Source of the DNA: a virus
IMG/VR virus record: IMGVR_UViG_3300005511_000846
Location: 1-42,889 of that record
DNA length: 42,889 nucleotides
Strand: one strand, 5' to 3'
Part shown: positions 1 to 42,889 of the stretch, piece after piece
Layout of the letters: every line of letters begins with the position of its first letter
Numbering within the stretch: the first letter of the stretch is position 1
Notes under the pieces: model-generated
Databases searched by the model: none
The model's input: only the letters and a program-made list of their open reading frames with translations
What the model was told of the DNA's origin: nothing
Made by a program: the position numbers and the translations under genes

Positions 1-1107
1 TCACTTTCCGGCCTTTGATTTCCTTGTGCTATTTTGAATTTTCCCCGCACTCGGATTTAGGTGCGGGGAAAGTTCGATCTCAATTTGTTCTGCAACCAGC
101 TTTGAGGCCTTGATCCCGAGACGCTTGCGGTCCGCCTGCTTCGTGTAGGTTTCCGCCTGCCTGGAGGTCGCCCAGCCATATTGCGCCATCAGTTCATGGG
201 AGGTCGCGCCGGCATTTGCGGCTAGTGTTGCCGATAATTTTCGGACGCCATGGGCGCTCTTGCTCACGCCCGCCTTGGTGCAATGCTTGCGGAACCAGTT
301 TCCGAATGATTCGGTGGTGAACGGCCGACCGTTTTCGCCAACGATAAACGCGAGATCGCCGGTCTTCGTCGCTGCTATGGCCTTCATAAGCCGTGGGGGA
401 AACTCGACAGTTATTTCCGCGCCGGTCTTCTTCGTCCTCATAGAGAACGTGTTCCCGGCCATGTGCTGGCGCCCGGCCTTGACGATGTCTGAGCGGCGCA
501 GTCCAGAGCAAAGCAGCAGTTCAAACGCCAGGCGCTGCGTTGTGCCCTCTTTCCACTTCCTGCAGAACTTGTTGACGTCCTCGGGAGTCCACGGCTCAAA
601 ACCATCCGACTTGTACGCAACGTTCTCGACGCCATGGGTTGGATCGAAGAGGCATATGTCATTCTTGACGCCCCATTCGAACAGACCTCGCAGGGCTTTC
701 AGCAGCGCGTTCGCCTGTGCCGGCGTGTTTGCGCGGGCGTCCAGCGCGGCCTCGATGTCCTTCTTCGAGATATCTCCAAAGAAGGCGTCGTCAGCATTTT
801 TCAGCATTTGCAGGAAGAGGTTCCCCCTCGCCCGCCTGGTCGAAACCGACAGAGCCGCCCATTTGCGGCTCTCCATGTACCGCTCAACCAACCACTTCAG
901 TGAGCGGCTATCGGCAGCCTGTCGGCGCTCCACTATCGGGGTTCCCGCGACGGCAGCCTTGTAGGCAGCCTGAAACTCTTCAGTTCCAGGCTCTCCGCGC
1001 AGTCGGGTGCGCGGTCCTTTGCCGACACGATAGTAGAAGACCCACGTTTTGTGTCGGGTCTTCTCTTTGATCACGTTGAGGGGCAACTTGCGCGGCATAA
1101 GTTCCAT
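1..1107 (-). CDS. int: Tyrosine-family site-specific integrase
   Basis: Phage integrase of the tyrosine recombinase family, which would insert the prophage into the host attachment site and, with helpers, excise it. The 368-aa product has an N-terminal SAM-like/core-binding region (about 65-150) and a C-terminal catalytic domain. The catalytic set is visible: R204 in CSGLRRSDI, K226/K227, H286 and R289 in AHGVRK, W312, and nucleophile Y321 in AETYTKQ. The ATG at 1107 forms a TGATG overlap with the gene upstream; a TTG one codon earlier (1110) is the alternative. It is the last gene of the leftward operon, and its stop is at base 1, so the attachment site must lie left of the window. The family call is secure; the site specificity is unknown. 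Confidence 0.95.
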   Translation of the reverse strand: MELMPRKLPLNVIKEKTRHKTWVFYYRVGKGPRTRLRGEPGTEEFQAAYKAAVAGTPIVERRQAADSRSLKWLVERYMESRKWAALSVSTRRARGNLFLQMLKNADDAFFGDISKKDIEAALDARANTPAQANALLKALRGLFEWGVKNDICLFDPTHGVENVAYKSDGFEPWTPEDVNKFCRKWKEGTTQRLAFELLLCSGLRRSDIVKAGRQHMAGNTFSMRTKKTGAEITVEFPPRLMKAIAATKTGDLAFIVGENGRPFTTESFGNWFRKHCTKAGVSKSAHGVRKLSATLAANAGATSHELMAQYGWATSRQAETYTKQADRKRLGIKASKLVAEQIEIELSPHLNPSAGKIQNSTRKSKAGK

Positions 1108-1283
1108 CAAAGCCGAACTCCACCTCTGGGCGCAAGCGGATTCCGTTCGGGCTGCGCTGGCGGAGCCGGAGACACCCGGATGGTCCGGCCGCCCTCCACG
1201 ATCTCGACCGTGACATTTTTCGCATTCGCCACGTCGGCCATCCGATCAAGATCAGACTTTTTGACGATCGCCGTTGCGGTCAT
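1107..1283 (-). CDS. Small hypothetical protein (58 aa) upstream of int
   Basis: Unrecognised 58-aa protein. The N-terminal two thirds (MTATAIVKKSDLDRMADVAN) looks like an amphipathic helix followed by a short strand, VTVEIVEGGRTIRV; the tail is proline-rich. A longer reading frame extends upstream, but the ATG at 1283 overlaps the stop of the preceding gene as ATGA and the stop overlaps the int start as TGATG, so this short form is preferred. Its position directly before int is where many phages carry an excisionase or a directionality factor. That role is only a positional guess because no winged-helix signature is clear. Confidence 0.7.
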   Translation of the reverse strand: MTATAIVKKSDLDRMADVANAKNVTVEIVEGGRTIRVSPAPPAQPERNPLAPRGGVRL

Positions 1284-2227
1284 GGCTGGTCGCCTTTCGT
1301 CTGGGGCGATTGGGTGGAAAGCGCTGACCGCAAAGCCGCGACAGAAACGGACTTCAAACCGTTCCCTGTTGCTTTTGCGATAAGTCGTTCGATTTCGGAA
1401 TGAAGGGGGTTGGCAGGACCGCCTGTTACAGCGGGGACTACGCAAAGCTCAGAGGGCATAGTTTGATGGCTCTTATCCAGCCTGGCTCTAGACACGGCTT
1501 GCGCTGCCGCCCGATGAACCTCTGAGGTGTAGGCCGAAGCCTCGCCTGCCAATTCGTTTATACCATAAAGAAGGTTACGCGCGAAGTTCAGCGCTTCCGC
1601 CATGAACTCGTCGGGCGGAAACCGGCGACGGGATAGCGGTGTATCGTAGATGCCCATGAGGTTCCTCACAGCATCTTCTAACTGCTGCTCGCGACCTCTC
1701 AATTTCGGTTGGGGCGATGGTGATAGAGCCTGTCGATTGCGGAACGCTACCGCGAGCGCTCGCAGCTCCTCGGCCATCGTGTTGCCGCAGGTGCCTTCGT
1801 CCATCTTGCTGCAGTTGAAGGCGTTCGTGTCCCACTCGACATCGCCATGATCGCAACCCGGCTGGCAGTCGACGAGATCGGCGACCTGGTCGAGTAGATC
1901 GATGTTGCCCGGAACGCATGCGTCGCCAAGATGATAGGCAATGTCCCGGATTTTCCGGTCTTCTTCCCATTTCGCATTGTGTCGGGCGCGAAGACGCTCC
2001 CGAAAATCGTGGATCTGAGACGGAAGCTCGCCGATGGCCTTTTCGCCTATCGCACGGTTTCGATTGTGGTTGTTGTCGAGAAGCCAGCGAAGCGTATCGG
2101 CAGCATCAGGATATCCGCCAAGCCAATGATATGCATCGGCAGCTTCGGCCTTCATGCGCAGATGGGACCGTTGATCGGCGAAAGCCTGCGGGTAGAGTTT
2201 TTCGGCAATCCAGCTTCGCATGGTCAT
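1280..2227 (-). CDS. Phage early protein, hypothetical (315 aa)
   Basis: Unrecognised 315-aa protein with a helical N-terminal half and a cysteine/histidine patch in the middle (CQPGCDHGDVEWDTNAFNC and a following CG), which could bind a metal ion. After it come a proline/glutamine linker (SPSPQPKLRG) and a second helical block that ends in an AALRSALST-type tail shared with other proteins of this operon. The ATG at 2227 overlaps the upstream stop as ATGA, and the stop overlaps the next start in the same way, so it is translationally coupled on both sides. A 17-codon N-terminal extension is possible but breaks the overlap pattern. Confidence 0.75.
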   Translation of the reverse strand: MTMRSWIAEKLYPQAFADQRSHLRMKAEAADAYHWLGGYPDAADTLRWLLDNNHNRNRAIGEKAIGELPSQIHDFRERLRARHNAKWEEDRKIRDIAYHLGDACVPGNIDLLDQVADLVDCQPGCDHGDVEWDTNAFNCSKMDEGTCGNTMAEELRALAVAFRNRQALSPSPQPKLRGREQQLEDAVRNLMGIYDTPLSRRRFPPDEFMAEALNFARNLLYGINELAGEASAYTSEVHRAAAQAVSRARLDKSHQTMPSELCVVPAVTGGPANPLHSEIERLIAKATGNGLKSVSVAALRSALSTQSPQTKGDQP

Positions 2228-2436
2228 CGGCCATCCTCCGTCGCGGTGGCGGCAAGGGCGCGCTGGATCGTGTTCCAAGCCGTAGCCTCGATATCAATCT
2301 CGCTGTCGCTCGGCGTCCCGCCGTTGTAGATCGTCAGCTCATTGAGGTGATGCCAGCGGGCGAACTCCTTGATGGTCGCGAGCAGTTCTGCCCCCGCCAC
2401 ATTCGTTTCGGGCGCTGCTGTCTTTTTGCTCATCAT
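2224..2436 (-). CDS. Small hypothetical phage protein with shared linker and tail
   Basis: A 70-aa protein with no family I recognise. It contains an APETNVAG segment encoded by the same DNA box (CACATTCGTTT on the plus strand, 2398-2408) that encodes PPQTNV and PPQSNV linkers in two larger neighbours, then a short helix and a WNTIQRALAATATEDGR tail resembling the shared operon tail. It looks like a neighbour's modular linker and tail with almost nothing in front. The ATG at 2436 gives an ATGA overlap with the gene upstream; a GTG at 2442 is the other choice. Confidence 0.65.
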   Translation of the reverse strand: MMSKKTAAPETNVAGAELLATIKEFARWHHLNELTIYNGGTPSDSEIDIEATAWNTIQRALAATATEDGR

Positions 2437-2795
2437 GTCCACCCATCAGCAAGACCAGCGGACCGCGCGTGCTCAATCGGCATGACGGCGGTCATTCCGT
2501 CGATCTGTTGGAAATATCCGCGCTTCACGCGGCACTCGGCGTAGTCAGATGAGAGGATCGCACCGGTAGGCGTTTCCTTCACGAACATCAGGACCACGTA
2601 TCTGCTGCGATCAATTTCCTCGATAAGGACGGCGCGGGGGCTTGGCGCCTCGATCTTCACGCTCCAGAACCAAAGTCGCTTTAGGACGCGGATCATGGCT
2701 CCGAGCCCTCCGTTGCGAGGGCGGCGCGGATCGCCTCGAACTTCGCTGTCGGGATCAGCACTCGGTTGGGGCGGTGTGTTTTTGGTGTCGGTCAT
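2433..2795 (-). CDS. Hypothetical phage protein (120 aa, or 87 aa from an internal start)
   Basis: Two readings are possible. From ATG 2795 (good GAGG ribosome site, ATGA overlap with the upstream stop) the product is 120 aa, but residues 12-33 are arginine/proline-rich. In the next frame the same DNA reads as AKFEAIRAALATEGSEP, the tail shared with neighbouring genes, and ends in TGA overlapping an ATG at 2696. From 2696 the product is 87 aa (MIRVLKRLWFWSVKIEAP...), with a basic/aromatic N-terminus and a beta-rich body. I think the true layout may be a short tail peptide followed by the 87-aa protein, with a one-base shift near 2763. The function is unknown. Confidence 0.6.
   Translation of the reverse strand: MTDTKNTPPQPSADPDSEVRGDPRRPRNGGLGAMIRVLKRLWFWSVKIEAPSPRAVLIEEIDRSRYVVLMFVKETPTGAILSSDYAECRVKRGYFQQIDGMTAVMPIEHARSAGLADGWT
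2693..2728 (-). repeat. Gene-end box, copy 1 (encodes RAALATEGSEP tail)
   Basis: A 36-bp plus-strand stretch starting TCATGGCTCCGAGCCCTCCG. It matches 5875-5910 with three differences, and its first 19 bp match 3768-3786 exactly. It encodes the last residues of a gene plus the ATGA coupling to the next one. Here it is out of frame with the longer 120-aa reading. Confidence 0.8.
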
Positions 2796-2956
2796 GCTGC
2801 CTCGCATTTAACGGAGTAGCCAAGCGCCAGCTCGACCTGATGACCCGGGTTCTTGTTTGCGTGCTGGTGCGCCCATGCAAGCGCGTTCCGAGCGTCAACG
2901 GAGGCGCCACAAGTGTGGCACCCCGCCGTGTAGTGAATGAGCCGCTGTGTCGCCAT
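2792..2956 (-). CDS. Small cysteine-containing phage protein (54 aa)
   Basis: A 54-aa frame, MATQRLIHYTAGCHTCGAS..., with a CHTCG knuckle and a further cysteine near the end (KCEAA). Residues HTCGASVDARNALAWAHQHA resemble small rhizobial phage proteins with a single zinc-knuckle-like pair, but four metal ligands are not obvious. Start and stop both overlap neighbours: TAATG at 2956 with the gene upstream and ATGA at 2792-2795 with the gene downstream. This coupling, rather than length, is the main reason to call it. The function is unknown. Confidence 0.7.
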   Translation of the reverse strand: MATQRLIHYTAGCHTCGASVDARNALAWAHQHANKNPGHQVELALGYSVKCEAA

Positions 2957-3477
2957 TATGCGGCCTCTTCGAAATGCGGCTTAGCCCAAAAATCAATTTT
3001 GTGGGCCTGCACTCGGGGGACGAAGGCGACCTTGCTCAAGACCTCCCTAGAGATGATCTGGCTTGCGATCTCCTTCGATGAGGCGCTTACCACGTAGGTT
3101 CCATGCAGGCCGCCGCAAACCTTGCCGCTATCGCTGACCTGGAACTGATATAGCGACTTTACCGGCTCGACCCACGGTACCTTCGCGTACCCAGCATCGA
3201 TCCAAATTTCCCGCATCCGGATCGCCTTGGTGGCAGGACGGATACGTGGATGAAAATCGCAGAACACGACGTACTGCCGACCTTCGCGGGTGACGGCCAT
3301 TGAGGCGTTGAGGTTGCGAACGACCCCGCGCTGCGGCAACTCTTCGTGGAAGCGGATCTGGTAGAGCGGACGGGCAGCGTCCTCGTTCCATTCAGCGACC
3401 GCCTGTTCGGCCGTTTCGCCGCTATTGCGGTAGCCAGCGTATTTACCGTCTTCGTAGTAGATGTCCCAAAGTGCCAT
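2956..3477 (-). CDS. Hypothetical phage protein (173 aa)
   Basis: The product starts MALWDIYYEDGKYAGYRNSG and is mixed alpha/beta, with no family I can name. The ATG at 3477 has a clear GGAG ribosome site six bases upstream and lies just downstream of the operator boxes of the divergent ribbon-helix-helix gene, so it is probably the first gene of the int-containing transcript and controlled by that regulator. The frame stays open upstream to 3801, antisense through the regulator gene; that extension is low-complexity and is not used. The stop overlaps the 54-aa gene as TAATG. Confidence 0.8.
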   Translation of the reverse strand: MALWDIYYEDGKYAGYRNSGETAEQAVAEWNEDAARPLYQIRFHEELPQRGVVRNLNASMAVTREGRQYVVFCDFHPRIRPATKAIRMREIWIDAGYAKVPWVEPVKSLYQFQVSDSGKVCGGLHGTYVVSASSKEIASQIISREVLSKVAFVPRVQAHKIDFWAKPHFEEAA

Positions 3478-3491
3478 TTTTCTCGCTCCAA

Positions 3492-3586
3492 TCGTATGTA
3501 TGATTGAACGGATAACGTACGTATGATATGAAGTCAATAACGTACGTACGAAATAGGTGTCGCTTGACAGAAAAACATACATACGA
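3492..3586. promoter_or_regulatory. Four 12-bp operator boxes (TCGTAYGTAYGA type) between divergent genes
   Basis: Four near-identical, nearly palindromic 12-mers: TCGTATGTATGA (3492-3503), ACGTACGTATGA (3515-3526), ACGTACGTACGA (3540-3551) and ACATACATACGA (3575-3586). Box 2 fills the spacer of a leftward promoter candidate (TTGACT at 3537-3532, 17 bp, TATCCG at 3514-3509). Box 4 fills the spacer of a rightward candidate (TTGACA 3564-3569, 17 bp, TTTACC 3587-3592). Arrays of short palindromes are typical targets of ribbon-helix-helix repressors, and such a gene starts just to the right. Autoregulation is inferred. Confidence 0.75.
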
Positions 3587-3599
3587 TTTACCTCCTCGC

Positions 3600-3764
3600 G
3601 TGGGACGCAAGAAAGAATTTCCGAACCGGATAACGCTGCCCCTGTCAGACGAGATGCTGGCGGGAATCGACGCTGCGCGCGTTGACGACGAAGACCGGCT
3701 GACGCTGATCCGTACGGCGATCGAGAAAGAGCTGAAGCGCCGGCAAAAGGAGAAGAAGGGCTGA
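3600..3764 (+). CDS. Ribbon-helix-helix (CopG/Arc-type) DNA-binding protein
   Basis: A small regulator with the classic fold order: one basic strand (NRITLPLS), helix A (DEMLAGIDAAR) and helix B (DRLTLIRTAIEKELKRRQ), ending in a lysine-rich tail. Such proteins dimerise and insert the paired strands into the major groove. The start is uncertain. GTG 3600 gives 54 aa and the family-like opening MGRKKEFPNR, but then the message from the TTGACA/TTTACC promoter would be leaderless. TTG 3564 gives 66 aa with a weak AGGTG site, and ATG 3528 gives 78 aa. It is the only plus-strand gene in the left arm and probably represses itself and the leftward 3477 transcript through the four boxes. Confidence 0.85.
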   Translation: MGRKKEFPNRITLPLSDEMLAGIDAARVDDEDRLTLIRTAIEKELKRRQKEKKG

Positions 3765-3767
3765 CCG

Positions 3768-3786
3768 TCATGGCTCCGAGCCCTCC
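3768..3786 (-). repeat. Gene-end box, copy 3 (end of the 246-aa gene)
   Basis: TCATGGCTCCGAGCCCTCC, identical to the start of the 2693 copy. The coupled ATG it carries (3771) now opens into the antisense of the ribbon-helix-helix gene. Confidence 0.75.
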
Positions 3787-4508
3787 CTGGTCGCGCCCCA
3801 AACCGGCAGCCAGTGCGTCGGGTCTTCAAAGGACCGATTGAAGAAATCGAACCACCCTTCGCGCGGCGGCCCTTCATCCTGCTCTTCGGACCTCCAATCG
3901 CAGGGGAAAGGCTCGCCGTCCTGGTATCCGATGAACCAAGTTCCATCCTTGGGAGCGGTCTCGATACCCATCAAAATAGTTTCGGGCGATGGGTATAGCG
4001 CACGGAAGCGGTCAACCTCGACTTGGAGCGCATTGGCGGCTTTTACGGCTTCGTTCGCTCGTTCCCACGCTTCGCTATCACTGGCCTGCTGTTTCGAGAG
4101 AGCCAATCGCCGATACGCCATGATGACGCGCTCGTAGGAAGCGATCCACGCGGCGGGGTCGGTTGTTGCTTCCCTCTGCATCTCCTCAAGGGCGAGCTTA
4201 GCGAGATGGTGGATTTCTTCTTTGGATGGGAAGACGCTGTCACCCTCCACATTCGTTTGGGGTGGTTGGGTGCGCACGACGCGGCGGAAGTGATGCGCGT
4301 AAGCGCCGACGGCTTTCCAATATGCCGCCATCGGCCCCTTGTTCTTTGCCCATGATTGTTGCGCACGGGAGCGAGCATCGTTGACCAGGTCGCCCAGAAT
4401 ATCGGCCATGATGGCGCGAGCTTCCGGCGAAAGCTCATCAAGGCGTTTCACGGCTGGCAGGGCGAGGACAGGATTGCGAACCTCGCGGCGGTTGCTGCGG
4501 TCGCTCAT
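3768..4508 (-). CDS. DUF551-like modular phage protein (246 aa)
   Basis: A helical N-terminal half is followed by a TQPPQTNV linker (about residues 80-90), another helical stretch rich in Ala/Glu, and a C-terminal beta domain. That domain (IETAPKDGTWFIGYQDGEP ... FEDPTHWLPVWG) matches the DUF551 pattern, widespread in phage early regions and of unknown function. The gene ends in GATREGSEP, encoded by the same 19-bp box found at two other gene ends here. ATG 4508 overlaps the upstream stop as ATGA. Its own stop also contains an ATGA, but the ATG now leads into the antisense of the RHH gene, as if the operon had been interrupted there. Confidence 0.8.
   Translation of the reverse strand: MSDRSNRREVRNPVLALPAVKRLDELSPEARAIMADILGDLVNDARSRAQQSWAKNKGPMAAYWKAVGAYAHHFRRVVRTQPPQTNVEGDSVFPSKEEIHHLAKLALEEMQREATTDPAAWIASYERVIMAYRRLALSKQQASDSEAWERANEAVKAANALQVEVDRFRALYPSPETILMGIETAPKDGTWFIGYQDGEPFPCDWRSEEQDEGPPREGWFDFFNRSFEDPTHWLPVWGATREGSEP
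4248..4265 (-). repeat. Linker box, copy 1 (encodes PPQTNV)
   Basis: Plus strand CACATTCGTTTGGGGTGG. It matches 4856-4873 at 17 of 18 positions (T/A difference) and in part 2398-2408. It encodes the PPQ(T/S)NV linker that separates domains in two adjacent genes. Conserved short DNA at domain borders suggests recombination between modular genes. Confidence 0.75.
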
Positions 4509-5047
4509 TCTGCCTGCCCCGCCGATGCGAGGGCGGCGCGGGCTATCTCAAGCGCTGCGTACCCGCTGTGTTTCGGGCTTTGAAAGTCCAAGTGGCCCGA
4601 CGGTTGGGTTTCCCCGATTGTCGTGAGCGCTTTCCGCATCTGCGCATGCTGGCTCTTGATGAGGTCGATGCTCTCCCAAGTGGCGAACGGATCTTCCGGC
4701 TCGCCTATGTCGCTGGCGATCTTGATCATCTCGCAGGCGAGCGCCGTGACCTGATCCGGCGTGGTGTTGCCAGTGCCCTTGCAGATGCCGCAGATCATCG
4801 ACGGGTAGCCCACCGGGCAATCCTCGTCCTGCTCGATCAGCGTGCATGGGCACGGCACATTCGATTGGGGTGGAAGCGGTGCGGCTGCGAGCATGGCTCG
4901 GTATGCGCCATAGTCGGAGGTGTCAGCAGCGGGCGGCTCGTCAGGGAAGCGGAAGCCGCTTTTATATCGGTACCAAGCGCCGACCATTTCGGGTGTCGGA
5001 TCGCAGGGGACGAGCTTCCATCCCGTGGGGGTGACAGAATTTGTCAT
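4505..5047 (-). CDS. Modular phage protein with WKLVP...YRAMLAAAP domain (180 aa)
   Basis: The N-terminal module (GWKLVPCDPTPEMVGAWYR ... YGAYRAMLAAAP) is a widely distributed phage module with no established function. It is followed by a PLPPQSNV linker and a cysteine-rich segment (CPC, then C, then CGIC) that could form a zinc ribbon. A helical C-terminal block ends AALEIARAALASAGQAE, a variant of the shared tail. Start and stop each overlap a neighbour as ATGA. The linker DNA is 17 of 18 bases identical to that of the downstream 246-aa gene. The product is probably cytoplasmic; its role is unknown. Confidence 0.8.
   Translation of the reverse strand: MTNSVTPTGWKLVPCDPTPEMVGAWYRYKSGFRFPDEPPAADTSDYGAYRAMLAAAPLPPQSNVPCPCTLIEQDEDCPVGYPSMICGICKGTGNTTPDQVTALACEMIKIASDIGEPEDPFATWESIDLIKSQHAQMRKALTTIGETQPSGHLDFQSPKHSGYAALEIARAALASAGQAE
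4856..4873 (-). repeat. Linker box, copy 2 (encodes PPQSNV)
   Basis: Plus strand CACATTCGATTGGGGTGG, one base different from the copy at 4248-4265. It lies at the same structural place, between an N-terminal module and a C-terminal module, in the 180-aa gene. Confidence 0.75.
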
Positions 5048-5409
5048 GCTCGTCCGGTCTCCTTCGCGCGAAGGTGAGTTCTCATTTTCACGTATTCGAT
5101 GAAGGACAGCGAGCTGTCGTAGTTGAGCCAGTCTTGATAATTCTGCTGGCTGCGGGTGAGCTTCGGCGGTGAAGGGCTGTTCTCGACAGCGGCGCGCTTA
5201 CCTGCCTCGGTGACGGTGAAATAATCGTCGCCACCGAATATCTCGACGTTGGCGACGCGCGTCATAAAACCCTGCTCGTGCAGCGCCATGCAGTCGGCAT
5301 GATCCTTGCTGCCGACACCGGTCACAAACCGATTGCGATAGAAGGTGCCTCGCCCATATTGGTCGAGGCCGAGCGAATGCTGCAGGATGTGGAGTTGTTT
5401 ACTGTCCAT
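5044..5409 (-). CDS. Conserved phage protein, hypothetical (121 aa)
   Basis: The product opens MDSKQLHILQHSLGLDQYGR and continues with a RNRFVTGVGSKDHADCMALHEQG segment (given here by its landmarks N27, D36, C40). I recall this type as a common small phage early protein without a known function. It has a winged-helix-like order of helices and a strand pair (DDYFTVTEAGKRAA), so nucleic-acid binding is possible. The start overlaps the stop of the upstream gene by 11 bases, and the stop overlaps the next start as ATGA. Confidence 0.75.
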   Translation of the reverse strand: MDSKQLHILQHSLGLDQYGRGTFYRNRFVTGVGSKDHADCMALHEQGFMTRVANVEIFGGDDYFTVTEAGKRAAVENSPSPPKLTRSQQNYQDWLNYDSSLSFIEYVKMRTHLRAKETGRA

Positions 5410-5878
5410 CGGACGCCTCCCCAGAGGTGGCCGCCCAACGCGGATCGAGCGGGTGTGGCATGAACTCGACGGGATCGACCGGGCTTTCGCCTTCGAAGTC
5501 CCACCAGTAATCCCGGCCGTATCGGCCTTCCGACCAAGCTGCCTCGTAGACGCGACCGTCTTCGTCGCGGACCCAGTAACGATCCGACATGCTGATGGTC
5601 ATGCCGACGTCTGGAAATTCCTGCACGTCGGTAATGGTCTTGTCGGCTTGCTCGATCGGCAACCAGATGCGCAGCGGCTTTCGTGGAGCGGGAGCGGACG
5701 CGCCGGTCTCATTTCGAACCAGCTCGACAAGCTTCTGCATGATATGTCGCAAAGCGGTCGATTGCCTGCCGTGGACCTTGCCGATCTCATCGACCGGCAA
5801 ACCAAAGAGGCCGAAGAGCTTTAGCCGCTGATCATCGTCTAGGTCGCGGAAGAACCACAACTTGAGTGCATCGCTCAT
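5399..5878 (-). CDS. Hypothetical phage protein with DUF551-like C-terminal part (159 aa)
   Basis: The N-terminal part (SDALKLWFFRDLDDDQRLKL ... LRHIMQKLVELV) is helical. The C-terminal half (RYWVRDEDGRVYEAAWSEGR ... PVEFMPHPLDPRW) has the tryptophan/proline pattern of DUF551-type domains. The tail AATSGEASDGQ is a weak version of the shared operon tail. ATG 5878 overlaps the upstream stop as ATGA. The function is unknown; as with the 246-aa gene, one reading is that different front ends have been joined to a common type of back end. Confidence 0.7.
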   Translation of the reverse strand: MSDALKLWFFRDLDDDQRLKLFGLFGLPVDEIGKVHGRQSTALRHIMQKLVELVRNETGASAPAPRKPLRIWLPIEQADKTITDVQEFPDVGMTISMSDRYWVRDEDGRVYEAAWSEGRYGRDYWWDFEGESPVDPVEFMPHPLDPRWAATSGEASDGQ

Positions 5879-5910
5879 GGCTGCGAGCCCTCCGCTGCGA
5901 GGGCGGCTCG
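5875..5910 (-). repeat. Gene-end box, copy 2 (end of the 284-aa gene)
   Basis: Starts TCATGGCTGCGAGCCCTCCG. It encodes GRAALAAEGSQP and the ATGA overlap with the 159-aa gene. See the 2693 copy for comparison. Confidence 0.8.
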
Positions 5911-6729
5911 GCCGGCTTTTGTCAGCGTGGTGGTGCTGGTGTCAAAGCTGGTGTCATGGGTGGTATGCAGCCAGCCCTTGTCGTTGCAACGGTTGAACGT
6001 GTCTTCCTGCACGTTGTGGATTTCGTCGCTGCAGAACCACGTCAGCCAGTTGCCAGGGTAATCGCTGCTGTCCGTCCTGCCGCCCATGGCGTCGATGATC
6101 CGCAGAAGGGTGATTTCCTTCTGCTCGCTCGTGAGGTCGGCCACCCGCACGTGTGTCTGAGGTGCCGGGGGTGCGAAATAGAAAGGCTTCGGTTCAAGGC
6201 CTTCCTCGACCCATTCGTCCCGCTGCTCGGCTTCGAGTGTGAATTCGTCCTCGCAAATCCAACCGTCCGGTTCTGCGTTGCCGCCCATCGAATTGTTCTG
6301 GGGCGTAGGGCTTTGGCCTGGGCATGGATCAACACGAGACAGTCCAGCGAATGTACATCCGCAATCGTGACAGACGCCCCCGGCACTCCATTCGTGGAGC
6401 TTGTGGCTATCCACTTGTGATGAGGGTGGCGGGGTCTCAGCGGAAACAGGGTCCGCAACCGCTTCCGAATGCTCAAAGAGCGGCTTGACCGGCAGGCCTT
6501 CGTCCTTCCAGCCGGCAACCTCGTCGGGGTCGTCCGAAAAATCGAGGATCGTGCCGTCAATATAGAATTGTGCCCATCCGACCGGCTTTGCGCCGTCGCG
6601 GAAAAATTCCTCGACGAGCTCGGAGGCCTCCGCGTTCGAAATCTGGCAATCGACCTGCAGCTCACAGGCCATCCAGCGTTTTCTGTCGGCATCTATGCGC
6701 GTCAGGGCTTCATGCTGTTCCGGCGTCAT
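5875..6729 (-). CDS. Modular phage protein with an internal duplication (284 aa)
   Basis: The start at 6729 has a GGAGG site seven bases upstream, and the gene begins two bases after the previous stop; a long upstream extension is not supported. Two copies of one module are visible. The first runs from AKPVGWAQFYIDG to WKDEGLPVKPLF (about 50-90) and the second from AEPDGWICEDEF to WVEEGLEPKPFYF (about 150-190). Between them lies CHDCGC with a later CPG, possibly metal-binding. A PAPQTHV linker, a helical domain and the shared tail AGRAALAAEGSQP follow. The function is unknown. The 36-bp end box (5875-5910) matches that at 2693-2728 with three differences. Confidence 0.75.
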   Translation of the reverse strand: MTPEQHEALTRIDADRKRWMACELQVDCQISNAEASELVEEFFRDGAKPVGWAQFYIDGTILDFSDDPDEVAGWKDEGLPVKPLFEHSEAVADPVSAETPPPSSQVDSHKLHEWSAGGVCHDCGCTFAGLSRVDPCPGQSPTPQNNSMGGNAEPDGWICEDEFTLEAEQRDEWVEEGLEPKPFYFAPPAPQTHVRVADLTSEQKEITLLRIIDAMGGRTDSSDYPGNWLTWFCSDEIHNVQEDTFNRCNDKGWLHTTHDTSFDTSTTTLTKAGRAALAAEGSQP

Positions 6730-6731
6730 CG

Positions 6732-7070
6732 TTAAACCTCCTGGCAGACGAGAGCAGCCTTGCGCGCTTCCCATTGGCGCAGGATGTTCCGTTTGCGGGT
6801 GACGAGTTGAAGGTGATCCTGCTCCGGCCGCACGCAGAGGCGGTTCCGGCAGAAATGGTCGATCTCTTTCTTTCCGGGGATATAGCCGTGTTCGTTGGTC
6901 CACATGACCAGATGCACCGCTACGGTCTGCCCCCCGAGGGACATGCGGGGATAGCCTGCACCACGACCGACAGAACCGGACGTCGGTCCGGTCCAGATCC
7001 AGCAGCCGGTTTCGTCATCGATCCGGACGCGCGACATGACCTTGTTGCGGATGACGTCTCGACGGCTCAT
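6732..7070 (-). CDS. HNH nuclease-family protein
   Basis: A 112-aa protein with a GCWIWTGP opening strand and a GYPRMSLGG strand. H53 precedes the ββα-metal motif EIDHFCRNRLCV (D71, H72, C74, N76, C79), and H86 lies in DHLQLV. This is the HNH/homing-endonuclease-like family common in phages, which makes metal-dependent cuts in DNA. It could be a free-standing homing nuclease or an early nuclease against host DNA. ATG 7070 overlaps the upstream stop as ATGA, so the five extra upstream codons are rejected. Confidence 0.85.
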   Translation of the reverse strand: MSRRDVIRNKVMSRVRIDDETGCWIWTGPTSGSVGRGAGYPRMSLGGQTVAVHLVMWTNEHGYIPGKKEIDHFCRNRLCVRPEQDHLQLVTRKRNILRQWEARKAALVCQEV

Positions 7071-7576
7071 GGCACTCGCCTCCATGCGTCGAAGTCCGCA
7101 CGCAGCGATCTCCAGCGCTCGGCGGCGAGAGGGTCGGTATTGAGCTCTGATCGCGAGCCGATCGCCAGGACCGAACGGACGCGCGCGGCGATGCGTTCGC
7201 GGTCCTTCGTCTCAAGACCATGGCGCTCCGCCAGGTATGCCTTGAACAGAGGATCGTCGCACTTCATCGCGCATTCTGCGGCGAAGTCGGCCTTCTTGGT
7301 CTCGGGAACATCCTTCAGGCTTCGGATCGTGCGGAAGGCATCGGCGAGAAGGCGCAAAAGAAACTGGATGTCGGAATGGGCATGAAGGATGAAGTCGCGG
7401 TCCTGGTAGCCGCACTCCTCGTCGAGCGTCAGCAGCGCCGACTGCGGCAATGTCGGCAAAAGGCGTGCGTGGATCTGCTCGCGCCGGCCGTCAACGACGA
7501 ACACCCAGTCGCTGCTCGCCTCTCTGTGGCGCGCCCTGATCGTATCCAGCCGTTCCTTGTCCGCCATAGTCGCCAC
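7067..7576 (-). CDS. Hypothetical phage early protein (169 aa)
   Basis: Unrecognised, mostly helical protein with a central strand pair (DWVFVVDGRREQIHARLLPT) and the segment DFILHAHSDIQFLLRLLADAF. The GTG at 7576 has a GGAGGG site seven bases upstream, whereas ATG 7567 would be 16 bases away, so GTG is the preferred start. It begins four bases after the DUF1643 gene stops and overlaps the HNH start as ATGA. The N-terminal part resembles small 'ead/Ea22-like' phage early proteins in style (HSDIQFLL), but I cannot assign a function. Confidence 0.75.
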   Translation of the reverse strand: MATMADKERLDTIRARHREASSDWVFVVDGRREQIHARLLPTLPQSALLTLDEECGYQDRDFILHAHSDIQFLLRLLADAFRTIRSLKDVPETKKADFAAECAMKCDDPLFKAYLAERHGLETKDRERIAARVRSVLAIGSRSELNTDPLAAERWRSLRADFDAWRRVP

Positions 7577-7579
7577 GGA

Positions 7580-8146
7580 TCAGCCCTCCATCCAGCGACG
7601 CCACATGATGGGCTTCTGGTCGGAGGGAACGCGGTGCTTGCCGCGCGCGAGGGGATGCTTCGGGAACCCGCCGGCCGTGAGGCCAAGGCACACGAGGTCT
7701 ACCATCGCCGCCTTCGCGATCCTGCAGAACTGCTCGTCCTGTCGGGACCAATGGGCACCGTCATTGCCCCACGCGGCGAGAACCGGCGTTGATGTGTGGC
7801 GCGCGGTCGACAGAACCTGCTCGATGTGCATCCGGTTGTCGGCACCATGGGGCCACTCGTGCCGCTTCATTTCCTGCGGCTGCGAGGTGCGGACCGCAAA
7901 GAGGTTGATAACGGTGATACCGCCGTAACCCCAGTTGTCGGCAAATCTCATGAGTGCCTTGATCGTCGGATCGTCCTTATCGGCGTCCGCCGTCGACGGG
8001 TTCAGCATGCAGACGGGCAGCATGACCTTGCCGAGATCCCATTGGCGGGTCAGGCGATAACGGTATGTGCCGCGATCGGAGAGGACCGCTGTCTTGCGAA
8101 TGACGACTTCAGCGATCTGGTTGCCTTCGAGGTCGAGCGCCGTCAT
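7580..8146 (-). CDS. DUF1643 domain protein
   Basis: The 188-aa product matches the DUF1643 pattern: RYRLTRQW, then MLNPSTADA with DDPTI, then FADNWGYGGITVINLFAVR, and AAWGNDG near residue 125. The family is found in phages, plasmids and chromosomes, and its biochemical role is not settled. The start and stop codons are within four bases of the neighbouring sliding-clamp and 169-aa genes (ATGA overlap at 8143-8146), so it is expressed with the clamp. Family confidence is high; the function is open. Confidence 0.9.
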   Translation of the reverse strand: MTALDLEGNQIAEVVIRKTAVLSDRGTYRYRLTRQWDLGKVMLPVCMLNPSTADADKDDPTIKALMRFADNWGYGGITVINLFAVRTSQPQEMKRHEWPHGADNRMHIEQVLSTARHTSTPVLAAWGNDGAHWSRQDEQFCRIAKAAMVDLVCLGLTAGGFPKHPLARGKHRVPSDQKPIMWRRWMEG

Positions 8147-9291
8147 TGGTCAACGCCTCGCGCGTTCATCGGGGCAATCGCGAACGTGTCGTCGTTCTCG
8201 GCGGTCGGTCGGAAAACGGTGTTTCGAGCGGCCGTCAGACCAAGACGCACGTCCGTCGTGGCGATACTGTCGAGAACACCCTCGATCAGTTTACCATTCA
8301 GGCCGATCGAGAAATCGCTCTTGCCCGTGAAATCAACCGGCACGTTCTCGATTGCCGACTCGCCTTGCATCGTGACCAGTTCAAGGCGCAGAAGGCCTTC
8401 CTGGAGGGATAGACGGACACCTTCTTTCATGTGGTCGCCAGCAACGAGCAGCGTGCGTCGTACGGCGGACTTGAGGGCGTCGACCGGAACGACGATGTCG
8501 TGATCAGGAACCTCAGGCAGCGTCTCGAAGATCTTCACCGGGAATTCGCCGTCGATCAGTCGCGAGAAGATCGAGACAGCGCCGCAGCTCACCCGCATCA
8601 GGTGGTCGGAGATCGTTAAGGTTGCGGCCGTCTTCTCGTCCGAAAACAGCTTTCGCATCGTCTGCGCCAGCTTGCCTGGAATGATAACCGGATCGAACTT
8701 TGCAGCCGTCTGGGTGCGCAGGCGAACGGAACCGAGAGACCTGGTGTTGGTCGCCGCGACAAGCAGGCGGTCACCGTCCTGCTCAGGAGCCAGATAGATT
8801 CCGAGCGTGTACGGACGGCCCGTATCGGCCTTTTCAATAGCGAAGGAGACCTTGCCGATGGCGCTGATCAGCGGCGCGACATCCAGGCTGAACGGATCGC
8901 CCTCGATCTTGCTCGATATCGAAGGGAAATCGGCTTCGGGCAGGCTCAGCAGGGTGAAGCGTGATGCCTTGGTGCGCATCACGATCTGACCATCGTATTT
9001 GCCGGCAAGGAAATCGATCTCTGCCGATTCCGGCAAGCTCTTGACCAGTGCCAGCAAGTCGGTTGCAACAAGCGCTATGCCCATTTCGCCACCGGGCTCC
9101 AGCAGATCGCACAATGCCTCGATCTCGATGTTGAGATCGGTTCCACGCAGGCGCAGCTGATCGCCCTCGGGCCGAAGCAGGACATGCGACAGGATCGGGA
9201 TCTGCGCGCCGCGCTCGGAGCCCGCACAGGCAGCGTCGAGTGCCGGCAGGAGCTGCGTGCGGTGGACGCGGAAAAGTGCCTTGTCAGCCAC
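8143..9291 (-). CDS. dnaN: Phage-encoded DNA polymerase III beta sliding clamp
   Basis: The 382-aa product covers a whole beta clamp: three repeated domains with family landmarks such as PILSHVLLRP, DLNIEIEA, FPVKIFETLP, a KSAVRRTLLVA helix and a closing strand set. In cells the clamp encircles DNA and tethers polymerase and repair enzymes. Start: the GTG at 9291 overlaps the upstream stop (GTGGCTGA), while a longer open frame upstream lacks clamp sequence. No phage polymerase was recognised nearby, so the clamp presumably works with the host polymerase III or replaces the host clamp. It sits in the leftward early operon between small unknown genes and DUF1643. Confidence 0.92.
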   Translation of the reverse strand: MADKALFRVHRTQLLPALDAACAGSERGAQIPILSHVLLRPEGDQLRLRGTDLNIEIEALCDLLEPGGEMGIALVATDLLALVKSLPESAEIDFLAGKYDGQIVMRTKASRFTLLSLPEADFPSISSKIEGDPFSLDVAPLISAIGKVSFAIEKADTGRPYTLGIYLAPEQDGDRLLVAATNTRSLGSVRLRTQTAAKFDPVIIPGKLAQTMRKLFSDEKTAATLTISDHLMRVSCGAVSIFSRLIDGEFPVKIFETLPEVPDHDIVVPVDALKSAVRRTLLVAGDHMKEGVRLSLQEGLLRLELVTMQGESAIENVPVDFTGKSDFSIGLNGKLIEGVLDSIATTDVRLGLTAARNTVFRPTAENDDTFAIAPMNARGVDQ

Positions 9292-9496
9292 GGTCGACAC
9301 CTTCCCCAGCGCATTTGCGAGCCAGGTTGAGTTCGGCGACGGGGGGGCGCAACTCACAGCTCGCGCCGAACAGATCGAAAAACATTTCAAGGATCTCGCG
9401 CTGCGGCTCGCCATCGGCAATTGCGCGATACAGGCGTTCGAGATCAGCCTTCTCCGCAGCCGTCAGGCCATAGATCGCGTCAAGCTTGAGCGACAT
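9284..9496 (-). CDS. Small hypothetical protein upstream of the clamp gene
   Basis: A 70-aa, acidic, helical protein (MSLKLDAIYGLTAAEKADLE, then RLYRAIADGEPQREILEMFF). It has a clear GAGGTGA ribosome site six bases before ATG 9496. Its end overlaps the clamp start by eight bases, so the two are likely translated together. I do not recognise the family. The coupling suggests it works with, or only sets the level of, the clamp; nothing in the sequence decides this. Confidence 0.7.
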   Translation of the reverse strand: MSLKLDAIYGLTAAEKADLERLYRAIADGEPQREILEMFFDLFGASCELRPPVAELNLARKCAGEGVDRG

Positions 9497-9731
9497 GGCG
9501 CTTCACCTCCCCGATGAGTTCGACCTTAATGATACGCACGGAATTCCGCCTGCGGACATGCGCGCGCGCATCCTCAGCATTATGGGCCTGTACGTCGAAG
9601 CGCAGTCCGCCCGGGCAGTGCACGCGGAACTGAAACATACGAGCTCGAGGCTTCGGAAGTTCTTGCTTGGGGACAAGGAAGACGGGCGCCTGAGCGCCGA
9701 GACGCCAGTTGTGCGAAGGCTTGTTATTCAT
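9480..9731 (-). CDS. Small basic hypothetical protein (83 aa)
   Basis: It starts MNNKPSHNWRLGAQAPVFLV and ends in a beta-rich basic region, MFQFRVHCPGGLRFDVQAHN, then DARAHVRRRNSVRIIKVELI. This strand-helix-strand order resembles small phage proteins that modify or bind nucleic acids, but no family is clear. It begins one base after the stop of the membrane-protein gene (TGA-G-ATG) and overlaps the next gene by 17 bases. Longer N-terminal frames are low-complexity and are rejected. Confidence 0.65.
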   Translation of the reverse strand: MNNKPSHNWRLGAQAPVFLVPKQELPKPRARMFQFRVHCPGGLRFDVQAHNAEDARAHVRRRNSVRIIKVELIGEVKRHVAQA

Positions 9732-9732
9732 C

Positions 9733-9951
9733 TCAGCGCCTCGCATCCATGGCATACTGGCGATCGAGATCGCGCGCAGCGTCGACGAACAGATAGGCGG
9801 CATGGCCGATCGACAGGATCGACAGCGCGACCCAGACGAACCAGCAGGCGACCATCAGGTTATATGTACGGCGAGGAGCCGTCCGGATCTCGATCTCGAT
9901 CGGCGCGGAGGCCGGGGCGCCAAAAGGCGTAAAGTGATTTCGGGAATGCAT
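9733..9951 (-). CDS. Small single-span membrane protein
   Basis: A 72-aa protein with one strong hydrophobic segment (LMVACWFVWVALSILSIGHA, about residues 32-51) after a positively charged stretch (RTAPRRTYN). This predicts an N-in orientation, and a short charged C-terminal helix follows. An AGAGGA site lies eight bases before ATG 9951. Small membrane proteins in lambdoid early regions can act in superinfection exclusion or as regulatory peptides; here the role is unknown. Confidence 0.7.
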   Translation of the reverse strand: MHSRNHFTPFGAPASAPIEIEIRTAPRRTYNLMVACWFVWVALSILSIGHAAYLFVDAARDLDRQYAMDARR

Positions 9952-10014
9952 GAGCAACGATCCTCTCATCCGTTTGGGATGTCGCCGGCCGCAGCAGGCG
10001 ATCACCGAAGCGGA

Positions 10015-10212
10015 TCAGGCGGCGAGGCCGCGCTCCATGCGCGAGAACAGAACGGCTGCATTCGGGCCGAAAGTATCGATCTGCTCGTCGGTCAGACCGA
10101 GTTCCTTGCGGAATTCCGCACGGGTCAGAGCGCAACCGCGCTCATTCTGGAGGCTCGCCATTTCGAAGGCGACATCACGAACGCGGACAGGATTGTAATT
10201 TTGGGTCTGCAT
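10015..10212 (-). CDS. Small hypothetical protein, first gene of the leftward operon (65 aa)
   Basis: MQTQNYNPVRVRDVAFEMAS, then a CALTRAEFRKELGLTDEQID segment that reads like a short helix-turn-helix, and ERGLAA at the end. ATG 10212 has a GGAG site six bases upstream. It is the first gene downstream of the proposed leftward promoter (10344-10316), so it would be among the earliest products after infection or induction. The longer upstream frame runs across the operators and is rejected. The function is unknown. Confidence 0.75.
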   Translation of the reverse strand: MQTQNYNPVRVRDVAFEMASLQNERGCALTRAEFRKELGLTDEQIDTFGPNAAVLFSRMERGLAA

Positions 10213-10520
10213 GTCTCTCTCCATCTTGCCGGCTGGACCGGCGCAGGTTTGGCGGCCTGCGCCGGTCCCTCTCGGCGGGGGTTGCCGGTCTGGGGGTTGG
10301 GACCGGATGAAGAGAGATATAGTAGGAAACTTCCAACTCTGCAATTGGAAAAATCGAAGGCTTTCCAACTTCGGTGACGGTTGGTTTCGGGGAAACAAAA
10401 ATCTTGCAATCCTGACAAACACTTGCCGGACAAAAACAAAAACGAATCACTTCAGACTCGACTCTTTTAGCGAGACCTGCTTTTAAAGTGTGAACAGAAT
10501 GAGAACATTGGGAGAAGAGA
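10213..10520. promoter_or_regulatory. Intergenic control region of the leftward early operon
   Basis: A 308-bp stretch without a gene between divergent genes. It holds the leftward promoter and operator described separately, plus further half-sites of the same type (TTGGAA near 10345, TTTCCAAC at 10362-10369). Bases 10400-10470 are A-rich (ACAAAAACAAAAACG). I see no convincing sigma-70 promoter for the 88-aa plus-strand gene, only a good ribosome site before it. A GC-rich 100-bp leader precedes the first leftward gene and contains short inverted repeats (GACCGG / CCGGTC). Confidence 0.5.
10316..10344 (-). promoter_or_regulatory. Leftward early promoter with embedded repressor operator (PL/OL-like)
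   Basis: Read on the minus strand: TTGCAG (10344-10339), a 17-bp spacer and TATATC (10321-10316). The spacer contains GGAAGTTTCC (10334-10325), the same 10-bp core as in the repressor/Cro promoters. A repressor bound there would block the promoter. The start would fall about 100 bp before the first leftward gene. This is a prediction from sequence only. Confidence 0.6.
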
Positions 10521-10787
10521 ATGAAGCGGCCGCCGATTGATCACCCTGACGCACTACGTCTCGTAGTGGAGCTTTCCAGCCTTTATGTTCAGTGTGATGA
10601 CTGCGGCCATTCTCGCACGCTGCGGTTGGAAAACCTCCGGACAGCGGCCTCCCTTGGGGTACATAATTTTACCCAGCTGTGCCGGAAAATCAGATGCAGT
10701 GAGTGTCCGAAGGTGTCGCCAGGGCAGCGAAATCTGACTATCCGGCCAACATGGACGCAGGACGAGCCCCGTTACATCGTTGCATGA
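10521..10787 (+). CDS. Zinc-ribbon-like conserved rhizobial protein (88 aa)
   Basis: The protein opens MKRPPIDHPDALRLVVELSS and carries two cysteine pairs, CDDCGH (27-32) and CRKIRCSEC (54-62), spaced as a zinc ribbon. It ends GQRNLTIRPTW. Similar small proteins are common in rhizobial chromosomes and prophages, with no known function; DNA or RNA binding is a reasonable guess. A GGGAGAAGAG ribosome site precedes ATG 10521. The gene converges with the repressor gene and their ends overlap by 16 bases. Confidence 0.85.
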   Translation: MKRPPIDHPDALRLVVELSSLYVQCDDCGHSRTLRLENLRTAASLGVHNFTQLCRKIRCSECPKVSPGQRNLTIRPTWTQDEPRYIVA

Positions 10788-11476
10788 AAGACGATTTTGT
10801 GGACTGAGAAGACCTTGTTGGTATCAAGAGTAAGTTCGTTCTCTTCGCCCTCGTCTGGATTGTGCTGCCAAAGACGGGTCACTTTCGCCGATTGCGAACG
10901 GAACTCTTTGATATAACTCTCTTTTTCTCCGTCGTCATCCGTCAGGATTTGGACGATGACGTCGTCACCGGCTCGCACAGGTTCGTGTGGGTTGATCCAC
11001 ACCGTCTCGCCCGCCTTAAACCGGGGTTCCATCGAGGTGCCGTAGACACGGACCGCATAGGCTCCTTCTACCCCCTCCAGCGATGGCGGGACAAATAACC
11101 GCCCGATCTCAGCTCCGTTTAAGATGAATCGCCCGTTCGGCCCGCCGGCCGACTGGCCCCGCAGTGGCACATAGCCATCCCCAGAAAAGGGTTGGTAGCG
11201 CGGAGGGAAGCTGGCATTGGGGCGAGGCCGAGAAAACTGCTTGTCCTCATTGGCGTCGGTAACCAGAGGTACCGCGTCATTTCGTGCAAGAGCCGTTGCA
11301 TCGAGCTGCAGCGCACGAGCCAGCATAGGCATCTTATCGGATCGAACAGAGGCCTTGCGACCCTCCACTATGTCCCTAATAAACGACCGCTCGATGCCTG
11401 CCTGGACTGCGGCCTCCACAGGACCAAGCCCCAATTCTTCGAGGCGTTTAACGACAATTTCCCGCAACTTACTCAT
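10772..11476 (-). CDS. cI: Phage repressor, HTH plus S24 (LexA/CI-type) autoprotease
   Basis: A 234-aa repressor with an N-terminal helix-turn-helix (about 14-45, PVEAAVQAGIERSFIRDIVE) and a C-terminal S24 peptidase domain. The serine is in GTSMEPRFKAGE (S148), the lysine in SYIKEF (K190), and a likely self-cleavage bond is A110-G111 in QSAGGP. The spacing fits the LexA/CI family, whose cleavage is triggered by RecA filaments, so the prophage is probably inducible by DNA damage. ATG 11476 follows a G-rich site; an upstream in-frame start is less likely. It should maintain lysogeny through the GGAAATTTCC-type operators next to its gene and at the leftward promoter. Confidence 0.93.
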   Translation of the reverse strand: MSKLREIVVKRLEELGLGPVEAAVQAGIERSFIRDIVEGRKASVRSDKMPMLARALQLDATALARNDAVPLVTDANEDKQFSRPRPNASFPPRYQPFSGDGYVPLRGQSAGGPNGRFILNGAEIGRLFVPPSLEGVEGAYAVRVYGTSMEPRFKAGETVWINPHEPVRAGDDVIVQILTDDDGEKESYIKEFRSQSAKVTRLWQHNPDEGEENELTLDTNKVFSVHKIVFHATM

Positions 11477-11484
11477 GCCCCCAC

Positions 11485-11513
11485 AATAGGAAATTTCCAC
11501 GCCTGATTACCAA
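11485..11513 (-). promoter_or_regulatory. Repressor promoter (PRM-like) with operator GGAAATTTCC
   Basis: On the minus strand: TTGGTA (11513-11508), 17 bp, CCTATT (11490-11485). The perfect palindrome GGAAATTTCC (11489-11498) covers the end of the spacer and the first base or two of the -10, suited to negative autoregulation of the repressor. The start would be within ten bases of the repressor ATG, so the leader is very short. Prediction only. Confidence 0.5.
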
Positions 11514-11547
11514 TTGGATGTTTCCAGTTGAAAAGTTGGAAACATCC
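11489..11547. promoter_or_regulatory. Three repressor/Cro operators (OR-like)
   Basis: Three 10-bp cores are spaced 27 and 22 bp centre to centre: GGAAATTTCC (11489-11498), GGATGTTTCC (11516-11525) and GGAAACATCC (11538-11547). The second and third are exact reverse complements. The third extends to GTTGGAAACATCCAAC. The same core (GGAAACTTCC) lies at 10325-10334 in the leftward promoter. This triplet between a repressor and a Cro-like gene, with a partner site at the leftward promoter, matches a lambda-type switch. Confidence 0.7.
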
Positions 11548-11556
11548 AACTATAAG
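11528..11556 (+). promoter_or_regulatory. Rightward early promoter (PR-like)
   Basis: TTGAAA (11528-11533), a 17-bp spacer and TATAAG (11551-11556). The spacer contains operator GGAAACATCC. It is the best-matching promoter in the switch region. A start about seven bases after the -10 would be at or beside the A of ATG 11563, so the Cro-like message may have essentially no leader. Confidence 0.7.
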
Positions 11557-11562
11557 CGAGCC

Positions 11563-11814
11563 ATGGAGACCCTGCTTATTAATCACCTTCTCACTTTGTC
11601 TGACCGGTTCTGCGCGGCTCGCGAACTGGGAGAATCTACCGTGGGAAGGCATTGCGCCGCCGATGGCCGCTTCTTCTCCCGCCTTAGGGAGGGGAAGACG
11701 TTCACGGCCAAGAAATACGACGAGGTTGTCTCCTGGTTCTTTGAACATTGGCCGCCAGATGTGGCGTGGCCAGAGTCTGTACCTGTTCCCGAGGTAAAGG
11801 AGGCTGCTGAATGA
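11563..11814 (+). CDS. Cro-like small DNA-binding protein
   Basis: An 83-aa product (METLLINHLLTLSDRFCAAR) with a helix-turn-helix-like core: RELGESTVGRHCAADGRFFS, then RLREGKTFTAKKYDEVVSWF. It lies divergently from the S24 repressor and directly downstream of the PR-like promoter, where Cro sits in lambdoid phages. The family is common in rhizobial prophages. The ATG at 11563 is preferred because the upstream in-frame ATG (11518) lies before the promoter. It would repress the lysogenic promoter and tune early transcription. The role is inferred from position and the HTH-like pattern. Confidence 0.75.
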   Translation: METLLINHLLTLSDRFCAARELGESTVGRHCAADGRFFSRLREGKTFTAKKYDEVVSWFFEHWPPDVAWPESVPVPEVKEAAE

Positions 11815-12059
11815 CGCACCTCTTCCCTCGTGCCGTCGCCACCGACCGCACGCACTGCCGCCGAGGTGCCCGACCCCCGCGCCTCGGCGGACTTTCTCTT
11901 CAACGATCGACGGGCGCTCCTCCTCCCAGCCCGCCGGTAGCGCGTAGCCTCTCCTCCTCCCAGGCGAAGCGCACCCACCGGCCGGGAATGGCAATGTCTG
12001 GCGGACCGTCCCGGCCGGTATTCTTTCATTCGAAAGGCGGAGCCGATGAGCTGGTTTGA
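11811..12059 (+). CDS. Doubtful 82-aa frame over a hairpin-rich region
   Basis: The frame starts with an ATGA overlap on the Cro-like gene. It reads as Arg/Pro/Ser-rich sequence (TDRTHCRRGARPPRLGGLSL) with no recognisable domain and overlaps the start of the next gene by 14 bases. The DNA beneath contains two perfect inverted repeats and a 13-bp direct repeat, which better explain its composition than protein coding does. It is kept as a possible gene only because of the coupled start. Low confidence. Confidence 0.3.
   Translation: MTHLFPRAVATDRTHCRRGARPPRLGGLSLQRSTGAPPPSPPVARSLSSSQAKRTHRPGMAMSGGPSRPVFFHSKGGADELV
11858..12019 (+). other. Hairpin-rich stretch after the Cro-like gene; possible early terminator or structured RNA
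   Basis: Three structures lie within 162 bp. CCGCCGAGG (11858-11866) pairs with CCTCGGCGG (11882-11890). CTCCTCCTCCCAG occurs twice (11917-11929, 11951-11963). ACCGGCCGGGA (11977-11987) pairs perfectly with TCCCGGCCGGT (12009-12019) around a 21-base loop and is followed by ATTCTTTCATT. Position and structure recall the tR1/nut region of lambdoid phages, or a small structured RNA. No known RNA family is recognised. Confidence 0.45.
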
Positions 12060-12246
12060 AATCCTCTTGGCCGTAGCCGTCGTCATGCATTTCCTGCTGT
12101 TCGTGGCAATTGTTGCCGTTCTCGCGCGTTGGGTGCGCGCCATTGAACGCGCGCTCGACGAACACGGTGTGAAACTGATCGAGATCGAAAGATCCTGCGG
12201 CCGTTCGGCCCAGATCATTCGGCTCGACGACTTCAGAAAGAACTGA
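12046..12246 (+). CDS. Small membrane protein with coiled C-terminus (66 aa)
   Basis: An N-terminal membrane span (ILLAVAVVMHFLLFVAIVAV, residues 6-25) is followed by an amphipathic helix (ARWVRAIERALDEHGVKLIE) and a basic tail. A GGCGGAG site precedes ATG 12046 by three bases. It is probably anchored in the inner membrane with the helix in the cytoplasm. The function is unknown; small early membrane proteins of this design occur in superinfection exclusion, but nothing specific supports that here. Confidence 0.7.
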   Translation: MSWFEILLAVAVVMHFLLFVAIVAVLARWVRAIERALDEHGVKLIEIERSCGRSAQIIRLDDFRKN

Positions 12247-12376
12247 TGATGCCCACGGCGATGTCATGCGGTCCCCCGTAATTGCTGCGTTGCAGCGTTC
12301 GTAACCGCCTGCCGGCTGAACATCACGGAATCCTTTTTCCAGAACCTTTCCTTGACGCGAACTCAGGGGGCCTTTC

Positions 12377-12850
12377 GTGCGCTCTATCCGAAGCATTCTC
12401 GACGAAGACATCCTGGCCCTGAAGGGAGCGACCGAGGTCTGCTTCAAGCTGGGTGGCGGGATGACCAGCTTTTCCAGCCTGACCCGGTACGTGGTGTCGG
12501 AACTTTCGAAATTCGCCTCCACCACCAGCGAGTGGATGGAGCGGATCATCCCCGTGGACGTGGCGATCGAGGCGGACCGGCGCGCGAAAAGCCCGATCAT
12601 CATCGGTGAGGCCGCGCGTCAGCTCGGATTCCGGCTGGAACCGCTGGCGGCCGCGATCACCGGTTCAGGGCCTCTGACGGAAGCGGAAATCCTCAAGGTG
12701 ATGGACGAGGCAACCGATGTGTGGCGCGAAACCCGTGCCGCCTATTCCGATGGCCATCTCGACGAGCTCGACAAGAAGCGCCTGCGCAAGGAGCTGCGCG
12801 AACTGATCCGCGCGGCCGAACACATCCTCGCAAAGCTGGAGGAGGAATAG
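12377..12850 (+). CDS. Phage regulatory protein, CII-family-like
   Basis: A 157-aa protein. Residues 10-95 follow the layout of phage 'regulatory CII family' proteins: ILALKGATEVCFKLGGGMTS, then SLTRYVVSELSKFAS, SEWMERIIPVDVAIEADRRA, then GEAARQLGFRL. An acidic/basic coiled C-terminus (ELDKKRLRKELRELIRAAEH) follows and probably mediates oligomerisation. It would bind DNA and help decide between lysis and lysogeny or activate early genes. The start is GTG 12377 with AGGGGG six bases upstream. The 130 bp before it hold no gene and no clear promoter. The family call is moderate. Confidence 0.65.
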   Translation: MRSIRSILDEDILALKGATEVCFKLGGGMTSFSSLTRYVVSELSKFASTTSEWMERIIPVDVAIEADRRAKSPIIIGEAARQLGFRLEPLAAAITGSGPLTEAEILKVMDEATDVWRETRAAYSDGHLDELDKKRLRKELRELIRAAEHILAKLEEE

Positions 12851-12852
12851 CG

Positions 12853-13080
12853 ATGGTTTCCATCGGAGGCACGATGACGCCGGTTGGTGGCGCCGCCCGC
12901 AACTTCCTGCGCCGGGTCCGGCTTGCCGGGGAACCGTTGCATGCGGAACCAGATGAGCTCGCGTTGGCACAAGCCTGCATCGAGGCCGGCTATCTCCGGC
13001 GCGTATCAAGCCGTCTCGGCCTGTTCGCGATCACCGTCGACGGGGTCGCCTATCTCGACCGAGTGGCGGGAGCGCACTGA
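12853..13080 (+). CDS. Small winged-helix-like protein (75 aa)
   Basis: The product is MVSIGGTMTPVGGAARNFLR, then EPDELALAQACIEAGYLRRV and a two-strand wing, LGLFAITVDGVAYLDRV. This helix-helix-wing order suggests a small winged-helix DNA-binding fold. A GGAGGA site overlaps the end of the preceding gene seven bases before ATG 12853. It has a TGATG overlap with the following gene. The role is unknown; it could be a regulator or a replication accessory factor. Confidence 0.7.
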   Translation: MVSIGGTMTPVGGAARNFLRRVRLAGEPLHAEPDELALAQACIEAGYLRRVSSRLGLFAITVDGVAYLDRVAGAH

Positions 13081-13271
13081 TGAACATTCTGGCGCGAACA
13101 CCAAGATCCGAGACCATGAGGGTGTTCGACACCCTCCCGGCGCGCATCCGGCGTGCCGTGGCTTTTGCCGATTTCCCCTACGATCCGCGCGAAATCGCAG
13201 CCCGCCTTGAGCGAGGACGGCGGGTCGCGAGCGTGGCTCGATCGCTCGAAAAGCGGAGGACGATCCGATGA
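13080..13271 (+). CDS. Small hypothetical rhizobial phage protein (63 aa)
   Basis: A basic 63-aa protein with the core VFDTLPARIRRAVAFADFPY and AREIAARLERGRR-like helices (the actual start of the second helix is DPREIAARLERGRRVASVAR). Such short FDTLP...RR proteins recur in rhizobial prophages with no known function. TGATG at its start and ATGA at its end couple it to both neighbours. The helical, arginine-rich composition would allow nucleic-acid binding. Confidence 0.7.
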   Translation: MNILARTPRSETMRVFDTLPARIRRAVAFADFPYDPREIAARLERGRRVASVARSLEKRRTIR

Positions 13272-14734
13272 CCAACAATTATGCGCTCATCGAAGAGCGC
13301 TCCCGCGAGATCGTCTCAACCATCCAGCGCGACGGGTTCTATCTTTGCCCGAATGCGGGAATGCTGAAGACATGCATCCGCATGTGCACCAAGGGCCTGC
13401 TGGAAAGGGACACGAAGGACGGCAATCGTTTTACCTTCACAGCCAAGGGCAAGACGCTGCACGGCGCGACGAAGTCGGCGCCAGATACCCCTGCGTTCAT
13501 CGTGACACCGGGTCAGCGGCTCAAGCATCACGCGCTTGCCAACCTGTTCCCGATGCTGAGCGACGGCGAGCTCAACGAGCTTTCCCAGGATATCGCGGAA
13601 CGCGGTCAGGAAAACCCGGTCTGGATCTACCAGGGCGAGATCATCGACGGCCGAAACCGCGAGGAAGCGTGCCACCGCGCCGGGATCGTGCCACGGTACA
13701 GCGAATATCGCGGCGACGACCCGCTTGGTTTCGTTCTGTCGCTCAACCTGCGGCGGCGACACCTGACGGAAAGCCAGCGCGCCATGGTCGCCGCAAAGAT
13801 TGTTGACTGGGAGCGCGGCCTCAATCAGGCAACCGCCGGGTCAGCAAATTTGCCGACCCGGGAAGCGGCACGCAGGCTGTCGATTTCCGAACGGGCCGTG
13901 ATCTCCGCCAAGCGTATCCGCGAGCATGGCTCCGAAGCCCTGGTGCGGGCTATCGACACCGGCAAGATTTCCGTCAGCGCAGGCGCCGAACTGAGCTACC
14001 TGGAGCGGCAGGAGCAGGAAAAGGCCCTGCGCACCGAAGAAAAGCAGATCATCGCCCGGGCCAAGGAAATTCGAACCGACCGAATGGCGAAAAAGCGCGC
14101 GGTTCGCCTCGGTCTGATCAGCTTCGTCGCCGAGCGCGGCAGTATGACGGCCGGCGAGATGCCGCGCGCCGCATTTCCGGTCGGCTATGCGGACCCTCCG
14201 TGGGAGCAGGAGGCGTGGAGCGACGAGACAGGCCAGGACAAGGGCCTGCTCTACCCATCCATGCCGCTCGACGAGATCAAGGCGCTCTGCGCGGGAGAGA
14301 GTAGCCCGTTCACGCCGGATGCGGTGGTGCATCTCTGGGTGCCGAGCAATCGGGTCGACGATGGTATCGAAGTCCTGCGGGCATGGGGTTTCGAGTTCGT
14401 CACGATCTGGACCTGGGACAAGGAAGACATGGGCATGGGTCGGTGGCTTCGCGACCAGACGGAACACATCCTGATCGGCAAGCGCGGCAATTTCCCCGGC
14501 CTTCTTCCCGGCACGCAGCCGCGCAGCCTGCATCGGGAAAAGAAGGGTGAGCATAGCCGAAAACCGGTCTTCTTCGCGGAGGAGATCGACCGCCTTTATC
14601 CCGACATGCGCAAGATCGAGCTGTTTCAGCGGCGTGACAGCCTCGTCGATGGCGACGTCCGGCTTAACGGCAAATGGCACTTCTGGGGATTCGAGGCGGG
14701 CGAACCCGACGAGAGCCGGGAGGCTGCTGAATGA
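13268..14734 (+). CDS. Fusion of winged helix, ParB-like domain and MT-A70 adenine methyltransferase
   Basis: A 488-aa, three-part protein. Residues 1-70 form a winged-helix-like unit ending FTFTAKGKTLHG. Residues 88-220 are a ParB/Spo0J-type domain (LSDGELNELSQDIAERGQEN, IIDGRNREEACHRAGI, then HTH TREAARRLSISERAVISAKR). Residues 300-480 are an MT-A70 N6-adenine methyltransferase with catalytic DPPW at 309-312 and PSMPLDEIKALC, IWTWDKED and EHILIGKRG motifs. It probably methylates adenine in phage or host DNA, with the ParB part giving DNA binding. Protection from restriction and a role in replication or partition are both possible. Coupled by ATGA overlaps on both sides. Confidence 0.9.
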   Translation: MTNNYALIEERSREIVSTIQRDGFYLCPNAGMLKTCIRMCTKGLLERDTKDGNRFTFTAKGKTLHGATKSAPDTPAFIVTPGQRLKHHALANLFPMLSDGELNELSQDIAERGQENPVWIYQGEIIDGRNREEACHRAGIVPRYSEYRGDDPLGFVLSLNLRRRHLTESQRAMVAAKIVDWERGLNQATAGSANLPTREAARRLSISERAVISAKRIREHGSEALVRAIDTGKISVSAGAELSYLERQEQEKALRTEEKQIIARAKEIRTDRMAKKRAVRLGLISFVAERGSMTAGEMPRAAFPVGYADPPWEQEAWSDETGQDKGLLYPSMPLDEIKALCAGESSPFTPDAVVHLWVPSNRVDDGIEVLRAWGFEFVTIWTWDKEDMGMGRWLRDQTEHILIGKRGNFPGLLPGTQPRSLHREKKGEHSRKPVFFAEEIDRLYPDMRKIELFQRRDSLVDGDVRLNGKWHFWGFEAGEPDESREAAE

Positions 14735-15015
14735 GCGCCCCTCCGACCTATACCGATATTTCCGACTGCGGGACATCCCAGGAACTGGCGCGCTGGCTGC
14801 TTCGATGCCCGCTTGCCGTGCTGCAGGCCGATCAAGGGTTCATCCGCCGCTGGCTGCAGGCGGCCGGGTTCCGCGATGGCCTGTCCTATCTCGACATCAT
14901 TCTTTCCGTCCTCCGCGAAGAGCGGCGCGAGGACGGAAACCTTGCACACACTATGGCCTTCGCCACCGCGAACTGGCGCCTCTGGCGCGTCGCGGATGGC
15001 CTTGAGCCGCGCTGA
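14731..15015 (+). CDS. Hypothetical protein between two methyltransferase genes (94 aa)
   Basis: The 94-aa product begins MSAPPTYTDISDCGTSQELA and is helical after residue 20 (RWLLRCPLAVLQADQGFIRR, then FRDGLSYLDIILSVLREERR). I do not recognise the family. ATG 14731 overlaps the MT-A70 stop as ATGA, and it ends 12 bases before the C5-methyltransferase start, so it is co-expressed with both. It may be an accessory factor of one of them, but that is only context. Confidence 0.7.
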   Translation: MSAPPTYTDISDCGTSQELARWLLRCPLAVLQADQGFIRRWLQAAGFRDGLSYLDIILSVLREERREDGNLAHTMAFATANWRLWRVADGLEPR

Positions 15016-15027
15016 GGGGACCCGCGC

Positions 15028-17139
15028 ATGAACATGCATTCAACGTTATTTGGGGACGCGTCCACATCCGAGGTATTTCGCGATTACGGCCGTGCACCGC
15101 CGATGATCGTGGACAGTTTCGCGGGCGGCGGAGGGGCGTCCACGGGGATCGAGATGGCGCTCGGGCGCTCGCCCGATATCGCGATCAACCACAATCCGGC
15201 GGCTCTGGCGCTGCATGCGGCAAACCACCCCGAAACGCTTCACCTTTCTGAAAACGTCTACAAGGTCGATCCGCTCGATTATCTCGCTGGCCGTCATATC
15301 GGTCTCATGCACTTCTCGCCCGATTGCAAGCACTTCTCCAAGGCCAAAGGCGGCAAGCCGGTGGAGCGCAATATCCGCGATCTCGCATGGATCATTCCCG
15401 GATGGGTCGAGCGCATCCAGAAAAGCGGCGGCAAGATCGACGTGATCACCATGGAGAACGTCGAGGAGTTCAAGGACTACGGGCCGTTGATCTCGACCGA
15501 CCGTGGCCTGATGCCCGATCCTGAACGCAAGGGCGAGACATTCCAGAAGTGGTGCAGGCAGCTCCGCCGGCTCGGTGCGAAGATATCCCATCGTGAGCTG
15601 CGCGCATGCGACTACGGTGCGCCAACCATCCGCAAGCGGCTGTTCATGATCATTCGTTTCGACGGGCAGAAGATCGTCTGGCCTACGCCGACCCACGGCG
15701 CGCCGGACGACCGGGACGTGATCGCCGGCCGCAAGCTGCCATGGCGCACCGCGGCGGAGATCATCGACTGGTCGCTGCCTTGCCCTTCCATCTTCGACAG
15801 CGCCGAGGATATCTTCCGGAAGTTCGGCCTGCGGGCTGTCCGCCCGTTGGCGGACAACACCATGGCTCGCGTGGCGCGTGGCATGTACCGGTATGTGCTG
15901 AATGCGATCCGTCCTTATCTGGTGAACCTCACGCATGGAGCGCGGCTGGAGGATGTTGCTGATCCCTTCAACACGATCACTGCAGCGCATAGAGGAGAGA
16001 AGGCGGTCGTCTCGCCTTCCGTAACCCGGTTCAATACGGGCGCCACGGGTCAGGATCTGCGCGAACCGCTTTCGACGATCACCGCAAACAGCTTCATCAA
16101 GAAGCCAGGGGGCGCGGCTCCTCTTGGTCTCATCGCGCCGCACCTGATGACGATGCGAAATTCCGGCAAGCCGTTCAACGGGGCAGATGAGCCGACGCAT
16201 ACGATCACCGCCGGAGGGGCAGGTCTTTCCGTGGTGGCGCCTGTCCTGACCCATGCGCAACAGGGAGGGCGCGTCCGTAGCGTCGAAAAACCGCACCACA
16301 CGATTACCGCCAGCAAGAAAGACCAGAACTCGGTCATCATCCCGACGCTGGTCGGCTGTGGCGGCCGTGCCGGACAGAGTCGACCGCGCGGCGGGGATGA
16401 GCCGATGGCGACGATCACCTCGAAGGCCGACGTATGCTCGGCGGTGGCGTTCATCGCGCAGCACAATATCGATGGCCACAGTGGCTTGGGCAATCCCGGT
16501 CGGTCGGCGGACGTCCCGCTTTCGACCGTGACGGCGACCGGCGCGCAGCAGGGCGTGGTCAGCGCCTTCATATCCCGCCAGTTCGGAACATCGACCGGGC
16601 ACGCGATCGACGAGCCGTCAGCGACGATCACAGCCGATGGCGGCGGAAAGTCGATGCTCGTCGCCCCTTACCTGCAGGCCTATTACGGCACGGGCGACGG
16701 GGGCGAGGAAAACCAGCCTGCACGCACGATTACGACGAAGGATAGGCACGGTCACGTAGAGGCTAGGCTCGACGTCCCGCCTTTCACCCCCGACCAGATG
16801 GCCCGCGCGCGCCAGGTCGCCGACTTCCTGCGGTCGCATGGCTTCTGGGACGAACGCGAGATCGTGACGCTGGAGATCGGCGACGAGACGTTCGTCATCG
16901 TCGATATCGGCATGCGCATGCTGACGCCGCGCGAGCTCTACAACGCGCAAGGATTCCCGCCGGACTACTTCATTGACGGCGTATGGACTGAGCCCGCATC
17001 CGGCGGCGAACCGGTGTGGATGCCGTTTCCGAAATCGGTCCAAGTCTCGTGCGTCGGCAATTCGGTGTCACCCTATCCCTATGCCGCGATCGTCGCGGCG
17101 AATTGCAATCACCTCGTGGTGAGACGGGAGGCGGCGTGA
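15028..17139 (+). CDS. DNA (cytosine-5) methyltransferase with a large repeated insert
   Basis: A 703-aa C5-cytosine methyltransferase. Visible motifs: I, VDSFAGGGGASTG (28-40); IV, FSPDCKHFS with nucleophile C100 (PDC in place of the usual PPC); VI, MENVEEF (142-148); VIII, a relaxed TIRKR (200-204); and X, VGNSVSPYPYA at the C-terminus. Between VIII and the C-terminal part lies a 250-residue region (about 312-575) with eight copies of a P-x-x-T-[I/V]-T element, each followed by a hydrophobic strand such as VVAPVL. It occupies the target-recognition slot, so the repeats may shape specificity. It likely protects phage DNA from restriction. Usual bacterial enzymes are 330-450 aa. Confidence 0.93.
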   Translation: MNMHSTLFGDASTSEVFRDYGRAPPMIVDSFAGGGGASTGIEMALGRSPDIAINHNPAALALHAANHPETLHLSENVYKVDPLDYLAGRHIGLMHFSPDCKHFSKAKGGKPVERNIRDLAWIIPGWVERIQKSGGKIDVITMENVEEFKDYGPLISTDRGLMPDPERKGETFQKWCRQLRRLGAKISHRELRACDYGAPTIRKRLFMIIRFDGQKIVWPTPTHGAPDDRDVIAGRKLPWRTAAEIIDWSLPCPSIFDSAEDIFRKFGLRAVRPLADNTMARVARGMYRYVLNAIRPYLVNLTHGARLEDVADPFNTITAAHRGEKAVVSPSVTRFNTGATGQDLREPLSTITANSFIKKPGGAAPLGLIAPHLMTMRNSGKPFNGADEPTHTITAGGAGLSVVAPVLTHAQQGGRVRSVEKPHHTITASKKDQNSVIIPTLVGCGGRAGQSRPRGGDEPMATITSKADVCSAVAFIAQHNIDGHSGLGNPGRSADVPLSTVTATGAQQGVVSAFISRQFGTSTGHAIDEPSATITADGGGKSMLVAPYLQAYYGTGDGGEENQPARTITTKDRHGHVEARLDVPPFTPDQMARARQVADFLRSHGFWDEREIVTLEIGDETFVIVDIGMRMLTPRELYNAQGFPPDYFIDGVWTEPASGGEPVWMPFPKSVQVSCVGNSVSPYPYAAIVAANCNHLVVRREAA

Positions 17140-18356
17140 ACGAGCCAGAACGCCACACAGCCTCCCGCGCATGGTCCTGGCGCCACGCGGTCGGCAAATC
17201 GGGCCTGCCGCCGATCACGCGGCTGGTGCTCCATACGCTCGGCCTCAAGATGGATGAGACCGGAGGGTCATGCTACCCGCCGATCTCCGAGCTTGTCGAC
17301 CTGACCGGCCTCGACAAGAAAACCGTGCTGAAACATCTCGACATCGCCGAGGAGAATGGCTGGATCGAGGTGGCGCAGCATGGCTTTCGCGGACAGAAAT
17401 GGAAGCGCAACGAGTATGTTGCGCGATGGCCGGGACGCGACCTGACGGGTGAAATTATCGCCGCCGATACTGCGCAAGGCGGTGGAGCTGTTCCACCACC
17501 TTGCGGAGAAAAGGTGGTGGAAATGGTTCCCGAAGGTGGTGGAAATGACGACCATAAGGTGGTGGAGCAGCTCCACCAAGATAAGATTCTTCCAGCTAAC
17601 TCTCCAGCTAACTCTCCAGCCGCTGGCGCGGAAGAGGGAGGATTGAAGCGGGTTGATCGAAAAAAGATCGAGCGTGAATTTACGCTCTGGTACGCCACCT
17701 GGAAGAAGGGCGATGTCGAGTTTGCACGCAACGCATGGTTCGCATTGCCGGATGAAGACCGAGCCGAATGCATCCAGCGGACCCCGGCCTACCTGCGGTG
17801 GGCGAAGTCCGAGGATATCATGGCGGCGGCCGTCTACCTAAAGAACCGGCATTGGAGGGATGTTCCAGACGAAGCGGTAGCACCCGCATCCCGTGGTATC
17901 GCCAAGGTCTGCGGCAAGCTCTGGATGGGAACGAGGCTTGCGGCGCTCTCGAAGGAGCCGACAGGGCGCATCATCGTCACGACGTTTGATGAGCGGCGTG
18001 TCGAGCGAGGCGAGATCACCATGGCAGCGCTGATGGCCGCCAAGCGCAAGGAGCATGGCTGGCCGCTTGTGACGGAGATGCGGGATCTTGCGAGGCGTGC
18101 GGAGCCGTTCATCACATCGCTGGCCATGCTGCCCAATGTCGAGAACTTCCGGCAGGTGAAGCGCGACAGCGATCTGTTCGCAGCCTGGGCGGACCTGCAT
18201 CAGCGCAGGGGTTGGCCGTTCATCGAGCGGCCGCCGGAGTACGTCTGGCTACCTCCTATTCCAGATGGTGCTGACAGCCTCGACGAGGCTGTCGAGGAGG
18301 CTCTCACCAATTTCCTTTCGACGATCAGCGAGGCGGGCAATGACGATGCAGCATAG
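17136..18356 (+). CDS. Winged-helix replication-initiator-like protein
   Basis: A 406-aa protein. Its N-terminal part (35-85: PITRLVLHTLGLKMDETGGS, then LVDLTGLDKKTVLKHLDIAE) is a helix-turn-helix domain of the type found in phage and plasmid replication initiators (lambda O/HTH_36-like). Residues 110-170 form a low-complexity linker encoded by repeated GGTGGTGGA DNA, and the C-terminal 230 residues are helical and unassigned. The start is GTG 17136, overlapping the methyltransferase stop (GTGA), with GGGAGG five bases upstream. Iterons inside the gene support an initiator role, as in lambda O. No helicase or helicase loader is recognised, so the host machinery is presumably recruited. Confidence 0.75.
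   Translation: MNEPERHTASRAWSWRHAVGKSGLPPITRLVLHTLGLKMDETGGSCYPPISELVDLTGLDKKTVLKHLDIAEENGWIEVAQHGFRGQKWKRNEYVARWPGRDLTGEIIAADTAQGGGAVPPPCGEKVVEMVPEGGGNDDHKVVEQLHQDKILPANSPANSPAAGAEEGGLKRVDRKKIEREFTLWYATWKKGDVEFARNAWFALPDEDRAECIQRTPAYLRWAKSEDIMAAAVYLKNRHWRDVPDEAVAPASRGIAKVCGKLWMGTRLAALSKEPTGRIIVTTFDERRVERGEITMAALMAAKRKEHGWPLVTEMRDLARRAEPFITSLAMLPNVENFRQVKRDSDLFAAWADLHQRRGWPFIERPPEYVWLPPIPDGADSLDEAVEEALTNFLSTISEAGNDDAA
17476..17620 (+). repeat. Iteron cluster inside the initiator gene; probable phage replication origin
   Basis: Direct AAGGTGGTGGA units lie at 17511-17521, 17533-17543 and 17556-17566 (spacing 22 and 23 bp), with a degenerate copy AAGGCGGTGGA at 17476-17486. Inverted copies are TCCACCACCTT (17492-17502) and TCCACCAAG (17572-17580). 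A 12-bp repeat CCAGCTAACTCT (17592-17603, 17604-17615) follows, next to the locally less GC-rich ATAAGATTCTTCC. Helically phased iterons in the middle of the initiator gene, flanked by an easier-to-melt stretch, is the lambda ori arrangement. Confidence 0.65.
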
Positions 18357-19017
18357 GCGCGGAAGCTTCCTACAGTTTCAGGGTCAGGACATCGAGATCC
18401 GCGACTTTGCGCTGACGAAGCTGGAGAACAGCAAGCGCTCGCTCGACATCCGAATCAGCCATATCGGAATGGCGTCGAAACGAATCGCTGACGAATATCC
18501 ACAGCTCGCGGCCTGGTTTTGCCTGCGGGTCGTCGCCGGACGCGAATTCCTTGTGGAAGAATCTCTGAAAAATGCGAGGGTCGATGCGCTTGTGCCGACC
18601 CGAAAAGGTGACAAGATCATGAAAAGGCACCGGATCATTCCGGCTCCGACGCTCCCTGTTCTGCCTGGTTATGTGCTGGTTAGATGCGTACCTTCCGCTG
18701 CCGCGATGGTTGGCTTAAGGCGGTTTGAACGGGTCCTTGACGTGGTTGGAACGCCAGAAAAGCCATACCGAGTCCCGGAGAAATTCGTTAGCAAGTTCAT
18801 CGAGAAAGCTGCTCTGGGTGAGTACGATCACAGGCCTCTTCCGCCTGTCGAATACGAGTTGGGACAGCGCGTTCGCGTCATCGACGGACCTTTCGCCAGC
18901 TTCCCCGGGTCGGTGATCGAGTTCGATGGCGAGAGTTGCCGGTTGAAGGTTGAGGTGATGATTTTCGGTCGAGAGACCCCCGTCGAATTAGATGTTGCAC
19001 AGATCGAAAAAGTGTGA
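18340..19017 (+). CDS. NusG/RfaH-like transcription elongation (antitermination) factor
   Basis: A 225-aa NusG-family protein. The NGN part is marked by AAWFCLRVVAGREFLVEESL and PTLPVLPGYVLVRC. The C-terminal KOW domain is marked by LGQRVRVIDGPFASFPGSVI and the closing strands ELDVAQIEKV. Proteins of this family bind RNA polymerase and modulate pausing and termination. ATG 18340 has GAGG seven bases upstream and overlaps the initiator gene. It is the last gene before the packaging and structural block, directly upstream of a hairpin terminator candidate, so it may be the switch that lets polymerase read into the late genes. Confidence 0.9.
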   Translation: MTMQHRRGSFLQFQGQDIEIRDFALTKLENSKRSLDIRISHIGMASKRIADEYPQLAAWFCLRVVAGREFLVEESLKNARVDALVPTRKGDKIMKRHRIIPAPTLPVLPGYVLVRCVPSAAAMVGLRRFERVLDVVGTPEKPYRVPEKFVSKFIEKAALGEYDHRPLPPVEYELGQRVRVIDGPFASFPGSVIEFDGESCRLKVEVMIFGRETPVELDVAQIEKV

Positions 19018-19239
19018 GTAAAAATCTCTCCACGGATGATCCTCTGATCCTGATTGCGAGCCTTTGAGTACCCGACTTGATCGTGGTGCGAGTGAAGCGA
19101 AAGCTTCCAGGTGGGTACGCCGGGAGGACCCAGGCCCAACAGCCTCCACAGCGGAGGCGCCGATTCAGGGCCAGTGCTACCGCTATGACCAGACGAATGA
19201 TAAGGCGGCCGAGAGGTCGCCTTTCGTGTATCTAAGGAT
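19018..19239 (+). promoter_or_regulatory. Gene-free leader between the NusG-like gene and the late genes
   Basis: A 222-bp region without a convincing gene. It contains a small hairpin (GCCTCC-ACAGC-GGAGGC near 19141-19157) and the stronger terminator-like hairpin described separately. No sigma-70 promoter stands out. Its position fits a leader where an antiterminator or late activator acts on RNA polymerase before packaging genes are transcribed. Confidence 0.4.
19202..19226 (+). terminator. Terminator-like hairpin before the packaging genes
   Basis: AAGGCGGCC (19202-19210) pairs with GGTCGCCTT (19215-19223) around a GAGA tetraloop, with one G-U pair. It is followed by TCGTGTATCT, a poor U-tract. 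It would terminate or pause transcription coming from the early genes just ahead of the HNH and terminase genes, a natural target for the NusG-like factor. Its efficiency is not predictable from sequence. Confidence 0.55.
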
Positions 19240-19608
19240 ATGGGACGCTCTCGCCTCTCCACCCTTAAACCCAAGCTATCCACCCTCGCACCTCGTATCG
19301 GTCGCCTGCCTAATGATGAGCGGGAACGTCATCGCGAGCGTGACCAGAACCTTGAACATCGCAAGTGGTACAAGACGGCACGGTGGCAGAAGCTGCGCAT
19401 GTCCGTCCTCGTCCGTGATCTCTTCACCTGCCAGATGGTCGGATGCGGGAAGATCGAGCCGGACACATCGCAGCTCGTAGCCGACCACAAGCGGCCGCAC
19501 CATGGTGATGAGAAGTTGTTCTGGGATGAACAGAACCTGCAGTGCCTGTGCAAGCCGTGCCACGACAGGCTGAAGCAGAAAGAGGAGCGAGCGCAGGCTC
19601 GTTGGTGA
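19240..19608 (+). CDS. HNH endonuclease of the packaging module
   Basis: A 122-aa HNH protein with a zinc-binding pair C64/C69 (CQMVGC), H83 in ADHKRPH, N99 and C104/C107-H108 in CLCKPCHDR. HNH proteins adjacent to terminase genes in HK97-like cos phages are established partners of the large terminase in cutting cos DNA. This one sits two genes upstream of the terminase pair. ATG 19240 has a modest AAGG site. A role in cos cleavage is likely but inferred from context. Confidence 0.9.
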   Translation: MGRSRLSTLKPKLSTLAPRIGRLPNDERERHRERDQNLEHRKWYKTARWQKLRMSVLVRDLFTCQMVGCGKIEPDTSQLVADHKRPHHGDEKLFWDEQNLQCLCKPCHDRLKQKEERAQARW

Positions 19609-19610
19609 TC

Positions 19611-19784
19611 ATGGCCGAAGTTAAGCTCGATGCAGGTCAACTGATGGACAGCTTGACGATCACGCTAAGCATGCCCAAGGCGTTCGGCCTTCGCATGTGG
19701 CTGGTCGGTCGCCTGATCCGGGTCGCTGCACTCATCAGCCCAGTCAAGGTCGAGGCGAAGCTCATCGACACCGACCAGGCCTGA
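19611..19784 (+). CDS. Small hypothetical protein between HNH and terminase genes (57 aa)
   Basis: MAEVKLDAGQLMDSLTITLS, then a hydrophobic helix AFGLRMWLVGRLIRVAALIS and a basic/acidic end VKVEAKLIDTDQA. Similar small proteins sit at this place in many rhizobial and caulobacter prophages and have no assigned role. The start is two bases after the HNH stop. The helix is amphipathic rather than clearly membrane-spanning. Confidence 0.7.
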   Translation: MAEVKLDAGQLMDSLTITLSMPKAFGLRMWLVGRLIRVAALISPVKVEAKLIDTDQA

Positions 19785-19792
19785 CCGACCAA

Positions 19793-19844
19793 GGGGGGGC
19801 GGGTCGAAAGTCTGGAAGACCGCCAACCCCTAGACCCGCACCCC
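19793..19844. other. Candidate cos site (GC-rich inverted repeat before terminase)
   Basis: GGGGGGCGGGTC (19794-19805) is repeated in inverse as GACCCGCACCCC (19833-19844), 11 of 12 bases matching, around GAAAGTCTGGAAGACCGCCA. It lies in the only gene-free gap between the HNH and small-terminase genes. In HK97-like cos phages the cohesive end lies in this region, and a GC-rich imperfect palindrome is the expected form. The nick positions cannot be read from sequence. Confidence 0.55.
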
Positions 19845-19867
19845 TCTCATTTGGAGATTTTTTTCTC

Positions 19868-20347
19868 GTGAGCCAGAATTTCGACCTCCTTGGTGACCCT
19901 ATTCCGGAGGGATGGGGCAAGAGGGGGCGTCCAGCGCATATCGCAACTGTAAAAAATCGCAACAAAGTCATACTGTTGCTAGCGCTCGGCTGGACGAACG
20001 CCCGGATCGCATCGGCGCTAGGCATAACCCAGCCGACTTTGCGGAAGAATTATTTTCAGGAGCTTCGGGCTCGCGAGGTTGCCCGCGACAGGCTCGATGC
20101 TGCCCGATACGAGTTGGCATGGGAACTTGCGAAGGAGGGTAATGTCGCCGCCTTCAAGGAGCTTGGCCGCATGATCGACGCCAGCGACCTGAAACTGACG
20201 CAGGATGCTTATCGCGACGACCGACCGGAGGAGCAAAAGCCGGAAAAGCCGCTCGGCAAGAAGGAGATGGCGGCGATCGAGGCGGAGACAGCCGGCGAGG
20301 ACAGCGAGTGGGGCGATGATCTTCGCTTCCGCACCACGGTTCAGTAA
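19868..20347 (+). CDS. terS: Terminase small subunit
   Basis: A 159-aa protein with an N-terminal helix-turn-helix (KVILLLALGWTNARIASALG, then ITQPTLRKNYFQELRAREVA) and a helical, acidic C-terminus. This matches DNA-recognition subunits that bind packaging sites and hand DNA to the large subunit. It is followed by the large terminase with a TAATG overlap. GTG 19868 is chosen because the product then begins MSQNFDLLGDPIPEGWGKRG; GGAGA lies ten bases upstream. Longer upstream frames run through the cos candidate and are rejected. Confidence 0.85.
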   Translation: MSQNFDLLGDPIPEGWGKRGRPAHIATVKNRNKVILLLALGWTNARIASALGITQPTLRKNYFQELRAREVARDRLDAARYELAWELAKEGNVAAFKELGRMIDASDLKLTQDAYRDDRPEEQKPEKPLGKKEMAAIEAETAGEDSEWGDDLRFRTTVQ

Positions 20348-22065
20348 TGTCGGTACACGTTTCTAGCGGCCAGTTTCAAAGCCGCTGGGTCACGGCTTGT
20401 CCGGACTGGGAAGACCGGATCATAAACCGGTTGCCGCTCGTGCCGGATCTGCCGCTTTTCGACAAGGAAGCGGAACGGGCGCTCAGGATATTCAAGCGCC
20501 TGCGGGTGCCGGATGTTTTCGGTAACCCGACGTACGGCGAGGTCTGCGACGAGTGGACCTTCAGCCTCGTAAGGGCGATCTTCGGATCCTACGATCCGGA
20601 AACAAAACGGCGGATGATCAGGGAATTTTTCCTGCTCATCCCGAAGAAGAACGGCAAGTCCAGCATTGCGGCAGCCATCATGGTCACCGCGGCGATTCTC
20701 AATCAGCGTCCTGAAGCCGAACTGCTGATGATCGCACCGACCAAGAAAATTGCCGACATCGCCTTCAAGCAGGCGCACGGCATCATTCGTCTCGACAAGG
20801 AGTTGGTGAAGCTTTTTCATCCGCAGGTTCACCAGCGGACCCTGACGCACCGCATTTCCCGCGCGGTGATTATGATCAAAGCCGCAGAAGCCGATACGAT
20901 CACCGGATCCAAGGCAACCTACATCCTGATCGACGAAACCCATGTCTTCGCGACCAGGGCGAATGCAGCCGACATCTTCGTCGAGATCCGCGGTTCGCTC
21001 GCATCGCGTCCGGACGGGTTTTTGATCCAGATCACGACGCAGTCCAAGAAGCCGCCAGCCGGGGTGTTCAAGGCGGAACTGGACATTGCACGCGAGGTCA
21101 GGGACGGAAAGCTGTCTCTTCCCCTGCTTCCGGTGCTTTACGAGCTGCCGATCCGGATGTCGGAAAACGGTGGATGGATGAAGCCCGAGACATGGGCTCT
21201 CGTCAACCCGAACCTGAACCGGTCCGTCGATGAAGGGTTCCTGGCCGACGAGATCACCAAGGCGGAACGGGAAGGCAAGGCGCAGCTTGCCCTGATCGCC
21301 TCGCAGCACTTCAATGTGCAGATCGGCATGGGCAATTTCGCTGACCGGTGGCGCGGCGCGGATTATTGGGAGGCGGCGGCCTTTCCGACTATTGCCGACC
21401 TTTCGGAACTGCTTAGACGGTCTGAGGTCGTGACGGTCGGAGTTGACATGGGAGGCACTGACGACCTTCTTGGCCTTGCCATCATAGGCAGGGAAATCGG
21501 CGCGAAACGTTGGCTTCTTTGGAACCATGCTTGGGCCGTGCCGTCCGTGGAGGAAACCAGAAAGTCGATCGCGGCAACGCTGAATGATTTCGAGGATGAT
21601 CAGACCCTAACGGTTCTTCCTACGCTTACGGAAGTGGTTGTCGCTCTCGCCGATAAGATTGAGGAAATATTCCTCAGCGGAAAATTACCGGAGCGCGCCG
21701 GAATCGGGTTCGATGCCTGGGGAACAAAAACGGTCATTTCTGAGCTGGAAATGAGGGGTATTCATACCTCCGAACAGAACGGTCCGATCATCGGGGTTTC
21801 GCAGGGTGTCAGGCTTTCCTCGGCAATATTGACGACCGAATGGCGTCTTCGTGAAGGGACTTTAGTCCATGCGGATTTGCCAATGATGAATTGGTGCGTC
21901 GGAAACGCCAAGGCCGTCTTAGCTGGGAGCAACTGGAAAATCGAGAAGGCCGCGGCCGGTACGGCAAAAATCGATCCGTTGATCGCAACCTTCAACGCCG
22001 TCTCCCTGATGGATTTCAATCCTGTGGCATCGGCGGTTCTGGACGTCTCGGCCATGGTAGGCTGA
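20347..22065 (+). CDS. terL: Terminase large subunit
   Basis: The 572-aa ATPase/nuclease that drives DNA into the prohead and cuts concatemers. A Walker A-like loop is IPKKNGKSS (98-106). Walker B is YILIDETHVF, with D197 and catalytic E198. The C-terminal nuclease part begins near VGVDMGGTDD (about 365) and continues with GIGFDAWGTK. The length and the IPKKNGKS form fit the HK97/lambdoid-like Terminase_1 group. Overlapping TAATG with the small subunit. Confidence 0.96.
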   Translation: MSVHVSSGQFQSRWVTACPDWEDRIINRLPLVPDLPLFDKEAERALRIFKRLRVPDVFGNPTYGEVCDEWTFSLVRAIFGSYDPETKRRMIREFFLLIPKKNGKSSIAAAIMVTAAILNQRPEAELLMIAPTKKIADIAFKQAHGIIRLDKELVKLFHPQVHQRTLTHRISRAVIMIKAAEADTITGSKATYILIDETHVFATRANAADIFVEIRGSLASRPDGFLIQITTQSKKPPAGVFKAELDIAREVRDGKLSLPLLPVLYELPIRMSENGGWMKPETWALVNPNLNRSVDEGFLADEITKAEREGKAQLALIASQHFNVQIGMGNFADRWRGADYWEAAAFPTIADLSELLRRSEVVTVGVDMGGTDDLLGLAIIGREIGAKRWLLWNHAWAVPSVEETRKSIAATLNDFEDDQTLTVLPTLTEVVVALADKIEEIFLSGKLPERAGIGFDAWGTKTVISELEMRGIHTSEQNGPIIGVSQGVRLSSAILTTEWRLREGTLVHADLPMMNWCVGNAKAVLAGSNWKIEKAAAGTAKIDPLIATFNAVSLMDFNPVASAVLDVSAMVG

Positions 22066-22079
22066 CAAGGAGATCAAAC

Positions 22080-24014
22080 ATGGAAATCCTGCATCGAACC
22101 GTCGTCCGAGAGGGCGCCGGAACTGAATTCGTTATTTCGGATGGGAGCCTTGACCGCCACGGCACGCGCATTAATCCGGCAGGATGGGATCTGACTGCGT
22201 TCAAGCGGAATCCCATCGCACTATTCGGTCATTCCGGCGGTTTCCCGATCGGTAGATGGGAGGATGTTCGGATCGATGGGAAACGGCTTGTCGGCAAGCT
22301 GGTGCTCGCCGATGACGGAACCAGCCCGCGTATCGACGAACTCCGAAAGCTTGTTGAGCAGGGTATTCTACGGGCGGTTTCCGTCGGCTTCAGCGTCCTG
22401 GAATTTGGAACGCCCGGAAAGAGCGAATTTGATTACGAGAAGCAGGAATTGCACGAGGTTTCGCTCGTGTCGGTTCCATCCAACACCAACGCGCTCGCGA
22501 AGGCGAGGTCGCTCAACATTTCCCAATCCACGATTGAATTGGCCTTTGGCGAGCATGCCGATGAAGGCCGCAGGATCGTGTCTCCCGGCGAGCATGCCGA
22601 TCCAAGCAATGCGGACATGAAGCGCACCCGTGAGGGCGTTCAGCCGTTACCGAAAGCAAAAAACATGACCACTCTCGCACAGCGCATCGCCGATGCGCAG
22701 ACTGCATACAATACCGCTCGTGACGCATATCAGGAACATATCGGTCAGGATGACTATGATATGGAGCGGGCCGACGCACTGAAGGACGAGATGAAGGAGC
22801 GCCAGGCGCGGCTCACCTCCCTCAAGGATGCGGAGCGTGAACTCGGCGCCTCTGCCGGACAGCGTGACGACAACGGTAAGCCCAAGACCCCGGCCGTGCG
22901 CCGTCCTCTTGGTATCCGGGAACGGGAGCCGAAGCCCGGGGACCTGGTGATCAGGGCGGCTGTCTGCGCGACTCTTGCCAAGCTTACTAACAGCAACCCG
23001 ATCAGCGTTCTGGAAGAGCGGTACCGCGATCACGAGGCGACGAACATCTTCGTTCGTGCCGCCGTTGATCCGGCAAAGACCACTGTCCAAGGGTGGGCAA
23101 TGGAGCTCGTCGAGACGGAAACCGTCGCGTTTCTCGAAACGCTTCGCGACATCTCCTTTTATCCCCGCCTCGCTTCTCTCGGCGCCAACCTGCAGTTCGG
23201 TCCCGGGCGCGGCGCTGTCAAAATCCCGTCCCGCGCGGCAATCCCGTCCATCAGCGGTTCGTTTGTCGCCGAGGGCGCCCCGATCCCGGTTCGTCGGTTT
23301 GGGCTGACCAGCACCACGCTCAACCCGCACAAGATGGGCGTCATTTCCTACTTCACCAAGGAAATGGCCGCCTATTCGACGCCGCAGATCGAAAACCTGT
23401 TGCGGCAGGAGATCCGCAACGACACGGCAGAGACGATCGATACGTTGCTGATCGACACTTCCGCCGGATCGACGACCCGCCCCGCCGGCCTGCTGAACGG
23501 CGTATCCGCCCTTGCAGCATCGACCGATGGCGGATGGGCAGCAATCATGCAGGATATCGACACTCTGGCGGCACCTTTCGACACTGCCAAGGCCGGCCGG
23601 CAGCTCGTACTGCTGATGAACAAGCGTGAGGCCCGCAAGCTCACGTTCGTTCCGGGTCCCGACGATCGGATGGGTTCGATGCGACAGATCCTCACCGATT
23701 CCGGCATCACCCCGATCTCGTCCGTCAATGTCCCGGCCGGTCGCCTGATCATGATCGATGCCGCCGACTTTGCGACCTCGGCCGACGATCAGCCGGTTTT
23801 CGACGTCAGCGAGGAGGCGGTTTTCCACGCCGAGGATACCTCGCCGGCGCAGATCAGCACGGCTGGATCGCCGAACGTCGTTGCCGCCCCCGTTATTTCG
23901 ATGTTCCAGACCGCCAGCATCGCCCTGCGCATGCTGATGGACATCACCTGGGCAATGCGCCGGGCCGGCATGGTGCAGTGGATCGACGGCGCGGACTGGT
24001 CGTACAGCGCCTGA
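22080..24014 (+). CDS. Prohead protease fused to HK97-fold major capsid protein
   Basis: A single 644-aa frame. Residues 1-150 are an HK97-type (S78) prohead protease: H51 in LFGHSGG, S101 in LRAVSVGFS and acidic E126 in LHEVSLVS. Residues 196-265 are a coiled, scaffold-like delta region (MTTLAQRIADAQTAYNTARD). From about 280 to the end it is an HK97-fold capsid protein (VQGWAMELVETETVAFLETL, IPSISGSFVAEGAPIPVRRF). The protease must cut itself free during maturation. There is no good ribosome site before the internal ATG at 22665, so fusion is favoured over two genes. ATG 22080 follows CAAGGAG. A hairpin follows the gene. Confidence 0.92.
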   Translation: MEILHRTVVREGAGTEFVISDGSLDRHGTRINPAGWDLTAFKRNPIALFGHSGGFPIGRWEDVRIDGKRLVGKLVLADDGTSPRIDELRKLVEQGILRAVSVGFSVLEFGTPGKSEFDYEKQELHEVSLVSVPSNTNALAKARSLNISQSTIELAFGEHADEGRRIVSPGEHADPSNADMKRTREGVQPLPKAKNMTTLAQRIADAQTAYNTARDAYQEHIGQDDYDMERADALKDEMKERQARLTSLKDAERELGASAGQRDDNGKPKTPAVRRPLGIREREPKPGDLVIRAAVCATLAKLTNSNPISVLEERYRDHEATNIFVRAAVDPAKTTVQGWAMELVETETVAFLETLRDISFYPRLASLGANLQFGPGRGAVKIPSRAAIPSISGSFVAEGAPIPVRRFGLTSTTLNPHKMGVISYFTKEMAAYSTPQIENLLRQEIRNDTAETIDTLLIDTSAGSTTRPAGLLNGVSALAASTDGGWAAIMQDIDTLAAPFDTAKAGRQLVLLMNKREARKLTFVPGPDDRMGSMRQILTDSGITPISSVNVPAGRLIMIDAADFATSADDQPVFDVSEEAVFHAEDTSPAQISTAGSPNVVAAPVISMFQTASIALRMLMDITWAMRRAGMVQWIDGADWSYSA

Positions 24015-24025
24015 TTTCTCAACGA

Positions 24026-24051
24026 GGTGTGAGGCGCTATCGCCTCACACC
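24026..24051 (+). terminator. Perfect 11-bp-stem hairpin after the capsid gene
   Basis: GGTGTGAGGCG (24026-24036), loop CTAT, CGCCTCACACC (24041-24051). It is a perfect stem but is followed by ATTCCTC rather than a T-run, so it is more likely a partial terminator or a 3' mRNA stabiliser that raises capsid-protein yield over downstream genes. It is placed 12 bases after the capsid stop and 20 before the next start. Confidence 0.6.
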
Positions 24052-24071
24052 ATTCCTCAAGGAGAGCCGTT

Positions 24072-24305
24072 ATGAAGAGCACGACGAAGATCGAAAAGCC
24101 TGTTCCGACACAGGACAAGGCCGACGAGATCGTATCTGAAGAAAATAAGACCTCGGCGGAACCGGTTACGAAGGCCAAAGCAAAGCCGGCCACCTCTGAC
24201 GGACCTTATCCGACCCAGGCTGACCTGGATGCGATCAAGGAAGGTCGATTTCGCAATCGCGAGGTCAAGGCTGAAAACAACGACGCCACCTACAAGACCC
24301 GCTGA
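24072..24305 (+). CDS. Small charged head-region protein (77 aa)
   Basis: A 77-aa, lysine- and glutamate-rich, probably unstructured protein (MKSTTKIEKPVPTQDKADEI), ending in a short conserved-looking segment, YPTQADLDAIKEGRFRNREV. A clear AAGGAG site precedes ATG 24072. It lies between the capsid and portal genes and is followed by the portal start after five bases. It could be a minor head or scaffold component; no family is recognised. Confidence 0.7.
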   Translation: MKSTTKIEKPVPTQDKADEIVSEENKTSAEPVTKAKAKPATSDGPYPTQADLDAIKEGRFRNREVKAENNDATYKTR

Positions 24306-24310
24306 AGACC

Positions 24311-25699
24311 ATGGCCAACTGGCTCACCCGTATCCTCCCTTCGTCCGCGACGCGCGCCAAGGAAGGTGAATTCCGTCCTGGCCCGTACGCGCTTTCGAAC
24401 GGGTGGCTGTCGGCGACTGCCGGCCGCTTTCTCAACTGGTGGCAAATGGGCTATTCGCTTAACCCATATGGGCAAAGCAGCGCGATGGTCGAGGCTTGCA
24501 TATCGGCGTATGCGCAGACCGTTGCTATGTGCCCTGGCGATCACTGGAAGACGTCGCCGGATGGAGGTCGTGACAGGGTCACCACTTCTGCGCTCACGCG
24601 CATCCTTCGCAAGCCCAACGACTACCAGTCGATTTCGGATCTTCTCCTTAATCTCACGCGGCGGCTCTATGAAAGGGGCGAGGCGTTCGGCCTTGCCATT
24701 CGTAACGATCGCGGGGAGCCCGCAGAGTTGCATTGGTTGCGTGAGGGGCGCCCCTTGATCGCGGAAGACGGCTCCATTTTTTACTCCCTTTCCGGCAACC
24801 AGATTGTGGAGCGCCGGTTTGACCTTTCATATCCAATCCCTGCCAGGGATGTTCTTCACATCCGGCTTCATACGCCACTTCATCCGCTGAAAGGCGAGAG
24901 CCCGATCGTCGCGACGGTCTTGGAGCGCTCGATGGCGGGCGCTGCGCTTAATCAGCAGATCGCGTTCTACCTCAACCAGGCCAGACCTTCGTTCATGCTG
25001 GAGACTGACCAAAAACTGACGGCTGAGCAGACGAAAGAACTTCGCGAGGTATGGGACAGGCAGACGCAGGGAGAAAACGCAGGAGGAACTCCGATTCTTT
25101 CCTGGGGTCTGAAAGCCAAGCCTGTCACTGTATCGGCTGATGATACGGCCCTCGCGGACATGCTAAAAATCACAGATCAGAGCATTGCTCTGGCGTTCAG
25201 GATGCCGCTTCAGGTTCTGGGGGTAGGTGGCACGCCGTTCGCGTCGACGGAAGCCCTGATGTCGTCGTGGAAGTCGTCTGGCCTCGGTTTCGCTCTCAAT
25301 CACATCGAGGAGGCTTTCGGGCTTCTCTTCGGCCTGAAGGGTCAACCGGACGAATACCTTGAATTTGACACCAAGGCACTCCTTCGAAGCAACTTCAAGG
25401 AGCTCATCGAAGGTCTATCTCGCAGCGCGATCAGCGGAATTCATTCGTCTGACGAGGCGCGGAACGAGATTGGTCTCCCGCGCACACCTGGGGGCCATGG
25501 CGCCGAGCCGAGGGTTCAGCAGCAGGTTGTCCCGCTCAGTTACGGCAGCAAGATGACGCCTCCGGATCCAAACAAGGTAGCGCCGACCGCGCCCGCTCCC
25601 AACAGCGAGGAAGACGATGACGACGCAGGTCGAACCTACGAAGACTACAGCCGGCAAATCGATGACCTCGTCGCGCGACACGCTAGCTCGGTTCACTGA
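24311..25699 (+). CDS. Portal protein
   Basis: A 462-aa HK97-type portal. Landmarks are SAMVEACISAYAQTVAMCPG near 55-75, TRILRKPNDYQSISDLLLNL, SGNQIVERRFDLSYPIPARD, PLQVLGVGGTPFASTEALMS near 300, and a proline-rich acidic end. It forms the dodecameric ring through which DNA enters. It lies after the capsid gene here, whereas portal-protease-capsid is the usual HK97 order. Its last 83 bases overlap the collagen-like gene in another frame. Confidence 0.93.
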   Translation: MANWLTRILPSSATRAKEGEFRPGPYALSNGWLSATAGRFLNWWQMGYSLNPYGQSSAMVEACISAYAQTVAMCPGDHWKTSPDGGRDRVTTSALTRILRKPNDYQSISDLLLNLTRRLYERGEAFGLAIRNDRGEPAELHWLREGRPLIAEDGSIFYSLSGNQIVERRFDLSYPIPARDVLHIRLHTPLHPLKGESPIVATVLERSMAGAALNQQIAFYLNQARPSFMLETDQKLTAEQTKELREVWDRQTQGENAGGTPILSWGLKAKPVTVSADDTALADMLKITDQSIALAFRMPLQVLGVGGTPFASTEALMSSWKSSGLGFALNHIEEAFGLLFGLKGQPDEYLEFDTKALLRSNFKELIEGLSRSAISGIHSSDEARNEIGLPRTPGGHGAEPRVQQQVVPLSYGSKMTPPDPNKVAPTAPAPNSEEDDDDAGRTYEDYSRQIDDLVARHASSVH

Positions 25700-26675
25700 C
25701 GCCGCGGCGGACGCTGTCGCCAGAATGATGGCGGCCGTCCTGCGAGATGCGAAATCGGAACGTGAAATCCGTGAGGCCGATTATCGGGCGAGAGTTGCCG
25801 AGATGGATCTCAGGATCGCGTCAGTAATGGAGCTTGAGCGTCGGCTTTCAGAACGTCTTGCCTCCGTCAAAGATGGAGAGCCGGGTGCCCCCGGACGAGA
25901 TGGCGTCGATGGGCGAGACGGAGCACCTGTCGCAGTTGAGGAAGTGCGCGAGATGGTCCGCATCGAATGCGAGCGCGTCCTTGCAACATGGGATAGGCCG
26001 AAGGACGGCGCTAGCATCAGTATCGAGGACGTCTCGCCGGCAATTGAAGAAGCCGTTGCGCGAGCTGTCGCGTCGTTGCCGCCAGCAAAAGACGGTCGCG
26101 ATGGCGTGGACGGAAAAGATGGCCGCGACGGCGTAGACGGAAAAGATGGAGAGCGCGGCTCCGACGGGGCGCCGGGAAAACTGCCTCCGGTATCTGGATG
26201 GCAAGACCGCGTCCATTATGAAGGCGAGGTTGTGACCTGGCGCGGAAGCTTGTTCCAGGCGATGCGCGATACAGGCAAAGATCCTGGCCATGACGATTGG
26301 CAATGCATCGTTGTTGCTGGAGCGAATGGCAACGACGGGCAGGACGGCCGGTCATTCGTCATCAGGGGAACCTGGCTGGAAATAAACGAATATCGCCATA
26401 TGGATGTTGTTGCGCTGAACGGGGCGTCATTTGTGGCCAAACGGGATAATCCCGGGCCGTGCCCTGGCGATGGCTGGCAGCTGATGGCGGCACAGGGCAA
26501 GCGCGGCGCCCCTGGAGAAGCAGGTAGGCCGGGTCTTCGCGGTGAACGCGGAGAGGCTGCACAGGCACTTCTTTCCGCAGCGATTAATGATGACGGTTTG
26601 CTGACACTGATAGCTGGGGACGGGTCAAGGGTCGAGTGCGACCTATACCCGGTCTTGGCCAGGCTCAAGCATTAG
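25617..26675 (+). CDS. Collagen-like phage protein with carbohydrate-binding-like modules
   Basis: A 352-aa protein. An N-terminal helical region (to about 85) is followed by three Gly-X-Y stretches: about 88-105 (GEPGAPGRDGVDGRDGAP), 158-188, and 302-322 (GAPGEAGRPGLRGERGEA). Between the second and third lie two modules with the W...Y...V...G..F.A pattern of chitin/carbohydrate-binding (CBM5/12-like) domains: GWQDRVHYEGEVVTWRGSLF and TWLEINEYRHMDVVALNGAS. The best start, ATG 25617, has GAGGAAG three bases upstream and lies inside the portal gene. It could trimerise into a head fibre or decoration that adheres to a glycan surface. Confidence 0.8.
   Translation: MTTQVEPTKTTAGKSMTSSRDTLARFTDAAADAVARMMAAVLRDAKSEREIREADYRARVAEMDLRIASVMELERRLSERLASVKDGEPGAPGRDGVDGRDGAPVAVEEVREMVRIECERVLATWDRPKDGASISIEDVSPAIEEAVARAVASLPPAKDGRDGVDGKDGRDGVDGKDGERGSDGAPGKLPPVSGWQDRVHYEGEVVTWRGSLFQAMRDTGKDPGHDDWQCIVVAGANGNDGQDGRSFVIRGTWLEINEYRHMDVVALNGASFVAKRDNPGPCPGDGWQLMAAQGKRGAPGEAGRPGLRGERGEAAQALLSAAINDDGLLTLIAGDGSRVECDLYPVLARLKH
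26094..26147 (+). repeat. Two 27-bp direct repeats in the collagen-like gene
   Basis: GGTCGCGATGGCGTGGACGG (26094-26113) plus AAAAGAT is repeated as GGCCGCGACGGCGTAGACGG (26121-26140) plus AAAAGAT, with three silent differences, each encoding GRDGVDGKD. Such units can expand or contract and so change the length of the triple-helix segment. Confidence 0.85.
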
Positions 26676-26744
26676 TGAAACCCTGAGAAGGGCCAATCCG
26701 GCGAGCCGGTAGGACCTGCCGCCACCCTAGCAAAGGAAACGAAA

Positions 26745-27113
26745 ATGCGTCTGTTCGAAGTGACTGTTACGACCGCTGCTGATGGATCGGCCACCGCGTA
26801 TCTACCGTCCGAGGGCAAGTGCCGAGGCGAGCTGGAGATGATCCAGTATGAAAAGATCGATTTTGCCGACACGGTCGATTTCACCATTACGGATGAGGTG
26901 ACCGGGGAAAGCCTCTGGACCGATACCAACATCACAGCGTCGGAAATCGTCAGGCCACGCGCTCCGGTCATGGATCAGGCCGGCGCGCCTCGCCTATACG
27001 CTGCTGGTGGAACGGCGGTGAGTAGCAAGATCGCGATCGTATCGCGCATCAAGATCGTCATTGCCGCTGGCGGTAATGCCAAGTCCGGGAAATTCCGGGT
27101 CCACATTAATTAA
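26745..27113 (+). CDS. Hypothetical head-region protein (122 aa)
   Basis: A mainly beta protein (MRLFEVTVTTAADGSATAYL ... SKIAIVSRIKIVIAAGGNAK) in the head-to-tail section of the cluster. No family is recognised. An AAAGGAAAC ribosome site precedes ATG 26745. The region between it and the collagen-like gene (69 bp) holds a small CCGGCGAGCCGG hairpin and no gene. The product could be a capsid decoration or virion accessory protein. Confidence 0.7.
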   Translation: MRLFEVTVTTAADGSATAYLPSEGKCRGELEMIQYEKIDFADTVDFTITDEVTGESLWTDTNITASEIVRPRAPVMDQAGAPRLYAAGGTAVSSKIAIVSRIKIVIAAGGNAKSGKFRVHIN

Positions 27114-27162
27114 TATCGGTCGGCCCGGAATTTGTTGGCGATAGACAAGGGTGTTATTTGAG

Positions 27163-27768
27163 ATGTTTTCCGTCGCGCGCATTTCCGGGCCTTCTGCAAT
27201 TGCCGTGGCAGGTGACGTTCCTGGCCCTCATTTGCCGGATGATCCAGGCGTCACTCAGGTAATCGCAGCGGTGCAAAATACAGTTGATGGCCCTACCGGG
27301 TGGTTGGGCCGATGCATCGGCAAGCAACGCCTGCGAATGGAAGCGGGGCATTTCCCATGTCGCGATCTTGACCTTCCTTATCCGCCGTTAATCGGGAACG
27401 TGACCGTAACATATCTCACTCCTGAGATGACCGAAGAGACGATCGACGAAGCCAATTACCGCACCATCGGCAGCAAGCTGCGATTTATCTCAGGTTTCGC
27501 CTTTCCGGCAACGGCATGTGAGCCGGATGCAATCCGCATCGAATATGATGCGGGGTATGAGCCGGCGAACGTTCCTCCGGAAGCGAAGCGCGCCGTCGTT
27601 CTGATGGCGATGAAGATGGTGTCCTTCAGTAAGGAAACCCTTTTCCTGCGGTCTGAGGAGGTCGATGGCATCGGTAAAATTGACTATACGGTCTTTGATC
27701 AAGCTGGTGAGGTGCTGCGTAAGGCTTCCGATGAGCTTTTGTCCGGTTTGAAGATTTACCAACTATGA
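27163..27768 (+). CDS. Head-tail connector protein (HK97 gp6-like)
   Basis: A 201-aa protein that begins MFSVARISGPSAIAVAGDVP and continues with a helical domain typical of gp6-like adaptor proteins that dock under the portal: FPATACEPDAIRIEYDAGYE, then PPEAKRAVVLMAMKMV and a C-terminal helix. Position after the portal and before the head-closure and tail-completion genes supports the call. ATG 27163 is preferred over GTG 27151 by resemblance to family starts. Its stop overlaps the next start as ATGA. Confidence 0.75.
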   Translation: MFSVARISGPSAIAVAGDVPGPHLPDDPGVTQVIAAVQNTVDGPTGWLGRCIGKQRLRMEAGHFPCRDLDLPYPPLIGNVTVTYLTPEMTEETIDEANYRTIGSKLRFISGFAFPATACEPDAIRIEYDAGYEPANVPPEAKRAVVLMAMKMVSFSKETLFLRSEEVDGIGKIDYTVFDQAGEVLRKASDELLSGLKIYQL

Positions 27769-28091
27769 CGCCAGACCAATCAATTGCGATGCTGGACCGG
27801 CAGCTTGCCCGGCATGGTCAGACCGTTCGCCTTCGAAAAGGCAATACTGCCGTAGGCGAGGCGACGGTCAAGGCCTTCGTGCGCGGCATCAAAGCCGACG
27901 AGATAGCCGGGACGATCACGCAGTCGGACAAAAACGTCACGGTTTCCCCGTCTGGTCTCGCCACCTTCGGTATGCCTGCGGCAGGCGGTACGGTGGTGGT
28001 GGACGGGACTCCGCGGGCCATCATCGGTTCGCCGGAGATCATAAAGATGAATGACGTCGTAGTTCGCATCAACATGGTGGTGAAGGGCTGA
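27765..28091 (+). CDS. Head-tail joining (head-closure-like) protein
   Basis: A small 108-aa beta-rich protein (MTPDQSIAMLDRQLARHGQT, then VTVSPSGLATFGMPAAGGTV). It has the length and position of a head-closure (stopper, HK97 gp7/SPP1 gp16-like) protein. The start overlaps the connector stop (ATGA) and the end overlaps the following gene (TGATG). The assignment is by context and general form; no diagnostic motif is visible. Confidence 0.6.
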   Translation: MTPDQSIAMLDRQLARHGQTVRLRKGNTAVGEATVKAFVRGIKADEIAGTITQSDKNVTVSPSGLATFGMPAAGGTVVVDGTPRAIIGSPEIIKMNDVVVRINMVVKG

Positions 28092-28675
28092 TGGCTGCGA
28101 TCGCGGAGACGGTGAGGATCCTCAAGCAGGATACCGTCGAGGCCACGAAGGCTTTACTGGTTCAGACCGCTAGGCGCGAGCATGCCAAGATCATGGCGGC
28201 AGATCCTGCGCCGCAGTCATTTGTCCGCATCGTCGACGGCATCATAGGTGCATCGGAAGATCAGGCGAGGCCGGATGGCGTCATCATCTATCAGTATCGT
28301 CGTCTCGACGAGGTTGTCGAATTCGCCATGGATACGCTGTTTGATCTGTCGCCGGTTCTATCGGGCAAATATCGCCTCTCGCACACTATCATGGTCGACG
28401 GCATTGCCGAGCGGAACCTGAAGAACTGGAAGCCGGGTTCCGAGATCTCGATCATGAACCAGCTTCCCTACAGCCGGAAAATCGAAGTCGGCAAGATGAA
28501 GATGCGGGTCTCGGGCACGTCCAGGGTTTACCAACAGGCGCTTCGCAAGATCATGGATCGGTACGGCAACCTGGTGACGGTTCGTTTCACATACCGGTCC
28601 GCTCGCGGCGCCCCGACCAAGGGCGCGGACCGCGACAGCTACCGGTTTCCGACGCTTGTGATCAGGGAACGATAA
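28091..28675 (+). CDS. Neck/tail-completion protein (gp10-like)
   Basis: A 194-aa protein with an N-terminal helix (AETVRILKQDTVEATKALLV) and a beta-rich remainder with LSGKYRLSHTIMVDGI and LPYSRKIEVGKMKM. Residues such as NQLPYSRKIE resemble HK97 gp10-type neck proteins, which often carry a YA..IE/YSRKIE turn. It sits between the head-closure and tail-terminator genes, which is the standard place. Overlaps: TGATG in front, TAATG behind. Confidence 0.7.
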   Translation: MAAIAETVRILKQDTVEATKALLVQTARREHAKIMAADPAPQSFVRIVDGIIGASEDQARPDGVIIYQYRRLDEVVEFAMDTLFDLSPVLSGKYRLSHTIMVDGIAERNLKNWKPGSEISIMNQLPYSRKIEVGKMKMRVSGTSRVYQQALRKIMDRYGNLVTVRFTYRSARGAPTKGADRDSYRFPTLVIRER

Positions 28676-29151
28676 TGGCCGATTACGCAGGCGCGGAAGC
28701 CGCCATCCTTGCCCGTCTGCAGGCCGGATGGACGACGACGCGCATCACTTATCAGAACGAGACGCCGGCCGATCCTTGGCCGCCGGTTATCGCCGCACCA
28801 ACTCCGGAAGATCCGGATGCGACGATCCTCGCGCCATGGGTCAATCTCGAAATCGAGTGTTTCAGTGCCCCGATCATCGGTCAGGGGAGGCCCGGCAACC
28901 ACGTTTATAAGTATGACGGGTTGATAGAGGTTCATGTGTTCACACCGGTTGGCACCGGAACGGCCCTTGGCAAGGAATATGCGGTGGCGATCGGCGAGAT
29001 CTTCCGGCGCAAGAAATTCTACGATCAGACGCCTGGTTGCTACGTTCGGACGGAAGATCCGTATCCGGCGGCCGGCAACAGCAGATCCGACGACGGCAAC
29101 TGGTTCGGCACGACGATGACGTGCCCGTTCGCCTACTGGCATCGCGGCTAG
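28675..29151 (+). CDS. Tail terminator protein
   Basis: A 158-aa protein beginning MADYAGAEAAILARLQAGWT, with the alpha/beta layout of DUF4128/gpU-like tail terminators (PWVNLEIECFSAPIIGQGRP, then GLIEVHVFTPVGTGTALGKE). It caps the tail tube and joins it to the head. It precedes the tail-tube gene, as expected. TAATG overlap with the gene in front. Confidence 0.75.
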   Translation: MADYAGAEAAILARLQAGWTTTRITYQNETPADPWPPVIAAPTPEDPDATILAPWVNLEIECFSAPIIGQGRPGNHVYKYDGLIEVHVFTPVGTGTALGKEYAVAIGEIFRRKKFYDQTPGCYVRTEDPYPAAGNSRSDDGNWFGTTMTCPFAYWHRG

Positions 29152-29206
29152 GCCGCTTTCACCAACATCAACCCGCCTCGACGCGGACAACTGAGGAGCG
29201 CTCGCG

Positions 29207-30436
29207 ATGAGCTATTCTGAGAATTGGAACGGCTATGTCGCCATCAAGGAGCAGTCCGGCAAGGGGGTCCAGGCCTCCGGCGCTGGCGGCCTGCTCCTGT
29301 GGACGAGCGGCGGCCAGGGTGGTCAGCTCACCAAGCAGGCCATCCAGTCGCAGATTGTCCGCCACGATGCGCAGCAGCTGCGCGGCCGACACGGTTCGCG
29401 GCGGACCGCCGGTACCTATGCCAGCGAAATCGCTATCGGGCGCGCCGATCCCGTCATCGAGGCACTGATGCGCAGCGGCTGGTCGACGGCGGACCTCACC
29501 ATCACTCAGGTCGCCATGACCAGTGTGACGACCGGGGCAAATACGATCGTTGCGGCCGGGGGAAGCTGGATCACCCAGGGCCTGCGGGTTGGCGATGTCA
29601 TTCGGGCAACCGGCCTTCCGGACGCTGCAAACAACGGCAAGAACCTCCGGATTGTCGGCCTGACCGCTTCCACGATCACGGTCGCCGAAGCGCTCGTCGT
29701 CAACGCAGGCGCGGACACGACCTTCTCGATCATCCGTCCGGGGCGCGTCATCATCAACGGCGCAGCCGGCGCTCTTGCCCGGAAATACTTCACCATTGAG
29801 GAGCACGAATACGACCTCGATGCATCGGAGGTCTATACGGATTGCCGCTGGTCCCGGATGATGCTGCGGCTGAATGCCGATGGCCTGCTCGAATGCGAGT
29901 ATGGCTGGACCGGTACCGGCGCGCTCGATGTCGTCGACGCCGCGGACGCTCCCCACTTCACCGATCCGACCGACCCGACGAACGTCTCGCTCGCGGCGTC
30001 CGAGGCTGTGCTTCGCTTCGGTTCCGGCGACGAGCTCGATCTGACCGCCTTCGATTTTACGATGGATCTGCAGCCCGCAGCCCCGGCCACGGTCAATCCG
30101 ACCGGCCTTGCGCCCGACGTGTTTCTCGGGACGGTGCAAGTGTCGATGAACCTGACGCTGCTGCGCAAGGATATGCAGGCTCTTGCCGACCTGTCGGACG
30201 AGACCGTGCTGTCGCTGCATCTTTTGGCATCCGAAAACGAGACCGCGCCGGCGGACTTCTTCTCCCTCGCCGTGCCGAATTTCACGCTCGGGAGCGTCGC
30301 CAAATCGGCACTGACCAAGTCCGGGGGCGCCAGGACAGTGACGATCGGCGTGCCGGCCGACCTCGTCGGCAAGGATACGCGTGGCGGCGCGTTCGATCCA
30401 ACCACCGTCAAGATGCAGGTCAGCAACGCAAGCTGA
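29207..30436 (+). CDS. Major tail tube protein
   Basis: A 409-aa, beta-rich protein with long repeated strands (SVTTGANTIVAAGGSWITQG ... LRIVGLTASTITVAEALVVN ... FDFTMDLQPAAPATVNPTGL ... VFLGTVQVSMNLTLL). This pattern and the position between tail terminator and tail chaperone genes fit a siphovirus tube protein, here larger than lambda gpV (246 aa). A tandem domain near 95-175 looks like an added Ig-like insert. GGAG lies eight bases before ATG 29207. There is no sheath gene, consistent with a non-contractile tail. Confidence 0.85.
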   Translation: MSYSENWNGYVAIKEQSGKGVQASGAGGLLLWTSGGQGGQLTKQAIQSQIVRHDAQQLRGRHGSRRTAGTYASEIAIGRADPVIEALMRSGWSTADLTITQVAMTSVTTGANTIVAAGGSWITQGLRVGDVIRATGLPDAANNGKNLRIVGLTASTITVAEALVVNAGADTTFSIIRPGRVIINGAAGALARKYFTIEEHEYDLDASEVYTDCRWSRMMLRLNADGLLECEYGWTGTGALDVVDAADAPHFTDPTDPTNVSLAASEAVLRFGSGDELDLTAFDFTMDLQPAAPATVNPTGLAPDVFLGTVQVSMNLTLLRKDMQALADLSDETVLSLHLLASENETAPADFFSLAVPNFTLGSVAKSALTKSGGARTVTIGVPADLVGKDTRGGAFDPTTVKMQVSNAS

Positions 30437-30461
30437 CCTGCCAAGCCAGAAGGAGGCAATC

Positions 30462-30719
30462 ATGAAAACTGCAGAGAAGAAGGTGCGGGACGCCGCGTCC
30501 GCCCTTCATGAGGCCATCACCGAGGCTCGCGCTGCGGGTCTGCACGTCGTTTGGCCGCGCACCGTCCACGACCTCCCGACGATCGCGGTCAGCGAAACGA
30601 AACAGGCTTCCGCAACCGTTCATGTCGACATGCCCGAAGGCACCGACCCCGCTCTCGCCGGCAAGGCGGAAGCGGCTGCCGCGAAGGCTGTCGACAAGAC
30701 CGTGGAGCGTTCGAAGTAA
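30462..30719 (+). CDS. Small alanine-rich tail-region protein (85 aa)
   Basis: An 85-aa, helical and Ala/Lys-rich protein (MKTAEKKVRDAASALHEAIT) with one central beta segment, PTIAVSETKQASATVHVDMP. A strong AGGAGG site precedes ATG 30462. It is followed by a strong hairpin. No family is recognised. Its position after the tube gene suggests a minor tail or assembly protein. Confidence 0.7.
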   Translation: MKTAEKKVRDAASALHEAITEARAAGLHVVWPRTVHDLPTIAVSETKQASATVHVDMPEGTDPALAGKAEAAAAKAVDKTVERSK

Positions 30720-30760
30720 CGAGATCGGCGCCGACGAGCTGATAAAGATTGCGCGCAATG

Positions 30761-30788
30761 GCGGACGGGCGTGTCGGCGCCCGTCCGC
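30761..30788 (+). terminator. Perfect 11-bp-stem hairpin after the tail-tube gene pair
   Basis: GCGGACGGGCG (30761-30771), loop TGTCGG, CGCCCGTCCGC (30778-30788), then TTCCTTCC. It resembles the post-capsid hairpin: the same stem length, no long T-run, and a position just behind an abundant structural gene. A partial terminator or 3' stabiliser is likely. The 93-bp gap around it holds no gene. Confidence 0.6.
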
Positions 30789-30812
30789 TTCCTTCCGACA
30801 AAGGATCGCACC

Positions 30813-31247
30813 ATGATTACTGAAGCTATCGATATTTCCGGCTTTCTGCCGACCGACACGAGCTCCCTGAACATCCTGACAGCGGATGGCCGGGAGACCG
30901 GATGGATCGTCACTCTGGCCGGCCCGTCACACCCGAAATCTCTCGCTCATAGCGACGCCGTCGCTCGCCGTTCCCTCGATCGCGCCAAGCGTATCGAGCA
31001 GGCGCAGATCAACGGACGCAAGTACAAGGCAGACGATCAGACGCCCGAGGATGTCCGGCGCGAAAACGTCGAAGGCATCGTGGCGCGGATTGTCGACTGG
31101 ACACCGGTCAAGATCGGCGCGGAAACCTACGACTTCTCGCGGGCCGCGGAACTCCTGATCAAGCCGGAGATGGGATGGGCCTATGCCCAGATCCTCGAAG
31201 CTTTCGGCGATGAGCGCCGTTTTACGAAGAGCTCCGCCAAGCCCTGA
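30813..31247 (+). CDS. Tail assembly chaperone, first frame (gpG-like)
   Basis: A 144-aa protein (MITEAIDISGFLPTDTSSLN ... HSDAVARRSLDRAKRIEQAQ ... FSRAAELLIKPEMGWAYAQI) located between the tail tube and the tape measure, where lambda G lies. It should coat the tape measure protein during tail assembly. Its last codons overlap an open frame in the -1 register that leads into the next gene, the arrangement that yields a G-GT fusion. An AAAGGA site lies eight bases before ATG 30813. Confidence 0.75.
   Translation: MITEAIDISGFLPTDTSSLNILTADGRETGWIVTLAGPSHPKSLAHSDAVARRSLDRAKRIEQAQINGRKYKADDQTPEDVRRENVEGIVARIVDWTPVKIGAETYDFSRAAELLIKPEMGWAYAQILEAFGDERRFTKSSAKP
31214..31247 (+). other. Probable -1 ribosomal frameshift window (gpG/gpGT)
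   Basis: The downstream frame is open from just after a TGA at 31211-31213 and lies in the -1 register relative to the chaperone, which stops at 31245-31247. A shift must therefore occur within 31214-31247. The only run is GTTTTAC at 31219-31225, where TTT can re-pair as TTT. It is not a canonical X-XXY-YYZ heptamer, so the exact slip site is open. Confidence 0.5.
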
Positions 31248-31279
31248 TCGACTTCGCGGAGCGGTCATTCGCCCTTGCG

Positions 31280-31600
31280 GTGACCGACAAGGACGGCGTC
31301 ACCGTTCGCGAGCAGCTTCAGGCGCAGCTCGGCCGGACCAAGAAGCCGGCAAGGATCAGGGAACTTGAAGCGGATCTGGCAATGCCCCGGTATCCGGAAG
31401 AGCTGGCCTACATCTGGCGGGCTTACAATCGGATACGGGCTAGAAAAGGCAGCGGCTTCGCAGGACGGGCGCCGATCGAGTGGCCTGATATCGACGCCTT
31501 TTGCCGAAACACCAGAACGGTGCTAGCGCCCTGGGAAATTGAGATCATCGAGGCTCTCGATAACGCCTTCATGGCGGTCAAACAGCAGCCGTCACCGTGA
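31280..31600 (+). CDS. Tail assembly chaperone, second frame (gpT-like)
   Basis: A 106-aa reading from GTG 31280 (TDKDGVTVREQLQAQLGRTK, then YPEELAYIWRAYNRIRARKG and IEWPDIDAFCRN). The coding pattern clearly begins before the GTG, with FYEELRQALIDFAERSFALA encoded from 31220, and no ribosome site precedes the GTG. The segment is probably made mainly as the C-terminal part of a frameshifted fusion with the 144-aa chaperone, as in lambda gpGT. That part recruits tail-tube subunits onto the tape measure. Confidence 0.75.
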   Translation: MTDKDGVTVREQLQAQLGRTKKPARIRELEADLAMPRYPEELAYIWRAYNRIRARKGSGFAGRAPIEWPDIDAFCRNTRTVLAPWEIEIIEALDNAFMAVKQQPSP

Positions 31601-31646
31601 AACGTGACGGTCGTATCACTCCTATTTCATTGCACGGAACCGGTTC

Positions 31647-34600
31647 ATGGGCGCAGAACAGCGAGTGGTCGAGCTTGTCATCGACGCCAGCGGCACGGTT
31701 GCCGGCGCGCGTCTGGTAAGCCAGGCTTACGACCATATGGGCGACCGGGCGGAGGCGGCTGCGCAGAAGGCGCAGGCGGCGTTTGATCGTCAGCAGCAGA
31801 TCTATTCGCGCCAGCTTCCACGGTCGATCGACCAGGTTGGCGACGCCTATGATCGCCTGCGCGGCCGTATCGATCCGGTATTCAATTCGCAGCTGCGCGC
31901 CGAGCGGGAAATGACTCAGAGCCTCGCGGTGATCAATCGCGCCGTGCTGCTCGGGGTCACCACCGAACGGGAGGCTGCCGCGACCATCGCGAAGCTGAAG
32001 CGTCAGCAAATTGAGGAGATCAACCGCGTCCGGGATGCGCAGATTCAAGCGAACAGCGCCGTTCGCATGCATTCGGTAGCGAACGACAATGACCCGGAGA
32101 CTGGCGTGCAACACCGCCGTCAGAATCTCGGGTTTCAACTTCAGGATATCGGCGTTTCGCTTTACGGCGGAATGCCGATTGCTACCGTGCTAATTCAGCA
32201 GGGATCGCAGATCCTGGGCATTTATGGCGGGCAAGGCGGCGTCAATGCAGCCATCCGAGACTTCACCGCTATTGTTTCGGCCGCGGTTCGATATGTGGCT
32301 CCATTCGCGGCAGCTGGCGCTATTGCGTATGGCGCGTATAAGATCCTCGCCGCGAATACGGCCGAGGCGTCCCTTGCCGTCGATGACCTGACGCGGAACT
32401 TGGCTTCTCAGGCGACGACTGTTGGCGGAGTGCAGTCGCAGATCAACGGGCTTTCTTCGCTGCAGAAGGAGTATCGCGATGCGATCGCAGAGACTGGCAC
32501 CACACATTCGACGGTAACGACCTCGATCATCTCCGGCCTGGAGCGGCAGTTCGGCGCACAGAAGGCGCTTCTGGAGCTTGAACTCCGCCGTCAGGACGCG
32601 TTGGTCAAGACGCAGCAGTCTGAATTGGCAATCGCCGAGATCCAGCTGCGACGGCAGGTGGCGACGAGCGTCAACACCCGCATGGATCTTGAAGCGAGGG
32701 GCTTCGCCGATCCGCGTATCGGCCGCTTCGTCAACAACCTGCCGGATGACATTACCGGACTTGCGGCCACCCGTGAGATCCTGGAGAACTCGCCGCTTGC
32801 CGACAAGATCAAGGAGATGCGTGCCAACCTCACCTTGACTGAAGAGGCCGCAAACTCCCTTCGGCGCGCATTGGAAAAGACCTTTACCGATGTTGGCGGT
32901 CCGGATCGGCCCGGCGGCATTGGCCCCCTGGTGAGCGACAGCTCCATCTATCCGGATCTCGGCCAGCTCGGCGGGCTGTTTTCCGAAAATGGCAAGCTTT
33001 ATTCTCCTGAGGACTTCATCCCGAAGGGCAATATTCCGGGACCGCAAAGCCGGCCGCTCCGCGAGCTCGATCCGGGCCTCAACCCGTATGACCAGATCAA
33101 CAAGAGCGGCAAGGAACGATTGCAGCAACTCCAGCAGGAGGCCGATGCGCTCGGATTGACCGGGTCTGCCGCTGCGGCGCTGCGCTTCGAGCAGGAGCAG
33201 TTGAATTCAGCCTATTCGCAAAACCTCGAACTGTCTCCGGACCAGATCAAGGCAATTCATGAGCAGGCGTCCGCATACGGCCAGCTGACCGCGCAGATGG
33301 CGCGCGCCCGGATGCAGGCAGATCTGCAGTTCGATATCGACCAGCTGGGCCGGTCGGCGATTGACCAACGGATTGCCTCGGCCCAGAAATCCGCCGGCTT
33401 GCCGATCGATCTCAACGGCGACTATGCCGGTCAGGTCCGGCAGATGGAGCGGGTCAAGGAGCTGCGTTCCGACGTTACGGGCTTTTTCAGTGACTTCAAG
33501 GAGGGACTGCTTTCCGGCGACAGTATCGGCGAGGCGCTTCGCAACTCGATCATCAACGCACTCTCGAAGCAGGCTGATCGACTCTGGGATCAGGTCTTCA
33601 ACAGCCTTGCGAGGATCGCGTTCCCGGGCGGTGCGGGTGCCCAGAATACAGGCCTGTCTGCGGCGGGATCGATCGCTGGTTCATTATTTTCGGGCAAGGC
33701 GGCCAACGACAACCGGGCGGGTGGTTTCTCTGGACTTGCAAGCGCATCTTCCATCCCCGCGACCGATGTCGCTTCCTACATCGCCAAGGCTGCCGCCCAA
33801 CGCGGCATCGATCCCGGTATCGCGCTTCGTGTTGCGAAGTCGGAAGGCGGCCTGAACAGCTGGAACATGCAGTCCAGCGTGTTCAAGAACGGCGTCCAGG
33901 AGCCGTCGTTCGGGCCTTATCAGCTCTATATGGGTGGCGGCCTCGGCAATGAGTTTCAGCGCCGCACCGGGCTTGATCCGAGGCTTTCCGCCAACGGTCC
34001 GGCCGGTGTGGACTTCGCGCTTGATCATGCGGCGAAGAACGGATGGGGCTCCTGGTATGGGGCGGCGAAGGTCGGCGTCGGCAAGTGGGATGGTATCGGC
34101 CAAGGTGCGGGCCTCGGTGACGCCGCTCAAGCCGCCAGCAAGTTTGCGACCGCCACCGACGCGGCAACCAAGGGGTTGGACACGTTCGGCGGTGGACTTG
34201 GCAAGGTCGGGCAGTCGTTGATATCCGCACCTTTCCCGGCGGCCCCGGCCGCGCCATCAGGCGGCGGTGGCGGCCTATTCGGGTGGCTCGGCGGTCTCTT
34301 CGGTGGCGGCGGACTGAATTCTGCCCTGTCCGCATCCCCGCAGTTCGCCAAGGCATGGTCGCTCGGCGGTATCGGGCTCTACGATCGCGGCGGCTTCACC
34401 GGTCATGGTGGCGTCAACGATCCGGCCGGTGTCGTGCATCGCGGCGAGGTTGTCTGGAGCCAGGCGGATGTCGCGCGCGCCGGCGGTGTTGGCGTCGTCG
34501 AGGGCATGCGCCTCGGTCTTCAGGGATATGCGGACGGCGGGGTTGGTGGTGGACGACCGACCGTAGCACCAATTCGCCAGGCGGCGGGTCCGGCCCCCGC

Positions 34601-34802
34601 GAACACCAATCTAAGGTTCGAGCATGTCCATTCGTTCGATGGCGACGGCAACATCAAGACGATGACCAGGACGATCGTTCGCGAGGAAGCGCCGGACATC
34701 TCCAGACAGGTGACGAGCGACCAGTTGCGCCGTGAACGGAAGGAACAGGAGCGGAGCGGTTTTGGCACGGTTCAGGCCATCTATACGAAGCGGAAGGGCT
34801 GA
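31647..34802 (+). CDS. Tail tape measure protein with lytic transglycosylase domain
   Basis: A 1051-aa protein. It has an N-terminal coiled coil (about 30-140), a hydrophobic segment (AIVSAAVRYVAPFAAAGAIA, about 210-230), long helical regions to 640 and a lysozyme-like transglycosylase domain (710-830: AAAQRGIDPGIALRVAKSEG with candidate catalytic E733, SFGPYQLYMGGGLG). A glycine-rich tail with a GGxxGxGG segment follows. It sets tail length and, with the enzyme domain, may open peptidoglycan during DNA entry. At about three bases of gene per 0.15 nm of tail the predicted length is near 150 nm. The start is ATG 31647; TGATG overlap with the following gene. Confidence 0.93.
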   Translation: MGAEQRVVELVIDASGTVAGARLVSQAYDHMGDRAEAAAQKAQAAFDRQQQIYSRQLPRSIDQVGDAYDRLRGRIDPVFNSQLRAEREMTQSLAVINRAVLLGVTTEREAAATIAKLKRQQIEEINRVRDAQIQANSAVRMHSVANDNDPETGVQHRRQNLGFQLQDIGVSLYGGMPIATVLIQQGSQILGIYGGQGGVNAAIRDFTAIVSAAVRYVAPFAAAGAIAYGAYKILAANTAEASLAVDDLTRNLASQATTVGGVQSQINGLSSLQKEYRDAIAETGTTHSTVTTSIISGLERQFGAQKALLELELRRQDALVKTQQSELAIAEIQLRRQVATSVNTRMDLEARGFADPRIGRFVNNLPDDITGLAATREILENSPLADKIKEMRANLTLTEEAANSLRRALEKTFTDVGGPDRPGGIGPLVSDSSIYPDLGQLGGLFSENGKLYSPEDFIPKGNIPGPQSRPLRELDPGLNPYDQINKSGKERLQQLQQEADALGLTGSAAAALRFEQEQLNSAYSQNLELSPDQIKAIHEQASAYGQLTAQMARARMQADLQFDIDQLGRSAIDQRIASAQKSAGLPIDLNGDYAGQVRQMERVKELRSDVTGFFSDFKEGLLSGDSIGEALRNSIINALSKQADRLWDQVFNSLARIAFPGGAGAQNTGLSAAGSIAGSLFSGKAANDNRAGGFSGLASASSIPATDVASYIAKAAAQRGIDPGIALRVAKSEGGLNSWNMQSSVFKNGVQEPSFGPYQLYMGGGLGNEFQRRTGLDPRLSANGPAGVDFALDHAAKNGWGSWYGAAKVGVGKWDGIGQGAGLGDAAQAASKFATATDAATKGLDTFGGGLGKVGQSLISAPFPAAPAAPSGGGGGLFGWLGGLFGGGGLNSALSASPQFAKAWSLGGIGLYDRGGFTGHGGVNDPAGVVHRGEVVWSQADVARAGGVGVVEGMRLGLQGYADGGVGGGRPTVAPIRQAAGPAPANTNLRFEHVHSFDGDGNIKTMTRTIVREEAPDISRQVTSDQLRRERKEQERSGFGTVQAIYTKRKG

Positions 34803-35563
34803 TGGTGTCCAAATATTCGTCGGTCCCGACCCTCGACATCGATTTTATCATGCCGGGCGATGTGTCGTTTGACACTCCTGGAGGGGGTATCGATGGCGGG
34901 CGCAACGGCATGGGTGATGCGATCAGCATCAATCTGTCCGGTGGTCCGCTCGTAACCGCTACCGTCGCGAATTGCTTCATTCATGAGCCGGAGCAGTTCG
35001 AATATATCGGATGGCTGCGGGCGCGGATGAACAGCGGCGTTCGGTTTATCAACGTGCCGCTTCTCAACGACTGGTACGGGCCTTTCCCTATCATCGGTGG
35101 CGTGCCGACGCCGATCATCAAAGGCATTCCGCACTCGGATGGTAGCCTGTTTTCGGACGGGTCAGGTTATTCCCAGGCGACGGTCTGGGGAAAGGTCATG
35201 GAGGATGCGGCTCAATATGCCGGCATTCTGCGCATGCGGGTCTACAATCCGTCGCGGACACTCCGGCACAACGACTGGTTCTCGATCTATCACGAGGTCA
35301 AAGGCTGGCGTGCATACAGCTATTGGGAGGTTCTCGACCGTTACGACGACGGGATCGAGACGGTGGATGGGTACGATTTCCCGTTTCAGGAATATCGCTT
35401 GGCGCTTGACGTGCCGCTGCGCGAGGCAGTCACAGCCGGCACCCGTACCGAACTGGCCCGCCCGATGTGCGTCATGAAGTTTCCGCTCGGCTTCACGCTG
35501 CCGACCAATATCAAGGGGTTCTACGAGTCGAGCCCGACACTGCAGTTTACTGAAGGCAAGTGA
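34802..35563 (+). CDS. Tail-tip-region protein (distal-tail-like, 253 aa)
   Basis: A beta-rich 253-aa protein (ISINLSGGPLVTATVANCFI, FEYIGWLRARMNSGVRFINV, YSYWEVLDRYDDGIETVDGY) encoded just after the tape measure, where the distal tail or minor tail protein (lambda M/L position) lies. I recall similar proteins in rhizobial and other alphaproteobacterial prophages without a defined function. Overlaps: TGATG at both ends. Confidence 0.65.
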   Translation: MVSKYSSVPTLDIDFIMPGDVSFDTPGGGIDGGRNGMGDAISINLSGGPLVTATVANCFIHEPEQFEYIGWLRARMNSGVRFINVPLLNDWYGPFPIIGGVPTPIIKGIPHSDGSLFSDGSGYSQATVWGKVMEDAAQYAGILRMRVYNPSRTLRHNDWFSIYHEVKGWRAYSYWEVLDRYDDGIETVDGYDFPFQEYRLALDVPLREAVTAGTRTELARPMCVMKFPLGFTLPTNIKGFYESSPTLQFTEGK

Positions 35564-36177
35564 TGGATTTCGTCCCGGAAAGCATCATAGAGGAGATGCG
35601 CGGCAGTCATACGCTTGGCATTTTCATGCATGTCGCGACGGATCCGCCGCTGCATGTCTGGTTCGGCACAGAAGACATTCCCGCCAACTTCGACAGCATC
35701 GACGATGAGGGCTCGGTATATCTCGGCGGTGGCGTGCTGAATGGCCTGCCTACTCTTGAGGTGCTGCTCAACGGCTCGTCGGACGCCGTGGATTTCAGCC
35801 TGTCCGGCATCGACCCGGAAACGGGCCGGGCGATGATCAACAGTTTGCCGCCTGTGCGGGGAAAGCAGGTGACGATCGGCCTCACGACGCTGGATGACCA
35901 TTTCCAGCCGATGAGCTCGATTATCCCCTTCTGGCAGGGTACCGCATCGCACACGGTGGAAGAGTCGCTTCCGGTCAAGTCAGCCCAGTCGCCGACCTTG
36001 ACCTTGAGCCTCTCGGTCATGGCTGGATCTGTCTCCCGATCGAGGCCTTCAAGGTCGCTGTGGTCGCAGCCACACCAGGAGGCGCTCTCCGCTCCGGGGC
36101 ATCCGCTCGACAAGTTCTGCAACGAAACTGCCCGTCTTGCGCGCGGCGTCTCCCCTCCGTGGGGCCTTGGATACTGA
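35563..36177 (+). CDS. Tail-tip-region protein (204 aa)
   Basis: A 204-aa protein with an N-terminal domain MDFVPESIIEEMRGSHTLGI and beta strands (LHVWFGTEDIPANFDSIDDE, YLGGGVLNGLPTLEVLLNGS). The C-terminal segment (SLWSQPHQEALSAPGHPLDK, then FCNETARLARGVSPPWG) is a recurrent ending in alphaproteobacterial tail proteins. ATG 35563 shares its A with the previous stop; a GTG at 35560 is the other option. The product is probably a baseplate or tip component before the peptidase-like protein. Confidence 0.65.
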   Translation: MDFVPESIIEEMRGSHTLGIFMHVATDPPLHVWFGTEDIPANFDSIDDEGSVYLGGGVLNGLPTLEVLLNGSSDAVDFSLSGIDPETGRAMINSLPPVRGKQVTIGLTTLDDHFQPMSSIIPFWQGTASHTVEESLPVKSAQSPTLTLSLSVMAGSVSRSRPSRSLWSQPHQEALSAPGHPLDKFCNETARLARGVSPPWGLGY

Positions 36178-36178
36178 C

Positions 36179-36619
36179 ATGGATATCATGGAATTCAGGC
36201 GGCTGCCGCACCGTTTCCAGTGGGGCGGCGACGGCAAGCCGCATCGAGACGATCCCTATGGCCGGATCTATAACGATTGCACCACGATATGCGCGACGTG
36301 GGCGGAAATCCTGACGGGTACCGATCCTGCAGCAGATCTTCGCGGCACCTACCGGACAGCAGAAACCGCCCATGTGATCATCGCGGATGCCGGAGGCCAT
36401 GTCGCGTTCATGGAAGGGCGGCTCCTGCCGCTCGGGTTCAAGCGCGTTCAGCATCCGATCGACGGCGATATCGGTTGCGTGATCGCCCCGGCCGGGATCG
36501 AGGGAGGATTTACGGAAGTCGGAGCAATCAGGTTTGGGCCGCTCTGGTTGTCGCTCGGGCCTGCCGGTCTCGTCGGCAAGCGTCTGGACATGGTTGCCGC
36601 ATGGAGGTTCTCGCGTTGA
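36179..36619 (+). CDS. Tail-associated NlpC/P60-like protein (DUF6950-like)
   Basis: A 146-aa protein with RLPHRFQWGGDGKPHRDDPY, then NDCTTICATWAEILTGTDPA (a cysteine at the N-terminus of a helix, as in NlpC/P60 peptidases) and AHVIIADAGGHVAFMEGRLL, IDGDIGCVIAPAGIEGG. It lies where lambda K and the GTA cell-wall peptidase lie, between tip proteins and the hub. It may cut peptidoglycan during entry, but a full Cys-His pair is not certain. The start is ATG 36179; the next gene overlaps its stop as TTGA. Confidence 0.75.
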   Translation: MDIMEFRRLPHRFQWGGDGKPHRDDPYGRIYNDCTTICATWAEILTGTDPAADLRGTYRTAETAHVIIADAGGHVAFMEGRLLPLGFKRVQHPIDGDIGCVIAPAGIEGGFTEVGAIRFGPLWLSLGPAGLVGKRLDMVAAWRFSR

Positions 36620-38832
36620 GCCTTCGTCGCGACTACGAGAACTTGCCGTCCGAGGAAATCGAGATCCGTGCGCGCGACGAGTATTTCTACTCGTCGACCA
36701 AGGGGTTTGTGAAACCCGATCTGCGTGACCCGATCTTCACGCCGCTGTTTACCGCCATCCTTGGTGCCGGCGGCCTCGGCCTTTCGGGAACTGCGCTTTC
36801 GATTGGGGTCGGTATTGCATCGGCGCTCGCCACCACGGCCCTGACGATCGGCCTGCAGGCCGCGATGATGCCGAAGCCGCCGAAGCCGGAAAAAGGGAAG
36901 TTGCCACTCCAGCAGGCGATCCCGTACCGAATATTCGGTTATGGGCGAAATCGTACCGCTGGCGCCTTCATGCTGTGGGAGACGAACGGCCCCAACCTCA
37001 TATCGGTGCAGGCGATCAGGGCGCATCGGATCAAGTCGTATAACCGGTTCTGGCTTCATGATGATGAAGTCACGGTTCCTCCTGGCGGCGGAGTCGCCTC
37101 GTCAGGATCTGAACGGTATGGAGTAAATGTCGGGATCCAGTATCGCCTCGGCATGGCGGTCGAGACCGCCTATCCCTTTGTGGCGGATAGCTTCTCTGCG
37201 GCCGGGCTCTGGTCATACGATCATCGCGGGGACGGCCAGGCGTCGGTCGCCATGTACGCCTCGGCGACACGCGAAAAAGATCAGAGGAAGATGTTTCCGT
37301 ACGGCGCTCCTCGCCTGTCGACGGAAACCGACGATTACCATTGCTGGGACCCTCGCGATCCCGATCAGGATCCCGACGATCCGGATACTTGGACCTGGAC
37401 GCAGAACACCGCACTGCAGATTATTCATTGGCGCTGCTTCTCGGAATTCGGCTACCGGCGCGACTATCGGAAAGCGATCCTGCCGGTACTCGACTATTGG
37501 ATGGAGGAAGCGGACATTTGCGACGAAGACGTTCCGCTTGCAGCCGGCGGTACGGAAAAGCGCTACCAGAGCAATATCTGGGATACGACGGAGAACGATC
37601 CGAAGGCAACGTTCAACGCGTTGCTCGCCGCATGCGATGGACACCACGTCGTCCGCGGCGACGGCGCGGAAATCCTCACTGTAGGAAAGTTCCGGGAAAG
37701 CCGATGCGCGACCCTGACGGATGAAGATATCCTGGGATACCGCGTTGAGGGCGGCATTCTCCCCGAGGATGAAATCAACCGGCTTGTGCCGACGTTCAAC
37801 TATCCCGCCACGGGCTATACTACTACTGATACCGACTATTACGAGGATGTTGACGCGCAGATTGAGGCCGGCCGGGTGATGTCGGCTCAGGCTGATTACG
37901 CCGCCGTTCAGCAATGGCGGCAGGCTCGACGGCTCGGTATTCGGGACTGGAGGCGGTATCTGGAAAAGATCCGCGGCACGCTGAACATTGGCCTGTGCGG
38001 GATCAATGCCGCCTATGCACGGTGGGTGAGAGTTCTGGCGCCTATCCGGCTTCCGAAACTCTACGGCGACCTGATCGAAAACCGCCGCTCGGTGCTGGCG
38101 CCTGCGCAAGGCGGGTTCACGATGGACTTCATCCGCCACCCGGATGATATCGACGCATGGAACCCCTCGGTCGACGAGGGCAAGCAGCCACATGTTCCGG
38201 GTGTACCGAATGCCGTCGGCGTCGTGACGCCGGTCATCAATCTGGTGCAAGCAAGGCCCAACGGCCAGAGCGTCTATATCCGCGTCGTCATCCTCGATCC
38301 CGAGGATACAAGCCTGACGCCCGTCGTGAGGTACCGACTAGCCGACAATGGCACCGGCAATCCGGGGGCGTGGATCGAGCAGCAGTTTTCCGGCGCTGCT
38401 GCGTCTGGTGGGTTTATCGAGCTCAACACATCGGTCGTACCGAGTGACAAGCTTCTCGACATCCAGGCGCAATTCATTTCGTCCGGAGGAGCGCCGGGCA
38501 ACTGGTCGATCACAGCGAACATCACCTCGACGGTGGATGCCGTGGCACCTGGAACTCCGACGAACATGACAGCTCCGAACAGCGTGACCACCGTCCCGGT
38601 CAGCGCCAAGGCGGCGAACGACAACACTCGATACCTGATCTTCAAGCGCGGCACGACAGGGCAGACCTTCGCAGCTGCGACACAGATCGGCCGCTACTCG
38701 GTCACTGCCAACCAGGTGATCGCCTTCAACGACACTCCTGGCGCCGGCACTTGGAAATATTGGTGCGGCGCCGAGAACATCTCCGGGGTTCCGTCAGCAG
38801 CGCAGGCCTCGGCTACGGCAATCGTTACGTAG
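36616..38832 (+). CDS. Central tail hub/tip attachment protein (J-like)
   Basis: A 738-aa protein. After an N-terminal acidic part and a long hydrophobic stretch (ILGAGGLGLSGTALSIGVGI, about 48-85) comes the conserved tail-hub body (RYQSNIWDTTENDPKATFNA, IEAGRVMSAQADYAAVQQWR, WVRVLAPIRLPKLYG). Fibronectin-III-like beta repeats make up the last 200 residues (PTNMTAPNSVTTVPVSAKAA). It likely forms the tail tip that anchors the fibre. TTG 36616 has GGAGG eight bases upstream and overlaps the previous stop; ATG 36601 is the alternative without a ribosome site. Confidence 0.85.
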   Translation: MSLRRDYENLPSEEIEIRARDEYFYSSTKGFVKPDLRDPIFTPLFTAILGAGGLGLSGTALSIGVGIASALATTALTIGLQAAMMPKPPKPEKGKLPLQQAIPYRIFGYGRNRTAGAFMLWETNGPNLISVQAIRAHRIKSYNRFWLHDDEVTVPPGGGVASSGSERYGVNVGIQYRLGMAVETAYPFVADSFSAAGLWSYDHRGDGQASVAMYASATREKDQRKMFPYGAPRLSTETDDYHCWDPRDPDQDPDDPDTWTWTQNTALQIIHWRCFSEFGYRRDYRKAILPVLDYWMEEADICDEDVPLAAGGTEKRYQSNIWDTTENDPKATFNALLAACDGHHVVRGDGAEILTVGKFRESRCATLTDEDILGYRVEGGILPEDEINRLVPTFNYPATGYTTTDTDYYEDVDAQIEAGRVMSAQADYAAVQQWRQARRLGIRDWRRYLEKIRGTLNIGLCGINAAYARWVRVLAPIRLPKLYGDLIENRRSVLAPAQGGFTMDFIRHPDDIDAWNPSVDEGKQPHVPGVPNAVGVVTPVINLVQARPNGQSVYIRVVILDPEDTSLTPVVRYRLADNGTGNPGAWIEQQFSGAAASGGFIELNTSVVPSDKLLDIQAQFISSGGAPGNWSITANITSTVDAVAPGTPTNMTAPNSVTTVPVSAKAANDNTRYLIFKRGTTGQTFAAATQIGRYSVTANQVIAFNDTPGAGTWKYWCGAENISGVPSAAQASATAIVT

Positions 38833-38898
38833 TTTCGAAAGACATCATCCCACTCAGCCTTGGCGTTCGTCGCCGGGCGCTTTTGCATGAGGATTTCC

Positions 38899-41124
38899 AT
38901 GCCTGAACTAGCCTCGATCATCTGGGCAGACGGTCCATCTTTGGTGCCGAAGGAGCCACCCAAATCAAAGATCAGGGCTTGGGCCGCATGGGTCGAAGGG
39001 CTGATCACCGCCTTTACCACCAACGGCGGCCTGATCTATTCCTCGCTGGCGTTGCTCAATGACGACCTTGAGCATGCTGACAAATCCATGGCGTGGGTCT
39101 ACGGCGATGCGGCCGTTGCCAACAATGGCGTTTATGGCAAGGTCGGTGCATCCGGCACTGGTTCATGGACCCGCCGCAGTGATCTGCCGTTTTCGTTCAT
39201 CATAGCCAACGACGCCGGCGCGGGCACGCCGAATGCTATAATCGCCACCACCGCTATTCCCGTGGTGTCGTCTGCTCTCGTTTGGATGAACGTTGCCGAC
39301 ACCAATACCGGCACGCCGGTTACTGTCGCGTTCAACGGCGGCACGGTCCTCACCGTCAAGACGAATGCAGGCAACGATGTCGCTCCAGGCGGTCTCGCTG
39401 CGGGCACGATCGTCATGGGCATCGTGTCGGACTCCATGTTCCGGCTTTTGAGCGACCAGGCAAGCACAGCCATCCTTGCAGCGGCCGAAGCTGCGCAGGA
39501 TGCGGCGGAGGCCGCGCAAGCTGCGGCTGAGGCGGCGCGGGATATCGCCATTGCTGGCGTCACCGTGCCGATCTATGCGACGATTGACGGGATGACAGCC
39601 GTCACAGTTCCTGTCTTGATCAAGACTGTCCGCGTCAATGGCCGCACGACAGCCGGCGACGGCAAGGAAGGCACGTTCATTCGTGTGCCGGCTGATCCTG
39701 GTTCGACGGTGAGTGCGGATGACAAGTTCCGTTCTGCTGATAGGTTCATGCCGGACGGAAGCACGAGCTCAGGCAATGGCGGCTGGTGGCAGCGCAAGGC
39801 TGCGACCTATGCCGAAGCTAAGAGCAATGAATGGATACCCGGTCGTGAATTCAGTTTACCGGCAGGATATGGGGCTGGGACTGCTGCAGCGTTCAACACG
39901 GCTATGCAGGCCGTTGCACTTCGGGGTGGTGGTAAGGTGATAGTCCCAGCTGAAACCATCATACTCGATGCTACTCTCGACAACAAATACGCTGACGTGA
40001 TGTTGATGAGTAATCACATGCTCAAAGGCCAATCGGCAGGTGGTGCGGATCCGTTCGGGCAAGGCGCAAAATTCGTGGCCACATTCGCCGGCATCATGTT
40101 CCGTCACCGGACGCCTTACGCTTCCGAGATGGGCGGCGTTATGCAGCGTCGGAACAATGGTGGTGGTATCCGTGGGATTACGCTGAACGGCAACCTGATC
40201 GCTACTCAAGGCATGCTTGCCGATAGCATCGCCAATCACCACCATGAGGTTTATGTAACCGGCATTGTCGGTGTACTCGGAACCGCATTTGCCATCGGAT
40301 ACAAGTGCGGCGTCACTGGTACCGACGTTGGCGAGGCCGCCGATATCCAGAATGGAGTAATGAACCTAAAGGTCCGTCAGATTGATGCAGTTGCTGAACG
40401 TTCGGTGGGAGGCATCGTCATCAACGGCTCAACTAATGCTAATTTCAGCCTCAACGGGCGAATGGATATGACGGTCCAGCATTGGGACGGTACGGCGCTC
40501 TACGGAATATGCGCCGACAACAATCGCGACATGTATTTCCGATCGCAGAGGGTAGGCGGCACGGGCAGCGCGATCCTATGCCAAGGTATTGGCGCGGTTC
40601 CCGGTGGCCCTGTAGGATTTCAGGGGAACGTATTCCGGCTCGTTTCGTGTAATGCTCCTGTCGTTCTCACCGGGACAGATGCAGGGGGGATAACGACCGG
40701 CGTCATCAACGAAATCATCTGTGATGATGACAACGGTATGGCAGAACCCACGGCAGGCACGGGATCGAAGTGGCTTATCCGTCGCAGCCGGGGGCGCACC
40801 AAGGGTTTTTCCTTCGACGGGCTTGATGCCGGTATAGGAGCGGCAGGCACTAACGCCGCAATGGCAGCGCGGGCCACCTATACATCTGCCTCGATTATCG
40901 CAGCCGGCGGCAGTGACCAAGACGTTGTTTTGGTCAATGGCACCACTGTTTGGCGCATATACATTGATACCACAACCAAGAACCTCAAAATCAACCGTGT
41001 TGCCGGTACCGGGAAACTTGATTTAGGTTCTGTCACGGAATTGCTCGTCGCAGGCCTGCAGGTGTCCTACGGTGCTAACGATAGCGGCGGGGCGGGGTTC
41101 AAAGTGTTGCGAGTGCCGAACTAG
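38899..41124 (+). CDS. Tail fibre/tailspike with beta-helix-like C-terminal part
   Basis: A 741-aa receptor-binding candidate. The N-terminal 60 residues look like a tail-attachment segment and are followed by an Ig-like beta domain (IIATTAIPVVSSALVWMNVA). An alanine-rich coiled coil comes next (AAAEAAQDAAEAAQAAAEAA, about 195-215). A long right-handed parallel beta-helix-like region follows (IRGITLNGNLIATQGML, NGVMNLKVRQIDAVAERSVG, GGIVINGSTNANFSLNGRM), as in pectate-lyase-fold tailspikes. It may bind or degrade a surface polysaccharide. ATG 38899 has GAGGA five bases upstream; longer forms start at TTG 38860 or ATG 38887. It ends against an oppositely oriented gene. Confidence 0.85.
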   Translation: MPELASIIWADGPSLVPKEPPKSKIRAWAAWVEGLITAFTTNGGLIYSSLALLNDDLEHADKSMAWVYGDAAVANNGVYGKVGASGTGSWTRRSDLPFSFIIANDAGAGTPNAIIATTAIPVVSSALVWMNVADTNTGTPVTVAFNGGTVLTVKTNAGNDVAPGGLAAGTIVMGIVSDSMFRLLSDQASTAILAAAEAAQDAAEAAQAAAEAARDIAIAGVTVPIYATIDGMTAVTVPVLIKTVRVNGRTTAGDGKEGTFIRVPADPGSTVSADDKFRSADRFMPDGSTSSGNGGWWQRKAATYAEAKSNEWIPGREFSLPAGYGAGTAAAFNTAMQAVALRGGGKVIVPAETIILDATLDNKYADVMLMSNHMLKGQSAGGADPFGQGAKFVATFAGIMFRHRTPYASEMGGVMQRRNNGGGIRGITLNGNLIATQGMLADSIANHHHEVYVTGIVGVLGTAFAIGYKCGVTGTDVGEAADIQNGVMNLKVRQIDAVAERSVGGIVINGSTNANFSLNGRMDMTVQHWDGTALYGICADNNRDMYFRSQRVGGTGSAILCQGIGAVPGGPVGFQGNVFRLVSCNAPVVLTGTDAGGITTGVINEIICDDDNGMAEPTAGTGSKWLIRRSRGRTKGFSFDGLDAGIGAAGTNAAMAARATYTSASIIAAGGSDQDVVLVNGTTVWRIYIDTTTKNLKINRVAGTGKLDLGSVTELLVAGLQVSYGANDSGGAGFKVLRVPN

Positions 41125-41336
41125 CGCCTTATTTCTAGGTGCTCTTGCTGTAGCTCGGCCTTGAGTTTCTCTGTAATAGCAAATGAAGCCATGCCAGGGA
41201 TGGACACAAAAGTTAGGTAGCCATCCTCTACAGCCTTCAAGGCGATCGCGTATTGTTCTGAGGGCGCAGAGCCTTGTTTCAGCGTGAACCGGCCGTTTGC
41301 GTCAAGCAATTCGCTTATTTTATCGAGATCAACCAT
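41121..41336 (-). CDS. Small hypothetical protein facing the tail fibre gene (71 aa)
   Basis: A 71-aa alpha/beta protein (MVDLDKISELLDANGRFTLK, then AIALKAVEDGYLTFVSIPG). AAGGAG lies nine bases upstream of ATG 41336. Its stop overlaps the fibre stop by four bases on the other strand. No family is recognised. The position next to two methyltransferase genes suggests a shared minus-strand transcript. Confidence 0.7.
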   Translation of the reverse strand: MVDLDKISELLDANGRFTLKQGSAPSEQYAIALKAVEDGYLTFVSIPGMASFAITEKLKAELQQEHLEIRR

Positions 41337-41360
41337 TCCAAGCGCTCCTTGTGATTGTGC

Positions 41361-42230
41361 CTATGCTGGTATCCATGGCGGGCTAACCTGAATCCCTGCC
41401 TTCTTCTCTGGAAGAGAGACATCAAGATAGATGTTATGCGCCCGCACTTCCACGAATTGCGAGATATGACTTTCCAAAGAACCCAAGGGAGCGGAGACGT
41501 CAATATCGTGGGTGATGTACTGGTATCGAGACGTGTCGAAATCGGGTGACAGGAAGGCAAAATAAGATTGCAGTTCAGGGAGTGAAAATTCCTTCCAGTG
41601 ATGACCATAGGTACCATTGGCCATGATCTCATTTATTCGCGGCCCATAGCCATTCCCAGTCAGCATACGGTTCATCCGTTCGCTGATGGAGCGATGATAC
41701 ATGGAGTTCGGGGTGGTTACGATGATCCGGCCGCCTGGGCGCAGTACGCGGTAAACCTGTTTCCAGAACGGGATCGGGTTGAACGCCATATGCTCGATGA
41801 TCTCGCAGAATAGAACGAGGTCAACGCTATCGTCGGGGAGGCCGGCTATGCTGTCCGCAAGCTCCATTCTATGCGTGACGCGCAGGTCCATCTTCATGGC
41901 TTCTGCGGCCTTCACGACCGATGGGAATGTCGTTGGGTTGGTGGTGTCTGACCCGATCATTCGATGCCCGCGGTTAGCGTACAGGAATGCGTTGTGGAGC
42001 CAATGACTTCCCATGTCGAGGATATCCAGCCGCGCTGCGGACGGTATAGGCGACAGGGCAAAGTCCCTAGTCTTGGTATATCGAGCCCAATGCGCCGCAA
42101 GATATTTTTCGTCGGTTACTCCGAATTGCGAGAACCATTGAGTGACGTTTGATAAGGTTTCCTCTTCGACAAGAAAGAGGCCAGCTTCGGACATAGGCTT
42201 TCTCCGCCGGAAGGGGAATTTTAGTTTCAT
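41361..42230 (-). CDS. SAM-dependent class I methyltransferase
   Basis: A 289-aa protein with a Methyltransf_11/23 layout: motif I ILDMGSHWLHNAFLYANRG (about 70-88), MIGSDTTNP at strand 2, VDLVLFCEIIEHM (about 136-148) and VLRPGGRIIVTTPNSMYH (about 163-180). The substrate is unknown; the EIIEHM type commonly acts on small molecules, lipids or sugars rather than on DNA. It overlaps the next methyltransferase gene as ATGA, so the two form a unit. A role in modifying a cell-surface glycan, or a virion glycan next to the fibre, is possible but unproven. Confidence 0.85.
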   Translation of the reverse strand: MKLKFPFRRRKPMSEAGLFLVEEETLSNVTQWFSQFGVTDEKYLAAHWARYTKTRDFALSPIPSAARLDILDMGSHWLHNAFLYANRGHRMIGSDTTNPTTFPSVVKAAEAMKMDLRVTHRMELADSIAGLPDDSVDLVLFCEIIEHMAFNPIPFWKQVYRVLRPGGRIIVTTPNSMYHRSISERMNRMLTGNGYGPRINEIMANGTYGHHWKEFSLPELQSYFAFLSPDFDTSRYQYITHDIDVSAPLGSLESHISQFVEVRAHNIYLDVSLPEKKAGIQVSPPWIPA

Positions 42231-42889
42231 GCCGGGTGGAACCGTAACCAGAATGGGTCGCGAGCCCTCACGGACGCCTCTGCGGTTCTTGTGCGGTAAT
42301 ATTTCTGGCCTCGATTGTCTTTAGTAAATGAGGCCATAGTCCACGAGGGGGTTATAACGCCAGCGTCCAGAAGCGCTTCGTTCAAGCCGGCGATCAGGTG
42401 AACAAGCGCCAGGTCGTCCTTATCATTGTGGTCAAAGCCATGACCGAAGCCGCGGTCAACGAACAGATCGACAATACCACCGCATCCGACAAACTTGTTG
42501 GGCCGGAACCGTTGGAGCAACAAAGGCAGAATATCCTGCGCGCGGACGCCTTCGAAATCATCTCCGTCGAGGGAGCAATCGTGGTCGATGAAGGTCTCAT
42601 TGAATCGCTGAAGCTGGGTATGGATCTTCTGCTTTTCGCTGAGCATCGGCCAGATGAGGTCGACGAAGACTTTTGCTTCCGGCCAGCGCATATGCCCGTT
42701 CCGGCCGATCATATCGCAGGTGACAAAGATGCCATCCGGGGTCAGCCGCTCAAGGCAGTAGTCGAAAAGGAATTCTAGTTCCACGATATGGTGAAGCGCA
42801 TGATTGGCCATGATCATGTTAAAGCCGCCAAGAATGTCGATCTTGTTGAGGTCAGACACAAATGGTTCGAAATGTTGCTCCAAACCCTC
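42227..42889 (-). CDS. Partial class I methyltransferase (cut by window edge)
   Basis: The frame is open to the right edge, so the N-terminal part is missing. What remains begins in the middle of a Rossmann methyltransferase: NMIMANHALHHIVELEFLFD (motif IV region), LERLTPDGIFVTCDMIGRNG (motif VI) and a long C-terminal region with FETLIDHDC-like and IVDLFVDRGFGHGFDHNDKD segments. The apparent start at 42883 is a TTG inside the domain and is not believed. It shares an ATGA overlap with the downstream methyltransferase. The substrate is unknown. Confidence 0.8.
   Translation of the reverse strand, partial: EGLEQHFEPFVSDLNKIDILGGFNMIMANHALHHIVELEFLFDYCLERLTPDGIFVTCDMIGRNGHMRWPEAKVFVDLIWPMLSEKQKIHTQLQRFNETFIDHDCSLDGDDFEGVRAQDILPLLLQRFRPNKFVGCGGIVDLFVDRGFGHGFDHNDKDDLALVHLIAGLNEALLDAGVITPSWTMASFTKDNRGQKYYRTRTAEASVRARDPFWLRFHPA

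Follow-up and report, generated by a model that had tools for sequence, protein, structure and literature searches.

A replication origin inside the gene of its own initiator, and the exchange of modules in such initiators, are already known from lambda O, pSK41 Rep and pPR9 Rep. In lambda O and Stx-phage O, iterons lie midway along the initiator gene and are followed by an AT-rich tract, the iteron number being 4 or 6 (PMC7466680). The N-terminal domain of pSK41 Rep binds boxes central in its own rep gene, the linker encoded by the origin is dispensable and the C-terminal domain binds DnaG, while in pPR9 Rep a pfam13730 N-terminal domain and its own origin region, placed on the pSK41 C-terminus, yield a mini-replicon that replicates (PMC5703833). 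In the PLE RepA_N satellites of ICP1, origin iterons and DNA-binding domain vary together while the C-terminus is conserved (PMC8263062). In repABC repC of Rhizobium etli, oriV lies inside the initiator coding sequence, and silent mutations abolish replication (PMC3155836). Finally, the p26 proteins of phi2LM21 and phi3LM21 are predicted replication initiators, in a report that does not mention iterons or a replication origin (PMC5537653).

The window analysed here is the whole 42,889-bp stretch of a virus record that carries integrase-family, repressor, terminase, portal and tail genes. Its initiator-like gene and the neighbour of that gene have the following features:

17136-18356, + strand: initiator gene (GTG start, 406 aa; HTH_36 and phrog_270 matches)
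17163-17429, + strand: N-terminal winged-helix domain, residues 10-98 (HTH_36 profile, structure model, Foldseek)
17316-17354, + strand: recognition helix, residues 61-73 (structure model; K61, K62 and L65 covary with bases 7, 10 and 8)
17649-18350, + strand: C-terminal domain, residues 172-405 (retained while the N-terminal domain swaps)
18343-19017, + strand: NusG-like antiterminator gene, commonly found next downstream (PF02357, E=2.5e-13; phrog_6386)

By its profile matches, the 406-aa protein is an initiator of the phrog_270/HTH_36 kind. The HTH_36 Pfam profile (PF13730) matches residues 23-77 with E=3.9e-11 and 43 bits, against a cut-off of 25 bits, in line with the winged-helix N-terminus proposed from the sequence alone, and the PHROG profile phrog_270 ('replication initiation protein') matches residues 12-400 with E=6.6e-33. 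The best Foldseek matches of the N-terminal domain are winged helices, e.g. LexA, ArsR, MarR and DnaD-N. Linker residues 99-169 are predicted to be disordered in the structure model, and a fold search with the C-terminal domain gave no significant match, the best listed ones being winged helices. The O-like families phrog_391 (E=2.6e-5) and phrog_678 (E=9e-4) match the winged helix only, and weakly; the RepA_N Pfam domain is absent in 12 of 12 members scanned, in which the Pfam domain is HTH_36. Judged by family match and neighbours, the window initiator is neither of the lambda O type nor a RepA_N protein.

The iterons of the window are likewise placed mid-gene, as in lambda O (PMC7466680). 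Unlike lambda, the window has no recognised P-type loader, the next gene being NusG-like, and the stretch adjoining the iterons is less GC-rich only locally and carries 12-bp repeats. The locus resembles pPR9/pSK41 in that an N-terminal domain and the origin (here the proposed one) are exchangeable on a constant C-terminus, and the pPR9 N-terminal domain is HTH_36 (pfam13730), as in the window initiator; however, those are plasmids of Firmicutes (staphylococci), and the part of the report used here describes no residue-base code (PMC5703833). The PLE RepA_N system differs in its intergenic origin and its domain family (PMC8263062). With repC the window shares a (here probable) in-gene origin and the bacterial family of its hosts, but repC lacks iterons and has an extensive A+T-rich region (PMC3155836). 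The p26 proteins of phi2LM21 and phi3LM21 have C-termini homologous to that of the window initiator and occupy the same place ahead of a NusG-like gene. What is new is the family, the base-by-base covariation (a putative recognition code) and a shared 12-bp element, for none of which we found an earlier description in the open-access literature.

The order of initiator and NusG-like gene also occurs in Rivra, Nsp-JY10, phi3LM21, phi2LM21 and two phage-like plasmids. A scan of window ORFs that took in part of the small ones recognised no helicase loader or helicase, which counts against the origin reading. The prophage encodes a DNA polymerase III beta sliding clamp with all three Pfam domains (8143-9420, - strand). 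Upstream of the initiator, 13268-17139 holds two DNA methyltransferase genes, one of MT-A70 type and one of C5-cytosine type, a neighbourhood partly common to vB_LagS-V1, Nsp-JY10 and phi2LM21.

By direct computation on the window, the part of the initiator gene that encodes the linker contains AAGGTGGTGGA five times with no more than one mismatch, four times in direct and once in inverted orientation. An inverted half-copy completes the array, and the 12-bp repeats come after it:

17460-17657, + strand: raised synonymous-codon conservation, codons 109-174 (0.73-0.98 versus about 0.5 elsewhere)
17476-17486, + strand: iteron 1, AAGGCGGTGGA, one mismatch to AAGGTGGTGGA
17492-17502, - strand: iteron 2, inverted, exact match to AAGGTGGTGGA
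17511-17521, + strand: iteron 3, exact match to AAGGTGGTGGA
17533-17543, + strand: iteron 4, exact match to AAGGTGGTGGA
17544-17555, + strand: spacer AATGACGACCAT ahead of iteron 5; other families have similar CCT(A/G)A(C/T)GAC spacers at this place
17556-17566, + strand: iteron 5, exact match to AAGGTGGTGGA
17572-17577, - strand: inverted half-iteron TCCACC, a half-site whose counterpart in L019 is altered too
17591-17620, + strand: 12-bp repeats TCCAGCTAACTC, probable unwinding element (repeat finding with 100% matches; lag-12 signal)

The direct copies are spaced by 35, 22 and 23 bp, and the 22-23 bp phase corresponds to about two helical turns. The whole window contains six matches to AAGGTGGTGGA with at most one mismatch, five of them in the array, where 0.45 are expected; none of 100 dinucleotide shuffles of the window reached six. 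When synonymous codons were shuffled with the protein preserved, the maximum was three copies in 300 shuffles versus the five observed. Downstream of the iterons, the TCCA..TAAC repeats comprise two and a half units. The 45-mer at 17569, which adjoins the array, has 44% GC versus a gene mean of 61%, and 3% of the window's 45-mers have 44% GC or less; the stretch beside the iterons is less GC-rich locally and is not AT-rich in absolute terms. These results bear out the phased repeats of the sequence-only reading and its 12-bp repeat beside a less GC-rich stretch. That reading had also listed two inverted copies, of which one is exact and the second is the half-site TCCACC only, and a degenerate extra copy, which is present and lies upstream of the exact ones.

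A CCT(A/G)A(C/T)GAC spacer just 5' of an iteron, mostly the last, was seen in 12 of 42 winged-helix families; loci that bear it are the window (17544-17555), L333, L334, L170, L169, L404, L409, L296, L269, L374 and L431. It is found with differing iterons and is possibly a further conserved origin element.

To compare loci, we assembled related ones from viral contigs (41) and bacterial genomes (18), the main hosts of the latter being Rhizobiaceae (Rhizobium, Agrobacterium, Neorhizobium and Ciceribacter). From a codon alignment of 27 homologues (dereplicated), we took synonymous-codon identity as the fraction of identical amino acids that are also encoded by the same codon. It reaches 0.94-0.98 over codons 127-156 versus about 0.5 along the gene, and the 12-bp repeats fall inside the synonymously conserved stretch. 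In the same alignment, amino-acid identity over the array is ordinary and not raised. Since synonymous identity climbs over the array and amino-acid identity does not, the constraint acts on the DNA and not on the protein. The retained iterons occur in more than one reading frame and in either orientation; the repeat is translated as EGGGN in some copies and as KVVEM or VPPP in others. The expectation that iterons persist among homologues while linker residues change is thereby favoured. A homologue with the protein and without the repeats would have spoken against the proposed origin; there is none among close relatives, whereas the distant L184 and L375 have no detectable array. In L328, the initiator frame is short (134 aa) and the linker retains one iteron dyad and the 12-bp repeats; this is perhaps a decaying prophage.

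Comparison of the loci also shows directly that the array travels with the N-terminal domain. From about residue 155 on, L032 and L034-L040 share the C-terminal domain, but their N-terminal domain differs and their repeats are of CCGGCGACGGC type; in L033 and L061, a third N-terminal domain comes with GGGTGACA repeats. One C-terminus is thus combined with any of three N-terminal domains, and each of these has repeats of its own. The linkers of the CCGGCGACGGC-type relatives likewise have an excess of synonymous conservation (0.87-0.99). L166 is the converse case: its winged helix, its iterons and its 12-bp repeats are those of the window, and its C-terminus is a different one. The N-terminal domain and the iterons therefore swap as one module. 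In L382-L398 (several genomes, e.g. G1344), a stand-alone winged-helix ORF of about 110-130 aa with a SKPSVI-like helix lies directly upstream of the initiator, and the pair is multi-copy in one genome.

Concerted change is seen within the module as well. In L019, all six sites are GGTGGGGGA or its half, in place of GGTGGTGGA, and the recognition helix reads TVRKH versus TVLKH (L65R). The iteron change forces amino-acid changes in the protein (VVE to VGE). L194 (43% identity) also has TVR; it was found independently by a DNA-pattern scan for variant iterons. Another, loose DNA-pattern scan returned mostly unrelated contigs.

We computed residue-base covariation on 33 winged-helix domains below 85% identity, numbering the iteron A1A2G3G4T5G6G7T8G9G10A11. 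R65 occurs with G8 in 8/8 cases versus 0/25, an acidic residue 61 with a base other than G at position 7 in 11/11 versus 0/22, and K62 plus T63 with G10 in 9/9 versus 0/24; N62 goes with C10 (3/3). An unbiased scan of 92 columns placed residue 65 top for base 8 and residue 62 top for base 10, while for base 7 residue 50 came first and 61 second. The rule was drawn, before later loci, from relatives found by N-terminal alignment searches. In its first form, R65 gives G8 and otherwise T8, an acidic residue 61 gives C or A at base 7 and otherwise G, and K62 gives G10 and R62 A10. Loci found after the rule agree with it at bases 7 and 8 in 14/14 cases (by batch, 4/4 and 10/10 for base 8, 6/6 and 8/8 for base 7). 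The base-10 rule was narrowed to K62 plus T63 after discovery because L169 and L408 combine K62 with A10. For some families, we read the iteron consensus by eye, and L041, L335 and L405 contain a mixture of copies. A tree computed with the helix columns left out has only 4, 3 and 3 changes of the three binary traits, all of them coincident; with 3-4 independent changes, an independent-pairs test cannot reach p<0.05. The wing residue D93, suggested as partner of base 8 by L019 and L194, was rejected, as L336 combines D93 with T8.

Across 31 winged-helix families (below 60% identity), linker DNA is periodic at a lag of 22-24 (z up to 9.9 versus codon shuffles), and the same families show lag-12 periodicity (z=6.4 versus codon shuffles). 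The 12-bp repeat is found at p<=0.05 in 30 of 55 linkers, a set in which some linkers come from related families and a few matches are other low-complexity repeats. It accompanies different winged helices and different C-termini. From these sequence comparisons, the TCCA..TAAC repeats are probably an unwinding element.

The most likely reading, which we hold with considerable confidence, is that 17476-17620 is a prophage replication origin inside its own initiator gene, bound by the protein that this gene encodes. The sequence-only reading had proposed this, and the comparisons support it. The N-terminal winged helix would bind the iterons directly through the start of its recognition helix, with residue 61 reading base 7, residue 65 base 8 and residue 62 base 10, and several initiator molecules would line up in the 22-23 bp phase. 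The adjoining, less GC-rich 12-bp TCCA..TAAC repeats would then melt, and the C-terminal domain would bring in the host replisome.

Binding through the recognition helix would give the same picture if the repeats were operator sites that control the initiator gene itself or the NusG-like gene, with the origin elsewhere, and an antiterminator gene does directly follow the initiator gene. However, the array starts 340 bp into the gene and not at a promoter, and a scan of the window at up to one mismatch found no further iteron copy near the gene start; moreover, initiator-borne origins such as those of lambda O (PMC7466680) and pSK41 rep (PMC5703833) have this layout, with an array in mid-gene beside a melting-type stretch. 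We regard operator sites as unlikely. Still less probable is an RNA element, such as a nut-like site or attenuator hairpin for the NusG-like antiterminator, even though the transcript folds very stably at the array (z=-6.9) and a NusG-family gene lies downstream. Folding z ranges from -9.2 to +0.5 across 20 families, several of which have no structure beyond chance, and there is no Rfam match, so that an RNA element as the common function was rejected; in L019, direct copies without an inverted partner are altered as well, and covariation with a DNA-reading helix is unexpected for an RNA element. That the array is a low-complexity coding repeat of a Gly/Val/Pro-rich linker with no DNA function is hardly credible, since, repetitive and predicted disordered as the linker is, the copies occur in more than one frame and in both orientations, the array does not arise in shuffles that preserve the protein, and synonymous sites are frozen.

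GC skew had been proposed as a check on the origin. The detrended minimum of the window is at 17348, whereas the minima of two phage-like plasmids lie elsewhere (NZ_CP109971 near parA, at 45.4 kb; NZ_CP049252 at 21.7 kb). Around the array, the skew difference in 26 homologues is small (0.045 versus 0.065; higher downstream in 20/26), and gene direction confounds it. We therefore rejected GC skew as proof of an origin. The two plasmids, NZ_CP109971.1 of Agrobacterium salinitolerans and NZ_CP049252.1 of Rhizobium rhizoryzae (L441 and L442), are circular and carry phage structural genes, ParA and the same initiator type, followed by a NusG-family gene; they are probable phage-plasmids. The presence of this initiator type on two ParA plasmids fits a role in autonomous replication, and a second initiator there is possible.

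The array in the initiator gene locates a probable replication origin for little-studied rhizobial prophages and phage-plasmids, and is a case in which a constraint on DNA writes part of a protein's linker. The pairing of iteron and helix can be tested directly by simple binding assays. On balance, we favour the broader proposal that in HTH_36 phage initiators residues 61, 62 and 65 directly specify bases 7, 10 and 8, with TCCA..TAAC as a general melting module. If this is true, the origins of many unstudied phages and phage-plasmids, and the specificity of these origins, would be predictable from sequence, and the covariation would make origin specificity, and hence replicon compatibility, predictable from three residues.
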